In this document: positions 1 through 64,000 of the stretch, piece by piece
Position numbering within the stretch: the stretch's first letter is position 1
How the letters are laid out: each line of letters starts with the position of its first letter
DNA from: Salinarchaeum sp. Harcht-Bsk1
Lineage (GTDB): Archaea > Halobacteriota > Halobacteria > Halobacteriales > Salinarchaeaceae
Direction: 5' to 3'
DNA: 64,000 nt
Assembly: GCF_000403645.1 (NCBI RefSeq)
Contig: NC_021313.1
Location: 186,001-250,000 of the forward strand
The notes under the pieces: model-generated
Databases searched by the model: none
What the model was told of the DNA's origin: nothing
Seen by the model: the letters and a program-made list of their open reading frames with translations, nothing else
Made by a program: the position numbers and the translations under genes

Positions 1-65
1 ACGGACTCGTGTTCAACGCTTGGGGTCGGCAACAGAAACAGAATCGGACGCGAACGTCGAAGCCG

Positions 66-1484
66 TTACTCGAAGGGATGGTCGAGCACGACGGTGTGGT
101 CGCGCTCGGGGCCGAGACCCACGGCGTAGAGGTCGGTGTCGACCTCCTCGGCGACGTACTCGAGATACGTCCGGGCGTTCTCGGGGAGCGCCTCGTAGCC
201 CTCCTCGGCGACCGCGGCCCAGTCGACCTCCGGCCAGCCGTCGAACGTCTGGAAGTTCGGCTCGCACTGGGCCCAGCGCTCGGTCGTCGACGGGATCGTC
301 TCGATCGTCTCGCCGTCGAGGTCGTAGCTCTCGCCGACCTTGACCTCGTCCAGTCCGGCGAGCACGTCGACGTGGTTGACCGCGAACCCGGTGAAGCCGC
401 TCGCGCGAGCGGCGTGGCGGACCATCGGGAGGTCGAGCCACCCGACTCGGCGGGGTCGGCCGGTGACGGTGCCGTACTCCCCACCTTCTTCCCGAATGTA
501 GGACGCGAGGTCCTCCGCGGAGGGGTCATCACCCGTCGCAGCAGCTTCGTCGCCCGCGTCGACGCCGTGGCCGCCGTCGCTCGGGCCGAGTTCCGTCGGC
601 ATCGGCCCGGTGCCGACGCGCGAGAGATAGCCCTTCACGACGCCCACGACCTCGCCGTCACCGATCGTCGTGACGCCGAGGCCGGATCCGGTCGCGGCGT
701 ATCCGGCCGTGGGGTTCGAGGAGGTGACGTACGGGAAGTTCCCGTGGTCGATGTCGAGGAGGGTGCCCTGCGCGCCCTCGAGCATGACCTGTTCGCCGTC
801 GTCAATTCGGCTCGTGAGGAACTCGCCCGCGACGACGGTCATGTCCTCGTCGCGCAGCCGCTCGCCGTACTCGACGTAGCGATCGTAGACGGCGTCGACG
901 TCGAGCGCGTCCTCTGCGCTGAACCCGTCGAATTCGAGGTCGACGCTCGCGAGGTCGATCCCGTAGACGTCCTCGATGAGTGCTCGCTTCTGGGGAATCA
1001 CGTACTCGAGGCGGTCCCGGAGGACCGCCGGATCGAGGAGGTCACCGATCCGGACACCGCGTCGGCCGACCTTGTCCTCGTACGTCGGACCGATGCCCCG
1101 TCCCGTCGTCCCGACCTTGAGGTCGTCGTCGCTGCGAACGTCCTCTTCGAGGTTGTCGAGGATCCGGTGATACGGCATGATGACGTGCGCCCGCTCCGCG
1201 ACGCGCACGTCGGGATCGAGGCCCTGCTCGTGGAGCCCGTCGAGTTCTTCGAACAGCGTGTGCGGGTTCACGACGCAGCCGTTGCCGAGGACGCCGATCT
1301 TGCCGCGAACGGCGCCGCTGGGAACCAGTGAGAGCTTGTAGGTCTCTCCGCCGTGCACGACCGTGTGTCCGGCGTTGTCACCGCCCTGGTATCGCGCGAC
1401 CACGTCGGCAGACTCGCCGAAGACGTCAACGATGCCGCCCTTCCCCTCGTCGCCGAGCTGTGCGCCGACGATGGTGACAGTCAT
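66..1484 (-). CDS. purA: Adenylosuccinate synthetase
   Basis: The enzyme joins IMP and aspartate using GTP to form adenylosuccinate, the first committed step of AMP synthesis in the cytoplasm. The 472-residue product begins MTVTIVGAQLGDEGKGG, the family's N-terminal GTP/IMP loop (GDEGKG at residues 11-16), and carries NAGHT and the C-terminal GRPRRVGWLD block. The ATG at 1484 is chosen because the family starts there and a TTTATC box (complement of 1511-1516) lies about 27-32 bases upstream, suggesting a leaderless transcript; the open frame extends 21 codons further without homology. The protein is about 40 residues longer than usual, mostly from an acidic Gly/Asp-rich insertion between PTELGPSDGG and the EEGGEYGTVTGRPRR segment. 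Divergent from the small regulator at 1696. Identification is firm. Confidence 0.97.
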   Translation of the reverse strand: MTVTIVGAQLGDEGKGGIVDVFGESADVVARYQGGDNAGHTVVHGGETYKLSLVPSGAVRGKIGVLGNGCVVNPHTLFEELDGLHEQGLDPDVRVAERAHVIMPYHRILDNLEEDVRSDDDLKVGTTGRGIGPTYEDKVGRRGVRIGDLLDPAVLRDRLEYVIPQKRALIEDVYGIDLASVDLEFDGFSAEDALDVDAVYDRYVEYGERLRDEDMTVVAGEFLTSRIDDGEQVMLEGAQGTLLDIDHGNFPYVTSSNPTAGYAATGSGLGVTTIGDGEVVGVVKGYLSRVGTGPMPTELGPSDGGHGVDAGDEAAATGDDPSAEDLASYIREEGGEYGTVTGRPRRVGWLDLPMVRHAARASGFTGFAVNHVDVLAGLDEVKVGESYDLDGETIETIPSTTERWAQCEPNFQTFDGWPEVDWAAVAEEGYEALPENARTYLEYVAEEVDTDLYAVGLGPERDHTVVLDHPFE

Positions 1485-1662
1485 TACGAGGCGAGATTTC
1501 GCGTCGCTGGATAAACGAATTACGATGTACCTGGCGAGGGGATTCACCGGTCACGGACTGGCTGGGATCGGAACCGTTAACCACTCCCACGGGACAGTTT
1601 CTATCGTAGCAGACGGTACACGCGTCCTGAACGCTCTCCTCTCGCGGTTCCTGACGACAACA

Positions 1663-1668
1663 TTTAAA
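1663..1668 (+). promoter_or_regulatory. TATA box of the small wHTH gene
   Basis: TTTAAA lies 28-33 bases before the ATG at 1696, the spacing expected for an archaeal TATA box with transcription starting at or next to the start codon. This supports the ATG at 1696 over longer upstream readings of the same frame. Confidence 0.65.
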
Positions 1669-1695
1669 GCCCCCAACGACAAGTTAACACGTGCC

Positions 1696-2001
1696 ATGAT
1701 AGATCGGCTCGAAAAGGAGGTCGACATGCTGGAACGCCATCTGCAGGTCCTGCGGATGGTCATCGAAAACGAGCCCATCGGCATCGTGAAGATGTCCAAC
1801 GAGACGGGCTACCCCCACCACAAGGTACGCTACTCCCTGCGAGTCCTCGAAGAGGAGAACCTCATCGAGCCCTCGAGCCAGGGTGCAATCACCACGGAAC
1901 GGACCGCCGAGTTCATCGACGAACTCGACGACAAGATCGACGAGACGGTCGACACGCTCGAAGGCATGAAGCTAGAGGACGCGGCCGAGCTCGAGTCGTA
2001 A
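1696..2001 (+). CDS. Small winged-helix DNA-binding protein with coiled-coil ends
   Basis: A 101-residue protein, probably a transcription regulator of a haloarchaea-restricted family. The N-terminal 25 residues form an amphipathic helix (MIDRLEKEVDMLERHLQVL). Residues about 28-70 look like a winged helix (GIVKMSNETGYPHHKVRYSL as helix-turn-helix, then VLEEENLIEPS as wing-side helix and strand). The C-terminus (FIDELDDKIDETVDTLEGM) is a second acidic helix, so a coiled-coil dimer is likely. The start is set by the TTTAAA box at 1663; the frame is open further upstream but that part overlaps the divergent purA promoter and has no family resemblance. No target is visible. Its place beside purA suggests a housekeeping role, which is inference only. 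Confidence 0.8.
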   Translation: MIDRLEKEVDMLERHLQVLRMVIENEPIGIVKMSNETGYPHHKVRYSLRVLEEENLIEPSSQGAITTERTAEFIDELDDKIDETVDTLEGMKLEDAAELES

Positions 2002-2261
2002 CCGACCGCACGACCTGCAGATCCGACGAGTTCGCTGGATCCGATCGACTGTCCCGCCCGAGATGCCCTCCGGCCCCGCCGCTCTTTCTGCAGCGCTGCC
2101 GGTCGAGCGAGAGCGACAGCGCTCGCGGTCGTGCAATAGCGACTGCGCTCCCCGTGGAGTGAGAGCGGCTGCATTACCGGTCTAGCGATCACGGACACGC
2201 TGCGGCAGGCCTGGAGAAGACCACCTTCGAAACCGTCGGAAGGAACGGGATTCCGAGTTCG
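2002..2261. other. Convergent intergenic region, pyrimidine-rich
   Basis: This lies between the 3' ends of the wHTH gene and the large linker protein. The plus strand shows a C/T-rich stretch around 2049-2092 (ending CTCTTTCTGC) just after the wHTH stop, a plausible termination zone. I see no coding sequence I can support. Confidence 0.4.
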
Positions 2262-4898
2262 CTACAGCTCTGGGACGTTCAGGTGGAGGTCGTCGCCGCG
2301 CGCCTCGACGAGACAGAGGTGATAGCCCTGCTTTCGCGAGAGTTTGACGTAGCTCGCGCGGGAGTCCCGGCTGAGCAAGCTGCCGCTCGTGGCCTCCGAG
2401 GCCGTCTCCAGCGCCGCCGGCTCGAAGAAACTCCGCGTCACGAAGAACGCACCAGCGAGTGCCATCGAGTGCTCCTTCACTCGGCTGGCGCCCTCCTGGA
2501 GGTCGACGATCATCCGACCCGTTGCGGGGTCGCGAGCGTCGTTCATGTTCGCCACGAGGAGCGCCTCGCCCATCTTGTCCCGGACGACGACGTCGAACGT
2601 CTCGCTGGGAGCGCCCTCCTCGCCCTCGACCGCGTCGCGGGCGACCTCGCCGTGGAACTCGACGCGATCGATTTCCGGGATCGCGTCGTAGAGGTCCCGG
2701 AGTTCGCTCGCGGAGTCGGTCTCCCGAATCTCGTAGGGGAGGATCCGGACGAGCCACTCGACGAACCGGTAGGCCATCGTCTCCTGGAGGAACGCCTCGA
2801 ACGGTTCGCCGTCGACCGTCGCGCCGTCGTCCTCGAACTGGGTGTGTACGTCGAGCCGGAGGTTCTGATTCACCGCCGTCGCATCTGCGCTCCCGTCGTG
2901 GGCCGCCTCGAGCGTGGGAGCGCTCTTGGAATCGTAGCGGACGAACAGGTCCGTGCCCTCCAGGGCTGCCCGTGGCGTCAGTGGACCGCCACTGGCCCCT
3001 GCACCCGCGTTTTCGGAGGGCGTCGGCTCGGCACTGGCTGCTTTGTCCTCGAGTTCCTCGATCTCGTCCTCGAGTGAGCGGATCTCGCCGCGCAGGGACT
3101 CGTTCTCTTCAGTCAACGAGTCTACGCGTTCCTGGAGGCGATCGCGCTCCTCGGTTACCTCGTCGCGTTCGTCCTCGAGATTCGTGACGCGCTGTTGCAG
3201 TCGGTCGATGCGATCCTCCCGCTCGAGCACCTCCTGTTCGAGCGTGTTCTCGGCTCCCTGCGTGCGATCCGTCGCGGCCGACCGACCGCTCGAACCAGAT
3301 GGCCGGGTACCCGAACCGGACGACCGGGAGTTCGAACCGGACGATCGAGTGCTCGACGACCCGGATCGTCCGCTCGCTGACTGGGCCGTCGAGGAATCAC
3401 GGGTGTTCGTGCTCGATCGCGACTGCGAACGGGCGCTGCTTGCATTGGCGTTACGACCCTGCTGCGTGGATCGAGACTGACGCTGCTGTCGCGTCTGCGT
3501 CTGCGACTGCCCGCTCACCTCGACGTCCTCCGTCCGGTCGGGATCGAGTGCGGGGACGGTGGTCGCTTCGCGCCAGGCCGCTTCGGACTGTCGGGGGGCG
3601 TCCTCCCGTCTGGAAGCGTCGTCACCCGCATCCGCCGAGGGTGCTGCCGAACGGTCCGTGGCGTCGGCGGCCGCCGGTTCGCTCCCGCGCTGGTGCGACG
3701 CGGGATCCCCGGTCCCGGCGGATGGTGCGGAGGCACGATCGCTCGACGATCGATCGGCGCTTCCTGTTTCGGGAGTCGACGCGGCCGCCGATTCGGTTCC
3801 GCGTTCCCGATCCGCCGCGGAGGCCGATCGCGTCGAGTCGGCGGAAGTCGTGGCGTTCGAGGCGGCGTCCGCTCCAGGCTGCTCGCCCGAGCCAGCTTCC
3901 GGGGTAGCCTCGTTCCGCGGGGACCGAGACGAATCCGTTGCCGAGTTCGTCGCCCGAGCAGCAGCGGCGGTGCCGTCCGATGAGTCGCCGGTCGCTCCGC
4001 GGTCGTCGCCAGCGGTCGGGCTGGCGCTACCGTCGGACTGGTCCTCCTCGTCCGTTGCGTCCGCTTCGTCGGCGATTTCAGTCGACGGGTTGCCCTCGGC
4101 AGCAGTCGGCGCATCGGCGGCACCGGACCCGGCAGCGTGGGCGTCGTCCGCCGCAGATCCGTCGTCACCAGTTGCAGCCGATGGTCCGTCGTCACCGCCC
4201 GTTGCCGCAGCACCGTCGTCAGCAGCTGATCCGGCGGACTCGTCGTCGGTATCGTCTGGGGACGGATCCCCCCCGGCGTCTGACTTCGAGGCCGTCTCCA
4301 CTCCCTCGCTCTCGTCGCTCCCCGCGTCGGATTCGTCCGTCGCAGTCTCGGGCTCCTCGGGCTGTGGTACCTCCATGACCCCGATGTCGACGTCCACGAC
4401 CTCGTAGATCCCCACCTCGTCGTCGGCCCGCTCGAAGGCCTCCTCGCCGGTAATCATCTTCCCGCTGTTGCCGACGAAGGCGACGCTCATCGAGTGGCCA
4501 CCGTGGTAGAGCTGGTAGTAGTCGCCGCTCAGGACGTTCTCGCTGAGTTCGACGTAGCCCGTGAACGACCCCGAGGAGAGCGTGCTGTCGACCTCGGAGA
4601 TCGGCGTGTCGTTGGTGTAATATTTCGCCCGCGTGTCGCCGCCCTCAGTCTGCATCGCGTAGAGAAGCGGTAGCGACGGATGGGGTGCCTTGTGCGCCGT
4701 GCCCTGGGCGCCCTCGACGTCGTCGATCGCACCCTCGAAGACGCCGACGATCTTGCCGTTGACGAAGAACAACCAGGCGCCGCCGGCGCGGACGACACCC
4801 GAGAAGTCCACGGACGCGAGCTGGCGGAGGCCGTCGTAGCCATCCTCGAACGGCCGCGTCGGCCAGCCCTCGACGTCCGCTTCGATGCGTCGCTCCAT
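2262..4898 (-). CDS. Large acidic protein with Ser/Arg-rich linker and coiled coil (haloarchaeal, DUF7527-like)
   Basis: An 878-residue conserved haloarchaeal protein of unknown function. Residues 1 to about 190 are a folded domain (MERRIEADVEGWPTRPFEDG, then GGAWLFFVNGKIVGVFEGAI). Residues about 195-450 are an acidic Asp/Ala/Ser/Gly-rich linker. Residues about 462-545 are a Ser/Arg/Gln-rich segment (encoded by about 3270-3515), unusual in an acidic halophile proteome. A strong heptad coiled coil follows (EREDRIDRLQQRVTNLEDER through EDEIEELEDK), and then a C-terminal globular domain ending HLNVPEL. The ATG at 4898 is chosen because a TATA-like ACATATTT (complement of about 4922-4929) sits about 25-32 bases upstream. 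There are no signal peptide or membrane segments, so it is probably cytoplasmic. The layout of two folded ends, a coiled coil and disordered linkers suggests a scaffold. The DUF assignment is from memory and is uncertain. Confidence 0.8.
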   Translation of the reverse strand: MERRIEADVEGWPTRPFEDGYDGLRQLASVDFSGVVRAGGAWLFFVNGKIVGVFEGAIDDVEGAQGTAHKAPHPSLPLLYAMQTEGGDTRAKYYTNDTPISEVDSTLSSGSFTGYVELSENVLSGDYYQLYHGGHSMSVAFVGNSGKMITGEEAFERADDEVGIYEVVDVDIGVMEVPQPEEPETATDESDAGSDESEGVETASKSDAGGDPSPDDTDDESAGSAADDGAAATGGDDGPSAATGDDGSAADDAHAAGSGAADAPTAAEGNPSTEIADEADATDEEDQSDGSASPTAGDDRGATGDSSDGTAAAARATNSATDSSRSPRNEATPEAGSGEQPGADAASNATTSADSTRSASAADRERGTESAAASTPETGSADRSSSDRASAPSAGTGDPASHQRGSEPAAADATDRSAAPSADAGDDASRREDAPRQSEAAWREATTVPALDPDRTEDVEVSGQSQTQTRQQRQSRSTQQGRNANASSARSQSRSSTNTRDSSTAQSASGRSGSSSTRSSGSNSRSSGSGTRPSGSSGRSAATDRTQGAENTLEQEVLEREDRIDRLQQRVTNLEDERDEVTEERDRLQERVDSLTEENESLRGEIRSLEDEIEELEDKAASAEPTPSENAGAGASGGPLTPRAALEGTDLFVRYDSKSAPTLEAAHDGSADATAVNQNLRLDVHTQFEDDGATVDGEPFEAFLQETMAYRFVEWLVRILPYEIRETDSASELRDLYDAIPEIDRVEFHGEVARDAVEGEEGAPSETFDVVVRDKMGEALLVANMNDARDPATGRMIVDLQEGASRVKEHSMALAGAFFVTRSFFEPAALETASEATSGSLLSRDSRASYVKLSRKQGYHLCLVEARGDDLHLNVPEL

Positions 4899-4921
4899 AC
4901 CCACGTCAAGCCGGAGTCCGC

Positions 4922-4929
4922 CCAAATAT
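4922..4929 (-). promoter_or_regulatory. TATA-like box of the large linker protein
   Basis: The minus strand reads ACATATTT about 25-32 bases before the ATG at 4898, giving a leaderless or very short-leader transcript. It also argues against the upstream TTG at 4925 as start. Confidence 0.55.
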
Positions 4930-5037
4930 GTTCCGCCGCTGGCGGCGCCCAGGAGCGATCGACGGAGTTAGGGAGGGAACGTTCGGGAGTGGCGCAAAGA
5001 ACCAGCGAGCGGGGTGAGAAACGAGACGGATCTGAGC

Positions 5038-5118
5038 GCAACGGACAGAAACGGAGGAAGATGCGGCGAAACAGCGGGAGAACGAAATGCGTCAGCGCGT
5101 TCCGGGAAGCCCCGACCC
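5038..5118 (-). terminator. Pyrimidine-rich tract downstream of UPF0058 gene
   Basis: Directly after the UPF0058 stop codon the sense (minus) strand becomes C/T-rich (for example TTCGTTCTCCCGCTG and CTTCCTCCGTTTCTG) with short T runs. Similar tracts follow other minus-strand genes in this window. I call it a likely termination or 3' processing zone; there is no stem-loop I would rely on. Confidence 0.35.
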
Positions 5119-5397
5119 CTAGATCTTCTGTTCGGCGTCGTCAGCTAGCTCCTCCATCCGCTTGCCGATCCGGCCGGCCGAGGAGAACTCGTCCTCGCTC
5201 ATCGCGGAGGCGAGCGCGTTTCCGAGGACGAACACCGCGTGCTTGTGCTCGTTCTTCGACTTGTGAACGTGGTCGGGCTCGATGTCGAGTTGCTCGTAGG
5301 GTTCGAACAGCGCAGGGTCGGAGTCTTCCCGATCCCTGAAGTGACGCATGATGGTCACCATCTGTTCGTGAAGCTCCAGAAGTTCGTCTTTGTGCAT
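5119..5397 (-). CDS. UPF0058 family protein
   Basis: A 92-residue cytoplasmic protein beginning MHKDELLELHEQMVTIMRHF, the hallmark start of the archaeal UPF0058 family. The function of the family is unknown. The chain is largely helical and rich in His, Asp and Glu (HVHKSKNEHKHAVFVLGNAL), suggesting a small helical bundle that could bind a metal. The ATG at 5397 is preferred over the upstream ATG at 5406 because the family starts MHKDE and a CTTAACT element (complement of 5424-5430) lies 27-33 bases upstream. Divergent from the acidic protein at 5665. Family assignment is confident, function open. Confidence 0.88.
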   Translation of the reverse strand: MHKDELLELHEQMVTIMRHFRDREDSDPALFEPYEQLDIEPDHVHKSKNEHKHAVFVLGNALASAMSEDEFSSAGRIGKRMEELADDAEQKI

Positions 5398-5664
5398 GTT
5401 GCCCATTTGTAGGCAGGTTCCCCAGTTAAGGGTTATTTCACACGTGGTAGCATTACTCACGGGCACCGATCTAACCGGTTACTACAGTGCGACGCAGCCA
5501 CTACCTACTGGCCGATATTGGATCTCGGAGGCCGGCTCGATTGTCGAGAATCCGGCGATCGACCGCGAGACGCCGACGATCGATACCGGACCCTGACCAT
5601 CGATCGCCAGCAAGCGGTGCGTCTGACGATGGTTTTTGTACCAGGACTTCGTACCGGATTCCCA

Positions 5665-6684
5665 ATGCCCGAGTTCCGCGTCGCGGTCGACCCCGAGACC
5701 GCGGACGCCTTCCAGACGGAAGTCGATCTGCTCGGATTCGGGGACGCCGACGAGTACCTGTCCTGGGTCGTCGACAACCGCGCGTCGATCGAACAGGGAA
5801 CGGAGTCCGCGGAGCTGCTGGACTCCTACCACGAGCGACTCGTCGCACTCGAAGAGCGGCTGGCTGCGGAAGGCGTCGATCCAGCGACCGTCGACGCCGA
5901 TACTGACCCGGTGTCCGACGCTCGGCCGGATACGATCGGCACGAGTGATCGGACGTCGACGACCGACGCGACCACCGCGAAGGGGTCCTCGTCCGGCCGT
6001 TCGACCCAGAGCACGCTCTCGGATTCCCAGGCCGATGGGGTGGACACGATCGCGACGAGTTCGGACCTGTCGCCCTCCGTCGATACGGGTGGCACCGCGG
6101 CGAACCCCGACGGGCGCGAGGGTGTGAACGCCGGCGGGGCCAGCAGTTCCGAGGGCGATGAGCAACGCGCCGCCTCCGACGGCGGCGTCAGTGCGGAAGC
6201 GGAGATCACCTCGATGCACCTCCAGCCCGAGCGCGTCCAGCGCGTGCGGGAAGATCCAGTGACGCGTGACGCGGACTCGCTGAAAGACGTGGAGACGAAC
6301 CGCCTCGACGAGTTGAGTCGCCGCGCCGTCGCCGAGACGCGCCAGCAGCTCGATCGCGAGGTCGAGACCGGTCTCGACTACGATTCGGCGACGACGCTCG
6401 GGGATTCGGACGTCCGCCCGGGCGAGGACCTCGCCGACCTCGACGCGCTAGACGTTCCCGGTCGGACGCAGGGCCTCGTCGAGGCACGACGCGTCGCGGT
6501 GGGCCGTGCCCTCGCCTACCTCCACGACGTCGGCCAGGCTCGCAAACGCGACTTCGTCGACGAACTCTACGGCGACTGGCCTGCCGGCTACGAGAGCGCC
6601 GCCGGCTGGTGGCGTTGTATTCGCGGCGCGCTCGAGCAGGTCGACGCCGTCGACGGCGGCCACATCTGGGAGTACCAGCGGTAG
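5665..6684 (+). CDS. Conserved haloarchaeal protein with acidic linker, function unknown
   Basis: A 339-residue protein I cannot assign to a function. Residues 1 to about 75 form a small domain (MPEFRVAVDPETADAF, ...DEYLSWVVDNR) resembling the short N-terminal domains of haloarchaeal helical proteins. Residues about 80-180 are a low-complexity Asp/Ser/Thr linker. The C-terminal 150 residues are folded and helical, with a Trp-rich end (GDWPAGYESAAGWWRCIRGA, then GGHIWEYQR) that looks like a winged-helix-sized unit. The start at 5665 is supported by TTTTTGTA at 5633-5640, about 25-32 bases upstream. It shares the folded-linker-folded layout with the large protein at 2262-4898 but no obvious sequence. 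Confidence 0.75.
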   Translation: MPEFRVAVDPETADAFQTEVDLLGFGDADEYLSWVVDNRASIEQGTESAELLDSYHERLVALEERLAAEGVDPATVDADTDPVSDARPDTIGTSDRTSTTDATTAKGSSSGRSTQSTLSDSQADGVDTIATSSDLSPSVDTGGTAANPDGREGVNAGGASSSEGDEQRAASDGGVSAEAEITSMHLQPERVQRVREDPVTRDADSLKDVETNRLDELSRRAVAETRQQLDREVETGLDYDSATTLGDSDVRPGEDLADLDALDVPGRTQGLVEARRVAVGRALAYLHDVGQARKRDFVDELYGDWPAGYESAAGWWRCIRGALEQVDAVDGGHIWEYQR

Positions 6685-6708
6685 GATCGATCGGTCCCGG
6701 GAGACCGT

Positions 6709-7356
6709 TTACTGCGCGTTTCCGAGTCCTGCCCTCGCCGCGTCCCGCTCGCGCTCTTCGAGTTTCCGGAACGCCTCGACGAGAATCCAGCCGCCGAGCG
6801 CGAGCGCGCCGACGAACTCCGGAATCGCGATCCCGGCGTCCGGGAGCGCGAACGTCCAGAGCAGCCAGGTCGCGAGCACGATCGTTCCGAGCAGCGCCGT
6901 TACTGCCCCGCGACGGACGTCGCCCACCTGGGCCATTCCGAGCCCGTAGAGCCAGAGGAAGCCCATCGTCGAGAGGAAGTGCACGATCGCCGACGGGGCG
7001 TGCCAGCCGTGCGGGAGGTGAAAGACCCCGACGGCGGCGAGGGAGACCAGGGCGACGGTGAGCGTGATCGCGCCGGAGCGCTGCAGCGGGTGGGTCGCGT
7101 CGTCGTGGAGGAGCCACGCGAACGGGAGGCCACCGAGGCCAGCGACGATCAGGCTCCCGTTGAACAGCAGGAAGGAGGGTCGGTCAGCGATCAAGGAGAG
7201 CGAAATCGAGCGACCGGGTGGTAGCTCGCCGGTGTGTGAGAGGGCGCTGTCCAGCCACGTGAAGTCGGGATCTACGAGCGTCGCGAGGAGGATGCCAACG
7301 AGCGCGATCGGCGGCGCGACCAGCCCGGCCCTGATCGCGATCCCACGTCGGTCCAT
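6709..7356 (-). CDS. DUF998 integral membrane protein
   Basis: A 215-residue membrane protein of the DUF998 family (function unknown). About six hydrophobic segments are visible: near residues 10-28, 62-80, 94-112, 122-143, 150-168 and 175-195. The characteristic short loop DPDFTWLDSALSHTGELPPG after the first helix and the later HLPHGWHAPSAIVHF motif match the family. It ends with a charged cytoplasmic tail (RKLEERERDAARAG). The start ATG at 7356 gives a normal first transmembrane helix. It lies downstream of the orphan ABC ATPase on the same strand with about 150 bases between them, so co-transcription is possible but there is a pyrimidine-rich likely terminator in between. Confidence 0.85.
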   Translation of the reverse strand: MDRRGIAIRAGLVAPPIALVGILLATLVDPDFTWLDSALSHTGELPPGRSISLSLIADRPSFLLFNGSLIVAGLGGLPFAWLLHDDATHPLQRSGAITLTVALVSLAAVGVFHLPHGWHAPSAIVHFLSTMGFLWLYGLGMAQVGDVRRGAVTALLGTIVLATWLLWTFALPDAGIAIPEFVGALALGGWILVEAFRKLEERERDAARAGLGNAQ

Positions 7357-7424
7357 AGCAACTGCTGGCGGTGCGTGGGCCTTGAAGCTACGTGTTCCAG
7401 GCCAGGAGTTGGAGCGCTCGGGTC

Positions 7425-7504
7425 ACGGCAGCCGGGAGGGTGGGAGCAGGGTAGCGGGACGCGAGGGAGCAGAGCAGTGGGACTCGGGTGTACTCCGCGT
7501 GGCG
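7425..7504 (-). terminator. Pyrimidine-rich tract downstream of ABC ATPase gene
   Basis: After the stop codon of the ATPase gene the sense (minus) strand is C/T-rich with repeated CTGCTCCC and CCCTCC words. The position matches other C/T-rich tracts downstream of minus-strand genes here. It may separate the ATPase transcript from the DUF998 gene. Confidence 0.3.
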
Positions 7505-8737
7505 CTACTCCGTGTGCTCCGCGCGGGGGAACCACGCGAGGTCGTGGTTGGCGGTGAGGTCCACGCAGACCTCCTCGTCGAGGTCGACATTGGCGGAGTG
7601 GTTGTGCATGCACTCGACGGCGTCGCCGTTCTCGAGTTCGACCCGGTAGAGGACGGAGGGACCGAGGTAGCGCCGATAGGTGACGGTGCCGTCGGGGTCG
7701 ACGGAACTCGGACACGGTCGAGCGACGACGTCGTCGGGACGGACGAGCACGTCGACGGTCGTCCGGTCGTAGGCCGACGCGAGGCCGTGGATCCGATCGC
7801 GGGAGAGTTCGCCGATCTCCGTCTCGACGACGTCGTCGTGGACGTAGGCGGAGAGGAAGGAGGCGTGGCCGAGGAAGCCCGCGACGAACCGGGAGGTCGG
7901 GTGCTGGAACACCTGCTCGGGGTGACCGGCCTGTTCGATCGATCCCTCGTGCATCACGGCAACGCGGTCCGAAATCGACAGCGCCTCCTCCTGGTCGTGG
8001 GTCACGAAGACGGCGGTGACGCCGGCCTCGATGAGGATTCGGCGGACCTCTTCCCGAGTGCGGACCCGGAGGTCCTTGTCGAGGTTGGAGAAGGGTTCGT
8101 CGAGCAACAGGAGATCGGGTTCGGGTGCGAGGGCGCGAGCGAGCGCGATTCGTTGCTGCTGGCCGCCGGAGAGTTCCGCCGGCGAACTCTCCCGTTGATC
8201 AGCGAGGCCAACGAGGTCGAGCAGTTCGTCGACGCGCTCGGCGCGCTCGACTTTCGGCCAGTCCGAAATGCCGAAGGCGACGTTCTCTGCGGCGCTCAGG
8301 TGGGGAAACAGAGCGAAGTCCTGGAAGACGAGCCCCACGTCGCGGGATTCGGGTGCCGTCGCGGTGTCGCCGTCGGCGACGCACTCGCCGTCGATCGAGA
8401 TCGTGCCCTCGTCCGGCTGTTCGAGGCCGGCGATCGTACGCAGGGTCGTGGTCTTTCCACAGCCCGAAGGCCCGAGCAGCGTCATGAGTTCGCCCTCCTG
8501 CACGGAAAGGGAGAGATCGTCGACGGCGCATTCGGGTCCGAAGTCCTTGCGGAGGCCGTCGATCTCGAGGACGGTCGCTCGATCCGCTGCGGCGTCGTCG
8601 CGATCGGTCGTCGGTTCGGGGGCGCCCACGTCGTCTCGATCGGCGTCGGCGGTCGCCCGTCGCTCCAGCCCCTCCGTCGTGGTCTGGGCCTGCGCGTCGA
8701 TCCGGCGACCGTCTGTGGGGTGATCCTCGGCAGCCAT
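7505..8737 (-). CDS. ABC transporter ATP-binding protein, PotA/CysA-like with TOBE domain
   Basis: A 410-residue ATPase subunit of an import-type ABC system (spermidine/thiamine/iron/molybdate class). Walker A is GPSGCGKTT at residues 89-97, the signature is LSGGQQQRIALARAL, Walker B is LLLLDEPFSNLD and the switch His lies in VTHDQEEAL. The C-terminal 120 residues are a TOBE-like substrate-sensing domain (VRPDDVVARP, ENGDAVECMHNH). The N-terminus carries an acidic, low-complexity extension of about 55 residues before the ATPase fold (VLEIDGLRKDF), not usual for the family. No permease or binding protein lies nearby, so it is an orphan subunit that probably works with permeases encoded elsewhere. 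Substrate cannot be told. Two small palindromes lie upstream (8762-8823). Confidence 0.9.
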   Translation of the reverse strand: MAAEDHPTDGRRIDAQAQTTTEGLERRATADADRDDVGAPEPTTDRDDAAADRATVLEIDGLRKDFGPECAVDDLSLSVQEGELMTLLGPSGCGKTTTLRTIAGLEQPDEGTISIDGECVADGDTATAPESRDVGLVFQDFALFPHLSAAENVAFGISDWPKVERAERVDELLDLVGLADQRESSPAELSGGQQQRIALARALAPEPDLLLLDEPFSNLDKDLRVRTREEVRRILIEAGVTAVFVTHDQEEALSISDRVAVMHEGSIEQAGHPEQVFQHPTSRFVAGFLGHASFLSAYVHDDVVETEIGELSRDRIHGLASAYDRTTVDVLVRPDDVVARPCPSSVDPDGTVTYRRYLGPSVLYRVELENGDAVECMHNHSANVDLDEEVCVDLTANHDLAWFPRAEHTE

Positions 8738-8761
8738 GTGGGAGAGTAGCCACGGCGGCGT

Positions 8762-8823
8762 CGCACGCCGTGCGCTGGGTGTTGCCCCGTTATTTCGCGT
8801 CGAGGGATTTAGGGCTTCCTAAA
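8762..8823 (-). promoter_or_regulatory. Promoter region of orphan ABC ATPase with two inverted repeats
   Basis: On the minus strand a TATA-like GAAATAACGG (complement of 8788-8797) is flanked by two perfect inverted repeats. TTTAGG-gctt-CCTAAA at 8808-8823 lies upstream of the box, and CGCACG-C-CGTGCG at 8762-8774 lies near the predicted transcription start. Both could be operator sites for a regulator that sets transporter level. Confidence 0.4.
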
Positions 8824-8929
8824 CCCCACGGCGTTGGCTGTGAGGGCAATCCTCGAGGGGAACGTCGGCGAGTGGCGGGTGCTACGGGCAGGACTCTGCA
8901 GCAGGAAACGTGGTTGTGAAGCGTGCCGG

Positions 8930-9556
8930 CTACTCCTCGGGCAGGTCGTCGATGAGCACGACCGCCTCGCCGTCGATGATCGTCGTGTCTTCGTCCTCGT
9001 CGTGGATTTCCGTCGTCAGGCGATACTGGTTCTCGCCGAGGTCCTCGACGACCTCGACGTTGGCGCTGACGCGATCGCCGATGCCGACGGGAGCGCTGAA
9101 CTTGAGGTCCTGGGACAGGTAGATCGTGAGACCTGGAAGCCGGGCGAGCGCGGCGCTAATGAGCCCCGAGGCGAGCGTCCCGTGGACGATCCGACCGCCG
9201 AACCGGGTTCGCTGGGCGAAGTCGTCGTCGAGGTGGAGTCGGTTGGTGTCACCGCTTGCACGTCCGAAGGCGTGCACGTCCTCGTCCGTGAGCCGTTTGG
9301 AGAAGGTGACGGTGTCGCCGACGCCGATGTCCTCACGACGATCGACCGACCGCTCGAAGGTCCAGTCGGGTTCTTCGCCCGCAACCGAGGGAACGGTCTC
9401 CTCGGGGAACCCGTCGCCGTTCGACTCGTCCTCCGTCACGAAGGCCGAAAACGCGGCACGATTCGCGGCCGCGGTGTTTCGGACGACGGTGCTCGTGAGG
9501 TCCATCCACGCGTCTGCGACGGCGGTGAAACCGTTTACCCCCCTCGTGTCGGACAT
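8930..9556 (-). CDS. phaJ: MaoC-family (R)-specific enoyl-CoA hydratase, PhaJ-like
   Basis: A 208-residue hot-dog-fold protein expected to hydrate trans-2-enoyl-CoA to (R)-3-hydroxyacyl-CoA, linking beta-oxidation to PHA synthesis. The first 65 residues (MSDTRGVNGFTAVADAWMDL...) are a helical N-terminal extension. The MaoC domain follows, with the hydratase motif FGRASGDTNRLHLDDDFAQR (catalytic Asp and His) and FGGRIVHGTLASGL. The ATG at 9556 is chosen because the longer frame upstream (to 9613) lacks homology. It is divergent from phaR across about 500 bases, as expected for the PHA locus of haloarchaea, where a maoC gene borders the phaRPEC genes. The symbol rests on context; the family call is firm. 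Confidence 0.87.
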   Translation of the reverse strand: MSDTRGVNGFTAVADAWMDLTSTVVRNTAAANRAAFSAFVTEDESNGDGFPEETVPSVAGEEPDWTFERSVDRREDIGVGDTVTFSKRLTDEDVHAFGRASGDTNRLHLDDDFAQRTRFGGRIVHGTLASGLISAALARLPGLTIYLSQDLKFSAPVGIGDRVSANVEVVEDLGENQYRLTTEIHDEDEDTTIIDGEAVVLIDDLPEE

Positions 9557-9874
9557 ACGATTCGTAGGTTCGTGGGGGTACTTGTGTGCATTGGCTCGTG
9601 TCAACCAGCACATTCGTTTCGAGGTTCCTACCGACCACTATCCGGGACATTAGCCGACTCGTACCGGGGAAATCCGAAGGATAGGACGGCGAACGCACGC
9701 TGGCGAAAGCCAGGCGTATACGGGTGTAATCGGACTCATCTCGTTCGTTTCCGAGAGCAAGTGGCACGGTCGCGAGGCCAGTTGGGTGGTACCAGGGGTG
9801 CGGTGGTGCCGTTCGAACCGTCGCAAGACGAATGCAGCCAGGTGCGTGCCAGCGGCAAGCCAGGTCGTCGTCAT

Positions 9875-9906
9875 TGCCGGACCACGTCACTGCCGTACCA
9901 CGTCGC
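9875..9906. repeat. 16-base imperfect tandem repeat
   Basis: Two adjacent 16-base units, 9875-9890 and 9891-9906, match at 14 of 16 positions. Each contains ACCACGTC. It sits in the phaJ-phaR regulatory region, about 85 bases upstream of the TACCA array. Confidence 0.5.
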
Positions 9907-9990
9907 TGACGGGCCACACCTGATCGTCCGGCGTCCGGCGCAGACACTCGCACCGGAAATCGTTAGCAAGCGCAGCTCCGAACCGGCCAG

Positions 9991-10034
9991 TACCACTCAA
10001 TACCATTGAGTACCATCTGAGGGGAAGCTTTAAG
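9991..10034 (+). promoter_or_regulatory. phaR promoter with three in-phase TACCA repeats and a 7-bp palindrome
   Basis: Three consecutive 10-base units, TACCACTCAA (9991), TACCATTGAG (10001) and TACCATCTGA (10011), place TACCA exactly one helical turn apart. Overlapping them is a perfect inverted repeat ACTCAAT-acc-ATTGAGT (9995-10011). The TATA box CTTTAAG follows at 10028-10034, 26-32 bases before the phaR ATG at 10060. The position is suited to autoregulation by the AbrB-like PhaR, known to repress its own operon in Haloferax mediterranei; whether this is its site is inference. Confidence 0.6.
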
Positions 10035-10059
10035 CTCCCGGGTAGCGTACACGTAAGTG

Positions 10060-10374
10060 ATGACGGACGACAACGCTGGGTTCCCCTGGCCGCCGGCGAT
10101 GTTCGCCGAGCAGTTTCAGGAGGCGAGTGAAGATGCCATGCAACGGCAGCAGGAGCTGTACAAGCAGTGGCTCTCCATGAGTGCCGACGGCACGAGTGGT
10201 GGCCTCTCGGAGCTCAGTGCCCTGAGCACTGGCACGGCGACCTTCAAGTCCCGCGTACAGAGCGGCGGCCGGATCTCGATCCCGGACGCCGAGCGCGAGG
10301 CCCTCGACATCGAGGAGGGGGACATCGTCCAGACGATCGTCGTCCCCGTCAAGCGAGATCGAGACTCAGAGTGA
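10060..10374 (+). CDS. phaR: PHA operon regulator PhaR, AbrB-like
   Basis: A 104-residue regulator of PHA granule genes. The N-terminal half is a helical segment (GFPWPPAMFAEQFQEASEDA...) of a type seen in granule-associated proteins. The C-terminal half (about residues 60-104) is an AbrB/SpoVT swapped-hairpin DNA-binding domain (FKSRVQSGGRISIPDAEREA, then EEGDIVQTIVVPVK). In Haloferax mediterranei the equivalent protein represses the operon and also binds granules. Start: either GTG at 10057 or ATG at 10060; the ATG is preferred because CTTTAAG at 10028 fits a leaderless start there. It is first gene of phaR-phaP-phaE-phaC; phaP begins 5 bases after its stop. Confidence 0.9.
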   Translation: MTDDNAGFPWPPAMFAEQFQEASEDAMQRQQELYKQWLSMSADGTSGGLSELSALSTGTATFKSRVQSGGRISIPDAEREALDIEEGDIVQTIVVPVKRDRDSE

Positions 10375-10379
10375 TTCCA

Positions 10380-10841
10380 ATGACTGACACCAACCCCATG
10401 ACGACCGCGTTCGACTTCCAGCGCAGCATGATCGAGCAGACCCACCAGATGACCCACGAGACGATCGAGGCCCAGAAGACGGCCGTCAACGCGATGGCCG
10501 ACAGCGTGGCGACCCTCGAGCAGGTCGCGGACCAGAACGTGGAGCTCTCCCACGAGGCCGTCCACGCCTACCTCGACGCGATCGAGCAGGTCGTCCCCGA
10601 GGCCGAGTTCGGCGACGTTCGCGAGCTCGTCGACGACGGCTACGAGAGCGCCGCCGAGTTCCAGGACGAGACCTGGACGGCCGTCCACGAGGCCGTCGAG
10701 GAGGGCGTCCAGAACTTCGAGACCGCCGCCGACAACTACGGCGAGATGGTCGACAGTTCCTTCGACACCTACCTGCAGGCCCACGAGCAGGTCGAGGCGT
10801 CCGCCGAGGAGTTCGAAGAGATCGACGTCTCCGCCGACTGA
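10380..10841 (+). CDS. phaP: Phasin PhaP, PHA granule structural protein
   Basis: A 153-residue, nearly all-helical acidic protein expected to coat PHA granules. The sequence MTDTNPMTTAFDFQRSMIEQ followed by long amphipathic helices (QKTAVNAMADSVATLEQVAD, ENFETAADNYGEMVD-type repeats) is as in haloarchaeal PhaP. It starts at the ATG at 10380, five bases after the phaR stop, so translation is likely coupled. The predicted helices (about residues 10-65, 68-110 and 112-145) fit a phasin bundle. It lies between phaR and phaE as in Haloferax and Haloarcula. Confidence 0.9.
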   Translation: MTDTNPMTTAFDFQRSMIEQTHQMTHETIEAQKTAVNAMADSVATLEQVADQNVELSHEAVHAYLDAIEQVVPEAEFGDVRELVDDGYESAAEFQDETWTAVHEAVEEGVQNFETAADNYGEMVDSSFDTYLQAHEQVEASAEEFEEIDVSAD

Positions 10842-10881
10842 AGCCCCCTTTTTCAACTACTTGCGGTTGCAATACCCCACC

Positions 10882-11430
10882 ATGAGCGAACAAACCACCA
10901 CGCCACCCGCACAGGAGAGCTGGACAGCGTTCGTCGAGAACATGAACGAGCAGATGGTCGACGCCTTCGAGGCCAACGTCGAGGCGCAGTCCCAGTTCGT
11001 CGAGACCTGGGCCGAGACGCTCTCAGAGGGCACCGACGACGAGCGCTTCGGCGAAGGCGTGCAGGGCTACGCCCGCGCCTACAAGGTCTGGATGGAGGCC
11101 GCCGAAGACATGGCCGAGCAGGTCGCCGCCGAGGGCACCGACGTGTCGCCCGACGACCTGCGGGACGTCTGGCTCTCGAGCGCCAACGAGGCGTTCAAGG
11201 AGGTCATGTCCACGAGCGCGTTCGCCGCGATGACCGGCGAGACGGTCGAGGACGCCCTCGAACTCCGGCAGGCCGCCGACGAGAACGCACAGTCCACGCT
11301 GCACGCGCTCGGCATGGCGACCGAACGGGACATTCGCGAAGTCGGCGACCGCCTCGTCGAACTCGAACGCCGCCAGCACGGCATCGAGCAGAAGCTCGAC
11401 CGCGTGCTGGACGCACTCGAGGAGGAGTAA
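10882..11430 (+). CDS. phaE: PHA synthase subunit PhaE (haloarchaeal type)
   Basis: A 182-residue helical partner subunit of class III-type PHA synthase; PhaE is needed for PhaC activity on the granule. The sequence starts [20 protein letters not shown] and continues with amphipathic helices; residues about 150-182 ([20 protein letters not shown] ... [11 protein letters not shown]) form a C-terminal coiled coil of the kind found in PhaE proteins. The ATG at 10882 is preceded by a 40-base gap with TTTTTCAAC, which could be a weak promoter or a T tract. PhaC begins 4 bases after its stop, so the two subunits are translationally linked. Haloarchaeal PhaE is shorter than bacterial PhaE. Confidence 0.9.
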
Positions 11431-11434
11431 CGGG

Positions 11435-12889
11435 GTGACGACGATGCAGAACCCCTACGCAGGCTTCCTCGACATGCAGCGCACGGCCTGGGAGCAGGCC
11501 ACCGAAGCCGCCGAGAAGCTCGGCGCAGCCCCCGACGCGAACGAGTCCATCGCGTCCGTGGACGTCGGCGAAACCCCCAGCGAGGTGGTCTATGAGGAGA
11601 ACAAGCTCCGGCTCCTCCACTACGAGCCGCTAACGGAGGAACAACACGACGTCCCGATCCTCATCGTCTACGCGCTGATCAACCGACCGTACATCCTCGA
11701 CCTCCAGCCCAGCCGCTCGGTCGTTCGCACGCTCCTGGAGAACGGGTTCGACGTCTACCTCATCGACTGGGGAGAGCCCTCGATCCTCGACACGTCGCTG
11801 ACGCTCGAGGACTACGTCACGCGCTACATCGACAACTGCGTCGACGAGGTTCGCGACCGCTCCGGCCAGGATTCGATCAATATCCTGGGCTACTGCATGG
11901 GCGGGACCATGTCCTCCATGTACGCCACGCTCGAACCCGAGAAAGTTCGCAACCTCGGCCTCATGGCCGCCGGGCTCTGCTTCGCGGGCGAGGGCGGCAT
12001 TCTCGAACTCTGGGGCGACGAGGAGTACTTCGATCCAGACGCCGTCACGGAGACGTTCGGCAACGTCCCGGCGGAGTTCCTCGACACCGGCTTCGCGCTG
12101 ATGGACCCCGTCGAGAACTACGTCACGAAGTACGTCCGGTTCTACGAGAACATGGAGGACGAGGACTTCGTCGAGAACTTCGCACGGATGGAGGAGTGGC
12201 TCGGCGACGGCATCGACGTCGCGGGCGCCGCGTTCGACGAGTTCATCGAGGACATCTACCAGGAGAACAAGCTCTACGAGAACGAACTGTACCTCGGCGA
12301 CCGGCACGTCGACGTGAACGAGATCGACATGCCGGTGCTCCAGATCGTCGCGGAGTACGATCACCTGATTCCCCCGGGCGCTTCCAAACCGTTCAACGAC
12401 GTGGTCGGAACCGACGACGTCACGACGATGGAGTTCGCCACGGGCCACATCGGCATGAGCGTCTCTTCGCGATCGCACGCACAGCTCTGGCCCGACGTCT
12501 GCGAGTGGTTCGAGGAGCGATCCCAGCTCGAAGACGACGAGCCTGCAACCGAATCGGCCGCGGAACCTGAGCCTGACACCGAATCGGCCGCGGAAGCCGA
12601 CGACGAAGCCTCGGCGTCCGAAACGAGCATCAGCGAAGCCGAGGGCGCCGACGAGGCAGCGACCGAAGACGCCGAAACTGGTGAATCGGAGGCCGAGACG
12701 GCCGACGCGGCTACCCTGCAGGACGTCGACGGGATCGGTCCGGCCTACGAAGAACGCCTCGAAGAGGCCGGCATCTCGACCGTCGCAGCGCTCGCCGACG
12801 CCGACGCCGCCGCGCTCGCTGCGGACACCGAAGTCGCGCCCAACCGGATCCTCTCCTGGATCGAACAGGCCGAACAGCTCAGCGAGTAG
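11435..12889 (+). CDS. phaC: PHA synthase catalytic subunit PhaC with C-terminal helix-hairpin-helix tail
   Basis: The enzyme polymerises (R)-3-hydroxyacyl-CoA into PHA on the granule surface. Alpha/beta-hydrolase core, residues about 45-365, with lipase-like box GYCMGG (nucleophile Cys154), Asp309 in VAEYDH and His338 in ATGHIG, the Cys-Asp-His triad of class III synthases. Residues about 366-430 are an acidic Glu/Ala/Asp linker, followed by an extra domain to residue 484 with the helix-hairpin-helix pattern [20 protein letters not shown]. That tail resembles HhH modules of DNA-binding or ribosomal proteins and is absent from bacterial PhaC. The start is GTG at 11435 or ATG at 11444; the GTG is given because it lies just after the phaE stop with GAGGAG upstream. 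It is last gene of phaRPEC. Confidence 0.93.
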
Positions 12890-12926
12890 CCGGTCCGACC
12901 CCGATTCGGTCCGCTGACAGGGCCAC

Positions 12927-12934
12927 CATTTATT
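12927..12934 (+). promoter_or_regulatory. TATA-like box upstream of phaB
   Basis: CATTTATT lies after the phaC stop and about 76-83 bases before the phaB ATG. If used, transcription would start near 12958 and leave a leader of about 50 bases, unusually long for this window. Confidence 0.45.
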
Positions 12935-12966
12935 GCCGCCTTCGCCGTGATGTGATCTAGTGACGA

Positions 12967-12991
12967 CGCGACCGTTGCGGACGGGGTCGCG
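12967..12991 (+). promoter_or_regulatory. Stem-loop in the likely phaB leader
   Basis: CGCGACC (12967-12973) pairs perfectly with GGTCGCG (12985-12991) around an 11-base loop. It lies between the putative TATA box and the phaB start codon, so it may fold in the mRNA leader or serve as an operator. Confidence 0.35.
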
Positions 12992-13009
12992 CTACCACGG
13001 AGACCACCC

Positions 13010-13747
13010 ATGGAAGGACGCACCTGTCTGATCACCGGCGCATCGAAAGGCATCGGGCGCGGCATCGCAGAGCACCTCGGCGAGTCCGGCGCGAACGTCG
13101 CCGTCAACTACCGCTCCTCCGTCGAGGAGGCCGAGGAAGTCGTCGAGACGATCGAGGACAGCGGCGGCCAGGCGATCGCGACGCGAGCGGACGTGACCGG
13201 TCGCCGCGAGGTGGAAGCGATGCGCGACGAAATTCACGACGCGTTCGGACCGATCGACGTGCTCGTGAACAACGCGGGCATCACCCAGGACACGAAGTTC
13301 GAGGAGATGACCCGCGAGGAGTGGGATACGGTCATCGACGTACACCTCGGCGGCGCGTTCAACTGCACGCAGACGTTCTTCGACGACATCAAGCAGTCCG
13401 AGTACGGCCGACTCATCAGCATCTCCTCGATCGTCGGCAAGCAGGGCAACTTCGGGCAGGCGAACTACGCGGCGGCAAAGAGCGGCCTGTTCGGGTTCGT
13501 CCGGACCCTGGCACTCGAACTCGCGGAGTCAGGCTCGACCGCGAACTGCGTCGCGCCTGGCTTCACCGAGACGTCGATGCTCGAGACCGTCCCGGATCGC
13601 GTCCGCGAGGTCATCCTCGAAGACATCCCGCTGAATCGGTTCGGCTCCATCGACGACGTCGCCTGCGTCGTGGAGTTCCTCGCCAGCGAGGAGTCCTCCT
13701 ACATCACCGGCGAAGTCCTCGACGTCAACGGCGGGATGGACCTGTAG
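13010..13747 (+). CDS. phaB: Acetoacetyl-CoA reductase, PhaB/FabG-type SDR
   Basis: A 245-residue short-chain dehydrogenase expected to reduce 3-ketoacyl-CoA to (R)-3-hydroxyacyl-CoA for PHA synthesis. The cofactor loop TGASKGIG is at residues 9-16, NNAG at 87-90, and the catalytic Ser (139/140), Tyr153 and Lys157 lie in SISSIVG and YAAAK. Asn33-Tyr34-Arg35 after the second strand suggests NADPH preference. It lies 120 bases after phaC on the same strand with its own probable promoter (12927). FabG-like reductases are hard to tell apart by sequence; the gene position is what supports PhaB. It converges with the ABC permease gene at 13804. Confidence 0.85.
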   Translation: MEGRTCLITGASKGIGRGIAEHLGESGANVAVNYRSSVEEAEEVVETIEDSGGQAIATRADVTGRREVEAMRDEIHDAFGPIDVLVNNAGITQDTKFEEMTREEWDTVIDVHLGGAFNCTQTFFDDIKQSEYGRLISISSIVGKQGNFGQANYAAAKSGLFGFVRTLALELAESGSTANCVAPGFTETSMLETVPDRVREVILEDIPLNRFGSIDDVACVVEFLASEESSYITGEVLDVNGGMDL

Positions 13748-13803
13748 CGGTCTCCTGCGAGCCGCAGTTCGCGAATCGGGACAGAAATTCCGACCCCCTG
13801 TGA

Positions 13804-15036
13804 TTACTCCCTGCGGAGTGCCTCGATCGGATCGACGCGCGCTGCGCGCCAGGCCGGGTAGAGTCCCGAGACGACGCCAACACCGATGCCGACGGCGACG
13901 GCGATCCCGATCCAGTTGAGGGGGTAGACCACCGGCCAGCCGATGAAGTTGACGATGAGGTAGCCGAGTCCAACGCCCGTGAGAACGCCGAACACCGCGC
14001 CGATCGCACCGAGGATGATCGACTCCAGCAGGAACAGCTGGAGGACGTCGCGGCTGCGTGCACCGACGGCCTTCATCACCCCGATTTCGCTCGTCCGTTC
14101 GGTGACGCTGACGATCATGATGTTGGCGATACCGATCGAGCCGACGACCAGGGAGATCGCTGCGATCCCGCCGATGAAGATGGTAATCTGATCCAGAATC
14201 CCCGTGAACTGGTCGATCATGTCGTCGATCGTCTGGACCACGATCCGATGGTCACTCTGTTTGAGTTCCTGGGCGTCCGAGTCCTGTTTGAGGTACTGCG
14301 TTACCTCGGCCTGAACGGAGTCCAGTTCGTCCTGGCTACTCGCGCGGATTTCCAGTCCGCCGAACGCGGTCACCTGGTTGCCGTCTGGTCCGTCGACCGA
14401 CGTCTGGTAGTGCTCCAGGGAGGTCCAGACGTTGTTGCCACCGCCTCCGGCGCCGACGTTGCTCTCGACGATCCCGGCGACGGTGAGGTTGATCCGGCGG
14501 CCGTCGTCGAGCGCGATCTGGATCTCGTCGCCGACGGTGACGTTCTCCTCGAACTCCTCGGTGAGTCCATCGGAGATCACGGCTTCACCGGGGCCAGCGA
14601 ACGTTTCGCCCTCCTCGAGCGAGTCGAACCCGTCGTACTGGAAGCGTTCGGGGCTCGTTGCGGTCACGCCAACGGCCCCGGTTATCGAATCACCGCTGAA
14701 CGTCACCTGCGACGCGTCTAAATCGCCCGTGGGAGCGACGTACTCTACCCCGTCGATCGCGCGAAGTTGCTCGACGTCGCGCTCCGTGTAGATCGGCGCG
14801 TCGAGATTGATGATACCGGTACCGGCGTCCGGTGAGGTCTGCGTCGAGACCTGCATCACGGGCTCGTCGTTCACGTCGACGTCGCCGAGGACGTCCTCCT
14901 GGAACGCGCCCCCGAGCATCATGAACACGATCACCGACGCGATCCCGATGATGACACCGAGCGTCGTGAGCGTGGAACGGAGCTTGTGGCCGGTGATCGA
15001 CCGCCACCCGATCCGGATGCTCTCGAAGAACTTCAC
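13804..15036 (-). CDS. MacB/FtsX-like ABC transporter permease (operon 1)
   Basis: A 410-residue permease of the MacB/LolCE class. There is one N-terminal transmembrane helix (about residues 18-42, [20 protein letters not shown]), an extracytoplasmic MacB_PCD-type domain of roughly 200 residues, and three C-terminal helices of the FtsX domain with the conserved block [33 protein letters not shown]. The last residues ([18 protein letters not shown]) are the canonical end. Such systems export peptides, lipoproteins or other substrates or do mechanical work; substrate unknown. It overlaps the ATPase gene by 4 bases, so the two are co-translated. A diverged paralogue lies at 15999-17234. Confidence 0.93.
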
Positions 15037-15833
15037 TCTGCGTCACCTCCGCTCGTACCTATCGATTCGTCTGCAGTCGGCTGGGCCGTCTTGGGACCAC
15101 CGTCCTCGACGCCCGCACTGTCGAATTCCTCGATGTAGTCGAGTTCCCCGTCCAGCAAGTGGACGATGCGCTCGGCGTGCTCGGCGATGTGGCGCTCGTG
15201 GGTGACCATCAGAATCGTCCGGCCCTCGTCGTGCAGCTCCTCGAAGAGGTCCATGATGTCGGCGCCGGTTTCGCTGTCGAGGTTTCCCGTCGGCTCGTCG
15301 GCGAGGATGAGGGTCGGCTCGTTGGCGAGGGCTCGGGCGATCGCGACGCGCTGGCGCTGCCCGCCGGACAGTTCGTTCGGTGCGTGATCGAGTCGATCGC
15401 CGAGCCCGACTCGCTCGAGGAGGGTCTGCGCTCGCTCGCGACGGCCCTCGTCGACGACGTCGTTGAACACCATCGGGAGCGTGACGTTCTCGGCGGCGCT
15501 GAGACGGGGCATCAGGTTGAACGTCTGGAAGACGAACCCGATCTTCGTCCCGCGGAGCTTCGCGCGCTGGGCGCCGGAGAGATCGCCCACCGAGCGACCG
15601 TCGATCTCGACCGTTCCCTCGTCTGGCGTGTCCAGACAGCCCAGCATGTTCATGAGCGTACTCTTGCCCGATCCACTCGGGCCCATGACAGCAGTAAACG
15701 ACCCTTCTTCGAGGGCCAACGAGAGATTCTGTAACGCGTGGACCGGTTCCCCCATATAGTACGTTCGTCCGACGTTGTGCGCTGTGACGACGCCGGAGCC
15801 AGCATCGCCGTCGGAGCGCTGCGTTTTCGACAT
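15033..15833 (-). CDS. MacB/LolD-like ABC transporter ATPase (operon 1)
   Basis: A 266-residue ATPase for the adjacent permease. Walker A is GPSGSGKST at 51-59, the signature is [15 protein letters not shown] and Walker B is [12 protein letters not shown] with the LolD-type [10 protein letters not shown] segment after it. The start at 15833 is backed by TTTTATA (complement of 15861-15867), 28-34 bases upstream. An inverted repeat ACTCG-ggat-CGAGT lies between that box and the start. Bases 15451-15782 differ at only 4 positions from 17622-17953 in the second operon, while the rest of the gene is much more diverged, pointing to gene conversion. Confidence 0.94.
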
Positions 15834-15847
15834 CCTACCCGTCGATC

Positions 15848-15867
15848 ACTCGGGATCGAGTATAAAA
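15848..15867 (-). promoter_or_regulatory. Promoter and small palindrome of ABC operon 1
   Basis: On the minus strand TTTTATA is followed directly by ACTCG-atcc-CGAGT, a perfect 5-base inverted repeat in the stretch between TATA box and transcription start. The same layout with a different, longer palindrome is found at operon 2. Confidence 0.5.
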
Positions 15868-15998
15868 GTTGTATCACGGTTGCAGATCCGGAAACCATGC
15901 CCGTCAGCAGCAAGTACGCAGTCTCTCCGAAACTCGATCGCCACTACAGCAATCGTCGAATCGATACGTCGCTGGAGAAGCGGAGGCGACGGTCGTCC

Positions 15999-17234
15999 TT
16001 ACTCGCGGCGGAGGGCCTCGATCGGGTCAACCCTCGCGGCACGCCAAGCCGGGTAGAGTCCCGATACCACTCCGACACCGATGCCCACCACGACCGCGAT
16101 CACGATCCAGTCCGTCGGGTAGACCATCGGGAAGGCCGCGAAGGACACGAGCAGGAACCCGCCACCCAGCCCGAGTCCGACCCCGCCGATCGAACCGATG
16201 ATGCCGAGGATCAGCGACTCGATCAGGAACAGCTGGACGATGTCGCGGTTGTTCGCCCCGACTGCTTTCATGATGCCGATCTCGCGCGTCCGCTCGGTCA
16301 CGCTCACGATCATGATGTTCGCGATCCCGATCGCACCGACGATCAGTGCGATCCCGGCGATTCCAGCGATGAAGATCGTCACCTGATCGAAGATCTCGGC
16401 CACCTGCCCGAGCAGCTGGTCGAGCGTCTGGACGGCGATCCGCTTGTCGTCGTCGACGAGTTGCTCCGCGTCGGAGTCGCCAGAGTGGAAGTACGCGTCG
16501 GTTTGCTCGGTGACGTCGTTGATGTCATCGAAGCTCTCGACCCAGATATTCAGCGAGGTGTAGGCGCGCTCTCGCTCACCGCTCGGCGTCTCCACGGTCA
16601 CGTTGTAGTAGGGATCCTCCGCGACCCAGAGGGACGCACCGATGCCTGGCCCCTGATTCTCCGCGTTGAAGATACCCGAGACCGTGAAGCGCTCCCGGGT
16701 TCCATCCGAGAAGCTCACCTGGATCTCGTCACCGACCGACACGTTCCCGCCGAGTGATTCCGCGAGCCGGGTATCGATGACCGTTTCGCCGGGTCCGGCG
16801 AAGGGTTCCCCCTCGACGAAACTGCCGGAGACGTTCTTGGAGAAGCTCCGCGGGTCGGCGATCCGAACGGTGAACGAGACTGTACTCTCGTCACCGTATC
16901 GCAGCTGTGAGGCAGGTATCGTCCCGTCGGGATCGACGAACTCGACCCCGTCGATCTGCTCGATCTGCTCGACGTCGCTCGCGGTGTAGATCGGATCCTG
17001 GAACGTCTGGAATCCAAACCCGTTTTCGACGTTCCCCTGCGTCTGCACGAGGACGAGCGTCTGCTCCTCGGTGTCGAACCCACCGATTGCATCCTCCTCG
17101 AACGCACCACCCAGGACCATGAACGCGATGATGCTCCCGATGCCGATCACGATCCCGATGGTCGTGAGCGTCGATCGGAGCTTGTGCCCGGTGATCGCTC
17201 GCCAGCTAATGCGGAAACTCTCACCAATCTTCAC
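15999..17234 (-). CDS. MacB/FtsX-like ABC transporter permease (operon 2)
   Basis: A 411-residue paralogue of the operon 1 permease with the same layout: N-terminal helix (about 18-42), extracytoplasmic domain, three C-terminal helices with [20 protein letters not shown], and the end [18 protein letters not shown]. The first 40 residues and the FtsX domain are closely similar between the paralogues, whereas the extracytoplasmic domain (about residues 45-270) is strongly diverged. This suggests different substrates or partners with conserved coupling to the ATPase. It overlaps its ATPase gene by 4 bases. Confidence 0.93.
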
Positions 17235-18004
17235 GCGTCGTCACCCCCGTTACCTGCGCCGTCGGTCGCTGGCCCAGTCGGAACGACGTCAGAGACGTCT
17301 TCGACGTAGTCGAGCTCGCCGTCCAGCAGATGAACGATACGCTCGGCGCGTTCGGCGATGTGGCGCTCGTGGGTCACCATCAGGATCGTCCGCCCCGATG
17401 CGTGGAGCTCCTCGAAGAGCTCCATGATGTCGGCACCGGTCTCGCTGTCGAGATTGCCGGTCGGCTCGTCGGCGAGAATGAGGGTCGGCTCGTTGGCGAG
17501 CGCACGAGCGATCGCGACGCGCTGGCGCTGGCCGCCGGAGAGCTCGTTCGGGGCGTGGTCGAGCCGATCGCCGAGGCCGACCCGGTCGAGCAGCGTCTTT
17601 GCACGGCTGCGTCGACCTTCGTCGACGACGTCGTTGAACACCATCGGGAGCGTGACGTTCTCGGCGGCGCTGAGCCGGGGCATCAGGTTGAACGTCTGGA
17701 AGACGAACCCGATCTTCGTCCCGCGGAGCTTCGCCCGCTGGGCGCCGGAGAGATCGCCCACCGAGCGGCCGTCGATCTCGACCGTTCCCTCGTCTGGCGT
17801 GTCCAGACAGCCCAGCATGTTCATGAGCGTACTCTTGCCCGATCCACTCGGGCCCATGACAGCAGTAAACGACCCTTCTTCGAGGGTCAACGAGAGATTC
17901 TGTAACGCGTGGACCGGTTCCCCCATATAGTACGTTCGTCCGACGTTGTGCGCGGCGACGACGCCCGAGCTAGGGCTATCGCCTCGGCGCTCTGCATCCA
18001 CCAT
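17231..18004 (-). CDS. MacB/LolD-like ABC transporter ATPase (operon 2)
   Basis: A 257-residue ATPase, nearly identical to the operon 1 ATPase from residue 17 ([13 protein letters not shown]) through about residue 130, with [24 protein letters not shown] and [12 protein letters not shown]. The frame is open far upstream (to 18436), but the ATG at 18004 ([14 protein letters not shown]) is chosen because a TTTTATA box lies 28-34 bases before it and the paralogue starts at the matching place. A perfect 10-base inverted repeat (18010-18034) fills the gap between the box and the start codon and is probably an operator. Confidence 0.93.
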
Positions 18005-18009
18005 CGTGG

Positions 18010-18038
18010 ATAGGCTCTCGACTGGAGAGCCTATAAAA
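18010..18038 (-). promoter_or_regulatory. Promoter and 25-bp palindromic operator of ABC operon 2
   Basis: ATAGGCTCTC (18010-18019) and GAGAGCCTAT (18025-18034) form a perfect 10-base inverted repeat around the 5-base spacer GACTG. The distal arm overlaps the TTTTATA box (complement of 18032-18038) and the proximal arm reaches the expected transcription start. A bound dimer would block the promoter, so a repressor site is the simplest reading. Confidence 0.7.
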
Positions 18039-18113
18039 CGGCCTACCGAGTTGCGGGATCCGAAACTCGGCGGGGTGTCAAACGAGTCTATCGATGGTAG
18101 ACGCGGATGAACT

Positions 18114-18386
18114 CTAGAAGAACCGGCGTGCGGACCAGTACAGGCCCTGGAGCAGATTGCTGAGTACGCCAATCGGATCGATCCCGGCGTCCGGGTCCGT
18201 CGTCGGTTCGAACGCGTCCTCGAGCGTCCCGTCGGAGACGCGAACGACCTCGCCCGTGTGGCGCCGCCGACCGTCCTCGTTCGTGACGCGAAGGAGACAA
18301 ACCGTGTCGGTCGTGCCGACCACCCGATAGGTGCCGGTGGGCGCTGCCGCCCCCACTGATCGGTAGTGGTCTCCGATCTCGGCCAT
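18114..18386 (-). CDS. Small conserved haloarchaeal protein, function unknown
   Basis: A 90-residue protein beginning [20 protein letters not shown] and ending in an aromatic/basic tail ([13 protein letters not shown]). It has a beta-rich pattern ([40 protein letters not shown]) that suggests a small barrel. The frame extends far upstream as an antisense shadow of the HD gene; the ATG at 18386 is chosen because the recognisable part begins there and does not overlap the HD gene start at 18519. I recall similar short proteins in other haloarchaea but cannot name a family. Divergent from the HD hydrolase. Confidence 0.6.
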
Positions 18387-18518
18387 GGTGAGCGTGCCCG
18401 CGCCAGCACCGAGTAGGTGACGGTGAGCGATCCCATCGCGCCATTCGAACGGGAGAAGTACGTTCACGTCCACCGCAGTCCCGAATCCTTGAAGTGGAAC
18501 TGCGATGCCAGTCGAACT

Positions 18519-19187
18519 ATGACCACGGTCCCCGACGCGCTCCCGAACTGGGAGGTTCCCGGTGCAACGGAGCGGCCCTATCCAGCCGTCGCAGCGGAGA
18601 TGCAGCGAACGCTCGCAGACGACTCCTCCGGCCACGACCTCGCACACGCCTGGCGCGTCTTCTCGCTCGGTCGATCGATCGCGAAGAAGGAAGGCGCCGA
18701 TCCACACGTGGTTGGCCTCGCCGCGCTCGTCCACGATCACCATCGCGTCGTGAACGGCCACGAGTTCGTCCACCCGGAGGCGACGCTCGACGACGTCGAA
18801 GCGATCCTCACGTCGGCCGAGGTGACGAACACCGCGACGATCGACGCGGTCAAACACTGCGTCGCCGTCCACGACGATTACGAGTACCGGGACGATCCCA
18901 GGAATCCGGAGACGATCGAGGCCGAAGTGTTGCAGGACGCCGACAACCTCGACGCGCTCGGCGCCGTCGGCGTCGGTCGCTGCTTCGCCTTCGGCGGCGA
19001 TCGCGGGCTCCCGCTCTGGCGACCCGATCGCGACGATCCCTGCGTTCTCGGTCACTTCGACGAGAAGCTGTACAAGCTCGAAGCCGAGTGCAACACCGAG
19101 ACGGCGCGTGCGATGGCTGCCGACAGGATCGCCTTTCTCGAGGAGTTCGCCGAGCGGTTTCGGCAGGAGTGGCGCGGTGAGTTGTAG
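18519..19187 (+). CDS. HD-domain metal-dependent phosphohydrolase
   Basis: A 222-residue cytoplasmic HD-superfamily protein (YedJ/COG1418-like), probably a nucleotide or phosphate-ester hydrolase. Metal-binding residues are visible: His39-Asp40 region in SSGHDLAHAWRV, the HD pair in VHDHHR (residues 72-73), and the later Asp in LQDADNLDALGA. The ATG at 18519 gives the family's usual start with a short N-terminal helix before the first His; the longer open frame upstream lacks family resemblance. It stands alone between a small unknown gene and an aldehyde dehydrogenase gene. The substrate is not evident. Confidence 0.85.
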   Translation: MTTVPDALPNWEVPGATERPYPAVAAEMQRTLADDSSGHDLAHAWRVFSLGRSIAKKEGADPHVVGLAALVHDHHRVVNGHEFVHPEATLDDVEAILTSAEVTNTATIDAVKHCVAVHDDYEYRDDPRNPETIEAEVLQDADNLDALGAVGVGRCFAFGGDRGLPLWRPDRDDPCVLGHFDEKLYKLEAECNTETARAMAADRIAFLEEFAERFRQEWRGEL

Positions 19188-19307
19188 CCCGTTGGAACTG
19201 CTGTAGCAGTTCCCTCCGATGACGGTGGCGTGGGTATGGTGAACTGCCTCGGCGTTTGTGGTAGTGTACCAAACTACTTTGCTCTGCGATATCGTTTATA
19301 GCAGACG

Positions 19308-20789
19308 ATGGCGACACCCGAACAACAGACCGAATCCGGGTGGGACCGGATGTACGTCGACGGCGAGTGGCGCGAAGCATCGGGCGGCGACACCATGCCC
19401 GTCGAGAACCCCGCGACGCGGGAGCCGTTCACGGAGGTCCCTGCGGCGACGGCGGCAGACGTGGATGCTGCCTACGAAGCCGCAGCCGCCGCACAGCCCG
19501 AGTGGGCAGCGAAATCTCGCGAGGAGCGCCTGGAGTACGTCCAGGCCGCTCACGACCACCTCCAGGAGCGCTTCGAGGAGGTCGTCGGGCTGCTCGCCCG
19601 TGAGGGTGGAAGTGCACAGAACAAAGCGACCGGCGAGGTCGCGATCTCGCTCTCGGACTTCAAAACGGCACTCCAGCAGGAGCCACCTGCGGACGAGGAA
19701 CGGGAGTCGGCCTTCTTCGGCGAGAGCAAGACCCACCACATCGTCCAGGAACCGGTGGGCGTCGTCGGGATCATCTCACCGTGGAACTACCCGCTCCACC
19801 TCTCGACGCGGGCGCTGGCACCGGCACTCGCACTCGGCAACACCGTCGTGTTGAAGCCCGCGACTGACACGCCGATCACCGGCGGGCTCCTCCTCGCGGA
19901 AATCGCCGACGAGGTCGGCTTCCCGGACGGCGTGGTGAACGTCGTCACGGGCCGCGGCTCGGAGATCGGCGACCGAATGGCGGGTCATCCGGTCCCGCGA
20001 GTGCTCTCCTTCACCGGCTCGACCTCCGTCGGCAAGTCCGTCGCGAGCGCGGCGGGCAGCACCGTCACACTGCCAGCCCTCGAACTCGGTGGCAACGCAC
20101 CCAACGTCGTGACCGAAGACGTCGACGTCGAGCAGGCGGCGAAGATCGGCGCCGTGGGGTCGTTCACCCACCAGGGCCAGGTCTGTATCTCGATCAACCG
20201 CCACCTCGTGCACGAGGACGTCTACGACGAGTACGTCGAGCTGCTCGCCGAGCACGCCGAATCGCTGGCGGTCGGCGACCCCTCCGAGAATCCGGCGGTC
20301 GACTTCGGGCCAGTCGTGAACGAGACCCAGCGCGACGACCTCCTCGAGTTCGTCGAGCAGTCCGTCGACGAGGGCGCCACGCTCGAAACCGGCGGCGACG
20401 CCGACGGACTGTTCGTCGAGCCGACCGTGCTCTCCGACGCGACGAACGACATGGCCGCCGCCTGCGACGAGCACTTCGGTCCGATCGCGCCGGTCATCCC
20501 GATCAGCGGAGACGAGGAGGCAATCGAGCTGGCTAACGACACGGAGTATGGCCTCTCCGCCGCTGTCCAGTGCGACGACGTCGAACGCGCCCGGAGCATC
20601 GCGGATCGAATCGACGCCGGGATGGTGCACGTCAACGACCACCCGATCCAGGACGAGCCCAACGCGCCCTTCGGCGGGATGAAACAGTCCGGTCTCGGCC
20701 GGTACAACGGCGAGTGGATCGTCGACGAACTGCTGGAGACCAAGTGGATCTCCGTCCAGCACGAGGAGCGAGAGTACGATCTGCTGTAG
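19308..20789 (+). CDS. Aldehyde dehydrogenase, XylC/benzaldehyde dehydrogenase-like
   Basis: A 493-residue NAD(P)-dependent aldehyde dehydrogenase oxidising an aldehyde to the acid. Signature blocks are present: IISPWNYPLHLS, FTGSTSVGKSVA, LELGGNAPNVV (catalytic Glu) and HQGQVCIS (catalytic Cys). The C-terminal ANDTEYGLSAAVQ and FGGMKQSGLGRYNG segments resemble benzaldehyde/vanillin dehydrogenases more than betaine aldehyde dehydrogenases. It is followed by an alcohol dehydrogenase on the other strand, so an alcohol-aldehyde-acid path feeding the acyl-CoA synthetase at 22129 is possible. A GTTTATAG element at 19292-19299 is too close to the ATG for a standard promoter, so the true start might be the internal ATG at 19350. 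Confidence 0.9.
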   Translation: MATPEQQTESGWDRMYVDGEWREASGGDTMPVENPATREPFTEVPAATAADVDAAYEAAAAAQPEWAAKSREERLEYVQAAHDHLQERFEEVVGLLAREGGSAQNKATGEVAISLSDFKTALQQEPPADEERESAFFGESKTHHIVQEPVGVVGIISPWNYPLHLSTRALAPALALGNTVVLKPATDTPITGGLLLAEIADEVGFPDGVVNVVTGRGSEIGDRMAGHPVPRVLSFTGSTSVGKSVASAAGSTVTLPALELGGNAPNVVTEDVDVEQAAKIGAVGSFTHQGQVCISINRHLVHEDVYDEYVELLAEHAESLAVGDPSENPAVDFGPVVNETQRDDLLEFVEQSVDEGATLETGGDADGLFVEPTVLSDATNDMAAACDEHFGPIAPVIPISGDEEAIELANDTEYGLSAAVQCDDVERARSIADRIDAGMVHVNDHPIQDEPNAPFGGMKQSGLGRYNGEWIVDELLETKWISVQHEEREYDLL

Positions 20790-20850
20790 GAGCATCCGCG
20801 CGAGCGACCGGAGGGAGCGAGCGCGGTTCGCCGCCGGGAGGCCGGAGGCC

Positions 20851-20868
20851 GACCGTGCGGTCTTTTTT
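20851..20868 (+). terminator. Intrinsic-type terminator after the aldehyde dehydrogenase
   Basis: GACCG (20851-20855) pairs with CGGTC (20858-20862) and is followed directly by six T (20863-20868); a second run of six T occurs at 20877-20882. It lies about 60 bases after the stop codon and shields the convergent alcohol dehydrogenase gene. Confidence 0.65.
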
Positions 20869-20944
20869 GGTCCAGATTTTTTCGAGGAGGGTTCCCACAG
20901 CGAGCCATCGGCTCGCGAGGAAACCCGACGAGAAAAACGGTGAT

Positions 20945-22009
20945 CTAGAACTCCGTAATTACGGGAATCCCGATCGTCTCGTAGTCGTCCATCGACGCGA
21001 GCGTCTCCGGGGCGTCCTCGAGCGAGAGCGTCTCGCCCACGATCTTCTCGGGCTGCAGGGTGCAACGCTCGATGAGGGTAAACAGTTCGTCGTAGCGCAC
21101 CAGCGGCATGCCATAGCTGCCGTGGAAGTCGATCTCCTGGAGCGTCATCTGGTCGACGGGAACGGAAAGCTGGCCGCCGGTGTCGCCCTCGGAGAGCCCG
21201 ATCTGGACGTGGGTTCCGGTCTTGCCGAGCGACCGCACCGCGTTTCCGCAGGTCTCCTCGATGCCGAGCGCGTCGACGGAGACGTCGGCACCGTTGCCGT
21301 CGTTGGCGCGGAAGACTTCGCCGGGGACGTCGTCGACCTCGGCGCCGTTGATCGTGGCCGCCGCGCCGAGTTCGCGGGCGCGATCGAGCTTCGATTCCTG
21401 GACGTCGACGGCGATCGGAACCGCGCCGAGCGCGTCGGCGATGTGGACCGCCGAGAGGCCGACGCCGCCACAGCCGTGGATCGCGACGGTGTCGCCAGGC
21501 CGGAGCCCGGCACGGTCGGTGAGCCCGTGGTAGGCCGTCATGAAGCGACAGCCGAGTGCAGCCATCTCCGTGAAGTCGACGCTGTCTGGAAGCTTCGTGA
21601 CGTTGAAATCTGCCTTGCGAACGGGGAACGCCTCCGCATATGCCCCCTGTGCGGCGCCGATGAATCCGAGGGGCACTGACGTCTCGCAGACGTTAGAGTG
21701 GCCGTTCCGGCAGTAGGGACAGGTGCCATCGCCGAGGTGGAAGGGGACGGTGACGCGGTCGCCCTCCGATAGTGACTCGATCTCGTCCCCGACCTCCGAG
21801 ACGACGCCCGCCGGCTCGTGGCCGAGAATCTGGCCCGGCGACGGCGAGATGCCCATCCACTCCCAGTCGCCCCGCCAGGCGTGCCAGTCGCTCCGACAGA
21901 TCCCACAGGCCTCGGTCTCGACGACGACCTGCTCCGGTCCGGGTTCCGGATAGTCGACCTCCTGCACGGAGAGCGGTTCGCCGTGTGCCTCGAGGACTGC
22001 TGCTCGCAT
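20945..22009 (-). CDS. Zinc-dependent alcohol dehydrogenase (MDR family)
   Basis: A 354-residue medium-chain alcohol dehydrogenase. Catalytic zinc ligands are seen in EACGICRSDWHAW (Cys) and ILGHEPAG (His-Glu), structural zinc cysteines in GTCPYCRNGHSNVC, and the cofactor loop is GCGGVGLSAV. Substrate is unknown, but the neighbours (aldehyde dehydrogenase, acyl-CoA synthetase) suggest oxidation of a primary or 4-hydroxy alcohol. The start is ATG at 22009 (MRAAVLEAHGEPL), preferred over GTG at 22015 because a T-run promoter element inside an inverted repeat (22031-22045) is about 24-32 bases upstream. Confidence 0.92.
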   Translation of the reverse strand: MRAAVLEAHGEPLSVQEVDYPEPGPEQVVVETEACGICRSDWHAWRGDWEWMGISPSPGQILGHEPAGVVSEVGDEIESLSEGDRVTVPFHLGDGTCPYCRNGHSNVCETSVPLGFIGAAQGAYAEAFPVRKADFNVTKLPDSVDFTEMAALGCRFMTAYHGLTDRAGLRPGDTVAIHGCGGVGLSAVHIADALGAVPIAVDVQESKLDRARELGAAATINGAEVDDVPGEVFRANDGNGADVSVDALGIEETCGNAVRSLGKTGTHVQIGLSEGDTGGQLSVPVDQMTLQEIDFHGSYGMPLVRYDELFTLIERCTLQPEKIVGETLSLEDAPETLASMDDYETIGIPVITEF

Positions 22010-22030
22010 ACTCACTCACTTCGGCGAGGT

Positions 22031-22045
22031 GTGGCAAAAAGCCAC
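22031..22045 (-). promoter_or_regulatory. Promoter element inside an inverted repeat, alcohol dehydrogenase gene
   Basis: GTGGC-aaaaa-GCCAC is a perfect 5-base inverted repeat whose loop supplies the T-rich element (CTTTTTG on the minus strand) about 24-32 bases before the ATG at 22009. A similar repeat with an A-run loop lies before the universal stress gene at 59319-59750. Confidence 0.4.
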
Positions 22046-22128
22046 GTACTCGGCCGACCAGGGTGCGATCGTTGCCGCGAAGGACGTCGAAACAGCCCGA
22101 GCGGGACGACTCTCGGCGCGCGACCCAC

Positions 22129-23781
22129 TCAGGACGACGACGGAGCGTTCGCGGCGACCTGTTCGGCAAGTTCCTCGTCCACGTACTCGTCCCGGAGGGT
22201 CCGTTTCGAGAACTTCCCGGTCGAGCCCTTCGGAATCTCGTCGATGAACCGGACGGCGTCCGGCGCCCACCAGCGGGGGTACTCCTCCGCGACGATCGCG
22301 CGAACGTCCTCGCGGAGTGCAGCTTCGTCGGCGCCTTCACGAGAGACCACGAACGCGGCGGGCCGCTCGTCCCACCGTTCGTGTGGCACCGGAACGACAG
22401 CAGCCTCTACCACGTCGTCGAGGCCCATGATGCGGTTCTCGACCTCGACGCTGGCGATCCACTCGCCACCGCTCTTGACGAGGTCGTCCAGCCGGTCCAC
22501 CACGTCGACGTATCCCTCCTCGGTAACGCGGACGATGTCGCCGGTCTTCAGGTAGCCGTCCTCCGTGACGGATTCGGCGGTCGCCTCCGGCGCGTTGAAG
22601 TACTCGGTGCTGACCCAGGGGCCGCGCATCCAGAGTTCGCCGAGGCTCTCGCCGTCCCAGGGGACCTCCTCGCCGTCCTCGTCGATCACTTTGAACTCGA
22701 CGCCGGGGAGGGCGATCCCGGCGGACAGCGATCGGAGTTCGTCGAGTTCCTCCCCAGATGGATCGGTGCCCGGCTTCGGCGCGTAGGCGTGGGTGACCGG
22801 GGTCGTCTCGGTCATGCCGTAGCCCGAGACGAGGTCCACGTCGTGGGTTTCGCGCCAGTCCCGAATGAGCGATTTCGGCGTCGCGGAGCCGCCGCTCAGG
22901 AAGTACCGAATCGTCGAAAAGTCGACGTCGGTGTCCCGGGCGTACTCGAGGAGGTCCATGAACACGGTCGGAACGGCCGCCGAGAGCGTCACGTCCTCCG
23001 CCTCGATCATCTGGGCGAGGTCCTCCGGTTCGGGTGCCGGCCCCGGCAGGACCGTCTTCGCGCCCGCGGCGATCGTCGCGAAGGGTCGTGACCACCCGCT
23101 GACGTGGAACATCGGCACGTAGGTCAACTCGACGTCGTCGGAGCGGATCCCGACCTCGCCGGTCATGATCGCCATCACCTGCGTCCAGTACATCTTCTGG
23201 GTGTACTCGACGCCCTTGGGCTTGCCCGTCGTCCCCGAGGTGTAGCACATCCCGGCTGGCTGGTCTTCGGGAAGCTCAGGGAACTCGTAGTTGGGATCGC
23301 CGTCTGCGATGAACGACTCGTAGTCCACGACCGGTTCGAGTGACGTCTCGGGGACCTGATCGCCCATCACGACGTACTGCTCGACCGACGCGAAGGCGTC
23401 CTCGTCGTAGGCTTCCTCGAGGCGCTCCAGCATCACGGGGTCCACGACCAGAATTCGATCCTGGGCGTCGTCGACGATGTGCTGGATGTGCGCGTCGGGC
23501 AACAGCAGGTTGATCATGTGGACCTGGGCACCCATGCAGGAGACGCCGTAGTAGCACTCCTGGTGCCAGTGATTGTTCCACGCGAACGTCGCGACGCGAT
23601 CGCCGCGCTCGACGCCCGCCTGCTCCAGCGCCGACGCGAGTTTCCGACAGCGCTCGGCGTACTCCGCGAACGTGTATCGATGCATCCCCTGGTGCGTGCG
23701 CGAGACTATCTCTTGCTCCGGATAGACTCGCTCGCCGCGCCACAGGAACGACCGTAGGTTGAGGTTGGCACCACCTGGCAT
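22129..23781 (-). CDS. Medium/long-chain acyl-CoA synthetase (AMP-forming)
   Basis: A 550-residue adenylate-forming enzyme that activates a carboxylic acid to acyl-CoA through acyl-AMP. The phosphate loop is YTSGTTGKPKG, the motif SGYGMTETTPV follows, then KTGDIVRV and the C-terminal catalytic lysine in GSTGKFSKRTL. The N-terminus (MPGGANLNLRSFLWRGERVY) and length match the AlkK/FadD3-like group for medium-chain and related acids. The promoter GTTTAAT (complement of 23809-23815) is 28-34 bases before the start. It is the likely entry enzyme of the catabolic block up to 31569, comparable to LvaE in levulinate catabolism; substrate is inferred only. Confidence 0.92.
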   Translation of the reverse strand: MPGGANLNLRSFLWRGERVYPEQEIVSRTHQGMHRYTFAEYAERCRKLASALEQAGVERGDRVATFAWNNHWHQECYYGVSCMGAQVHMINLLLPDAHIQHIVDDAQDRILVVDPVMLERLEEAYDEDAFASVEQYVVMGDQVPETSLEPVVDYESFIADGDPNYEFPELPEDQPAGMCYTSGTTGKPKGVEYTQKMYWTQVMAIMTGEVGIRSDDVELTYVPMFHVSGWSRPFATIAAGAKTVLPGPAPEPEDLAQMIEAEDVTLSAAVPTVFMDLLEYARDTDVDFSTIRYFLSGGSATPKSLIRDWRETHDVDLVSGYGMTETTPVTHAYAPKPGTDPSGEELDELRSLSAGIALPGVEFKVIDEDGEEVPWDGESLGELWMRGPWVSTEYFNAPEATAESVTEDGYLKTGDIVRVTEEGYVDVVDRLDDLVKSGGEWIASVEVENRIMGLDDVVEAAVVPVPHERWDERPAAFVVSREGADEAALREDVRAIVAEEYPRWWAPDAVRFIDEIPKGSTGKFSKRTLRDEYVDEELAEQVAANAPSSS

Positions 23782-24029
23782 ACGGGTTGATAACTATACC
23801 CAAAGATGATTAAACTATTCCTCCGTGCACCGGTCGAATCCGTCGTAGCACGATGCTACCGGCATCGTCGGTACGTCCTCGCGCATTGTCGCGCCGTTAG
23901 CGTGTGGTTCGTGTCCGGCCGAACAGGTGCCGATTCGGCGACGGCGAAGCTCGACGAACCGAAGCTGGCGAACCTTTATTCGCTCCCCAGGTGATGTGCC
24001 AGTATGTCACACACCACGGAGGCTTGCCG
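23782..24029. promoter_or_regulatory. Divergent promoter region of acyl-CoA synthetase and crotonase
   Basis: It holds the minus-strand box GTTTAAT (23809-23815) for the synthetase and CCTTTATT (about 23974-23981) for the crotonase. A perfect 6-base inverted repeat GTAGCA-cga-TGCTAC (23845-23859) lies between them, a possible site for a shared regulator. GGAGG at 24018-24022 is the crotonase ribosome-binding site. Confidence 0.45.
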
Positions 24030-24824
24030 ATGAGCGACACGGTGTTGCTCGAGGTCGACGACGAGATCGCGACGCTAACCCTGAACCGACCCGATCGAAT
24101 GAACCCCCTCACGGGACCGATCGCCACGGGACTCGGCGACCGGCTCGACGATCTGGAGGAGCGCGACGACGTGCGTTGCGTGGTCCTCGAGGGGAAGGGA
24201 CGGGCGTTCTCGGCTGGCGGCGACATCCAGGGCATGAAGGACCGGCTGGAGGCCGACGTCACGCTCGACGAGTCCAGGGCAGCGCTCGAACGCGGGTTGA
24301 GCGACACGATGCGCTCGCTGGTCAACTGCTCCTATCCGACCGTCGCCAAAGTCGACGGGCCGGCGATCGGCGCCGGCGCAAACCTCGCGATCGCTTGCGA
24401 CGTGCTCCTCGCCAGCGAAACGGCCAGGATCGGCTTCTCGTTCAACCAGGTCGGCCTCAGCATCGACGGCGGCACCTCGTACCTGCTGCCACGAATCGTC
24501 GGCGTCAACGTCGCGAAGGAGCTCGTCTTCACGGGCGAGATCTGCGACGCTGACCGGGCCGAGGAGCTCGGCCTGTTCAACCACGTCTACGCCTAGGACG
24601 CGTTCAGCGAAGAAGTCACAACGATGGTCCAGCGGATCGCGAACGGCCCGACGGTGGCGCTCGGGCACGCGAAGCGACTTCTCCAGGACGGCCTCGACAA
24701 GCCGCTGTCGAGGGCGCTGCAGGACGAAGCCACCGCACAGGGACTCGTCTTCGATAGCGAGGATCACCGGGAGGGCGTCGAGGCGTTCATCGAGGATCGC
24801 GATCCCGAATTCGAAGGACGCTGA
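24030..24824 (+). pseudogene. PaaG-like enoyl-CoA hydratase/isomerase interrupted by one in-frame TAG
   Basis: The reading frame encodes a complete 264-residue-long crotonase except for a TAG at 24594-24596 after HVYA. The frame then resumes at once as DAFSEEVTTMVQRIANGP and runs to a family-like end (AFIEDRDPEFEGR). The oxyanion-hole blocks FSAGGDIQGM and GPAIGAGANLAIACD are present. The GLSIDGGTSYLLPR segment resembles PaaG-type isomerases, and the first hydratase Glu is absent, so isomerase or hydratase of a special type fits. The TAG stands where related proteins often have Glu, so GAG to TAG is the simplest change. Both halves keep normal codon use, which suggests a recent mutation, a sequencing error, or readthrough. 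SD-like GGAGG precedes the ATG. Confidence 0.8.
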
Positions 24825-24894
24825 GGAGCGCCCAGCTGCAAGCCTCGCGGTACCGACCCGCACACTTTCCTACGGCGCCCGCGAATCGGTTGCC

Positions 24895-25971
24895 ATGCCA
24901 GACCGGAGCCAGGAGTACTTCGAGCGCCTCGTCGACCTCGACGCGCTCGAGGCCTTCCTCGAAGCCGAACTCGGCCCCGTCGACCACTACGAGGTCGAGC
25001 GCCACGAGCAGGGTCACTCGAACGAGACGCTGTTCGTTCAGTGGGGAGACGACGAACTGGTCGTTCGACGTCCGCCGCCCGGTGCGACGGCGGAGACGGC
25101 CCACGACGTCCTGCGCGAGTACGCGTTCATCGACGCGCTGCAGGACACCGCCGTCCCCGTTCCATCGACGGTCACGTCGACCGACGATCACTCGGTGCTC
25201 GGTAGCGATTTTTACGTGATGGAGCGGGTGGAGGGGACCGTCCTCCGAGCGGGCGAGCCACCGGCGTTCGCGAACGCCGAGGCCCGGGAGCAAACGGGGT
25301 CGGAGCTCGTCGACACGCTCGCGGCAATCCACGGCGTGGACACCGACGCCGTAGGACTCGACGACTTCGGTCACCCCGAGGGGTACACCGAGCGCCAGGT
25401 GGCACGCTGGGGCACGCAGCTCGCCTGGGCGTTCGAGGTCACTGCCGACGAGCGTGAAGTTCCGGAACTGGAGCGCGTCGGGGACTGGCTCGCAGAGCAC
25501 TGCCCGGAGGAGCATCCCCACACGCTCGTCCACGGCGACTACAAGCTCGACAACGTGATGTTCGGCCCACAGCGACCGGTCGAGCTGGTTGCCGTCTTCG
25601 ACTGGGAGATGGCGACGCGGGGCGATCCCCGCTCCGACGTGGGGTGGATGCTGTCCTACTGGCGTGACGCGAAGGATCCCGATCCCGTCGTCGAGGAGCT
25701 TGTAGCCGACTTCATGGAGCACCCCGACTACCCGACGCGGCGGGCGCTGGTCGAGCGCTGGGAGGAGCAGACGGGCCTGGAGTACGCCGAGGAGCACGAC
25801 CGATTCTACCGGACGCTCGCGGTCTACAAGCTCGCGGGCCTCGGCGAGATGTTCTACCGGCGCTACCTCGAGGGGAACGCGGACAACCCGATGTACCCGA
25901 AGATGGAGGAGCGCGTGCCCGCTCTCGCCGAGCGCGCGATTCGCATCATCGAGGGGGAAGAGCCGCTATGA
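24895..25971 (+). CDS. APH-family kinase, ACAD10/ACAD11 kinase-domain type
   Basis: A 358-residue aminoglycoside-phosphotransferase-fold kinase. Its motifs follow the kinase domain of animal ACAD11/ACAD10 and bacterial LvaA: HSNETLFVQW (nucleotide loop), LVVRRPPPGA, DFYVMERVEGTVLR, HGDYKLDNVMF (catalytic Asp) and VFDWEMATRGDP (metal Asp). Those proteins phosphorylate the 4-hydroxyl of 4-hydroxyacyl-CoA so that the phosphate can be eliminated. An antibiotic-resistance role is unlikely from this resemblance and context. It lies 70 bases after the crotonase and just ahead of a MaoC gene, all on the plus strand, with the matching ACAD at 28573. Function is inferred from family motifs. Confidence 0.85.
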   Translation: MPDRSQEYFERLVDLDALEAFLEAELGPVDHYEVERHEQGHSNETLFVQWGDDELVVRRPPPGATAETAHDVLREYAFIDALQDTAVPVPSTVTSTDDHSVLGSDFYVMERVEGTVLRAGEPPAFANAEAREQTGSELVDTLAAIHGVDTDAVGLDDFGHPEGYTERQVARWGTQLAWAFEVTADEREVPELERVGDWLAEHCPEEHPHTLVHGDYKLDNVMFGPQRPVELVAVFDWEMATRGDPRSDVGWMLSYWRDAKDPDPVVEELVADFMEHPDYPTRRALVERWEEQTGLEYAEEHDRFYRTLAVYKLAGLGEMFYRRYLEGNADNPMYPKMEERVPALAERAIRIIEGEEPL

Positions 25972-26029
25972 CCGTTCACCGGGACTCCGAGCCACCGAGC
26001 AGGAGTGCCCAGCTCCGGAGGCGGGGCCG

Positions 26030-26473
26030 ATGAAGTTCGAAGACGTCGAAGTCGGCGACGTGAACGAGTTCGGGAGCTACGAGATGACCGAGGACGAGAT
26101 CGTCTCCTTCGCCGAGCAGTACGACCCACAGCCGTTCCACGTCGATCCAGCAGCCGCGAAGGAGTACCCGTACGGCGGCCTGATCGCATCGGGCTGGCAC
26201 ACCTGTTCGGCGACGATGCGAATGCTCGTCGAGAACCAGTTCCGCGACGGCGACAACCTGGGCTCTCCCGGCGTCGACGAACTGCGGTGGCACCAGCCCG
26301 TCCGACCCGGAGACGTGCTGAGTGTCCGGGTCGAGGTCACCGAGAAACGGCCACTCGAGAGCGACCCGGAGCGAGGACTCGTCAAATCGAGGGTCGAGAC
26401 CAGCACTGACGACGGGACGCTCGTCCTCTCCTGGAAGTCCAACGTCTTCGTGCGCCGCGATCCCGACGCGTGA
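26030..26473 (+). CDS. MaoC-family dehydratase
   Basis: A 147-residue hot-dog-fold protein starting MKFEDVEVGDVNEFGSYEMT with AEQYDPQPFHVDPAAAKEYP and GGLIASGWHTCSATMRM. It is of the MaoC/NodN type that hydrates enoyl-CoA to (R)-3-hydroxyacyl-CoA. The Asp-Pro-Gln-Pro-Phe-His motif carries the catalytic Asp and His. The ATG at 26030 lies 58 bases after the kinase gene, probably in the same transcript. It could feed (R)-hydroxyacyl-CoA to PHA synthase. Confidence 0.88.
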   Translation: MKFEDVEVGDVNEFGSYEMTEDEIVSFAEQYDPQPFHVDPAAAKEYPYGGLIASGWHTCSATMRMLVENQFRDGDNLGSPGVDELRWHQPVRPGDVLSVRVEVTEKRPLESDPERGLVKSRVETSTDDGTLVLSWKSNVFVRRDPDA

Positions 26474-26562
26474 ACGTCCTATCCCACACTGGCGCTCACT
26501 GACCGCGGCAAGGCCCCGCAGCAATCTTAACGTTTGATAATGGTGGAAATTGAGGATCGCAC

Positions 26563-28527
26563 ATGGTCGTCGACAGTGATTCGATCGAGCGAGTGGGCGT
26601 CATCGGCGCCGGAAATATGGGCCACGGCATCGCGGAGGTCGTGGCCCTCGCCGGCTACGAGGTGGTGATGCGAGACGTCGAGGAGGACCTCGTCCGGGAC
26701 GGTTACGAGGACATCGAGTGGTCACTGAACAAACTCGCCGAGAAGGGGATCGTCGACCAGTCGCCGGATGCGGTCCTCGAGCGCATCGATACGACGACCG
26801 ACCTCGCGGCGGCCGCGGACGGCGCGGATCTGGTGATCGAAGCCGCCCCCGAGCAACTCTCGATCAAGCACGACATCTTCGAGGAACTCGACGAAGCAGC
26901 GCCCGAGGACGCGATCCTGGCCTCGAACACGTCGTCGCTCTCGATCACGACGATTGCCGAGGGAACGGAGCGACCCGACCAGGTGCTCGGGCTGCACTTT
27001 TTCAACCCGCCAGTGAAGATGGATCTCGTCGAGGTCATCTACGGCGAGGGGACCAGCGACGCGACCGCCGACGCCGGCTACGAGTTCGTCGAGTCGATCG
27101 GCAAGACGCCGATTCGCGTCAGGAAGGACGTCCACGGGTTCGTCGTGAACTCGGTGCTCGGGCCGTTCGCGAGCGAGCCCGCCTGGATGGTCTCCCGCGA
27201 CGAGGCGACGATCCGCGGCGCCGACGCCACGATGGTCCACGAGCGCGGCTACCCGATGGGCCCCTTCGAACTGGCCGACATGAACGGGATCGACATCGGG
27301 TACCACGTCCGGAAGGAGGCGGACATCCCGATCCCGCCGATCATGCAGGAGCGCGTCGACGCTGGAAACCTCGGCCGCAAGTCCGGCGCGGGATACTACG
27401 ACTACGAGGACGGCGACGGGGCCGACTACGGGCCCGACGACGCGGGCGACTTCGACTGGTTCAGGGTCGAAGCGATGATGGTCAACGAGGGGGCCAAACT
27501 CGTCGGAAACGACGTCGCGACGCCCGAAGCAGTCGACACCGGGATGCGCCTCGGCGCTGGCTTCCCGGAAGGAATCTGCCGACGTGGCGACGCGCTCGGT
27601 CTGGACGACGTGCTCGAGAAGCTCCAAGAACTCCACGAGACGTACGGCGACGAGCGGTACGAGCCGGACGGCTACCTCGTGGACCTGGTCGAAGCGGGCC
27701 ATACCGGCGAGGAGGCCGGTCGAGGATTCTACGAGTACGACGCTGGCGACGGCCCCGGCGAGTACAGCACGATCAACTGGGCGCTCGAGGACGACGGCCT
27801 GCTCGAAATCGAGTTCGACCGCCCCGAGCGCCTCAACGCGATGAACGGAGACCTCGCGGACGCCGTCGTCGACCTCCTCGACTCGATCGACGAAGATGCC
27901 GTACGAGCGGTGACCTTCGAGGGCGCAGGTGATCGAGCGTTCTGTGCGGGCGCGGACATCACCGGCTTCGCCTCGATCGAGCCGGCGAAGCAATCGGAGC
28001 CGACGCCCGTCTACGGTACGATCGCCGAATTCCCGCGGCCCACGCTCGCCAAGATCGACGGGTACTGCCTCGGCGCGGGACTGGAGATGGCCCTGGCATG
28101 CGACCTCCGGATCGCGACGACGGACTCGGAGTTCGGCTTTCCGGAGATCAATCTCGGGTTGCTGCCGGGCGGCGGGGGTACCCAGCGCACGATGCGAATG
28201 ATCGGCGACGCGCGGGCCAAGGAACTGGTGTTCCGTGGCGAGCACATTGCCGCCGAGCGCGCCGAGAACTGGGGATTGATCAACCGCGCCGTCGATCCGG
28301 CGGACTACGACGACGTCGTCGCTGCGTTCGTCCACGATCTCGTGACCGGCCCGCCGATCGCGCTTCGGAAGGCAAAGCGCGTGATGAACGAGGGCCGCGA
28401 CCAGGACCTCGACGCGGCGCTGGACATGGAGAGTCAGGCATTCGCCCTCCTGCTGACCACCGACGATGCGAAGGAAGGCGCGGCCGCGTTCGCGGAGGAC
28501 CGCGAGCCGGAGTTCACCGGCGAGTGA
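26563..28527 (+). CDS. 3-hydroxyacyl-CoA dehydrogenase / enoyl-CoA hydratase fusion
   Basis: A 654-residue bifunctional beta-oxidation enzyme with domain order reversed from bacterial FadB. Residues 1-285 are the NAD-binding dehydrogenase (GAGNMGHG at 16-22, VIEAAPEQ, ASNTSSLS, HFFNPP with the catalytic His). Residues about 290-395 are a second C-terminal dehydrogenase module (FRVEAMMVNEGAKLV ... GRGFYEYD). Residues about 400-654 are the crotonase domain with both hydratase glutamates (GAGLEMALACD and FGFPEINLGLLPGGGG). It converts enoyl-CoA to 3-ketoacyl-CoA by the (S)-hydroxy route. TTTGATAAT near 26533-26541 is a likely TATA box. The arrangement is common in archaea. Confidence 0.95.
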   Translation: MVVDSDSIERVGVIGAGNMGHGIAEVVALAGYEVVMRDVEEDLVRDGYEDIEWSLNKLAEKGIVDQSPDAVLERIDTTTDLAAAADGADLVIEAAPEQLSIKHDIFEELDEAAPEDAILASNTSSLSITTIAEGTERPDQVLGLHFFNPPVKMDLVEVIYGEGTSDATADAGYEFVESIGKTPIRVRKDVHGFVVNSVLGPFASEPAWMVSRDEATIRGADATMVHERGYPMGPFELADMNGIDIGYHVRKEADIPIPPIMQERVDAGNLGRKSGAGYYDYEDGDGADYGPDDAGDFDWFRVEAMMVNEGAKLVGNDVATPEAVDTGMRLGAGFPEGICRRGDALGLDDVLEKLQELHETYGDERYEPDGYLVDLVEAGHTGEEAGRGFYEYDAGDGPGEYSTINWALEDDGLLEIEFDRPERLNAMNGDLADAVVDLLDSIDEDAVRAVTFEGAGDRAFCAGADITGFASIEPAKQSEPTPVYGTIAEFPRPTLAKIDGYCLGAGLEMALACDLRIATTDSEFGFPEINLGLLPGGGGTQRTMRMIGDARAKELVFRGEHIAAERAENWGLINRAVDPADYDDVVAAFVHDLVTGPPIALRKAKRVMNEGRDQDLDAALDMESQAFALLLTTDDAKEGAAAFAEDREPEFTGE

Positions 28528-28572
28528 GCGCCGCTGCGGGTTGCCACCGTCGGTGGCTGCGCGCGTGACCGG

Positions 28573-29790
28573 TCACTCGCCGTAGCGCAAGACCGGTTCG
28601 AGCTCGGCTTCGTCCACGTCCTCGAACAGCTCCCGCGCGATCGTCCGCAGGTGGACCTCGTCCGCGCCGTCGACGATGCGGAACGTTCGGACGCTCTCGT
28701 AGAAGTCCGCCAGTGGGAGATCCCGCCCGATACCGTTGGCGCCGCAGTACTGCACGGCGGTGTCGATCGCGGCGCCCGTCGCTCGTGCGGCGAATACCTT
28801 GCTCGCCGAGACCTCCGTCCTGGCCTGCTGACCAGCGGTGATCGCGTCTGCGGCCGCGCGGACCATCGCCCGCGCCGCCTGGACTTGCGTCTCGCGCTCG
28901 GCGATCTCGAACCGGGCGTGTTGCTTCTCGGCGAGCGTCGTCCCGAACGCCTCTCGTTCGGCGCTGTACGCCCTGGCGATCGAGAGCGCGCGCTCCGCCA
29001 TGCCTGAAAAGCGCATACAGTGAGTCAGTCGAGCGGGACCGAGGCGCTCCTGGACGTGGGTGAACCCCTCGCCCTCCTCGCCGAGCAGGTGCTCCTCGGG
29101 GACGCGGACGTGGTCGAACTTGATCTCCGCGTGCCCGGTACCCAGCGAGTGCCCGCCGAGGTGCGGGATGTCGCGGACGACCTCGACGCCGTTTGCCTCG
29201 GCCGGCACGACGAACACCGAGCACCCCTCGTAGGGGTGGACGTCGGGATTCGTCCGAGCGAGTACGAGCAGGACGTCGGCCTCGATGCCCTGCGTCGTCC
29301 ACCACTTGTGGCCGTCGATGATCCACTCGTCGCCGTCTTTCTCGGCGGTGGTCTGGATCATCTTCGGGTCTGATCCGGCGCCCTGGAGCGGCTCGGTCAT
29401 CGAGAAGCCCGACGCGATGTCGCCGGCGACGAGCGGTTCGAGATACTGCTCCTTCTGGATCTCTGTGCCCTGCATCTCGAGGAGGTGCATGTTCCCCTCG
29501 TCCGGGGCGTCTACCCGCATCGCGAGCGGGCCGAGGATGCTTCGACCTGCCTGCTCGAAGGTCGGAAGCACGTCCCGGAACTCGTAGCCCATGCCCCCGT
29601 GCTCCTCGGCGATCTGCGGCGCGTAGACGCCGTACTCTCGGGCGGCCTCCCTGAGTTCCCGTACCGTCGAGTCCGAGACGCCCATCCCACCGGGCAGTTC
29701 TCGCTCTTTCGGGAGGACGACCTCCTCCATCAGCCGCCGGGCCCGATCCGCCAGCTCCGCAGCAGCGTCGGAGTCGTCGAACGTGAACAT
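28573..29790 (-). CDS. Acyl-CoA dehydrogenase, ACAD10/ACAD11-like
   Basis: A 405-residue flavoprotein of the ACAD fold but of the ACAD10/11 subgroup. It has SMTEPLQGAGSDPKMIQTTA, DGHKWWTTQG, RLGPARLTHCMRFSGMAERAL and DGADEVHLRTIA, which correspond closely to ACAD11 blocks such as GKKWW and LGPGRIHHCMR. In ordinary ACADs the catalytic Glu lies in IYEGTxxIQ (as in the second ACAD at 37544); here that place reads VDGADEVH. ACAD10/11 enzymes remove phosphate from 4-phosphoacyl-CoA and isomerise the product. The separate kinase at 24895 and HAD protein at 29987 supply the other ACAD10 domains. Read from the opposite strand to the kinase. ATG at 29790 is a standard start. Confidence 0.9.
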   Translation of the reverse strand: MFTFDDSDAAAELADRARRLMEEVVLPKERELPGGMGVSDSTVRELREAAREYGVYAPQIAEEHGGMGYEFRDVLPTFEQAGRSILGPLAMRVDAPDEGNMHLLEMQGTEIQKEQYLEPLVAGDIASGFSMTEPLQGAGSDPKMIQTTAEKDGDEWIIDGHKWWTTQGIEADVLLVLARTNPDVHPYEGCSVFVVPAEANGVEVVRDIPHLGGHSLGTGHAEIKFDHVRVPEEHLLGEEGEGFTHVQERLGPARLTHCMRFSGMAERALSIARAYSAEREAFGTTLAEKQHARFEIAERETQVQAARAMVRAAADAITAGQQARTEVSASKVFAARATGAAIDTAVQYCGANGIGRDLPLADFYESVRTFRIVDGADEVHLRTIARELFEDVDEAELEPVLRYGE

Positions 29791-29927
29791 CGTGTGTCAA
29801 CGACCCACGCGCCCCACCAAAAGCGTTCGCTCCCGATCGACCGTGATAGTTCGGGGTCGCCCCCAGTGCTGGGTGTACGACGACTTCGTCGCCGATCGCG
29901 TCGCCTCCGCGTCGGGAGGGCCCACCC

Positions 29928-29967
29928 GTCGATAGACTCACCACCACGTCGATAGATTCACCACCTC
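29928..29967. repeat. 20-base tandem repeat ahead of the HAD gene
   Basis: GTCGATAGACTCACCACCAC (29928-29947) is followed directly by GTCGATAGATTCACCACCTC (29948-29967), 18 of 20 matching. It lies in the divergent region between the ACAD and HAD genes, 20 bases before the HAD start codon. Confidence 0.6.
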
Positions 29968-29986
29968 GACCGACGAATGCTGCGTC

Positions 29987-30703
29987 GTGTCCGACGAACG
30001 TCACACCGCGTCCGGGAGCCCCGACGTCGAGGCTGTCTTCTGGGACATCGGTGGCGTCATCCTGGCGGCCGATTCCGTGCGGACTGCCCACCGGGCGTTC
30101 GTCGAGGAGCTCGTGACCGAGTATTCCACGAGCCACACCGCGGAGTCCGCGCTGGAGGTGTGGCGGACGACGGTCGGGGAGTACTTCCGGGAGCGCGACG
30201 GGACGGAGTTCCGGCCGGCGCGGAAGGCCTATCGACTCGCCATCGACGAGATCCTCGACGAGTCAGTCGAAGACGCGGAGTGGCGGCCGTCGTTTCGCGC
30301 CGTGCTCGAGGAACACGCTCGGCCGAACCCGGGGGCCGTCGAGGCGATCGAACGGCTCGCCGCCGCGCCCGTTCACCTGGGCGTGATCAGCGACGTGGAC
30401 GAGGCCGAAGGGAGGCGGCTGCTCGAGACGTTCGGCGTGCTGGAGACGTTCGACTCCGTGACGACCTCCGAAGCAGTCGGCCGGACCAAGCCAGATCCCG
30501 CGATGTTCGAAACAGCGCTGGAGACGGCCGGCGTCGAGCCTTCCAGGGCCGCGATGATCGGGGACCGGTACGACCACGACGTGGCGGGCAGCGCCGAGGT
30601 AGGGATGACAGCCGTGGCCTACGGCGCCGATGACGGGCCGGCGGTCGATCACCGGATTGAGGAGCTCCGCGAACTCCCTGCATTGCTGGGGTTCGAGGAC
30701 TGA
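29987..30703 (+). CDS. HAD-superfamily hydrolase (ACAD10/sEH N-terminal-like)
   Basis: A 238-residue haloacid-dehalogenase-fold phosphatase. The nucleophile motif is AVFWDIGGVILAADS, in which the usual second Asp (general acid) is replaced by Gly, as in the GGV subgroup to which the N-terminal HAD domain of ACAD10 belongs. Motif II is GVISDVD, motif III is GRTKPDPAMFE and motif IV is MIGDRYDHDVAGS. The start is a GTG at 29987; the DNA upstream carries a tandem repeat. The gene is divergent from the ACAD at 28573. It may dephosphorylate a dead-end 4-phosphoacyl-CoA or be a general phosphatase; this is inferred from the domain company. Confidence 0.85.
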   Translation: MSDERHTASGSPDVEAVFWDIGGVILAADSVRTAHRAFVEELVTEYSTSHTAESALEVWRTTVGEYFRERDGTEFRPARKAYRLAIDEILDESVEDAEWRPSFRAVLEEHARPNPGAVEAIERLAAAPVHLGVISDVDEAEGRRLLETFGVLETFDSVTTSEAVGRTKPDPAMFETALETAGVEPSRAAMIGDRYDHDVAGSAEVGMTAVAYGADDGPAVDHRIEELRELPALLGFED

Positions 30704-30786
30704 CGTCGCTCGACGTCGAGGGGCCCCTGGAGTGCGTGCGTGAGCCATCTTTGGGGACGCCACCCTTCTCAGACCGCTCCCCGTGT

Positions 30787-31569
30787 TCAGATCACGCCTT
30801 CGGAGATCCGGGGCACGCCAGCGATCCCGACCGTCTCGCCGACCATGTACGAGGAGGCCGGACTCGCGAGGAACTGCGCGAGGTCCGCGACCTCCTCGCT
30901 GCGTCCGATCGATCGATCGACCTCCGATCGGTCGACCTCCTCCGCGGTAATTCCCATCTGCGAGGCCACGCCTGGCGTCGCGACGAGCCCGGGCGCGATG
31001 CAGTTCACGCGCACGTCTCGATCGGCCCACTCCGCTGCGAGTGAGGAGGTGAGGTTGATCACGCCGGCCTTGGCGGCGCCATAGTGGCTCATGTGTGGGG
31101 AGCCATCCTGCCCGGCGATGCTGGCGAGGTTGATGACCGTTCCGCCGCCCTCGGCCAGCGCCTCGCCAGCGGCCTGGGTGCAGTGGTAGGTGCCCGTGAG
31201 ATTGATGTCGACGATCGTCTGCCAGCCGTTCGGAGAGATGTCGTCGAATGCGGCCATGAAGCTCGCCCCTGCGTTGTTCACGAGGCAGTCGATGCCGCCG
31301 AATTGCTCGACCGTCGCGTCGACGAGCGCCTCGACAGCGTCGCGGTCGGTTACGTCACACTCGACGGCGAGGGCCTCACCCGGCCGGTCGCTCTCGGCAA
31401 TTCCCTCCGCGACCGGATCCACGTTCTCCTGCTCGCGAGAGCAGACCACCACGTCGGCGCCGGCTGCGGCGAACTGTTCGGCGATCGCTCGCCCGATGCC
31501 GCTCGACGCGCCAGTCACGATCGCACGCTGCCCTTCGATTCCGAACCGCTCGGATGCGTCTTCGGCCAT
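30787..31569 (-). CDS. Short-chain dehydrogenase/reductase (FabG-like)
   Basis: A 260-residue SDR oxidoreductase. The cofactor loop is TGASSGIG, NNAG is present, and the active site is Ser in LASIAGQ with Tyr-x-x-x-Lys in HYGAAKAG. The C-terminal VGETVGIAGVPRISEGVI is typical of FabG-like enzymes. It could oxidise or reduce a 3-hydroxy or 4-keto/4-hydroxyacyl-CoA; in the Lva pathway an SDR (LvaD) reduces levulinyl-CoA to 4-hydroxyvaleryl-CoA. The ATG at 31569 is preferred since the 26 codons upstream have no family match and TTTTATG (complement of about 31603-31609) is a plausible promoter. Converges with the HAD gene. Confidence 0.9.
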   Translation of the reverse strand: MAEDASERFGIEGQRAIVTGASSGIGRAIAEQFAAAGADVVVCSREQENVDPVAEGIAESDRPGEALAVECDVTDRDAVEALVDATVEQFGGIDCLVNNAGASFMAAFDDISPNGWQTIVDINLTGTYHCTQAAGEALAEGGGTVINLASIAGQDGSPHMSHYGAAKAGVINLTSSLAAEWADRDVRVNCIAPGLVATPGVASQMGITAEEVDRSEVDRSIGRSEEVADLAQFLASPASSYMVGETVGIAGVPRISEGVI

Positions 31570-31789
31570 GCGGAGATCTACCACACACTGGAGTCGGCCC
31601 CAGCATAAAACCCGGCGTGCAGTGGGATCGAGCACCGCTCGATCCAACGGTCCGGACGCATCGAGTGTTACTGGGTACCACTGGGCGTGGAGTTATTGCA
31701 CGCAAGGCCGTCCACCGAACCGTGACTCCAAGCGATCGCCGACGAGCGCCTGTGCAACCGACGGGGCCGACTCGACGGAGGACGAGAAA

Positions 31790-32233
31790 ATGAGCGGTGG
31801 ATACGACGCCGTCGAGGTCGGCGACACCGCAACGACCGCCGGACGGACCATCACCGAAGCCGACGTCGCGAACTTCGCCGGCGTGAGCGGCGACTTCAAC
31901 CACCTCCATCTGGACGCGGAAACGATGGCTGCGACCGAGTACGGTGAGCGAATCGTCCACGGTGCGCTGGTGTTCTCCGTCGCGACGGGGCTGCTATGGC
32001 AGCACCGCGACGACGACATTCGCGAACACGTCGTCGCCTTCTACGGGGTGGACCGCCTCCGATTCGTCCGACCCTGCTTCATCGGCGACACGCTTCACGT
32101 CGTGCGTGAAGTCCTCGAGAAGGAGCGGCGTGAGCATCCAGTCGCAACGGGGATCGTTCGCTACGAGATAACTGTCCTGAACCAGCGGGACGAGACCGTG
32201 CTCGCCGCCGAGTTCCTGTCCCTCCTCCAGTAA
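31790..32233 (+). CDS. MaoC-family dehydratase
   Basis: A 147-residue hot-dog hydratase, a second stand-alone MaoC gene in this block. It starts MSGGYDAVEVGDTATTAGRT and has the hydratase motif FAGVSGDFNHLHLDAETMAA (Asp and His) plus ERIVHGALVFSVATGL. The C-terminal half (GVDRLRFVRPCFIGDTLHV) is typical of (R)-enoyl-CoA hydratases. The ATG at 31790 has a GGAGG motif (31777-31781) about 8 bases upstream, a clear ribosome-binding site. It is the last gene of the acyl-CoA block before the ABC importer. Confidence 0.9.
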   Translation: MSGGYDAVEVGDTATTAGRTITEADVANFAGVSGDFNHLHLDAETMAATEYGERIVHGALVFSVATGLLWQHRDDDIREHVVAFYGVDRLRFVRPCFIGDTLHVVREVLEKERREHPVATGIVRYEITVLNQRDETVLAAEFLSLLQ

Positions 32234-32563
32234 CTCCAGAGACGGTCGGTTGCGTGCCATTCGGGGCTTTGCCCGCCCAATCGAGTCGGGAACGCCAGCG
32301 TGGTGACCGGGTCATCGCGACGGCGAGGCTCGCGACCGTATCGAGCAGCAGCCTAGCGACGGTCTCGACCCCGAGAGAGTCGAGGTGCACGATTAGCATC
32401 CCGAGCGTCACGTGGAGACCAATGCGATCGATTGCTATCGACGGAAACTCCTATCAACTACACGAGGATGAACGGTATAATAGTTTCCCCCAAACGCAGT
32501 AAATTATACCACATATTTATCTATAAAGAACATGAACAAATGGTCGACACCCGAGTGTGAGAC
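32234..32563. other. Intergenic region with AT-rich promoter of the ABC importer
   Basis: About 330 bases between the MaoC gene and the importer. The first half is ordinary GC-rich sequence without a gene I can support. The last 110 bases are sharply AT-rich and contain an 8-base inverted repeat (32474-32510) and overlapping TATA-like elements (CATATTTATCTATAAAG, 32512-32528). Confidence 0.55.
32474..32510 (+). promoter_or_regulatory. 8-base inverted repeat upstream of the importer operon
   Basis: GGTATAAT (32474-32481) and ATTATACC (32503-32510) are perfect inverted repeats separated by 21 bases (29 bases, close to three helical turns, between like positions). They end just upstream of the TATA-like elements, so an activator or repressor site is plausible. 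Confidence 0.5.
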
Positions 32564-33973
32564 ATGATGACAAGGCACAACGAACAGACCACAGGGGATC
32601 AGCACACTGACGAACAGACCACGGGAAGACGACCAACGGACGAGCGGAACGCGGACGGTAGCACAGGGGGAACGGGGTACGTCAGGCGGCGACACTTCCT
32701 GCAGACTGCTGGCGCCGCGGCAGTGACGTCGACGCTGGCCGGGTGCATCCCGGGCAGCGGGGACGGCGGCGACAACCTCGAAGGCCCGATTCGGATCGGC
32801 CACCTGGCGCCGTTACAGAACCCACTGGGGATCGGTTCTCGGCGGACCGCGACCATGGCCGTCGATCAGATCTCTGATGACGGCGGGATCATGGACGAGG
32901 AAGTCGAAGTCGTCCACGCGGACACCGGTGGGAACCCCGGAACCGCGCAGACGGAGGCCGAGCGACTCGTCGCGGAGGAGGACGTCGACGTCATCGTCGG
33001 CACGTTCGTCAGCGAAGTCACCCAGGCGATCATGGATTACGTCGCCCAGGAGGGCGTCCCGCTGATCGTGACGGGCTCCTCGGCACCGAGCACGGTGACG
33101 GACTTCATCGGCCAGGACTACGATCGGTACAAGAACTTCTTCCGCACGGGGCCGATCAACTCCACGTTCCAGGCGGAGGCGATGGTGGACTACGTCAACC
33201 ACCTGAACGACCTCCACGGCTGGAGTTCGTTCGCAGTGGTAGCCGACGACGCAGCGTGGGTCGAGCCACACCTGAACGTCCTGCCCGACGCGCTGGAAGA
33301 GCAGGGGTACGATCTCGTGATGGAGCAGTCGCTCAACATCAACATCGACGACTTCAGCCCTGTCATCAACGACGTCGTCGAGTCCGACGCCGACGCGATG
33401 ATCCGCTTCTTCGCGCATATCAACGCGGCTCCGCTGCTGGTCGAGCGGGCCCAGCGAGAGCTCACGTTTGGCATCGAGGGGATCCACGTCACGGGGATGC
33501 ACCCTGCATTTGCCCAGTTGACCGAGGGGGCAGCGACCTACGAGACGACCTCCCAGTCCGGGGGCGGGGGGACGACGGACATCACGGAGAACACGATTCC
33601 GTTCGTCGAGTCCTACCGGGAGCGCTTCGCGGACAGCGACCCGCCGGTCGGCCACCCGATGTACATGGGGTTCAACACCTACGACGCGATCAACGTCTAC
33701 AAGGCGGCGGTCGAGCGTGGCGGCACCTGGGACTACGGGAACGACCTCGACAGCATCGTCGACGCGATGCTCGCGACCGACCACACGGGCGTCGCGGGAC
33801 AGATCCAGCTCTACGGCCCCGACGCCGAGTACCCTCACGACGCCAAGGAGACACGGGACGACGAAGGGACCATCTCGAACTTCCCGATCACGCAGTGGCA
33901 ACCCCAGGGAGCGCTCGAGTGCGTCTATCCCGAACAACACGCAACTGCCGAACACATGGCTCCCCGCTGGTAG
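32564..33973 (+). CDS. Branched-chain-amino-acid-type ABC substrate-binding lipoprotein
   Basis: A 469-residue extracellular binding protein of the LivJ/type I periplasmic family, anchored as a lipoprotein. A 40-residue hydrophilic leader precedes a Tat signal (RRRHFLQTAGAAAVTSTLAG) with the lipobox LAGC (Cys61). The mature domain starts PIRIGHLAPLQNPLGIGSRR and contains VIVGTFVSEVTQ and a typical ligand-binding lobe (AEAMVDYVNHLNDLHGWSSF). The leader holds a short internal duplication (TDEQTTG-type words). It is the first of five overlapping genes. Substrates of this family include branched amino acids, urea, amides and aromatic or short-chain acids; here an acid feeding the neighbouring acyl-CoA genes is possible. 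Confidence 0.92.
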   Translation: MMTRHNEQTTGDQHTDEQTTGRRPTDERNADGSTGGTGYVRRRHFLQTAGAAAVTSTLAGCIPGSGDGGDNLEGPIRIGHLAPLQNPLGIGSRRTATMAVDQISDDGGIMDEEVEVVHADTGGNPGTAQTEAERLVAEEDVDVIVGTFVSEVTQAIMDYVAQEGVPLIVTGSSAPSTVTDFIGQDYDRYKNFFRTGPINSTFQAEAMVDYVNHLNDLHGWSSFAVVADDAAWVEPHLNVLPDALEEQGYDLVMEQSLNINIDDFSPVINDVVESDADAMIRFFAHINAAPLLVERAQRELTFGIEGIHVTGMHPAFAQLTEGAATYETTSQSGGGGTTDITENTIPFVESYRERFADSDPPVGHPMYMGFNTYDAINVYKAAVERGGTWDYGNDLDSIVDAMLATDHTGVAGQIQLYGPDAEYPHDAKETRDDEGTISNFPITQWQPQGALECVYPEQHATAEHMAPRW

Positions 33974-33979
33974 CCGCTG

Positions 33980-34888
33980 ATGTTCAGCGGACTTCCAACG
34001 GTGCTGGTCAACGCGGCACTGATCAGTGCACTCTACGCCCTGATCGCGATCGGCTTCACGATGATCTTCGGCGTCGGGGGCGTGTTGAACCTGGCACACG
34101 GAGCCCTGCTGATGGCCGGCGCGTACGCGTACCTGCTGCTGGCCCGCGACACGATCTCGGTCCCAGTGTTCGAGTCGATGACGTTGCACCCACTGATCGC
34201 ATTCCCGATCGCGGTCGTCACGGTGGCAGTGCTATCGTACCTGCTGTACGTCGTCATCGTCCAGTTCGTGGAGGACAATCCGATCGTCACCTTCCTGGCG
34301 ACGATCGTCGTCGCCCTGGCAGCGACGGAGGTCGTGATCCACTACGCCGGTGCGTCGACCCACACGTACACGCTGATTCCGAGCGATCTGCTGCCGTCGA
34401 CCGTCGGCTTCGGCCCCGTCGACGGAATCCTCACCGTCGACGTCGTCGGGTTCGTCGTCTCCTGGGTTGCCATTGGACTCCTGTGGCTCTACGTGACGAA
34501 GACCGACAGCGGGCGTGCGATTCGCGCGACGTCGATGACGGAACGTGGCGCGCGGCTCACGGGCGTCAACGTGCACGCGGTGCGAGCCCGGACCTGGCTC
34601 GTGGCGGGTGCACTCGCCGGGATCGGGGGCGTCTTCCTCGGTGCCTCCGCCTCCGCGACGCCCGGAATGTGGCTCCAGCCGCTCTCGCTCGCGTTCATCA
34701 TCGTCGTCATCGGTGGGATCGGGTCGATCAAGGGATCGATCGTCGCCGCGTACCTGATCGGCTTTCTGCAGACGGGCGTGGGGGAGTACCTGGGGCAGAA
34801 CTTCCGGGGAATCCTCTCGCTCGTCTTGCTCATCGCGGTGCTGTTCATGCTTCCGCAAGGACTGTTCGGGAGGGAGTTCCATGAGTAG
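33980..34888 (+). CDS. livH: LivH-type ABC permease
   Basis: A 302-residue inner-membrane permease with about eight transmembrane helices (for example residues 5-27, 40-60, 72-96 and 250-290). The LivH signature GFTMIFGVGGVLNLAHGALL is near the N-terminus, and the coupling motif RATSMTERGARLTGVNVHAV is near residue 180. It starts 6 bases after the binding-protein stop and overlaps the next permease gene by 8 bases, so the genes are one operon. The symbol refers to the family, not a proven leucine substrate. Confidence 0.92.
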   Translation: MFSGLPTVLVNAALISALYALIAIGFTMIFGVGGVLNLAHGALLMAGAYAYLLLARDTISVPVFESMTLHPLIAFPIAVVTVAVLSYLLYVVIVQFVEDNPIVTFLATIVVALAATEVVIHYAGASTHTYTLIPSDLLPSTVGFGPVDGILTVDVVGFVVSWVAIGLLWLYVTKTDSGRAIRATSMTERGARLTGVNVHAVRARTWLVAGALAGIGGVFLGASASATPGMWLQPLSLAFIIVVIGGIGSIKGSIVAAYLIGFLQTGVGEYLGQNFRGILSLVLLIAVLFMLPQGLFGREFHE

Positions 34889-36008
34889 TGACTCGGCGTT
34901 CGTCCGCGCGACCGACGCAGTGATGGCACAGCTCCGCACGAGGCTGCGACCGGTCTGGGACGCCATCTGCACGGTGCTCGCGCCGCTCGATCGGGCACTC
35001 CAGCCGGTCGCGGGCCTGTACAATCGGTCGCTGGGGCGCCACTTCGGGACGATGACTGGATTGCAGTTCGCCGTCATCACGCTCGGCTTCGCGATGATCG
35101 CGACGGTCCCGTTCTGGAGCCCGTTGTACAGTGAGACCCTGAACATCACGTTCGCGGTGGCGTCGATCTGGGCGATCTTCGCGATGAGCTGGGACATCCA
35201 GAGCGGCTACACCGGCTACATCAGCTTTGGACACTCCGTCCTCTCCGGTGCCGCCGGCTATACGATCGGCCTGCTGATCCTGCACTACGACCCCTCGATG
35301 GGGCCGTTGACGACGATCCCGATCGCCGTGCTGGCCTCCCTCGTGCTCGGGCTGGTGATCGCGGTGCCGTCGCTCCGGCTCCGCGGGCCGTACTTCTCGT
35401 TGATCACGCTGGTCGGGGTACTCCTCTTTACGAACCTCATCTTCGCGTTCAGCGAGTGGACCAACGGCGAGCTGGGCATCCACCAGGTGGACCCGTTCAC
35501 CTACGAGCCCTGGGTCCGCTACTACTACATGGCGATCCCGATGCTCGCCATCGCGGTCGGGCTAACCTACGTCGCCCGGTCCAACGTCGGCATGGTGTTG
35601 TTGACGATCCGCGAGAACGAGCGAGCCGTCTCTTCGGCGGGGCTGGATCCGACGAAGTTCAAGATCTCGTCGTTCGTCCTCAGCTCGATTCCGATGGGAA
35701 TCGGTGGCGCCCTGCTGGTCTACTACGGCAGGGCGATCAACCCGGTGAGCTTCGTCGAGATCTCCAACAGCATCGAGATCATCGCGCTCGCGGTGATCGG
35801 CGGGATGGGGTCGATTATCGGTCCGCTGTTTGGCTCCTTCCTCTTCTTCTTCCTCGAGGAGGAGTTCCTCCGGGACTTCATCGACGACTCCTCGACGCGA
35901 ACCCTCGTGCTCTGGCTCTTCGTACTCGGCGTGCTCGTTTTCGCACGCAACGGCGTGTTCCGCGTCGTCTGGCACGGGCTCGGCGCCGTCCGGGGTGATT
36001 CGGAGTGA
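34881..36008 (+). CDS. livM: LivM-type ABC permease
   Basis: A 375-residue permease, partner of the LivH-like protein. A soluble helical N-terminus of about 50 residues (MSSDSAFVRATDAVMAQLRT) precedes the membrane domain, which shows the LivM landmarks SWDIQSGYTGYISFGHSVLS, RLRGPYFSLITL and the coupling loop IRENERAVSSAGLDPTKFKI. The helix near the end (AVIGGMGSIIGPLFGSFLFF) is typical. It overlaps livH by 8 bases and the ATPase gene by 4. Confidence 0.92.
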   Translation: MSSDSAFVRATDAVMAQLRTRLRPVWDAICTVLAPLDRALQPVAGLYNRSLGRHFGTMTGLQFAVITLGFAMIATVPFWSPLYSETLNITFAVASIWAIFAMSWDIQSGYTGYISFGHSVLSGAAGYTIGLLILHYDPSMGPLTTIPIAVLASLVLGLVIAVPSLRLRGPYFSLITLVGVLLFTNLIFAFSEWTNGELGIHQVDPFTYEPWVRYYYMAIPMLAIAVGLTYVARSNVGMVLLTIRENERAVSSAGLDPTKFKISSFVLSSIPMGIGGALLVYYGRAINPVSFVEISNSIEIIALAVIGGMGSIIGPLFGSFLFFFLEEEFLRDFIDDSSTRTLVLWLFVLGVLVFARNGVFRVVWHGLGAVRGDSE

Positions 36009-36769
36009 CGCTCCTCGAGATCGACGGCCTGACGAAGCGGTTCGGCGGCCTCGTCGCCGTGGACGATCTATCCTTCTCCGTCGAGGAGGGCGAGATCGTG
36101 GGCCTGATCGGCCCGAACGGCTCCGGGAAGACGACGGTGTTCAACTGCATCATGAGCACGTACACGCCGACCGAGGGTCGAATCCAGTTCAATGGGCACG
36201 ACGTCACGGACGACAAAACCTACCAGGTCGTCAACCACGGGCTCTCGCGCGTCTCACAGGAGTCCAACCCGATCGACCTCCTCTCCGTCGGCGCCAACAT
36301 CAAGCTGTTCACGCTGCCAAACAGCTTCCTCGCCTGCGCGCTGCCCGACGCGATCCTCGCTCGGCGGAGTGACGGTGGTCCGGGGATCGTAGACCACGCG
36401 GAGCGCGTTGGGCTCGGGGACAAGATCGAGGAGACCCCGGACTCCCTCGCCCACGCCGACGTGCGGCGCCTCGAGATCGCAAAGGCGCTCGCGACCGATC
36501 CCGACATGCTGCTGCTCGACGAGCCCTTCGCCGGGATGAACCAGGCGGAGATCCGCGAGCTCTCCGAGCAGATCGAGCAGTTCCGCGAGGAGGGAATCAC
36601 CATGATCGTCGTCGACCACAACATGCGCGGGCTGATGCAACTCGTGGACAGGGTCGTGGTGCTCTCTAGTGGGCAGAAGCTCGCGGAAGGGGAACCGGAG
36701 GAAATCGTCGACGACGAGGCCGTCCAGAAAGCCTATCTGGCCGGCGAACACGGAGGGATCCGGCAGTGA
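36005..36769 (+). CDS. livG: LivG-type ABC ATPase
   Basis: A 254-residue ATPase. Walker A is GPNGSGKTT, the Q-loop stretch is SRVSQESNPIDLLSV, and Walker B is LLLDEPFAGMN. The signature region is degenerate: where LSGGxxR is expected the sequence reads SLAHADVRRLEIAKALATD, so the ABC signature in this subunit is weak. LivG-type C-terminal features (VVDHNMRGLMQLVDRVVVL) are present. The start is a GTG overlapping livM by 4 bases. The missing signature may mean asymmetric ATP hydrolysis, with the intact site formed by the LivF partner. Confidence 0.88.
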   Translation: MTLLEIDGLTKRFGGLVAVDDLSFSVEEGEIVGLIGPNGSGKTTVFNCIMSTYTPTEGRIQFNGHDVTDDKTYQVVNHGLSRVSQESNPIDLLSVGANIKLFTLPNSFLACALPDAILARRSDGGPGIVDHAERVGLGDKIEETPDSLAHADVRRLEIAKALATDPDMLLLDEPFAGMNQAEIRELSEQIEQFREEGITMIVVDHNMRGLMQLVDRVVVLSSGQKLAEGEPEEIVDDEAVQKAYLAGEHGGIRQ

Positions 36770-37485
36770 CTGACGACCCGCTGCTTACGATCGACGACGT
36801 GAGCGTCTTCTACGGCAAGACGCAGGCGCTCTCGGGCGTGTCGGTAACGGTCGATCGCGGCGAGATCGTCGGCGTCATCGGCCCGAACGGCGCCGGGAAG
36901 ACGACGCTGCTGGACGCCGTTGCCGGATTCAAGTCCTTCGGGGGATCGATTCGCTTCGACGGCATCGACATGGCCCGCGTCGGTGCACGGGGTGCCGTGA
37001 AGGAGGGCCTCGTCTACTGCACCGAGGACCGGGATCTCTTCCCCTTCTTCTCGGTCCACGAGAACCTCCTGATGGGCGCGCAGGCTCGCGACGATAGAGA
37101 CGCCGTTCGCGACGACCTCGAGATGGTGTACGACCTGTTCCCCCGGCTCGAGGAGCGCCGCGAGCAGGAAGCCGAGACGATGAGTGGCGGCGAACAGCAG
37201 ATGCTCGCCATCGGCCGAGCGCTCATGGGCGATCCGGAGCTGCTGATGCTCGACGAGCCGACGCTCGGCCTCGCACCCGTGATCGTCGACGACATCAGCG
37301 AGATCATGGAGCGACTCCAGGACGAGGGGCTCACGATCCTGCTCGCCGAACAGAACTCGACGTTCGCGCTCCGGCACGCCGAACGGCTCTCCCTGCTCGA
37401 GAACGGGGAGATCCAGCTTTCGGGCTCCGCTGCGGAGTTCAGCGACAACGAGTACGTTCGCGACGCCTACATCGGTATCCACTGA
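36766..37485 (+). CDS. livF: LivF-type ABC ATPase
   Basis: A 239-residue ATPase with Walker A GPNGAGKTT, the intact signature MSGGEQQMLAIGRALM, Walker B LLMLDEPTLGLAP and the LivF end (LLENGEIQLSGSAAEFSDNE). It is the last gene of the importer operon and overlaps livG by 4 bases. It converges with the acyl-CoA dehydrogenase gene 58 bases away. With livG it powers the importer. Confidence 0.93.
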   Translation: MTDDPLLTIDDVSVFYGKTQALSGVSVTVDRGEIVGVIGPNGAGKTTLLDAVAGFKSFGGSIRFDGIDMARVGARGAVKEGLVYCTEDRDLFPFFSVHENLLMGAQARDDRDAVRDDLEMVYDLFPRLEERREQEAETMSGGEQQMLAIGRALMGDPELLMLDEPTLGLAPVIVDDISEIMERLQDEGLTILLAEQNSTFALRHAERLSLLENGEIQLSGSAAEFSDNEYVRDAYIGIH

Positions 37486-37543
37486 GTCGAAGGCGAACCC
37501 GATCGCGCGCGTTCTCTCTTGCTCGCTGGCGTTCTGTACCCGC

Positions 37544-38683
37544 TCAGAGAATCTGATCGGCGATGATGTTCTTCTGGATCTCCGAGGTACCCTCGTAAAT
37601 CTTCGTGATCCGGGCGTCGCGGTAGTAGCGTTCCGCCGGATAGTCGGTGACGAATCCCGAGCCGCCGTGGACCTGGACGCCCTCGTCGGCCACGTTGACC
37701 GCGACCTCGCTCGCGAACAGTTTCGCCATGCTCGAGTACTTCGCTGCGACGTCCTGGTTGCCCTTCTCGATCTCGCTGGCTGCGCGGTAGGTCAGCGATC
37801 GCGCGGCCTCGACCTGCGTCGCCATGTCGGCGAGCTTGTGTTCGATCGCCTGGAACTCCTTGATCTTCTGCCCGAACTGCTCGCGCTCGTTGGCGTACTC
37901 CATCGCGGCGTCGAGGGCGCCCTGCGCGCAGCCGACCGCCTGGGCCGCGACGCCGGTTCTGCCCACCGCGAAGAACTCCATCAGCTGATAAAACCCGGCG
38001 TCGACCTCGCCGATGACGTTCTCCTCGGGGACGCGGACGTCGTCGAGGATCAGTTCGGCGAGGTCGGACGCCCGGATGCCGAGCTTGTTGTCGATCTTCT
38101 CCGCGGTGAATCCCTCGGTGTCGGTCGGAACGAGGAACGCGGTGATCCCCTTGTGACCCGCGTCGGGCGTCGTCTTCGCCATCACGACCGCGACGCCAGC
38201 GACGGTGCCGTTCGTGATCCACATCTTGTTCCCGTCGATGACCCACTCGTCGCCGTCCTTCTCGGCTGTCGTCTCCATCCCCGCGACGTCGGAGCCGTGG
38301 GCCGGCTCTGAGATCGCCGAGGCCGAAGCCGTCTCGCCCGCTGCGATTTGCGGGAGCCACTCCTCCTTCATCCACTCGTCGCCGAACCGGAGGATCATGT
38401 TCGTGCCGAAGGAGGCGCTGCCCACCGCGGAGCCGATCCCCGGGTCAGCTCGCCAGAGCTCTTCGGTCACGATCATCGACCCGAGCGCGTCCATTCCTGC
38501 GCCACCGTACTCCGGGGGGATACTGGAGCCGACGAAGTCGTACTCCGCGGCCTTCCGCCGGAGTTCCTCGGGATACTTCTTGTTGCGATCGTGTTCCGCG
38601 GCGACGGGTTCGATCTCGTTCTCGCCGAATTCACGGACGGCCGTGCGGATTGCCCGGTGTTCGTCTGACAGCCTGAACGTCAT
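37544..38683 (-). CDS. Acyl-CoA dehydrogenase, canonical
   Basis: A 379-residue flavoprotein that oxidises acyl-CoA to trans-2-enoyl-CoA and passes electrons to ETF. FAD and substrate blocks are AISEPAHGSDVAGMETTAEK and VIDGNKMWITNG. The catalytic Glu lies in ITKIYEGTSEIQKNII, as in bacterial short/medium-chain enzymes. The start is ATG at 38683 (MTFRLSDEHRAIRTAVREF); the 131 codons open upstream have no homology. It is the ordinary counterpart to the ACAD10/11-like enzyme at 28573. It stands alone on the minus strand downstream of the membrane peptidase gene. Confidence 0.95.
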   Translation of the reverse strand: MTFRLSDEHRAIRTAVREFGENEIEPVAAEHDRNKKYPEELRRKAAEYDFVGSSIPPEYGGAGMDALGSMIVTEELWRADPGIGSAVGSASFGTNMILRFGDEWMKEEWLPQIAAGETASASAISEPAHGSDVAGMETTAEKDGDEWVIDGNKMWITNGTVAGVAVVMAKTTPDAGHKGITAFLVPTDTEGFTAEKIDNKLGIRASDLAELILDDVRVPEENVIGEVDAGFYQLMEFFAVGRTGVAAQAVGCAQGALDAAMEYANEREQFGQKIKEFQAIEHKLADMATQVEAARSLTYRAASEIEKGNQDVAAKYSSMAKLFASEVAVNVADEGVQVHGGSGFVTDYPAERYYRDARITKIYEGTSEIQKNIIADQIL

Positions 38684-38781
38684 GTGGCAACAGTTGGCAC
38701 GCAGTGACAAAGCTGCTTGGTCCGGTGAGATCGACCGGCCGTTCGCCGAGTGAGGTCGCTCGCTCCAGTCCCAAGCGCCGC

Positions 38782-39318
38782 TCACTCGAGGTCGCTGGAG
38801 AGCGGACCGCCGTCGCCGTCGAGCACTGGATCCCGACCGAGCAACAGCTCCAGAGCGATCCTGCCGTCGGTCTTGAACGGTTCGCCGCCGTCGGTCGGCA
38901 CCGGACCGCGGAAGGGAGCCAGCGTCGAGAGCGCCTGGAGCGTACTGTAGGCAAAGGCGAAGAGGACGAGCCACTGGAGGAACGGACCGCGAACGAACTC
39001 CAGCGCGAACGCAGCAGTTACTGCGAGGAGGAGTGACGAAATCGGGCCACCGAGCGTCCCCGCGAAGACGGCCCACCGACCGGTTTGCACGTCCGTCACC
39101 ACCGCGCCCTCAGTGATCGGCGAGCGTAATCCCGCAGGAGCGACCGTCAGCGTCAGGCTCCCGACCGACCCCGAGAGGCCACGCTTCCCGCCGACGAAGA
39201 CCGCCGTCTCGTTCCCGAGAGCGAGCGGTACGATCGCGTGCCCCAGCTCGTGGAGGCCGACGAGCAGTGGCTCGACGACGAGGAGGAAGACGAGGATCGC
39301 GAGCAGCGCCGCGAGCAT
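38782..39318 (-). CDS. Membrane metallopeptidase-like protein (HELGH, M50-type)
   Basis: A 178-residue membrane protein with the zinc motif HELGH at residues 23-27 inside the first hydrophobic segment (MLAALLAILVFLLVVEPLLV then GLHELGHAI). A second candidate metal site, PFRGPVPTDGGEP, lies after the last helix, where site-2 proteases have NPxxDG. Three or four transmembrane segments are visible (1-22, 66-80, 90-118 and 120-140). This fits a minimal site-2 protease-like enzyme, or a family member whose activity is unproven. The ATG at 39318 is chosen; a GTG at 39336 would add 6 residues. No substrate protein is apparent nearby. Confidence 0.75.
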   Translation of the reverse strand: MLAALLAILVFLLVVEPLLVGLHELGHAIVPLALGNETAVFVGGKRGLSGSVGSLTLTVAPAGLRSPITEGAVVTDVQTGRWAVFAGTLGGPISSLLLAVTAAFALEFVRGPFLQWLVLFAFAYSTLQALSTLAPFRGPVPTDGGEPFKTDGRIALELLLGRDPVLDGDGGPLSSDLE

Positions 39319-39397
39319 ACCCCGAGAAGTGCACACCGTGCCGTAAGTCTTCGCGGCGGTCGTCGAACGGTCGGCAGCGCCGCAACGGCGACCCCAG

Positions 39398-39805
39398 TCA
39401 GATCGGCTCGAACCGGTAGCCGTCCCAGTCCTGGGCGCTTTCGGCGTCCTTGATCCCGACGCCGGGTTCGCGGAGTTCCTCGACGTACACGGGGCGGACC
39501 TCGTCGCCGGATTCGACCTCGTCGGTGGTCAACTGGCCGAGGGCGCGGACGGACTCGCCGTCGACGTCGAACTCGACGATCGCGAGGTGGTTCGGCTGGC
39601 GAACGCCGGGCGGCGTGGCCGTGCTCGTCGTCCAGGTGACGACCTCGGCGGTGTAGTCGGCGAGGTCGATCTCCTCAGCGGGCTCGGTGCCCTCCGGACC
39701 GATCGAGTGTCCGGGGTAGGTGATCGCACCGCTCTCGTACCGCGTCGCCGCGAGCGGTGGCTGTGCCGGCTCGGTTGTGCCGTCTGTACTGAGATCGTCG
39801 TTCAT
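39398..39805 (-). CDS. OB-fold subunit of haloarchaeal beta-ketothiolase
   Basis: A 135-residue small subunit with an OB-fold (DUF35-like) pattern but without the usual zinc-ribbon cysteines at the N-terminus. The sequence EEIDLADYTAEVVTWTTSTA followed by strands (HLAIVEFDVDGESVRALGQL, GDEVRPVYVEELRE) fits an OB barrel. It overlaps the thiolase gene by 4 bases, the arrangement known for the two-subunit beta-ketothiolases (PhaA/BktB) of Haloferax mediterranei, where an OB-fold beta subunit is required. Function of the barrel is probably acyl-CoA channelling or subunit stability. Confidence 0.85.
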   Translation of the reverse strand: MNDDLSTDGTTEPAQPPLAATRYESGAITYPGHSIGPEGTEPAEEIDLADYTAEVVTWTTSTATPPGVRQPNHLAIVEFDVDGESVRALGQLTTDEVESGDEVRPVYVEELREPGVGIKDAESAQDWDGYRFEPI

Positions 39806-40968
39806 GCCGCCTCACCTCCCGATTCCATGATGGTCGTAATCACGCAGTTCCCGAAGCCGCCGACGTTGCACGCGAGCCCGACGTCGGCCTCGACCTGCCG
39901 CGGGCCGGCTTCGCCGACGAGCTGTTCGTAGATCTCGACGCCCTGCGCGACGCCGCTCGCGCCGAGGGGATGGCCCTTGGACTTGAGGCCGCCGGAGGTA
40001 TTGATCGGGAGCGCGCCGTCCTTCTCGGTGCGGCCCTCCTCGACGTGTTTCCAGGCCTCGCCCGGTTCGGTGAATCCGAGGCCCTCCATCTGGAGGAACT
40101 CGAGGATGGTGAACATGTCGTGGAGTTCGGCGACGTCGACGTCGTCGGGGTCGAGCCCGGCCATCTCGTAGGCCGCATCGCTGCTGTCGACGACGCCGCC
40201 CATCGTCGTCGGATCGTCGCGTTCGTGGACGACGTGGGTGTCAGTCGCGCCGGCGACGCCCGAAATGACAGCGTACTCGTCTGTGTACTCCGCGGCGACC
40301 GATTCGGGACAGAGCATGAGCGCCGCGGAGCCGTCCGTGATCGGGCAGAAGTCGTAGAGCCGGAGCGGATCCGCGACGATCGGGGATTCGAGGACCGTCT
40401 CGAGGTCGACCTCCTTCTGGAACTGCGCGTGGGGGTTGTCGACGCCGTTCTTGTGATTCTTGACCGCGACCTTCGCGAGGCTCTCGCGGGGCGCGTCGTA
40501 CTTCTCGAGGTAGTGCCGGGCGGTCATGCCGGCGAAGGAGGGCAGGGTGACGCCGTGCTTGTACTCGGCGGGGTGCGTGATCGAGGCGATCACGTCCGTG
40601 GCCTCGCCGGTCGTCCTGTGGGTCATCTTCTCGCCGCCGACGAGCAGCGTCATGTCGCTCGCGCCGGAGGCGACGGACTGCCAGGCGGCGTAGATGCCGG
40701 CACCGCCGGAGGAAGAGGTCTGGTCGATTCGCTGGCTGTACGCCGGCATGAGTCCGAGGTCGTGCGCGAGCGCGTTCATGATGCCCGTCTGTCCCTCGAA
40801 CTCGCCGCTCGACATGTTCGAAGTGTAGACGTGCTCGACGTCGCCCGGATCGACGCCCGCGTCCTCGAGGCACTCCTTGCCGGCCTGCGCGAGGAGTTCC
40901 TGGATCCAGGCGTCGCGCTCGCCGAACTTCGTCATCGACGCGCCGACGACGGCGACTCGTTCGTCCAT
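39802..40968 (-). CDS. Beta-ketothiolase catalytic subunit with Ser in place of Cys
   Basis: A 388-residue thiolase-fold protein (SCP2/archaeal type) expected to condense acetyl-CoA or acyl-CoA units or cleave 3-ketoacyl-CoA. At the usual nucleophile position the sequence is DQTSSSGGAG, placing Ser85 where most thiolases have Cys. The two catalytic His are in AELHDMF (His283) and KGHPLGASG (His333). A Ser-His-His set has, to my recollection, been described for haloarchaeal-type beta-ketothiolases. CTATAAG (complement of about 40993-40999) gives a leaderless promoter for the ATG at 40968. With the OB subunit it supplies 3-ketoacyl-CoA for PhaB, or degrades it. Confidence 0.88.
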   Translation of the reverse strand: MDERVAVVGASMTKFGERDAWIQELLAQAGKECLEDAGVDPGDVEHVYTSNMSSGEFEGQTGIMNALAHDLGLMPAYSQRIDQTSSSGGAGIYAAWQSVASGASDMTLLVGGEKMTHRTTGEATDVIASITHPAEYKHGVTLPSFAGMTARHYLEKYDAPRESLAKVAVKNHKNGVDNPHAQFQKEVDLETVLESPIVADPLRLYDFCPITDGSAALMLCPESVAAEYTDEYAVISGVAGATDTHVVHERDDPTTMGGVVDSSDAAYEMAGLDPDDVDVAELHDMFTILEFLQMEGLGFTEPGEAWKHVEEGRTEKDGALPINTSGGLKSKGHPLGASGVAQGVEIYEQLVGEAGPRQVEADVGLACNVGGFGNCVITTIMESGGEAA

Positions 40969-40992
40969 GGGAACGGATGCGGTCGGCCCCGT

Positions 40993-40999
40993 CTTATAG
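40993..40999 (-). promoter_or_regulatory. TATA box of the beta-ketothiolase operon
   Basis: CTATAAG on the minus strand lies about 25-31 bases before the ATG at 40968, a textbook position for a leaderless haloarchaeal transcript. Confidence 0.65.
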
Positions 41000-41135
41000 A
41001 CACCCGAAATCCGTGCGAACGAAGGCGGCGACTACGCGGGTGAGCAGGTGCATACCAATCCAGGTCCAGCGAGAACCTGGACACATTTCGCCACGCCGTG
41101 GCGCGCTCGGGGACCTCCAGAGCGGGCGGTCGTGC

Positions 41136-42041
41136 CTAGACGTCCTCGCGAACCTCGGTCTCGATTACGTCGAGGTCGCCGTCCATCGTGACGTGGAGTT
41201 CGTCGCCGTCGATCGCAGCGACGAGTTCGATGCGGACCGGATCCTCGCTGACGAGTTCGGTCGGTTCGCTCCCGACGCACCACGGGAGCGTCCAGTACGG
41301 CTGCTCGTCCAGATGCACCCCGCGCTCGCGGTGGAAGCTGACGACCGCGGAGTGATCGAGCAGGCGGAGCCCCGGCGCGGAGCAGAGTTCGTGTCCGCAC
41401 TGCTCGCACTCGTGCTCGACGCGGACGGGGATGCCGAGACAGCAATCGCCACCCTGTTCGATCGTGTGGGTCATCCGACCGCTGCACTCGGGGCAGACGC
41501 CGTCGGCGGAGAGACAGTGGAGGTGACGGACGCGCTGGTCGAAGGCGTCAGCGATCTCTGCGGGCGTGCGGTCGGTCAGCCCCCCCGGCGGAAAGTCGTA
41601 GTCGCCGTGTTTGTGTCCACAGTCGACGCACTCGATGGCGAGGCGCTCGTCCTCGTAGACGCCCTGGAGCGCCGATCCACAGGCGAAACACTCGCCCTCG
41701 ACGGGGAACGGCTCGACGTCGGGCTTCTCGGTGATCGATCCGGCGATGACTGCCGTAACGACCTTCTCACCGGCGTGCTGGAGCTCGTACCCGTCTTCGA
41801 CCTTGCGAACGAAGTGGTCCGTGAGCTGGCCGAGGTGGTAGTTGAACTGGGCGCTGTCTCGCATCCCAACGTCCCGACGGAGGTCGGAGAAGCTGACCGC
41901 GTCGGCGTCGGTCTGCCAGAGCGCTTCGAGGATGGAGAGCCGCGTGTCGTTGCCGATCACGGAGAACGCCTCGGCGGGATCGACGCAGTCGACGCACTGC
42001 AACATCCCGTCGTCGGCGTCGACGCTATCGTGCTGGCTCAT
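41136..42041 (-). CDS. ArsR-like regulator with C-terminal zinc ribbons
   Basis: A 301-residue DNA-binding protein. Residues about 25-105 are a winged helix (SVIGNDTRLSILEALWQTDA, then FNYHLGQLTDHFVRKVEDGY). The C-terminal two thirds carry cysteine pairs CFACGSAL, CVDCGH, CPECSGRM and CEQCGHELC, probably two or three zinc ribbons sensing a ligand or metal. The start ATG at 42041 (MSQHDSVDADDGM) is supported by a T-rich element about 24-31 bases upstream. Divergent from rtcA. In haloarchaea this layout (HTH plus DUF7351-like ribbons) is common, with no known ligand. Confidence 0.88.
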   Translation of the reverse strand: MSQHDSVDADDGMLQCVDCVDPAEAFSVIGNDTRLSILEALWQTDADAVSFSDLRRDVGMRDSAQFNYHLGQLTDHFVRKVEDGYELQHAGEKVVTAVIAGSITEKPDVEPFPVEGECFACGSALQGVYEDERLAIECVDCGHKHGDYDFPPGGLTDRTPAEIADAFDQRVRHLHCLSADGVCPECSGRMTHTIEQGGDCCLGIPVRVEHECEQCGHELCSAPGLRLLDHSAVVSFHRERGVHLDEQPYWTLPWCVGSEPTELVSEDPVRIELVAAIDGDELHVTMDGDLDVIETEVREDV

Positions 42042-42150
42042 ACGATACAGTAGCACAGATATCGGGAAAAACGTTCGCAGAAACCCATTTTTGTAAATCG
42101 GTTGATAGCATACGCCGTCTATTTTTACCGGCTACTGCCCTACACGGACC

Positions 42151-43203
42151 GTGATTCGAATCGACGGCGCCGACGCCGGTGGGCAACTGCTCCGGTCCAC
42201 GCTCGCGCTCTCTGCGCTGACCCAGGAGGCGGTGCGGATCGAACAGGTCCGCGGCGCGCGCTCGACGCCAGGCGTCCGGCCCCAGCACCTCGCCGCGATC
42301 GAGGCGCTCGCCTCGGTCACGGACGCGGTCGTCGACGGCGCCGAGGTCGGCGCCGACGTCGTCACGTTCGACCCGGATCCGGTCAGCGGCGGACAGCTCT
42401 CGATCGACGTCGGGACGGCGGGCAGCGCGTCTCTCGTCGTCGACGCCCTCCTGCCGCTCGCCGCCGCACTCGACGAGCATCTCGCGGTGAGGGTCGGCGG
42501 CGGAACCGACGTCAAGTGGTCGCCGCCGCTGGACGCGCACCTGCTCGCAAAGCTGCCGTTGCTCCGCAGCCACGGCTGGGGCGTGGCGCTCGAGTGTCAC
42601 CGACGGGGGTTCTACCCCGAGGGCGACGGCGACGTGACGTTACACCTCTTTCCGTCGACGCCGGCGCCGTTCAGGCTTGCCGAGCGCGGACCGATCGAAC
42701 GCACGACGATCCGCTCGGTCGCAACCGACGATCTCGCGGACGGCGACGTCGCTCGGCGCCAGGTGACCGCGGCGTCGAGTCGACTCGCCGAGGCGGGCTA
42801 CGAGGTCGACAGTACGATCGTCGAGTCCGTCAGTGCACCGTCGACCGGAACGGCGATCGTCGCCGTCTCGGCGTTCGATTGCGGCGTCTGCTGTGGGGAC
42901 GCCCTGGGCAAGCAGGGTCGCCCAGCCGAGGTAGTGGGCGAGGGCGCTGCCGAATCGTTACTCGACGCGATCGACGGGCCGGGTGCGGTGGACGCCCACC
43001 TCGGGGATCAACTCCTGCTCCCGCTCGTGGTGGCCGGTGGCAAACTCCGGATCCCCGAACGCACCGACCACGTGGAGACGAGTCTGGCGCTCCTCGCGTC
43101 GTTCGGACTGGCCCCAGCAGCCCACTCGGACGGCCCGGGCGGGCCGCTGCTCGAGGCGGATTCGGGAGCGGTAGCGGATCGGCTGGGTAACGGAGGGCAC
43201 TGA
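42151..43203 (+). CDS. rtcA: RNA 3'-terminal phosphate cyclase
   Basis: A 350-residue ATP-dependent cyclase that turns RNA 3'-phosphates into 2',3'-cyclic phosphates, with adenylation of a histidine. Landmarks are IDGADAGGQLLRSTLAL near the start, ARSTPGVRPQHLAAI, and RTDHVETSLALL containing the nucleophile His307. The N-terminal loop has lost a few residues compared with the usual IDGS-GEGGGQ start. The start is a GTG at 42151, supported by CTATTTTTAC (about 42119-42128), 24-32 bases upstream. It stands alone in the plus direction and is followed by the convergent gltX gene. Confidence 0.93.
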   Translation: MIRIDGADAGGQLLRSTLALSALTQEAVRIEQVRGARSTPGVRPQHLAAIEALASVTDAVVDGAEVGADVVTFDPDPVSGGQLSIDVGTAGSASLVVDALLPLAAALDEHLAVRVGGGTDVKWSPPLDAHLLAKLPLLRSHGWGVALECHRRGFYPEGDGDVTLHLFPSTPAPFRLAERGPIERTTIRSVATDDLADGDVARRQVTAASSRLAEAGYEVDSTIVESVSAPSTGTAIVAVSAFDCGVCCGDALGKQGRPAEVVGEGAAESLLDAIDGPGAVDAHLGDQLLLPLVVAGGKLRIPERTDHVETSLALLASFGLAPAAHSDGPGGPLLEADSGAVADRLGNGGH

Positions 43204-43239
43204 GTCCTCGCCCACGGGGAGTCGCCGAACGAACGCGGG

Positions 43240-44955
43240 CTACTCGTGGGAGAAGTACGCGACCGTCTCCGCGTCGTCGTGGCGGTCGATCCGCGCGAAG
43301 CCGACGCGCTCGAACTGGACGACCTCGTCGGGATCGAGGTCCGCGACCTGGGGCTCTGCGCGGCCCTGCACGTCGCCGTCAGGTGTCCGCAGCCGGCAGG
43401 GGATCGATTGGCTGCCGGGAACCCAGTGGATCACGTCCACCTCGCCGGATTTCACGACGTCGATGGAATCGCCCGTGAACTGGAACGCGTCGCGAATATT
43501 CTCGACGCAGCCCAGGCCCTTCAGCCAGACGCGCTGGCCGTGGCCGGGCAGGTCGTCGGCCTCGATCATCACGGTATCGCCGACGGGGATGGAGCGGGCA
43601 CCGCGCTCCTCGAAGTCGGGATGGAGTGGCGGATTCGCCTCGTCGGGACCGCCAGTGAGCGGGACTTCGAGGCCGTCGCGGACGAGGAAGTAGCGGTCGG
43701 ACTCGTCGTCGATCAGTTCGCGGTTGTTGGCGTAGATGGTGCTCATCGCGAGGTCGACGTTCGACGTCGAGGTGCCGAGTCCGGCCATCGCCTCCACGAT
43801 CGCTTGCCCCCGAATCCCGCGTCGTCGGAGACTCTTGAGCGTCGGCGCGCGCGGGTCGTCCCAGCCGTCGAGTTCGCCCTCGACGATCAGCTGCTTGATC
43901 GAGGAGGTGCTCATCGGCACGTCGTAGGCGTCGACCTGCACGTGGCCCCAGTGGATCACTTCGGGGTAGTCCCAGCCGAAGTACTCGTAGACGAAGCGCT
44001 GTTTCTTCGCGGAGTCCTGGAGGTCGATGCCGCGGATGATGTGGGTGACGCCGAGTTCGTGGTCGTCGATCCCCGACTGGAAGTCGAGCATCGGCCAGCA
44101 GCGGTACTCGGCTGCTTCCTCGCGAGGGTGCGGGGTATCGACCATCCGGAAGGCGACGAAGTCCCGGAGCGCGGGGTTCTTGTGCTCGATGTCGGTCCGC
44201 ACGCGCAGGACCTTCTCCCCCGCGGAGTACTCGCCATCGACCATCGCTTCGAAGTCCGCGAGCGTCTCGTCGGGGTCCTGATCGCGGTGGGGGCAGGCCT
44301 CGCCCGAGTTCTTCAGTTCCGAGAACTCCTCGCCGGAACAGGAGCAGGTGTAGGCTCCGCCGGCCTCGATCAACTCCCGGGCGTGCCCGTAGTAGGTCTC
44401 CATCCGGTCGGAGGCGCGATAGACTGCGTCGGGTTCGAAGCCGAGGTACTCGACGTCCTCGAGGATCGCGTCGTATGCCGAGAGATCGGGCCGTTTCGTC
44501 TCGGGGTCCGTGTCGTCGAAGCGCACGCAGAACCACCCGTCGTAGCGCTCGGCGTACTCGCCGATGACGGCGGGCATTCGGGCGTGGCCGATGTGCCAGG
44601 GCCCGTTGGGGTTCGGCGCCGCGCGCATCCGGATCTGGTCGTACTCGTCGGCGTTCGGCAGGTCGGGAAGCGCGTGCTCCTCGCCCTCGTCCTCGGCCTC
44701 GATATCGGCGAGCGCCTCGGGATCGAGTTCGGCGAGACGCTCCCGACGAGCCTCGTGGTCGAGATCACCGATTTCCGCGACGACCTGGCCGACGACGCCC
44801 GGGACCTCGTCCCCGTGCTCGCGGAACTCCGGATGGTCGCCCATCAGTGGCCCCATGATCGGGCCGACCTCGGGGTCGCTCTCGTGCTTGACCGCGTTGA
44901 TCAGTGCGTGGGTCTCGGCGGCCGCACGCACCCGATCGCGAAGATCCTCGTCCAT
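43240..44955 (-). CDS. gltX: Glutamyl-tRNA synthetase, archaeal type
   Basis: A 571-residue class I aminoacyl-tRNA synthetase charging tRNA-Glu (and tRNA-Gln for later amidation, as archaea lack GlnRS). An archaeal N-terminal domain (residues 1-100) precedes the catalytic domain with HIGH at 121-124 (PWHIGHARM), FDDTDPETKRP and the KMSKS-equivalent VPMSTSSIK. The C-terminal beta-barrel anticodon domain (IPVGDTVMIEADDLPGHGQR) is of the GlnRS-like type. The ATG at 44955 is divergent from the oxidoreductase gene at 45102. It is a housekeeping gene. Confidence 0.97.
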   Translation of the reverse strand: MDEDLRDRVRAAAETHALINAVKHESDPEVGPIMGPLMGDHPEFREHGDEVPGVVGQVVAEIGDLDHEARRERLAELDPEALADIEAEDEGEEHALPDLPNADEYDQIRMRAAPNPNGPWHIGHARMPAVIGEYAERYDGWFCVRFDDTDPETKRPDLSAYDAILEDVEYLGFEPDAVYRASDRMETYYGHARELIEAGGAYTCSCSGEEFSELKNSGEACPHRDQDPDETLADFEAMVDGEYSAGEKVLRVRTDIEHKNPALRDFVAFRMVDTPHPREEAAEYRCWPMLDFQSGIDDHELGVTHIIRGIDLQDSAKKQRFVYEYFGWDYPEVIHWGHVQVDAYDVPMSTSSIKQLIVEGELDGWDDPRAPTLKSLRRRGIRGQAIVEAMAGLGTSTSNVDLAMSTIYANNRELIDDESDRYFLVRDGLEVPLTGGPDEANPPLHPDFEERGARSIPVGDTVMIEADDLPGHGQRVWLKGLGCVENIRDAFQFTGDSIDVVKSGEVDVIHWVPGSQSIPCRLRTPDGDVQGRAEPQVADLDPDEVVQFERVGFARIDRHDDAETVAYFSHE

Positions 44956-45071
44956 TGGCGGTTGCTTCTTTCGGCGGGTTCAAAACGACGCCGGTGTCCG
45001 GCCGGGTGGCACCCGTGGCGACGCGGGCCGCAGCGTCGCAACTCACCCCACGGACCTTCCGAGGTCGCAAC

Positions 45072-45079
45072 GGTTATTC
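45072..45079 (+). promoter_or_regulatory. TATA-like box of the Gfo/Idh/MocA gene
   Basis: GGTTATTC is 23-30 bases before the ATG at 45102, consistent with a leaderless transcript and with the chosen start. Confidence 0.5.
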
Positions 45080-45101
45080 GAGTGCTCGCTCACCCGCGGA
45101 C

Positions 45102-46166
45102 ATGGACCAGGATACCCCCCGAATCGGTTTCGTCGGGCTCGGCAACATGGCCCGGCACCACGTGGACAACCTCCTCGATCAGGACGTCGAGATCGCAGCG
45201 GGCGTCGACGTCGTCCCGGAGGCGCGCGAAGCCTTCGCCGACGACTTCGGCGCCGAGACGTTCGAGGACGTCGACGCGATGTGCGAGGTCGTCGACGCCG
45301 CGTTCGTCGTCACGCCCAATCGCTTCCACGAGGACGCTGCCGTCACGATCCTCGAGAACGACGTCGCACTGTACCAGGAGAAGCCCCTCGCGCACACGCT
45401 CGAGAGCGCCGAACGGATCGCCAACGCCGCGGCGGACTCTGACGCGATCGCGATGGTGGGTCTTCACAACCGGTTCAACGGCGGCGCCGAGGTCCTCGAC
45501 GCCTATCGGCAGGAGGGCCGCTTTGGCGACGTCAGTCACGTCGAGATCGAGTACGTCCGCCGTCGCGGGATCCCGGCGATCGGCACGTGGTTCACAGACA
45601 AGTCAACGGCCGGCGGCGGGTCACTGATCGACATCGGCGTCCACGCGATCGACCTGGGGCTCCACCTCGCTGGCCACCCCGACGTGGTCGAGGTCTCCGG
45701 TACTGCACGCAGTGAGTTCGGCGACCGCGACGACACCGCCGACATGGACATCTGGGGCACGCCGGATCCGGACGGCGTCTTCGACGTCGACGACTCCGCG
45801 AGCGCCTTCTTCCGTGGCGACGACGGCACGACGTTCTCGCTCGAGGTCGCCTGGGCCTCGAACCGCGAACCCGCCCAGTCCGTGACCGTCCGTGGCGACG
45901 ACGGCGGTGCGACCCTCGATCTCAGTTCCGGCGAGACGACGATCTACGAGGACGGGACCGCGGGCATCGACCACGTCTCCGACGCCGCAATCGAGACCAA
46001 GAGCCGCGACGCGCACGCCGCATGCCAGCGTGCCTTCCTCGAGGGACTTCGTACGGGCGAGCAGCCCGAGCGAAACACGGTAGAACAGGCCCTGACCGTC
46101 CAGCAGGTCATCGACGGCATCTACCGGTCGAGCGAGGCAGACGCCGCCGTCCGCCTGGACGAGTAG
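45102..46166 (+). CDS. Gfo/Idh/MocA-family NAD(P)-dependent oxidoreductase
   Basis: A 354-residue sugar/inositol-type dehydrogenase. The Rossmann loop is GFVGLGNMARHHV, the conserved lysine is in YQEKPLAHT, and the metal-free active-site block reads GGGSLIDIGVHAIDLGLHLA. The C-terminal domain is the usual beta sheet. It could oxidise a cyclitol or sugar hydroxyl. It is followed on the same strand, after a lipoprotein on the other strand, by a TIM-barrel isomerase at 46920, suggesting a small sugar or cyclitol degradation set. Confidence 0.92.
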   Translation: MDQDTPRIGFVGLGNMARHHVDNLLDQDVEIAAGVDVVPEAREAFADDFGAETFEDVDAMCEVVDAAFVVTPNRFHEDAAVTILENDVALYQEKPLAHTLESAERIANAAADSDAIAMVGLHNRFNGGAEVLDAYRQEGRFGDVSHVEIEYVRRRGIPAIGTWFTDKSTAGGGSLIDIGVHAIDLGLHLAGHPDVVEVSGTARSEFGDRDDTADMDIWGTPDPDGVFDVDDSASAFFRGDDGTTFSLEVAWASNREPAQSVTVRGDDGGATLDLSSGETTIYEDGTAGIDHVSDAAIETKSRDAHAACQRAFLEGLRTGEQPERNTVEQALTVQQVIDGIYRSSEADAAVRLDE

Positions 46167-46217
46167 TCGACAATCATTTCCTTTTACGGGTAGCGGGCGA
46201 CCATCACGCGGCGTCGC

Positions 46218-46832
46218 TCACGATTCGATCGAGAAGGTCGCGGATTCGGTCGCTTCCGTCTCCGACACGCGATCCGTGAGGGTGACCGTCGTCTCGTGCT
46301 CCCCGGGCGTCGGCGTTCCCGCGTGGAGGACATCGGTAGCGACGAAGAAGGAATCGAGCTGTCGCACGGAGAGCGTCGGCTGGAACTCGTCGGTCGATTC
46401 GGCGACGAGCGAGCCGTCGGGCGCCTCGACCCGGAGTCGCTGGCGGAGATCCACGTCGACGATCGTCTCCTCCTCGCCTGCCGATCCACCGTCGTCACCT
46501 CCCGCCGACGAGGATTCGTCCCCGGTCTGCTCGCTCTGATTCGCTGCATCGGATTCGACGACGGGCTCACCCGAGACGTCGGACACCGCCAGGTAAACCC
46601 AAACGACGTCGTTGGGCCCGTACACCGAGTCGGGCTGGGGTTCGTACGCTGCGTAGCCGTCGGGCCGTCCGGCGGCGAAGGCGAGTTCGTCGATGGAGAC
46701 CGGCCCACGACTCGACGGATCGTCGTCTCCGCCACCGCCCGAACAGCCCGCGAGCGACGCGACGAGGGCACTGCCACCGGCCACCAGTGCGTCTCGACGC
46801 GTGATCCTCGCCCGCCGGGCCCCGCGTTGCAT
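46218..46832 (-). CDS. Tat lipoprotein, function unknown
   Basis: A 204-residue secreted lipoprotein. The N-terminus MQRGARRARITRRDALVAGG SALVASLAGC carries a twin-arginine signal (TRRDAL) and a lipobox LAGC. The mature part starts with SGGGGDDDPSS, has a beta-rich domain (VYGPNDVVWVYLAVSDVSGE) with an acidic loop (DESSSAGGDDGG), and ends ATESATFSIES. It looks like a small immunoglobulin-like or MG2-type surface domain. The frame continues far upstream but as a shadow of the isomerase gene. No partner gene is evident; it lies between two sugar-type enzymes. Confidence 0.8.
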   Translation of the reverse strand: MQRGARRARITRRDALVAGGSALVASLAGCSGGGGDDDPSSRGPVSIDELAFAAGRPDGYAAYEPQPDSVYGPNDVVWVYLAVSDVSGEPVVESDAANQSEQTGDESSSAGGDDGGSAGEEETIVDVDLRQRLRVEAPDGSLVAESTDEFQPTLSVRQLDSFFVATDVLHAGTPTPGEHETTVTLTDRVSETEATESATFSIES

Positions 46833-46888
46833 GGCACCCGATTCGGCCCGGCGAGGAAAAAGGGGTTCGGGGCTGCCGGCCCCGTGGG

Positions 46889-46895
46889 CTTTAAC
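46889..46895 (+). promoter_or_regulatory. TATA box of the TIM-barrel isomerase gene
   Basis: CTTTAAC lies 25-31 bases before the ATG at 46920 and fixes that start as leaderless. Confidence 0.6.
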
Positions 46896-46919
46896 CGAGC
46901 ACTCGATGAATTTCCCCAC

Positions 46920-47888
46920 ATGGAAATCGGCGTACTCACCGTCCCACTCGGTGACCAGGACCGCAGGGAAGCCTTCGAGTATCTCGCAGACGTCGGCGTC
47001 GACGCGGTCGAACTGGGCGCTGGCGGCTGGCCGGGACAGGACCACCTCCACCGGGAGAGCCTCCTCGAGGACGCCGACGAGCGACAGCAACTCCTCGACG
47101 ACGCGGCGGAGTACGACCTCACGATCAGCGCGCTGGCCACGCACAACAACCCACTCCATCCCGAGGAGGCGCGAGCCAACGAGGCCGACCGCGAACTGCG
47201 CGAGGCGATCGAACTCGCCGGGATGCTCGACGTCGAGGCCGTCACCTGCTTCTCGGGACTCCCAGCCGGTGCGCCCGGCGACTCGACGCCGAACTGGATC
47301 ACCGCGCCCTGGCCCGACGAGCACGCCGAGGCCCACGAGTACCAGTGGGAGGAGGTCGCGATTCCGTACTGGGAGGAGATCGGCGAGCACGCCCAGGAAC
47401 ACGACGTGAAGGTCGCCATCGAGATGCACCCCAACATGCTCGTCTACGAGCCGCGGGGAATGTTGAAGCTACGCGACGCCGCCAACCCCTGGATCGGCGC
47501 GAACTTCGATCCCTCCCACCTCTACTGGCAGGGAATCGACGTCACCGAGGCGATCCGGCTGCTCGGCGAAGAAGATGCCATCCACCACTTCCATGCCAAG
47601 GACACGAAGGTCTACGACGCGAACGCCCGCGAGAAGGGCGTCCTCGACACGAACGCCTACACCGACGAGCCGAACCGATCCTGGATGTTCCGCTCGATCG
47701 GGTACGGCCACGGCGAGGAGCACTGGAAGGACGTCGTCTCCACGCTCCGGATGATGGGTTACGAGGGCGCACTCTCGATCGAGCACGAGGACTCTCTAAC
47801 GTCCGGCCGCGAGGGGCTGGAGCGGGCCGTCGACGTGCTCCAGCGCGCGGTGTTCGAGACCGAGCCTGGCGACGCGTACTGGGCCTGA
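46920..47888 (+). CDS. Sugar phosphate isomerase/epimerase (xylose isomerase-like TIM barrel)
   Basis: A 322-residue TIM-barrel metalloenzyme of the IolE/xylose-isomerase-like family. It starts MEIGVLTVPLGDQDRREAFE and shows metal-ligand blocks VAIEMHPNML (Glu, His), GANFDPSHLYWQG (Asp, His), HHFHAKDTKVY and LSIEHEDSL (Glu). It may isomerise or epimerise a keto sugar or cyclitol. It pairs by function with the Gfo/Idh/MocA oxidoreductase at 45102, as in many sugar or inositol degradation gene sets. The exact substrate is unknown. Confidence 0.9.
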   Translation: MEIGVLTVPLGDQDRREAFEYLADVGVDAVELGAGGWPGQDHLHRESLLEDADERQQLLDDAAEYDLTISALATHNNPLHPEEARANEADRELREAIELAGMLDVEAVTCFSGLPAGAPGDSTPNWITAPWPDEHAEAHEYQWEEVAIPYWEEIGEHAQEHDVKVAIEMHPNMLVYEPRGMLKLRDAANPWIGANFDPSHLYWQGIDVTEAIRLLGEEDAIHHFHAKDTKVYDANAREKGVLDTNAYTDEPNRSWMFRSIGYGHGEEHWKDVVSTLRMMGYEGALSIEHEDSLTSGREGLERAVDVLQRAVFETEPGDAYWA

Positions 47889-47961
47889 ACCGCGACCATT
47901 CGAGCAGCGGTGATACTATCTTCGCCGAACGCACTTGTTCCCGGAGTCCCTGCGTCGGTCC

Positions 47962-49392
47962 ATGAACGAGGATCACACGGACGAATCGCTCGCGTTTCTC
48001 GCGGACGTGCTCCCCGAGGATCGCGTGTCGCGAAGCGAGGACGTTCGCGATTCCCACGCGACCGACTGGGGAACCGACGAGGGCACGACGCCCGACGCCG
48101 TGGTGTGGCCCGAAACGACTGAGGAGGTGTCGGCGATCCTCTCGGGCGCCACCGAGCACGGGATCCCGGTGACGCCCTACGCCGCCGGGACGAGCCTCGA
48201 AGGGAATCCGGTCCCGGCCCACGCCGGGATCAGCATGGATCTGACGCGGATGGACGTAGTCCTCGAGGTCCGCCCCGAGGATCACCAGATCGACGTGGAA
48301 CCGGGCGTGATGGGACCCGCCATCGAGGACGCTGCCGGGGAGCACGGCCTGTTCTTCCCGCCGCTGCCCTCCTCCGGCGACATCTCCACGATCGGCGGGA
48401 TGATCGCGAACGCCGCCAGCGGGATGCAGACCGTGAAGTACGGCGAGATCGCCGACTGGGTGCTCGAACTGGAGGCCGTCCTCGCCGACGGCTCGGTGAT
48501 CACGGCGGGGAGCAAGGCCGTCAAGACTTCCTCTGGGTACAATCTCCGTGACTTGCTGATCGGGAGCGAGGGTACACTCGCGGTCGTGACCCGCGCGACG
48601 CTCGAACTCGCCGGACGTCCCCAGCAGATCCGTGGTGGCCGCGCACTCTTCTCGACGCTCGACGACGCGACAGCGGCCGTGACCGACGCCGTTCAGTCCG
48701 GCGTCGACGTGGCGAAGATCGAACTGATCGACGCGGAGAGCGCCAGGATGTCGAACGCCTACACTGGCGCCGACCTGCCCGACGAGCCGATGGTGTTCGT
48801 CGAGTTTCACGCCGACCACGGCATCGAAGAGGAGATCGCGTTCTGTGAATCCATCTTCGAGGCCCACGGAGTCGAGCGCTTCGAGATCGCAGACGAAGCG
48901 CGGATGGACGACCTCTGGCGCGCCAGGAAGGACCTCGCGTTCGCCGTTCGGTCCTTCGATCCCGATCTCGAACCGCTCCACCCCGGCGACGTGACGGTGC
49001 CGATCAGCGAGTACGGCCCGCTCATCGAATTCGCCAAGGAGCGCGCCGCCGAAGAGAATCTCCTCGTTCCCTGCTTCGGTCACGCCGGCGACGGCAACGT
49101 GCACTACTCGGTGCTCGCCGATCCGGACGATCCCGACGAAGTCGAACGTGGCGAAGCCCTGTACGCCGAAATCGTCCAGCGGGCGATCGAGGTGGGCGGG
49201 ACCGCGACCGGCGAGCACGGCGTCGCCCTCGGCAAACGCGAGTACCTCGTGGGCGAACATGGGGAGGCCACCGTCGAGGCGATGCGGGCGATCAAGCGTG
49301 CGCTCGACCCCACGGATACGATGAACCCAGGGAAGATCTTCCCGGAGACGGCGGATGGCGAGCGGGTGCTGGAAGACGAACTCGACGAGTAA
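47962..49392 (+). CDS. FAD-linked oxidase, GlcD/D-lactate dehydrogenase-like
   Basis: A 476-residue flavoprotein of the glycolate oxidase subunit D / D-2-hydroxyacid dehydrogenase family. The FAD-binding domain (residues about 40-220) has PYAAGTSLEGNPVPAHAG, PPLPSSGDISTIGGMIA and GLVTRATLEL-type segments. The C-terminal domain carries FGHAGDGNVHYS and ATGEHGVALGKR, which hold metal and substrate residues. It would oxidise a 2-hydroxyacid to a 2-oxoacid. The following ThDP enzyme on the opposite strand could decarboxylate such an oxoacid. ATG at 47962 (MNEDHTDESLAFLADV) is preferred over an ATG-less longer frame. Confidence 0.92.
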   Translation: MNEDHTDESLAFLADVLPEDRVSRSEDVRDSHATDWGTDEGTTPDAVVWPETTEEVSAILSGATEHGIPVTPYAAGTSLEGNPVPAHAGISMDLTRMDVVLEVRPEDHQIDVEPGVMGPAIEDAAGEHGLFFPPLPSSGDISTIGGMIANAASGMQTVKYGEIADWVLELEAVLADGSVITAGSKAVKTSSGYNLRDLLIGSEGTLAVVTRATLELAGRPQQIRGGRALFSTLDDATAAVTDAVQSGVDVAKIELIDAESARMSNAYTGADLPDEPMVFVEFHADHGIEEEIAFCESIFEAHGVERFEIADEARMDDLWRARKDLAFAVRSFDPDLEPLHPGDVTVPISEYGPLIEFAKERAAEENLLVPCFGHAGDGNVHYSVLADPDDPDEVERGEALYAEIVQRAIEVGGTATGEHGVALGKREYLVGEHGEATVEAMRAIKRALDPTDTMNPGKIFPETADGERVLEDELDE

Positions 49393-49443
49393 CCGATCTC
49401 GGGTGCGACCTGACGGGGCGAGCAGCGGCCTCTGCGTCGCGTA

Positions 49444-51183
49444 TCAATCGTGGACCAGCACGTCCACGACGTCGACACCCTCGCTACCGAAGGCAGCCGC
49501 CAGCGTCTCGTCGAGTTCCTCGGGCGTCTCGACGAGGTGGCCGGTCGCGCCGTGACTCTCGGCGTTCTTCTGGATGTCGACCGGTGGGTCGAACCGGATA
49601 CTGTCCCACTCGTAGTCGTCGCCCTCGCCGCCGAGGAGGTGTGCGGCGTTGTCGGCCAGGATCCGGTAGTTGCGGTTGTCAGGGACGACGACCGTCAGGT
49701 CGAGGTCCTGGCGGACGGCAGAGTAGATCGAGTGTGGGTAGTAGAGGTAGGATCCGTCGGCGACGAAGCCGAGGACGTCGCGGGGCTCATCGCGCTGGCG
49801 CTCGGCGATCGCAGCGCCCACGGCGGCCGGGAGACCATACCCCAGGCCGCCGCCCTTGTTCGAGACGTACTGCTCGGGCTCGAACTCCCAGCGAGTGAGC
49901 ATCGCGTACTTCGACGTCACGCCCTCGTCGACGACGAAGGCGTCGCCGGCTACGTCCTCGAGCGCGTCGACGAGCGTCGCCTTCGACGCCCGCGGATCGT
50001 CCGGGGGCTCGTCCTCGCCCATCTGGTCCATCTTGGCTCCGACGAACTCCTTCTGGGCGGCGACGTCCGCGAGGCGCTGCTCGCGCGTCGCGTCGTCGAG
50101 TCGCTCTGAGAGGCGGTCGGCGAGCTGGGCCGCGACCTCGCCGGGATCCCCGATCACCGCTGCGTCGGCGGGCTGGTTCTTGCCCAGTTCCCACGCGTCG
50201 TCGCCGACGTGGATGCAGGTCGTGTCCTCGGGCACGAGCGGTCCCTCCCTGTGCGTGAGCGTGGTGTTGGTCGAACAGCCGACGAGGCAGAGCACGTCGG
50301 CGCTCAGCAGCGACCGCGCGAGGTCCTCGTCCGGGGGCACGTAGGAGACGAACTGCTCGTGGTCCGTCGGGAAATCGATCTCGCAGGCGAGGATTTCTGC
50401 GTGGACGCGCGCACCTGCAGCCTCGGCGAGGTCGACCGCTGCGTCGACCGCGTCGGTGCCGGCCCGAGCGACGCCGTCGCCGACGACGAGCACCACGTCC
50501 TCGGCGTCTGCCAGCAGGTCCGCGGTGCGCTCGACTTGCGCCACGTCGCCGCGGCCCGCGGTTGGAATCGGTCCGAGTCGGTCGACGGCCGCGTCCGTCT
50601 CCGCCATCGCGACGTCGACGGGGAGCGAGAGGAAGACCGGCCCCGTCGGCGGGGAGAGCGCGGTCCGTACCGCACGGCGGAGCATCGTCGGCAGCGCCGC
50701 GACATCCTGTACTGTCGCCGACCACTTCGTCCACTGGTCGACGAGCGCCTCCTGGTCGCCGGTGAGCAACGGCTCCTCGTGTTCGAAGTGCCGGGCGTGG
50801 TTTCCCGCGGTGACGAGCAGCGGTGCTCCTGCGACCGACGCACCGTAAATATTCCCGAGACCGTGGGCGAGCCCGGGCGCGAGGTGGAGGTTCGCAACGC
50901 CCAGTGGGAGCACCTCGCGGTTCTCCGCTGGCTCGGCGCGATCACCGGCCTGGCCGCCGCGACTACCTGCTGCGTCCGCGTGATACCGCCGGGTGCTCGC
51001 GTAGCCCGCCGCCATTCCCGTTGCGATGTCCTCGTGGGCTGCGAGGACGTACTCGAGGTCGCTGCGTTCGATCGCGTCGACGACTGGCAGTTCGGTCGTT
51101 CCGGGATTGCCGAAGACGTGGGTGACGCCGTACCGTTCGAGGGCGTCGACGAACAGTTCGCCGCCGGTTCGGGTGCCGCTCAT
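49444..51183 (-). CDS. ThDP-dependent enzyme, benzoylformate decarboxylase/acetolactate synthase-like
   Basis: A 579-residue thiamine-diphosphate enzyme acting on 2-oxoacids. It has the N-terminal PYR domain (GGELFVDALERYGVTHVFGN, catalytic Glu in AAHEDIATGMAAGYA), the middle domain, and the C-terminal ThDP domain (ADGSYLYYPHS ... NRNYRIL in place of the usual GDGS...NN). Between GYA and GVANLHLAPGLAHGLGN there is an insertion of about 30 residues, rich in Arg, Ala and Gly, not seen in the family core. ATG at 51183 is chosen. Reaction cannot be fixed between decarboxylase and carboligase. Convergent with the FAD oxidase, divergent from the MFS gene. Confidence 0.9.
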   Translation of the reverse strand: MSGTRTGGELFVDALERYGVTHVFGNPGTTELPVVDAIERSDLEYVLAAHEDIATGMAAGYASTRRYHADAAGSRGGQAGDRAEPAENREVLPLGVANLHLAPGLAHGLGNIYGASVAGAPLLVTAGNHARHFEHEEPLLTGDQEALVDQWTKWSATVQDVAALPTMLRRAVRTALSPPTGPVFLSLPVDVAMAETDAAVDRLGPIPTAGRGDVAQVERTADLLADAEDVVLVVGDGVARAGTDAVDAAVDLAEAAGARVHAEILACEIDFPTDHEQFVSYVPPDEDLARSLLSADVLCLVGCSTNTTLTHREGPLVPEDTTCIHVGDDAWELGKNQPADAAVIGDPGEVAAQLADRLSERLDDATREQRLADVAAQKEFVGAKMDQMGEDEPPDDPRASKATLVDALEDVAGDAFVVDEGVTSKYAMLTRWEFEPEQYVSNKGGGLGYGLPAAVGAAIAERQRDEPRDVLGFVADGSYLYYPHSIYSAVRQDLDLTVVVPDNRNYRILADNAAHLLGGEGDDYEWDSIRFDPPVDIQKNAESHGATGHLVETPEELDETLAAAFGSEGVDVVDVLVHD

Positions 51184-51350
51184 TGGAGAGTACACCACCC
51201 CGTGCCACATTAATGCTGGCGCGACGGCGAGGGCGTCGCGCACGACGGTTCTGCGCGAGGGGTCGGGTCCGCGACGAGTGCGTCGTATTACGGTCCCCAT
51301 GGCGGGGTCATAACTACTCGTAACTGTGACCTGTTCGTCGGTTCCGGTGG

Positions 51351-52583
51351 ATGCGTCTCCCGTCGAGAGCGGACGGCTGGCAGCGACCGTCAGAGCAGGT
51401 GCTCAAGTACTACGCCTACAAGGCCACCAAAGCGGTCGAGTTCTACCGGCCGGTGATGTACCTGTTCTTCCTGGCGCAGGGGCTCTCCTTCACCCAGATC
51501 GTCGTTCTGGAGGCGATCTACAACCTGACGACGGTGCTGGGTGAGATCCCCACGGGGTACGTCGGTGACCGCGTGGGTCGGCGGAACAGTCTGCTGTTCG
51601 GGACGGTCCTGATCGCGGTGACGCTCGTGGGGATCGGCCTCGCCGAATCGTTCTGGGCGTTCGCAATTCTCTACGTGTGCTGGTCGAGCGGCTACAACTT
51701 CCGGTCGGGGAGCGAGGACGCCTGGCTCTACGATACCCTGACCGACGAACTCTCCGAAGACGAGTTCGCCCACGTTCGCGGTCGCGGGGAGGCAGCCGCA
51801 CTCGCCGTCGGTGCCGGGGCAGCCGTCGCCGGTGGCTACCTCGCGAGCGTCGATCTTTCATACCCGTGGTTCGTCGCCGCCGCGGTGACTGGGGTCGGCG
51901 CGCTCGTGCTGGTGACGGTGGAGGAATCGTCGACCTACGAGGAATCCGACGCCGACCAGCTCGGGTTTCGGCGTACGATCGAAATCGTCCGGGAAGTCGT
52001 CGCCAAGCGGGATCTCCGTGCGTTTCTGCTCTACTACTACGTGCTCTACGCAGCCGTCACCTACCTCGTCTTCGTCTTTCTGCAGCCGATCTTCGAGACC
52101 GTCGTGGTCGACCTCGGCGTCGCGTCCGGGGACGTCGAGGCGCTTATCGGGTGGTTCTACGCCGCCTACAATATCGTCGGAGCGGGGCTGAGCTACTTCA
52201 CGGGGACGATCAAGCGGGTCGTCGGTGTTCGCACCTGGTTCGCCGTGTTACCGTTCCTCGTCGGGACCGCGCTGCTCGCGATGTACGCCGTCCCGGTGCT
52301 CGCGCTCCCGACGTTCCTCTTCGCCCGCGGACTCGCCGACGTGACCCGCACCTTCGCCGGCCAGTACGTCAACGACCGCATCGACACGCTCGGCCGTGCG
52401 ACCGTACTGAGTGCGCTGGCGATGGTCAGCGGGCTCGCCGTGATTCCGTTCCAGCTGGGGAGCGGCGTTATCTCCGACGCGGTCTCGCCGCTGTTCGCAC
52501 TCGCCGTCGGCGGCGCTGCGCTCGTGGTCGGCTCCGCCGTGATTCGACTGTGGGAATCACCAGTCAGGACGGACCCCGTCTGA
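51351..52583 (+). CDS. MFS transporter
   Basis: A 410-residue major-facilitator permease with about twelve hydrophobic segments. The loop 2-3 motif is GEIPTGYVGDRVGRRNSLLF, and a central acidic loop (VEESSTYEESDADQLGFRRT) separates the two halves. The start (MRLPSRADGWQRPSEQVLKY YAYKATKAVEFY) resembles archaeal MFS proteins of unknown specificity. It is divergent from the ThDP enzyme by 167 bases. Efflux or uptake cannot be decided. Confidence 0.9.
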   Translation: MRLPSRADGWQRPSEQVLKYYAYKATKAVEFYRPVMYLFFLAQGLSFTQIVVLEAIYNLTTVLGEIPTGYVGDRVGRRNSLLFGTVLIAVTLVGIGLAESFWAFAILYVCWSSGYNFRSGSEDAWLYDTLTDELSEDEFAHVRGRGEAAALAVGAGAAVAGGYLASVDLSYPWFVAAAVTGVGALVLVTVEESSTYEESDADQLGFRRTIEIVREVVAKRDLRAFLLYYYVLYAAVTYLVFVFLQPIFETVVVDLGVASGDVEALIGWFYAAYNIVGAGLSYFTGTIKRVVGVRTWFAVLPFLVGTALLAMYAVPVLALPTFLFARGLADVTRTFAGQYVNDRIDTLGRATVLSALAMVSGLAVIPFQLGSGVISDAVSPLFALAVGGAALVVGSAVIRLWESPVRTDPV

Positions 52584-52694
52584 GAACGACGCACGAAATA
52601 ACCGGGAACGGGAATAGGGAAGGGACGGGAAATTGGGAGAGCGGGAATTTGGAAGAGTGGGAAATGAGAGACAGGGGACGAACCGAGCGCTGGG
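52584..52694 (-). terminator. Convergent purine/pyrimidine-skewed tract between MFS and aldehyde dehydrogenase genes
   Basis: The plus strand is almost all purine with repeated GGGAA words, so the minus strand, the sense strand for the aldehyde dehydrogenase 3' end, is C/T-rich (TTCCCGT, CTCTCCC). It matches the C/T-rich tracts after other minus-strand genes and is a likely termination zone. Confidence 0.4.
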
Positions 52695-54224
52695 TCAGTC
52701 GTCTTCGGTCGTGATGTCCGCCGACAGGCCCTGGGCCATCGCGATGTCCTCGTCGTTGTTCAGCGTCCAGGCGGTCCGATCAGTGACGGACTCGATGACC
52801 TCGCGGGCGCTCGGCGCTCCCTTTCCGGACTTCTTCACGCCGCCGAAGGGCAGGTGGACCTCCGCGCCGATGCAGGGGAGGTTGGCGTAGGCGAGGCCGA
52901 CCTCGCCACGGTCGCGGTAGTAGTTCAACTGTCGGTAGTCCTCGGAGATGACGGCGCCGGCGAGGCCGTAGGGCACGTCGTTGTGGATCTCGACGGCGTC
53001 CTCGATGGTACCCTCGTACTCGACGAGCGCGACGTGTGGGCCGAAGACCTCCTCCTTGAGACAGCGCAGCGTGGGGTCGTACTCGATCTCGTACACGAAC
53101 GGGCCGATCCAGTGGCCCTCGGTGTTGCCGCCGGGAATCTCGTCGGCGTCGAGGTCCGCGCGATCGACGAGCACGTTGGCGCCCTCCTTGCGGGCGAGGT
53201 CGTTGTACTCGTGGAACTTCTCGACCTGCCGCTCGTCGATCGCGGGGCCCATGAACGTGTCCTCGTCGAGGGGATCGCCGACGGCGACGGATTCGGCGAG
53301 GTCGACGAAGCGCCGTTTGAACTCGTCGTAGACGTCGGTGTGGACGATCAGGCGCTCGGAGGAGACGCAGCGCTGGCCCGTCGTCTTGAACGACGACATG
53401 ACCGCGGAGTGGACGGCGATGTCGAGGTCCGCCTCCTCGGTGACGACGATGGCGTTCTTGCCGCCCATCTCCAGCGCGACGTCGCGGCCAGGCTGGCCAC
53501 CGATCTCGTCGGCGATCGAGTGACCGACCTCCGCCGAACCGGTGAACAGCACCGTGGGGACGCGCTCGTCGTCGACGATCGCAGCGCCGGCGTCGCCGAA
53601 GCCCTGCACCATGTTGAAGACGCCGTCCGGGATGCCAGTGTCCTCGAACATCTCCGCGATGATCTGGCCACACCAGGGGGTCTGCTCGGCGGGCTTCCAG
53701 ACCACGGTGTTGCCTTCGACCAACGAGACGGCCATATGCCAGAACGGAATCGCGACCGGGAAGTTCCAGGGCGTGATGCAGCCCACGACGCCCCTGGGTT
53801 GCCGGCGCATGTAGGAGTCCTTCGCAGCGATCTCGCTCGGGACGACGTCGCCGTGGGGATGGCGAGCGTTCCCCGCCGCCCACTCGACCATGTGCCAGGC
53901 CTCGGTGACGTCGGCCTTGCCCTCGGAGATCTCCTTGCCGCACTCCTGGGTCACGATCTCGCCGAGTTCCTCGTGACGATCACGGAGTTCGTGATAGATC
54001 TCCCAGAGGTACTCCGCCCGATCGATGTAGGAGAGGGAGCGCCACTCCTCGAACGCGTCTTCGGCCGCGCCGACTGCTGCCTCGACGTCCTCGGGCGTCC
54101 CTCGGTGGAACTCCGCGAGCGTGTCGCCCGTCGCAGGGTCCTCGCTCGTGAACGTCTCCGCGCCGCTGCCGTCGATCCACTCGCCGCCGACGTAGTGTCC
54201 AAAGGTATCCTGTGGAGGGGACAT
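52695..54224 (-). CDS. Aldehyde dehydrogenase
   Basis: A 509-residue NAD(P)-dependent aldehyde dehydrogenase. Motifs are CITPWNFPVAIPFWHMA, FTGSAEVGHSIAD, LEMGGKNAIVV (Glu) and TTGQRCVSSERL (Cys). The C-terminal EEVFGPHVALVEYEG and LPFGGVKKSGKG are typical of the semialdehyde/alpha-aminoadipate-semialdehyde type. It could handle succinate semialdehyde or a related acid semialdehyde. The ATG at 54224 (MSPPQDTFGHYVGG) is chosen; 281 codons of open frame upstream are without homology. Divergent from the Vms1-like gene. Confidence 0.92.
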   Translation of the reverse strand: MSPPQDTFGHYVGGEWIDGSGAETFTSEDPATGDTLAEFHRGTPEDVEAAVGAAEDAFEEWRSLSYIDRAEYLWEIYHELRDRHEELGEIVTQECGKEISEGKADVTEAWHMVEWAAGNARHPHGDVVPSEIAAKDSYMRRQPRGVVGCITPWNFPVAIPFWHMAVSLVEGNTVVWKPAEQTPWCGQIIAEMFEDTGIPDGVFNMVQGFGDAGAAIVDDERVPTVLFTGSAEVGHSIADEIGGQPGRDVALEMGGKNAIVVTEEADLDIAVHSAVMSSFKTTGQRCVSSERLIVHTDVYDEFKRRFVDLAESVAVGDPLDEDTFMGPAIDERQVEKFHEYNDLARKEGANVLVDRADLDADEIPGGNTEGHWIGPFVYEIEYDPTLRCLKEEVFGPHVALVEYEGTIEDAVEIHNDVPYGLAGAVISEDYRQLNYYRDRGEVGLAYANLPCIGAEVHLPFGGVKKSGKGAPSAREVIESVTDRTAWTLNNDEDIAMAQGLSADITTEDD

Positions 54225-54365
54225 GGTGGCAATATTTTCGTCACGCCGTGAAAAACCCATCTGTCGATCGTGATAGACTGGACGGATGCCCATCGGGAAT
54301 CGTGCGGCTGCAGCCACTGCCTCGTGCCCGGAACACGGAAGTGAGTCGGGGAGAGCAATGGTGGC

Positions 54366-55268
54366 ATGATCGACCGGCTGCTCGGCGGCGGACGGATCGA
54401 GGAGCTGGAAGCCGAGCTCGAGGAGGCCCGGGAGGAACGGGAGCGGGCCGAAGCGCAACTCGAAGCCGAGGAGCGCCGCCGCGCCGAAGCTGTCACGGCT
54501 CGACAGGAGGCCCAGGAGCGCGTCAACGAACTCGAGGACAGGATTGCGCAGCTGGAAGGCACCGTCGAGCGGCTGGAAGGTGACGAGGCCGACCTCTCCT
54601 TCCGTGGCCGCAGGAATCTGGATCGACGCGCCACTGCCCGGATCCTCGACCGACTCGACAGCGTCGAGGCGCCACCCGACGCAGCGATGACGGCCGTGGT
54701 CGATGACCACGTTCCCGAGGATGCCAGGGAGGCATTCGGCGAGCGGTCGGCGCTCGTCGAGCGAGCCGCGCCTTGCGTCGCCGTCACGGACGAGGACGGG
54801 CTGCTCAGCGCTGCCCTTCGGCCACCGGTTCTCCCCGAACCCGGCGTCACGTGGGCCGAGTCGTTCGACCTCGACCGGTCCAGCTTCCTCCCGACCGGTA
54901 CGTTCGCGGTCGCACTCGTCCGCTCGGACCTCTTCGCGCTCGGCGAGTATCGCGGCGACGAGCGGCTGGCATTCGAGGGCTTCGAGAGCGACGTCAAAGG
55001 TGACCACTCCAAAGGTGGCTTCTCGCAGGGCCGCTTCGAGCGCCGTCGCGACGCCCAGATCGAGGAGCACCTCGAGGACGTGCAGGCCGCGCTCGCAGAT
55101 CGGGACGCCGAAACGCTCTATCTCACCGGCGATCGGAGCGCCCTCGACGCGCTCGCCGACGAGGTCGACGCCAGGGCGAGTGCGCCCGTCGACGCCACGG
55201 GGAAGCCGGAAGCTGCGCTCGAGGAAGCGTTCGCGGACTTCTGGCGGACGACGCTCTATCTCGTCTGA
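54366..55268 (+). CDS. Vms1/VLRF1-like peptidyl-tRNA hydrolase family protein
   Basis: A 300-residue protein with an N-terminal coiled coil (residues about 8-72, IEELEAELEEAREERERAEA onward) and a domain related to eRF1 domain 2 and the Vms1/ANKZF1 release factors (about 95-240). The diagnostic loop is KGDHSKGGFSQGRFERRRD (residues 211-229), where Gln221 is the candidate catalytic residue that releases nascent chains from stalled ribosomes. The C-terminal 60 residues are a helical end. It starts with ATG at 54366. It is divergent from an aldehyde dehydrogenase. The role in ribosome rescue is family-based, not shown here. Confidence 0.8.
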   Translation: MIDRLLGGGRIEELEAELEEAREERERAEAQLEAEERRRAEAVTARQEAQERVNELEDRIAQLEGTVERLEGDEADLSFRGRRNLDRRATARILDRLDSVEAPPDAAMTAVVDDHVPEDAREAFGERSALVERAAPCVAVTDEDGLLSAALRPPVLPEPGVTWAESFDLDRSSFLPTGTFAVALVRSDLFALGEYRGDERLAFEGFESDVKGDHSKGGFSQGRFERRRDAQIEEHLEDVQAALADRDAETLYLTGDRSALDALADEVDARASAPVDATGKPEAALEEAFADFWRTTLYLV

Positions 55269-55321
55269 GTCGTCGGTCGGGTGTGCTCAGCAGTCATTCG
55301 AATCGACGTCCCGCCGACGGG

Positions 55322-55690
55322 TCAGTCCGCAGCCTCCTCGCCGTCCAGTCGGAGCCAGGTCCGCTCTTCGCCGTCGACCTCGCCGGGAACCCCGCGTTCG
55401 TCGGCGATGGCGGCGTGGAACGCGTCGAAGGTGTCGATCCCCCCGTCGCGATACCGGGACGCCCGGTAGAGGATCGCGGGATCGTCGTCGAAGTCGGCGA
55501 GGTCGAGCATCGCCGTGATCGCGCGTTCGCGGTCGAAGTGGTACGACTCCTCGATCAAGAATAGCTCCACGAACGTCACCAGCGACACCTGCAGATCGTC
55601 TTCGTGTTCTGCGAGCAGTGACGCCGCCCGATCGATCCGTGACTCGTCCTCCGTCAGGAGCGCGAGCCAGACCGATAGGTCAGCGTACAT
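55322..55690 (-). CDS. PIN-domain toxin of a VapBC-type pair
   Basis: A 122-residue PIN nuclease. Acidic active-site residues are Asp4 (MYADLSVWLALL), Glu in VTFVELFLIEES, and Asp in TFDAFHAAIAD. The family cuts tRNA or rRNA until neutralised by the antitoxin. Its start overlaps the antitoxin stop by 11 bases, and the frame upstream of the ATG at 55690 is a shadow of the antitoxin gene. The C-terminal part (GEEAAD) is short. The pair is a candidate toxin-antitoxin module; toxicity is not shown. Confidence 0.85.
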   Translation of the reverse strand: MYADLSVWLALLTEDESRIDRAASLLAEHEDDLQVSLVTFVELFLIEESYHFDRERAITAMLDLADFDDDPAILYRASRYRDGGIDTFDAFHAAIADERGVPGEVDGEERTWLRLDGEEAAD

Positions 55691-55928
55691 GCTCGTCGAC
55701 CTCCGCGTCTCCCCGGCTACGCGCCACAGCGCGCAGCGCATCCGCGGAGGTCTCGCGAAGTTCCTCACTGCCCGACTCCCGTAGGGTCTCGATCGGATTC
55801 TGTGGGATGGGGACGAGCTTGATTCCATCCTCGAGCTCGACGACGCGGTACCGATCGCCGAACCGCTCGCGGAGCTCGGTCGGAATCGTGATCCGCCCTC
55901 GCTTGTCAGTGCTCCGCTCGACTCCCAT
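55680..55928 (-). CDS. AbrB-type antitoxin of the VapBC-type pair
   Basis: An 82-residue protein with an AbrB/MazE swapped-hairpin domain (GVERSTDKRGRITIPTELRE and YRVVELEDGIKLVPI), followed by a helical tail that would bind the PIN partner. The ATG at 55928 is chosen; a GTG at 55934 would add two residues. It overlaps the toxin gene by 11 bases. Upstream repeats of TATTCC/GGAATA (55951-55989) are probable autoregulatory sites, as known for such antitoxins. Divergent from the DgcN-type gene. Confidence 0.88.
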   Translation of the reverse strand: MGVERSTDKRGRITIPTELRERFGDRYRVVELEDGIKLVPIPQNPIETLRESGSEELRETSADALRAVARSRGDAEVDEHVR

Positions 55929-55950
55929 GCCCACAAACTGCTTTCGAGTA

Positions 55951-55989
55951 GGAATACTTCAGTCTATTCCTTAAATATTGATATATTCC
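55951..55989 (-). promoter_or_regulatory. Candidate autoregulatory operator of the VapBC-type pair
   Basis: A perfect inverted repeat GGAATA-cttcagtc-TATTCC (55951-55970) is followed by a third half-site TATTCC (55984-55989). An AT-rich stretch with TTAAATATTGATATAT lies between and gives TATA-like elements on the minus strand (TATTTAAG, about 55971-55978). Such multi-half-site operators are typical of AbrB-type antitoxins. Confidence 0.5.
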
Positions 55990-56078
55990 CACTGAGTAGA
56001 GGATTTCCCATTTTTACTTTGTTCTCCCATGCACGGACGGTACCACGTTTTTGGCCGGTGCTCGCGGAGAGTCGAGCC

Positions 56079-57143
56079 ATGCGCGTCGCGATCCTCGCCC
56101 ACGAGAAGTTCCCGGACCGCGCCAAGACGGCTGTCGGGATCTGCAGGTACGGGGAACAGGACGTCGTCGCAGTGCTCGATCGTGACCGGGCGGGCGATCG
56201 CGTCGCGGACCACGTGCCCGACGTACAGGACGCGCCGATCGTCGAATCGATGGCCGACGCACCGGCGTGTGACGCGCTCGTGATCGGCATCGCGCCGATC
56301 GGCGGCGACTTCGACCCCTCGTGGCGGTCGGACGTTCGGACGGCGCTCGAGCGAGGGTGCGACGTACTCGCAGGATTGCACTACCCGCTCGCCGAGGACG
56401 AGGAGTTCGTGACGCTCGCCGCGGAGCACGACTGCGAACTGCGAGACGTCAGAGAGCCCCCCGACGACCTCGACGTCTCACGCGGCACCGCCGGCGACGT
56501 CGACGCACACGTGATCGCTACCGTCGGCACCGACTGCTCGACGGGGAAACTCACCACGACGCTCGAACTCGTCGACGCGCTCCGCGCCGAGGGCCTCGAC
56601 GCCGCTGCCGTACCGACCGGCCAGACCGGCATCCTGATCGAAGGGTGGGGGATCGCCGTCGACCGCGCGATCAGCGACTACGCGGCCGGCGCAGCCGAGC
56701 GACTCGTCGAGAACGCTGCCGCCGAGCACGACGTACTCGTCGTCGAGGGGCAGGGGAGCATCCTCCATCCGGCCTACTCCGGCGTCACGGCGAGCCTCCT
56801 CCACGGCGCGATGCCCGATGCGCTCGTGCTCTGTCACGAGGCCGGTCGCGAGGCGATCCACGGCTACGAAGCGTTTGCCATTCCGCCGGCCAGCGAGGTC
56901 GCCAGCCGATACGAGCAGTTCGTCGAGCCAGTGGCACCGGCAGCGGTGGTCGCAGGTGCCCTGAACACCTCGAGGATCGAGGGGGAGGACGAAGCCCAGC
57001 GGGCGGTCGAGGAATTCGGCGCGGCGATCGACGCACCGGCGACGGATCCAGTTCGCTTCGAGGCAAGCGAAGTCGTCGACGGACTGGTTCCGGAGGATGA
57101 GGAGGCAGCGCAAAGTGGCCGATCGGGGGGGCCTGAACCGTGA
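56079..57143 (+). CDS. dgcN: DUF1611 protein, D-glutamate N-acetyltransferase DgcN-type
   Basis: A 354-residue protein of the DUF1611 family, members of which (DgcN) acetylate D-glutamate with acetyl-CoA. It has an N-terminal Rossmann-like part (MRVAILAHEKFPDRAKTAVG) and a P-loop-like motif VGTDCSTGKLTTTLEL near residue 150, then GILIEGWGIAVD and LVVEGQGSILHPAYSG. The stop overlaps the start of the enolase-superfamily gene by 4 bases, the pairing (dgcN-dgcA) described for D-glutamate catabolism in marine bacteria and halophilic archaea. A GTTTTTG-type element at about 56046-56052 fits a promoter. The symbol is based on the pair. Confidence 0.85.
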   Translation: MRVAILAHEKFPDRAKTAVGICRYGEQDVVAVLDRDRAGDRVADHVPDVQDAPIVESMADAPACDALVIGIAPIGGDFDPSWRSDVRTALERGCDVLAGLHYPLAEDEEFVTLAAEHDCELRDVREPPDDLDVSRGTAGDVDAHVIATVGTDCSTGKLTTTLELVDALRAEGLDAAAVPTGQTGILIEGWGIAVDRAISDYAAGAAERLVENAAAEHDVLVVEGQGSILHPAYSGVTASLLHGAMPDALVLCHEAGREAIHGYEAFAIPPASEVASRYEQFVEPVAPAAVVAGALNTSRIEGEDEAQRAVEEFGAAIDAPATDPVRFEASEVVDGLVPEDEEAAQSGRSGGPEP

Positions 57144-58195
57144 CGGGAACACCCCAGAGCGTCGAACCGTCGTTCGAGCGTATCGAACTCCCACTGGCGG
57201 TGCCCTTCGAGATTTCCAGGGGATCGATGACCACGACGGAGGTCGTCGTCGTACGTCTCGACGACGGCGAGCGCGTCGGTATCGGCGCGGCGAGTCCGTC
57301 GGCCTACTACGGTGAGGACCCCGACTCGGTCGCGTCGGCGCTGCCGGATCTCCTCGATGTCGTCGAGTCGGTGGGCGATCCGCTCGCGATCCAGCGGATC
57401 GAGCTCGACCTCCGGGCGACCGCACCCGCCGACGCGGCGGCCCGCGCTGCAGTCAGTATCGCCGTCCACGATCTCGCGGCGAAACGGCTCGGCGTGCCCC
57501 TCTATCGGCTGTGGGGGCTCGATCCCGACGCTGCACCGTCGACTTCCTTCTCGATCGGGATCGCGGACCCCGAGACGATGGCAGCGCGAGCAGCGGAGGC
57601 CGTCGAACGCGGCTTCGGGACGCTCAAATTGAAACTCGGCACCGACGACGATCGATCGCGGCTCCTCGGCGTTCGCGAGGCAGTTCCCGAGGCCACGCTA
57701 CGAGTCGACGGGAACTGCGCGTGGGATCGCGAGACCGCACTCGATCGACTCGACCTCCTGGAAACGGCCGAGGTGGGCCTGCTGGAACAGCCCGTCGCAG
57801 CCGACGACCTCGACGGCCTCCGAGCAGTCACCGACGCGACGTCGATCCCGGTGGTTGCGGACGAATCCTGCGTCGTAGCGAGCGACGTACCGGCCGTCGC
57901 GGCGACCTGCGACGCGATCGTCTGCAAACTGATGAAGTGTGGCGGCCCCTGGGCCGCCCGCGAGCAAATCGAGGCTGCTCACGCCCACGGCCTGGAGGTC
58001 ATGCTCGGCTGCATGGTGGAGTCGAACGCCTCGATCGCCGCCGGGTGGCACCTCGCGCCGCTGGTCGAGCGCGTCGATCTCGACGGTTCGCTGTTGCTCG
58101 CCGAGGACCCCTTCGACGGCGTGACCCTCGCCGACGCCCGCCCACTGCTCCGCGAGCAGGAAGGGTTCGGCACCGGCGCCGGTGACCGATCCTGA
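57140..58195 (+). CDS. dgcA: Enolase-superfamily dipeptide epimerase/N-acetyl-D-glutamate racemase DgcA-type
   Basis: A 351-residue enolase-superfamily enzyme. Catalytic residues are seen in TLKLKLGTDD (Lys-x-Lys), RVDGNCAWDRE (Asp), GLLEQPVAADD (Glu), VADESC (Asp) and IVCKLMKCGG (Lys). By sequence it is like L-Ala-D/L-Glu epimerases; beside a DUF1611 gene it is best read as DgcA, which racemises N-acetyl-D-glutamate to the L form. The start is a GTG at 57140 that overlaps dgcN by 4 bases. The deacylase expected to finish the pathway is not in the window. Confidence 0.87.
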   Translation: MTGTPQSVEPSFERIELPLAVPFEISRGSMTTTEVVVVRLDDGERVGIGAASPSAYYGEDPDSVASALPDLLDVVESVGDPLAIQRIELDLRATAPADAAARAAVSIAVHDLAAKRLGVPLYRLWGLDPDAAPSTSFSIGIADPETMAARAAEAVERGFGTLKLKLGTDDDRSRLLGVREAVPEATLRVDGNCAWDRETALDRLDLLETAEVGLLEQPVAADDLDGLRAVTDATSIPVVADESCVVASDVPAVAATCDAIVCKLMKCGGPWAAREQIEAAHAHGLEVMLGCMVESNASIAAGWHLAPLVERVDLDGSLLLAEDPFDGVTLADARPLLREQEGFGTGAGDRS

Positions 58196-58282
58196 ACGGT
58201 CGTTGCTCGTCAGCGCGCCGGTCGACAGCGGACGACTGCCGAGAGGCCAACCTTCAGGAGCGGGGCGATCCGACGATCACGT

Positions 58283-59272
58283 ATGCATCAGCGACGACTC
58301 GGCTCGACGGACCAGTACGTCTCGGAGGTCGGTCTCGGCACCTGGAACATCGGCGGAAGCTGGGGCGACGTCTCGGACGAAACCGGCCGCGAGGTCGTGC
58401 GCGCGGCCATCGACGCGGGCATCGACTTCGTCGACACGGCGGACGTCTACGGCGACGGCCGTAGCGAGTCCCACATCGGCACCGTGCTCGAGGAGCGCGA
58501 CGCCTACGACGACGTGTTCGTTGCGACGAAGACCGGCCGACGGCTCGACCCCCACGAGCCCGAACGCTACAACTACGAGACGCTCCGGCCCCAGGTCGAG
58601 CGTAGCCTCGAGAACCTCGGCGTCGAGACGATCGACCTCCTGCAGTTGCACTGTCCGCCGACGGAGGCCTACTACCAGCCCGACACGTTCGAGATGCTCG
58701 AACGGTTCGAGGAGGAGGGCATCATCGAGCAGGCTGGCGTCAGCGTCGAGAAGGTCGAGGAGGCGGAGAAGGCGATCGAGTACGACGTCGTCGAGAGCGT
58801 CCAGATCATCTTCAACCCCTTCCGGCAACGCCCGAAGGAGCGGTTCTTCAGGGCCGCCAACCGGTACGACGTCGGGATCATCGTTCGCGTGCCCTACGCC
58901 TCCGGGCTGCTGACCGGCGCGCTCGATCGCGACCAGGAGTTCGCCGAGGACGACCACCGGAACTTCAACCGCGAGGGCGAGGCCTTCGACGTCGGCGAGA
59001 CGTTCGCCGGCGTGCCCTACGAGACGGGCCACGACGCCCTCGAGGCGATGGAGCCCCACCTCCCGGACGACCGCTCGACGGCGCAGGCGACGCTCCGGTG
59101 GATCCTGGATCACGACCAGGTGACGACCGTGATTCCGGGGACCACCTCGCCCGCCCACGTCGAGTCGAACGCGGCGGTCTCCGAGCAGCCACGGCTCTCA
59201 CACGAGGTCCACGGTGCGATCCGCGACGTCTACGAGGAGTACGTCTACGAGCACGTTCACCACCGCTGGTAA
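58283..59272 (+). CDS. Aldo/keto reductase
   Basis: A 329-residue NADPH-dependent aldo/keto reductase. The tetrad is visible: Asp in FVDTADVYGDGRSE (with Tyr), Lys in FVATKTGRR and His in LLQLHCPPTEAY. The C-terminal cofactor loop TVIPGTTSPAHVESN is typical. It starts with ATG at 58283 about 90 bases after dgcA, on the same strand. Substrates of this family are broad; a role in detoxifying aldehydes is usual. Converges with a universal stress gene. Confidence 0.93.
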   Translation: MHQRRLGSTDQYVSEVGLGTWNIGGSWGDVSDETGREVVRAAIDAGIDFVDTADVYGDGRSESHIGTVLEERDAYDDVFVATKTGRRLDPHEPERYNYETLRPQVERSLENLGVETIDLLQLHCPPTEAYYQPDTFEMLERFEEEGIIEQAGVSVEKVEEAEKAIEYDVVESVQIIFNPFRQRPKERFFRAANRYDVGIIVRVPYASGLLTGALDRDQEFAEDDHRNFNREGEAFDVGETFAGVPYETGHDALEAMEPHLPDDRSTAQATLRWILDHDQVTTVIPGTTSPAHVESNAAVSEQPRLSHEVHGAIRDVYEEYVYEHVHHRW

Positions 59273-59318
59273 TCCGCAGCGACAGTCGAACCCTCGAAGC
59301 AACGGTTCGGGGCGGTCG

Positions 59319-59750
59319 TTACTCGTCTGCGCTGAGCTGGCGAACGGTCAGTACGGGCACCGGACAGGTCCGGACGACGCGCTCGGCGACGCTCCCGATG
59401 AGAAACCGGTGCTCGCCGTGCCGGCCACGGGTACCCGTAGCGACGACGTCGATCCCTTCTTCGCGGGCGTACTCGGCGATTGCGTCGGCGGGGCGCCCTT
59501 CGATGACGGCGGTCGTTACCTCACGATCCGTCCGCTCGGAGACCCCCTCCACGGCCTTGCTCGCGTCGGCTTCGAGCGCCGCACGAAGCTCGTCCCGGAG
59601 TTGTTCGGGCGAAGACGCAACCTCTGTCTCGTCGACGACGGACAGCGCGTGCACCTCGGCGTCGAAGCGGTCGGCCAGGTCGATGGCCACGTCGACGGAC
59701 CGGGAGACGCTCTCAGAGCCGTCGGTCGCGATGGCGACGGTATCGATCAT
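59319..59750 (-). CDS. Universal stress protein UspA family, ATP-binding type
   Basis: A 143-residue Usp with the ATP-binding motif GTRGRHGEHRFLIGSVAERV near the C-terminus (G-2x-G-9x-G-S type). It starts MIDTVAIATDGSESVSRSVD and folds as one alpha/beta unit. Members respond to stress, often as dimers. The promoter region (59771-59784) contains GGTGG-aaaag-CCACC, with CTTTTCC as likely TATA-like element. It is the first of four Usp genes in 2.6 kb. Confidence 0.93.
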   Translation of the reverse strand: MIDTVAIATDGSESVSRSVDVAIDLADRFDAEVHALSVVDETEVASSPEQLRDELRAALEADASKAVEGVSERTDREVTTAVIEGRPADAIAEYAREEGIDVVATGTRGRHGEHRFLIGSVAERVVRTCPVPVLTVRQLSADE

Positions 59751-59893
59751 ACGAGAGCGTACCCGGGCAGTGGTGGAAAAGCCACCGGTCGCTCGCCACA
59801 GACGACCGACCGAGTCGTCACTGCCGACGGTCGAGCGGCCAGCTGGCGACGCTCGAGTGGACAGCTCCAGGAAAATCGACCGCAGTCGCCCGA

Positions 59894-60337
59894 TTAGCTC
59901 GTGGTGACGGTGACCGGACCATCGAAGCCGAGAATGATCGCCTGGGCGATGTCACCGAAGACGGCCTTGCCGGCGGGCGAGCGCTGCCGGCCGTGGACGA
60001 AGATGTGGTCGGCGTCGCTGGAGCGAGCCTCCGCGAGGATCTCCTCCTCGTCGTCGCCGATGCGACCGACGGCGGTGAACTCGGCGTCGGCACCGAGGAC
60101 CTCCTCGCCGATGGCCTCCGCGAACCCTTCGGCCTCCTCGACGCCGCGGGCCACGCCGTAGTCGAGTTCGATGCCGGGAATCGAGGAGAGTTCACCCTGA
60201 CGCTCCTCGAACTCTTCGTCGGACGTGACGTAGAGCAGTCGGAGTTCGGCATCGACGCCGTGTGCGAGTTCTGCGGCTTCGGCGACGAGATTCTTCGTTG
60301 CTTCGGATGCCTCGATCACGACGAGTGCGCGTTCCAT
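59894..60337 (-). CDS. Universal stress protein UspA family
   Basis: A 147-residue Usp starting MERALVVIEASEATKNLVAE and ending with HGRQRSPAGKAVFGDIAQAI. The ATP-binding glycine loop is partly changed (GRQRSPAGKAVFGD), so nucleotide binding is not certain. It is 143 bases upstream of the other minus-strand Usp gene and may share a transcript or have its own promoter. Divergent from the Usp gene at 60497. Confidence 0.9.
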   Translation of the reverse strand: MERALVVIEASEATKNLVAEAAELAHGVDAELRLLYVTSDEEFEERQGELSSIPGIELDYGVARGVEEAEGFAEAIGEEVLGADAEFTAVGRIGDDEEEILAEARSSDADHIFVHGRQRSPAGKAVFGDIAQAIILGFDGPVTVTTS

Positions 60338-60496
60338 GGTGACGGGGTTCGAGGTGGGGGCTCAAAGTCGTTCTGTCTCACGAGTGCCCGCAACCGGCCG
60401 GACTCCGGCGATTATTGCCGCCCACGCAGGTCGATCGAGTCTGACCGGCGATCGCGGTCGGGTAGTTTTTTCCCCGCCGCGGATCGAAGGTCGTGT

Positions 60497-60958
60497 ATGG
60501 CGCCCGCAGACGCTCCGCTGTCGGTCGAGACGGTACTCGTGCCCGTCGACGGGACCGACCAGGCCACCAAAGCCGCCGAGTACGCCATCGCGATCGCGGA
60601 TCGGTACGACGCGGACGTCACCGCCGTCTACGTCCTCGCCGAGACCATCAGCCGAGCGATCGAGCGCGAGGCCGTCGATCACGAGACCGTGGCCGAGGAG
60701 AGCCAGTCCTACCTCGAGGGGCTCACCGAGACGGCAGCCGCGTCGGGGGTCGCTCTCGACGCGACCGTCGCCTACGGCTTCTCGAAGACCAAGAAGAGTC
60801 AGCATCCCGGAAGCGTGGTCCTCGACACCGCCGACGAGATCGGCGCGGACTTCCTCGTCATTCCGCGGGAGGACCAGCACGAGGACGAACGGGACACGCT
60901 GGCGAAGGCTGCGGAGTACGTGCTGTTGTACGCGAGTCAGCCGGTCCTGTCGGTCTGA
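60497..60958 (+). CDS. Universal stress protein UspA family, non-ATP type
   Basis: A 153-residue Usp starting MAPADAPLSVETVLVPVDGT. The C-terminal loop is IPREDQHEDERDTLAKAAEY, which lacks the glycine-rich ATP motif, so it may act without bound nucleotide. The promoter element AGTTTTTTCC (60464-60473) lies about 25-33 bases before the ATG at 60497, giving a leaderless start. Divergent from the Usp at 59894. Confidence 0.92.
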   Translation: MAPADAPLSVETVLVPVDGTDQATKAAEYAIAIADRYDADVTAVYVLAETISRAIEREAVDHETVAEESQSYLEGLTETAAASGVALDATVAYGFSKTKKSQHPGSVVLDTADEIGADFLVIPREDQHEDERDTLAKAAEYVLLYASQPVLSV

Positions 60959-61019
60959 AACGCGGCCCCTTCGTCTGTAACGCTCACTGTCGATCTGAAC
61001 GACCTGGGCTCGGACGGAC

Positions 61020-61553
61020 CTACTCCTCCCCGTCGGTGATCACGAGCGACATCTCCATCTCGAAGCTCTCGGCCTCGCAGGGCTCGAAGCCGACCGACTT
61101 GTACAGCGCGATCGCCGGGCGGTTCCAGCGTTCGACGGTGAGCCAGACGCGCTCGACGCCTTCCGCGGCGCCGTAGCCCAGGAGCGTCTCGATGAGTTGC
61201 GTCCCGATCCCCGCGCCCTGGTAGGGCTGGTAGACGAAGATAGCGAGTTCCCAGCCATCGGTGTCGGGCATGAGAACGGCGTGGCCGACGACGTCGGGGC
61301 CGTCCCAGGCGAGGACGTTCAGGCCCTCGGTGAGCAGCGTGTCGAGCCAGGAACGGATCCGGTCCTCCTGGGAGGGCGGGATGCCTTGCGCCCGGTCGGC
61401 GGGATCGAAGGCCGTGTACATCTCGACGACGGGTTCGGGATCCATACCCCCGGCTGCCTGGAGTTCGATGAGTCGGCCCTCGGCGTCCTCGAACTCCCTG
61501 GGCGGCGTCGGGAAGGGCCCTGCGACCTCGTCGGGGTAGATGCGCCCCGTCAT
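61020..61553 (-). CDS. GNAT-family N-acetyltransferase
   Basis: A 177-residue acetyltransferase using acetyl-CoA. The fold landmarks are a central strand (VLAWDGPDVVGHAVLMPDTD), the acetyl-CoA loop YQPYQGAGIGTQLIETLLGY (Q/R-x-x-G-x-G), and the end VWLTVERWNRPAIALYKSVGF. Substrate unknown: protein N-termini, small amines or tRNA are all possible. It overlaps the upstream Usp gene by 4 bases, so the two are co-expressed, suggesting a stress-linked acetylation role. Confidence 0.92.
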   Translation of the reverse strand: MTGRIYPDEVAGPFPTPPREFEDAEGRLIELQAAGGMDPEPVVEMYTAFDPADRAQGIPPSQEDRIRSWLDTLLTEGLNVLAWDGPDVVGHAVLMPDTDGWELAIFVYQPYQGAGIGTQLIETLLGYGAAEGVERVWLTVERWNRPAIALYKSVGFEPCEAESFEMEMSLVITDGEE

Positions 61554-61915
61554 CGTACCAGTCTCACCGTGACCTGGGCGTTCAAGAGGACGAACTCCGT
61601 CGTCGTTCCCAGCTCGATCTTGCCCATCGGACTCTCCTGCCCACCACCGATGGCGAGCTGTTCGTAGGGACCGGCCTCCGCGAGCTCGACCAGCGCGCTG
61701 GCAGGATGGTCCGCCTCGATCCGCTCGACCTCCCAGGGAACGTCGCTCTCGGCGAGTCGACCGCGCACCGATTCCTCGACGTCGTCGAGCGACTGGTCGC
61801 GGAGTGCGAAGACCGCGACCGTCAGCTCGTCACCGGCCTCCTCCGCCCGCTCGAGGACGCTCTCGAGTGCGCGATCGGATTCCTCGCTTCCCTCGACGCC
61901 GAGCAGCACGTGCAT
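61550..61915 (-). CDS. Universal stress protein UspA-like, short
   Basis: A 121-residue Usp-like protein starting MHVLLGVEGSEESDRALESV with the loop GGGQESPMGKIELGTTTEFV at the end. It is shorter than the usual 140-150 residues and has a modified nucleotide loop. It overlaps the GNAT gene by 4 bases and is first gene of that pair. A CTTTTTGC element (complement of about 61938-61945) lies some 23-30 bases before the ATG. Confidence 0.88.
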   Translation of the reverse strand: MHVLLGVEGSEESDRALESVLERAEEAGDELTVAVFALRDQSLDDVEESVRGRLAESDVPWEVERIEADHPASALVELAEAGPYEQLAIGGGQESPMGKIELGTTTEFVLLNAQVTVRLVR

Positions 61916-62270
61916 CGGCAGGTGATTGGTCGGGCCCCTGCAAAAAGGGTTCCCTCGTCGATCGCACGGCGAATCGCGGCGATTCGGTCAGACGCAATCC
62001 AGTATCGGTCCGGGTAGTCGGAATACAGCCAATTCTGGAGACGATCGGACGTGTACCGAGAGCAGAGAGGCGAGAGAGGGAGAAAGCGTGCTGGGGCAGG
62101 GAGGGAAAGCGTGTGAAGCAGCGGAGAAACGCTGCTACCCTCGGGGTGCTTGGCTCGTTGCACGGGGAAGAAGTGGGAGGGGCCGTGGGGACGGTGGTCG
62201 AAGTGACGGCAGCAGGGAAGTGGGGCGAGGCGGTTGGTCGACGGCTGTTGGTCGACGGCTGTTGGCCTCC
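61916..62270. other. Intergenic region with pyrimidine-rich 3' tract and tandem repeat
   Basis: About 355 bases without a supported gene. On the minus strand, the sense strand of the DUF5789 gene that ends at 62271, much of it is C/T-rich. It includes a perfect 14-base tandem repeat (62233-62260). The left end contains the promoter of the Usp/GNAT pair. Confidence 0.5.
62233..62260. repeat. Perfect 14-base tandem duplication
   Basis: GTTGGTCGACGGCT occurs twice in direct succession (62233-62246, 62247-62260), followed by a partial third copy GTTGG. It lies 11 bases beyond the 3' end of the DUF5789 gene. It may be recent slippage. Confidence 0.75.
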
Positions 62271-62558
62271 TCAGAAAGACACCTGATCGGGACCGTGTGG
62301 CGAACCCGGCGGCGTCGGGTCGCGGTCGCTGTAGAACCGCCGACCGACGGCGCGGTGGGACACCGCGGCGTAGACCGCGAACCGGGCGTCGAGCGCCGAC
62401 TCGTAGGTCTCATCGTCCATCCGGTCGAGGGCGTCCCCGATGCGCTCCGTGCCGTTTGCCAGCTCGAGCTCCACGTCGCCGAAGCGCTCGAGGAACTCCT
62501 GCGTGGTCAGTGGGTATTGCTCGTCGTCGATGCCCGCGTCGGTCGCTGTCGGGATCAT
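62271..62558 (-). CDS. DUF5789 family protein
   Basis: A 95-residue haloarchaeal protein of the DUF5789 family (function unknown). Family marks are YPLTTQEFLERFGDVELELA, ESALDARFAVYAAVSHRAVG and the end RRFYSDRDPTPPG. It is acidic and helical. The ATG at 62558 is chosen over the upstream TTG because TTTATCA (complement of about 62585-62591) lies 27-33 bases upstream. Divergent from the PHP gene. The C-terminal PHGPDQVSF is short and variable. Confidence 0.82.
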   Translation of the reverse strand: MIPTATDAGIDDEQYPLTTQEFLERFGDVELELANGTERIGDALDRMDDETYESALDARFAVYAAVSHRAVGRRFYSDRDPTPPGSPHGPDQVSF

Positions 62559-62705
62559 CAACCAATACAAAATGAACGATAATGATAAATCTTCGCTGGA
62601 AGGTCCCTTGGAGTGTGCATACTCCTTAATGGTCTTTAATCATGAATGGCGGTCTGTGTCGATGGGAGCCGGAACGACCTTGCCACGCCGCGGCGGACCG
62701 CCACC

Positions 62706-63506
62706 ATGGTCGTCGCGGACCTCCACGTGCACACGACGAACTCCGACGGCACGCTCGACGTCGCGGACATCCCCGCTGCTGCGACGCGTGCAGACCTCCG
62801 AGCCGTCGCGATCACGGACCACGACCGGCCCCACCCGGACCTCGACGCGCCCCTGACGGTGATTGACGGCATCACGGTCGTCCACGGAATCGAACTCCGG
62901 GTCGAGGCCACGGACCAGCGCGTGGACCTCCTCGGCTACGGACTCGACCCCACCGATGCCCTCCGGGAGGAGTGCGAGCGAATCCAGCAAAATCGCGCGA
63001 ATCGAGGCGCTCGCATCGTCCAGCGCGTCGAGGACCACCTGGGCATCGACCTGGAGGTCGAGGCCCGGCCCGGTCTCGGGCGGCCGCACATCGCCCGGGC
63101 GGTCGCCGAGCATCCTGCGGTCGAGTATGACCTCCAGGGCGTCTTCGACGAACTCATCGGCGACGATCGCCCCTGCTTCGTCGCCCGCGACGTCCCGTCT
63201 TTCGAGACTGGCCGTCGGTTGCTGGCGGACGCCTGTCGGATCGTCGGACTCGCGCACCCGCTTCGGTACGACGATCCGGAAGCAGCGCTCGCGTTGACCG
63301 CCGAACTCGACGCCGTCGAACGATGGTATCCGTACGATCGGCCGGCCGATCCGGGAGACACACCCGCCCTCGAACCCGTGGAGCGAGCGATCAAGCAGTA
63401 CGACCTGCTCCCGACTGGCGGCTCTGACGCCCACGGGACCAGCCTGGGTGCCGCTGGACTCAACGCCGATGCCTGGGAACGCGTCGAAGCCGCACTCGAC
63501 GGCTGA
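62706..63506 (+). CDS. PHP-domain phosphoesterase
   Basis: A 266-residue PHP metal-dependent phosphoesterase (TrpH/YciV-like). Metal ligands are in VVADLHVHTTNSDGT, AVAITDHDRPHP, VVHGIELRVE, GLAHPLRY and GGSDAHGTSLG. Bacterial relatives cleave 3',5'-bisphosphate nucleotides or RNA 5' ends. The ATG at 62706 is chosen as the family starts there; CTTTAATC at 62633-62640 is a likely TATA box, implying a leader of about 40 bases. Divergent from the DUF5789 gene. Confidence 0.9.
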   Translation: MVVADLHVHTTNSDGTLDVADIPAAATRADLRAVAITDHDRPHPDLDAPLTVIDGITVVHGIELRVEATDQRVDLLGYGLDPTDALREECERIQQNRANRGARIVQRVEDHLGIDLEVEARPGLGRPHIARAVAEHPAVEYDLQGVFDELIGDDRPCFVARDVPSFETGRRLLADACRIVGLAHPLRYDDPEAALALTAELDAVERWYPYDRPADPGDTPALEPVERAIKQYDLLPTGGSDAHGTSLGAAGLNADAWERVEAALDG

Positions 63507-63613
63507 GCACCCGAAGGGCCGAGGAGCAGGGGCGAACCAGCACAGTACTTTCCAGGGACGAGTAAATGACTGACAACGCAGCCTTCAAACCACCTGAGTG
63601 CCAACGAGTTCCC

Positions 63614-63778
63614 ATGCAGTGTCACTACTGTGAGAAACCCGCCGCGTACGCGGCGGAGTCGGAGGGGGTGAAAGTCGGGCTCTGCGAGGAGCACTTCCAG
63701 ACGCGAATCGAGGAACTCGCGGAGTCCGACACGCTGGAGTCCATCCGCGAGCGGGTGGACGTGGACCGACAGGAGTAG
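63614..63778 (+). CDS. Small CxxC zinc-finger protein (DUF6757-like)
   Basis: A 54-residue protein starting MQCHYCEKPAAYAAESEGVK and containing LCEEHF, so one zinc site of type CxxC...CxxH. It is a common small protein beside aro genes in haloarchaea, by recollection. The ATG at 63614 is chosen over an ATG at 63566 because relatives start MQCHYC. No function is known. It lies 100 bases before the aroB-type gene. Confidence 0.8.
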   Translation: MQCHYCEKPAAYAAESEGVKVGLCEEHFQTRIEELAESDTLESIRERVDVDRQE

Positions 63779-63878
63779 CGAGTCTTCGCTTCGTCGTCTC
63801 CGTTTTCGCCGCCGTCGCCCGGTGGCCACGCCTGACGGTTCCGCCACGTTGAAGCCACCCGCACGCGCAGTCGCCGAC

Positions 63879-64000
63879 ATGACGCGATCTGTCTGGTTGA
63901 AGGCCGACGACGAGGTCGGCGACTGGGAGGAGCGAAAGCGCCGCATCACGGCCGGTCTGGAATCGGGCGTCGACTGGGTGCTCGTCGACGAACACGACGT
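63879..64000 (+). CDS. 3-dehydroquinate synthase II (archaeal), 5' part
   Basis: The first 40 residues (MTRSVWLKADDEVGDWEERK, then GLESGVDWVLVDEHDV) match the start of archaeal 3-dehydroquinate synthase II, which converts 2-amino-3,7-dideoxy-D-threo-hept-6-ulosonate to 3-dehydroquinate for aromatic amino acid synthesis. The gene is cut by the window end. Start at 63879 is the natural ATG. Confidence 0.88.
   Translation, partial: MTRSVWLKADDEVGDWEERKRRITAGLESGVDWVLVDEHD

Follow-up and report, generated by a model that had tools for sequence, protein, structure and literature searches.

A Phased TACCA Ladder Abuts the Core Promoter of phaR

The phaR promoter of Salinarchaeum sp. Harcht-Bsk1 carries a ladder of three TACCA units, one every 10 bp, set directly upstream of the BRE/TATA region. 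The same ladder, strictly phased, at a fixed distance from the TATA box, and built of units that may be inverted about a single base, is conserved throughout the order at phaR promoters and is nearly unique to them. Judging from sequence and by analogy with Haloferax mediterranei, we consider it very probable that the ladder is an autoregulatory operator of the phaRPEC operon, with PhaR itself as the candidate binder. An observation made at one promoter would in this way yield a defined, TATA-anchored operator conserved across an archaeal order.

In the window (the whole stretch of DNA analyzed, 64,000 nucleotides), phaJ lies on the minus strand (8930–9556; MaoC-like dehydratase, PF01575, E = 1.4e-19). 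Its divergent neighbors on the plus strand are, in this order, phaR (10060–10374; a probable AbrB-like regulator of 104 aa), phaP (10380–10841; 153 aa), phaE (10882–11430; PF09712, E = 2.3e-08), and phaC (11444–12889; class III PHA synthase subunit, TIGR01836, 414 bits versus a cutoff of 365). The phaP product gave no Pfam match; the gene was named as a phasin gene by its position in phaJ-phaRPEC and by tblastn in relatives. All five genes occur in this arrangement in 66 of the 74 loci longer than 5 kb. PhaC residues 424–477 (12713–12874), which follow an acidic linker, match a C-terminal helix-hairpin-helix (HHH_5, E = 1.1e-09), a domain type associated with DNA binding that is here carried by a granule enzyme, and a GIGP-like motif is present in 5 of the 18 relatives whose PhaC end fell inside the fetched locus.

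Three TACCA boxes 10 bp apart had been reported in a first-pass annotation of this DNA, and we confirm them just before the BRE/TATA of phaR, with starts at 9991, 10001, and 10011. They head three consecutive 10-mers that fill positions 9991–10020 without a gap, all on the plus strand: unit 1, TACCACTCAA (9991–10000; pivot C9993, score 12.8); unit 2, TACCATTGAG (10001–10010; pivot C10003, score 13.7); and unit 3, TACCATCTGA (10011–10020; pivot C10013, score 14.7), which abuts the BRE. The pivot base is the first C of CCAT, and the scores were obtained with a profile built without Salinarchaeum. On the distal side, a degenerate fourth unit, AACCGGCCAG (9981–9990, plus strand), matches the ladder with two mismatches and scores weakly (−1.8). 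The BRE/TATA region of the operon, GGGGAAGCTTTAAG (10021–10034, plus strand), was assigned by position and haloarchaeal consensus and is conserved in aligned relatives; the TATA-like CTTTAAG occupies 10028–10034. The boxes sit 40–70 bp before the PhaR start codon, the ATG at 10060.

A search of all 3,255,260 bp of the genome gave one match to the pattern TACCA-N5-TACCA-N5-TACCA and none to its reversed control. When up to three mismatches were allowed, two matches were seen in the window, against a mean of 0.03 in 100 dinucleotide shuffles; the second match is the same ladder shifted one unit upstream. The pair TACCA-N5-TACCA alone showed no excess genome-wide (three matches, and three for the reversed control). 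Significance rests on the triple, not on the pair. The ladder with the core promoter is also the only well-conserved intergenic block between Harcht-Bsk1 and Salinarchaeum laminariae, its closest relative among the fetched loci: 26–27 of 30 columns are conserved there, compared with at most 18 of 30 further upstream.

The phaJ-phaR intergenic region also contains three direct 16-bp repeats at 9869–9916 (CGTCATTGCCGGACCA and variants; 100/88/75% identity), which fall in a poorly conserved stretch of the S. laminariae alignment. Some 200 bp upstream of the ladder, a single inverted box, TTGGGTGGTAC (9782–9792), pairs with unit 1 (11-nt arms, 91%); it may be a lone half-site or a chance occurrence.

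The first-pass annotation had further pointed to an ACTCAAT-acc-ATTGAGT palindrome. This 17-bp element, ACTCAATACCATTGAGT (9995–10011, unstranded), is exact in the window, overlaps the boxes, and is centered on C10003, but it is not conserved. Its arms are not kept in the sister species S. laminariae, where five of seven arm pairs are intact, and pairing around the palindrome center across 106 phaR promoters was no better than in column shuffles. We therefore judge the palindrome incidental and reject it as a recognition element.

The Ladder Is Conserved at Haloarchaeal phaR Promoters with Units in Either Orientation

Of 394 genomes of the order, 235 contained a relative of PhaR; 80 loci were fetched, and 106 distinct promoters were compared. 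Orthologous promoters had been named beforehand as the place to check the pattern, and there the ladder was present in 105 of 105 loci, with strict 10-bp phasing and a fixed TATA distance. When the 106 promoters were anchored on the TATA box, CCAT/ATGG cores fell on a ladder with 10-bp steps. Spacings from CCA[TC] to CCA[TC] of 10, 20, and 30 bp were counted 41, 15, and 5 times, with one case each at 9 and 11 bp; for [AG]TGG to [AG]TGG the corresponding counts were 114, 40, and 12, again with one case each at 9 and 11 bp. From CC to GG, spacings of 7, 17, and 27 bp were counted 47, 81, and 50 times. Taken together, these two series of spacings mean that the units can be read on either strand, turning about one base, a unit being CCAT or its reverse complement ATGG.

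Units in this comparison are counted 1, 2, and 3 outward from the TATA box. In 103 of the 106 promoters, the unit closest to the TATA box has its pivot 15–16 bp upstream of the TATA anchor. Strong units 1, 2, and 3 are present in 95, 98, and 92% of promoters, and a strong fourth unit in 51%. The consensus of the unit is TACCAT-Y-N-R-A (TACCATYNRA), in either orientation, every 10 bp; it could be used for finding PhaR targets or for tuning haloarchaeal bioplastic promoters. The description of the boxes as TACCA repeats running in one direction holds for Harcht-Bsk1 but not for phaR promoters in general, where each unit may be inverted. CCAT is preferred in distal units and ATGG in proximal ones, and the all-CCAT arrangement of Harcht-Bsk1 is a minority form among the promoters. 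On a tree of PhaC from 73 loci, we counted at least 14 orientation changes of the middle unit, 10 of the third, and 3 of the first.

One half of the promoters served to build a profile, which was then applied to the other half (both halves come from the same promoter set, in which promoters of related species cannot count as independent); in all 105 of 105 loci, the highest-scoring ladder was the one at the phaR promoter. Profile scores above 15 were reached by 104 promoters versus 0 of 473,220 background positions. Genomes without phaR were considered as a control; phaC likewise gave no match in 13 of 13 of them, in a search that had no positive control, so that none supplied a natural pha operon lacking phaR for comparison.

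In three loci (L064, L066, and L067), further units resembling those of the ladder follow the TATA box, approximately 0–30 bp upstream of the phaR start codon (GATGGTA and similar; scores 12.6–14.6). These are perhaps a second operator.

PhaR Is Probably AbrB-Like, and the Ladder Has the Core and Spacing of AbrB Sites

Read on the minus strand, the Salinarchaeum ladder is TGGTA-N5-TGGTA-N5-TGGTA. The pseudo-consensus of Bacillus AbrB is TGGNA-N5-TGGNA (PMC11497800), and AbrB sites are described as TGGNA boxes 4–5 bp apart (PMC8552724); the minus-strand ladder has both the box and the gap of such a site. PhaR, for its part, has a conserved C-terminal block, FKxRVQSGGRxSxPxxERExLDIxEGDIVQ, in which residues 62–75 (FKxRVQSGGRxSxP) are almost invariant. 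A profile of the C terminus matches the archaeal AbrB-type barrel sequence 2glw (E = 4.3e-08), and relatives of PhaR carry AbrB/MazE/SpoVT annotation. Direct family matches stay under their cutoffs (TIGR01439, 22.5 bits versus 28.3; PF04014, 15.2 versus 24.7). AlphaFold modeled the monomer with low confidence (mean pLDDT 64.4), and the nearest fold match, a small dimeric barrel (E = 0.2), is not a reliable one. The minus-strand ladder agrees with the AbrB consensus, and PhaR, probably AbrB-like itself, is the candidate binder. The first-pass annotation had suggested the same protein, a choice in keeping with the core and spacing of AbrB sites (PMC11497800, PMC8552724) and with what is published on H. 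mediterranei (PMC9049629, PMC6085418).

Bacillus subtilis AbrB resembles this system in TGGNA boxes separated by 5 bp, which gives a 10-bp periodicity, in its multi-unit sites, which AbrB binds cooperatively (PMC4022651), and probably in the AbrB fold of the protein. In contrast, AbrB sites are loose and AT-rich, whereas the haloarchaeal ladders keep strictly to their pattern and are nearly confined to one operon; AbrB acts as a global regulator and has its tetramerization domain at the C terminus, whereas in PhaR it is the AbrB-like domain that is C-terminal. Sequence recognition by the AbrB fold has been termed elusive (PMC4022651). The match between the ladder and AbrB sites suggests a recognition code common to two domains of life, and the repeated inversion of units about a fixed base would amount to a natural experiment on DNA reading by symmetric dimers of the AbrB fold.

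Relation to the H. mediterranei Element and a Model for Autorepression

As reported from Cai et al. (2015) in two later papers, the phaRP promoter of H. mediterranei contains four tandem repeats, likely the PhaR site (PMC9049629), and a negative cis-element immediately upstream of the BRE (PMC6085418). Loss of PhaR raises the activity of the promoter fourfold in that species, and loss of the PHA synthase genes lowers it twofold (PMC7137286). The Salinarchaeum ladder shares with this element the gene cluster (phaJ-phaRPEC), the place directly before the phaR BRE/TATA, the tandem-repeat build, and the probable assignment to PhaR. It differs in having three full units and one degenerate unit rather than four repeats. 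The likeness is drawn from the reviews' description of the repeats, and the orientation in Salinarchaeum, all CCAT, is different. In Haloferax larsenii, of the same genus as H. mediterranei, we found four units in series (CCCAT, ACCAT, GCCAT, and ATGGT). The Salinarchaeum ladder is the orthologue of the known H. mediterranei operator and is not new in kind; new with respect to that element, as described in PMC9049629 and PMC6085418, are the family-wide conservation, the freedom of orientation, the match to AbrB, and a further ladder at a mutase gene (see below). PhaR of Cupriavidus necator is likewise a negative DNA-binding regulator of PHA genes; in bacteria, however, phaP and phaR have separate promoters, whereas in haloarchaea one common promoter serves both.

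We propose that PhaR dimers bind three or four units, spaced one helical turn apart, through contacts to their CC/GG cores. Such spacing would line the dimers up along a single face of the helix, immediately next to the BRE, where bound PhaR would block TFB/TBP and so repress phaR-phaP and probably the genes behind. As PHA granules form, they would take up PhaR, and the promoter would open. The autorepression, the repeats before the BRE, and the response to PHA are here carried over from the H. mediterranei papers. The model presumes that PhaR binds the Harcht-Bsk1 units, probably cooperatively, and a two-fold symmetric PhaR dimer would account for the tolerance of inverted units. Neighboring units show the YNR spacer pattern, but across the 106 promoters they gave no excess pairing with one another; the dimer axis may therefore sit either on a unit or between units.

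The place of the ladder directly upstream of the BRE would also suit a TFB-recruiting activator, and the H. mediterranei phaRP promoter has been called strong and constitutive (PMC13038957), as might be expected if the ladder were the activator site of a different regulator, like other archaeal upstream activating sequences. We think this very unlikely, since the H. mediterranei element in that place is negative (PMC6085418) and promoter activity goes up when PhaR is lost (PMC7137286).

PspR, a PEP-synthase-like repressor, also binds the phaR promoter region of H. mediterranei, according to ChIP and EMSA on a promoter fragment (PMC10948481), and the ladder might be its site or one common to PspR and PhaR. 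The fragment shifted in the EMSA measured 211 bp, binding to it was called weak, and no motif was given; moreover, PspR is listed in 13 haloarchaea (PMC10948481), whereas the ladder stands at all 105 phaR promoters scanned and has the AbrB core and spacing. We hold a role of the ladder as a PspR site to be very unlikely.

That the three boxes are a functionless chance repeat, as the unremarkable frequency of TACCA pairs might suggest, is practically excluded by the uniqueness of the triple with its 0.03 shuffle expectation, and is refuted by conservation at phaR promoters across the order.

A Second Ladder Precedes a Phosphoglycerate Mutase Gene in Salinarchaeum

Apart from the phaR promoter, to which we assign PhaR as the probable binder, both Harcht-Bsk1 and S. 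laminariae have a three-unit ladder in front of a phosphoglycerate mutase gene (identified by sequence, MQAALIILDGWG...), with the last pivot base at −57. The CCAT cores are kept between the two species and the spacers have changed; an identical 23-bp flank adjoins the ladder. No such ladder was found at this gene in 28 of 28 other haloarchaeal genomes examined. The mutase gene is the likely target and not a certain one, because on the other side of the ladder is a divergent gene, which starts about 155 bp away.

In a search with the mixed-orientation pattern, total counts in both Salinarchaeum genomes were not above the reversed control. In Harcht-Bsk1 the best matches did not go beyond the phaR and mutase ladders and one two-unit match in a coding region. 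We offer as a tentative possibility, short of an even chance in our estimate, that PhaR reads an orientation-indifferent phased ladder with AbrB core and spacing and that the mutase gene is a second target in Salinarchaeum, linking granule status to lower glycolysis.

S. laminariae has a third, strong ladder (L134, 1501–1529; C1:943755; score 30.8), which is absent at the orthologous position in the Harcht-Bsk1 genome. The gene behind it has the look of a bat/HTH-10-type regulator, and a short-chain dehydrogenase gene lies downstream.
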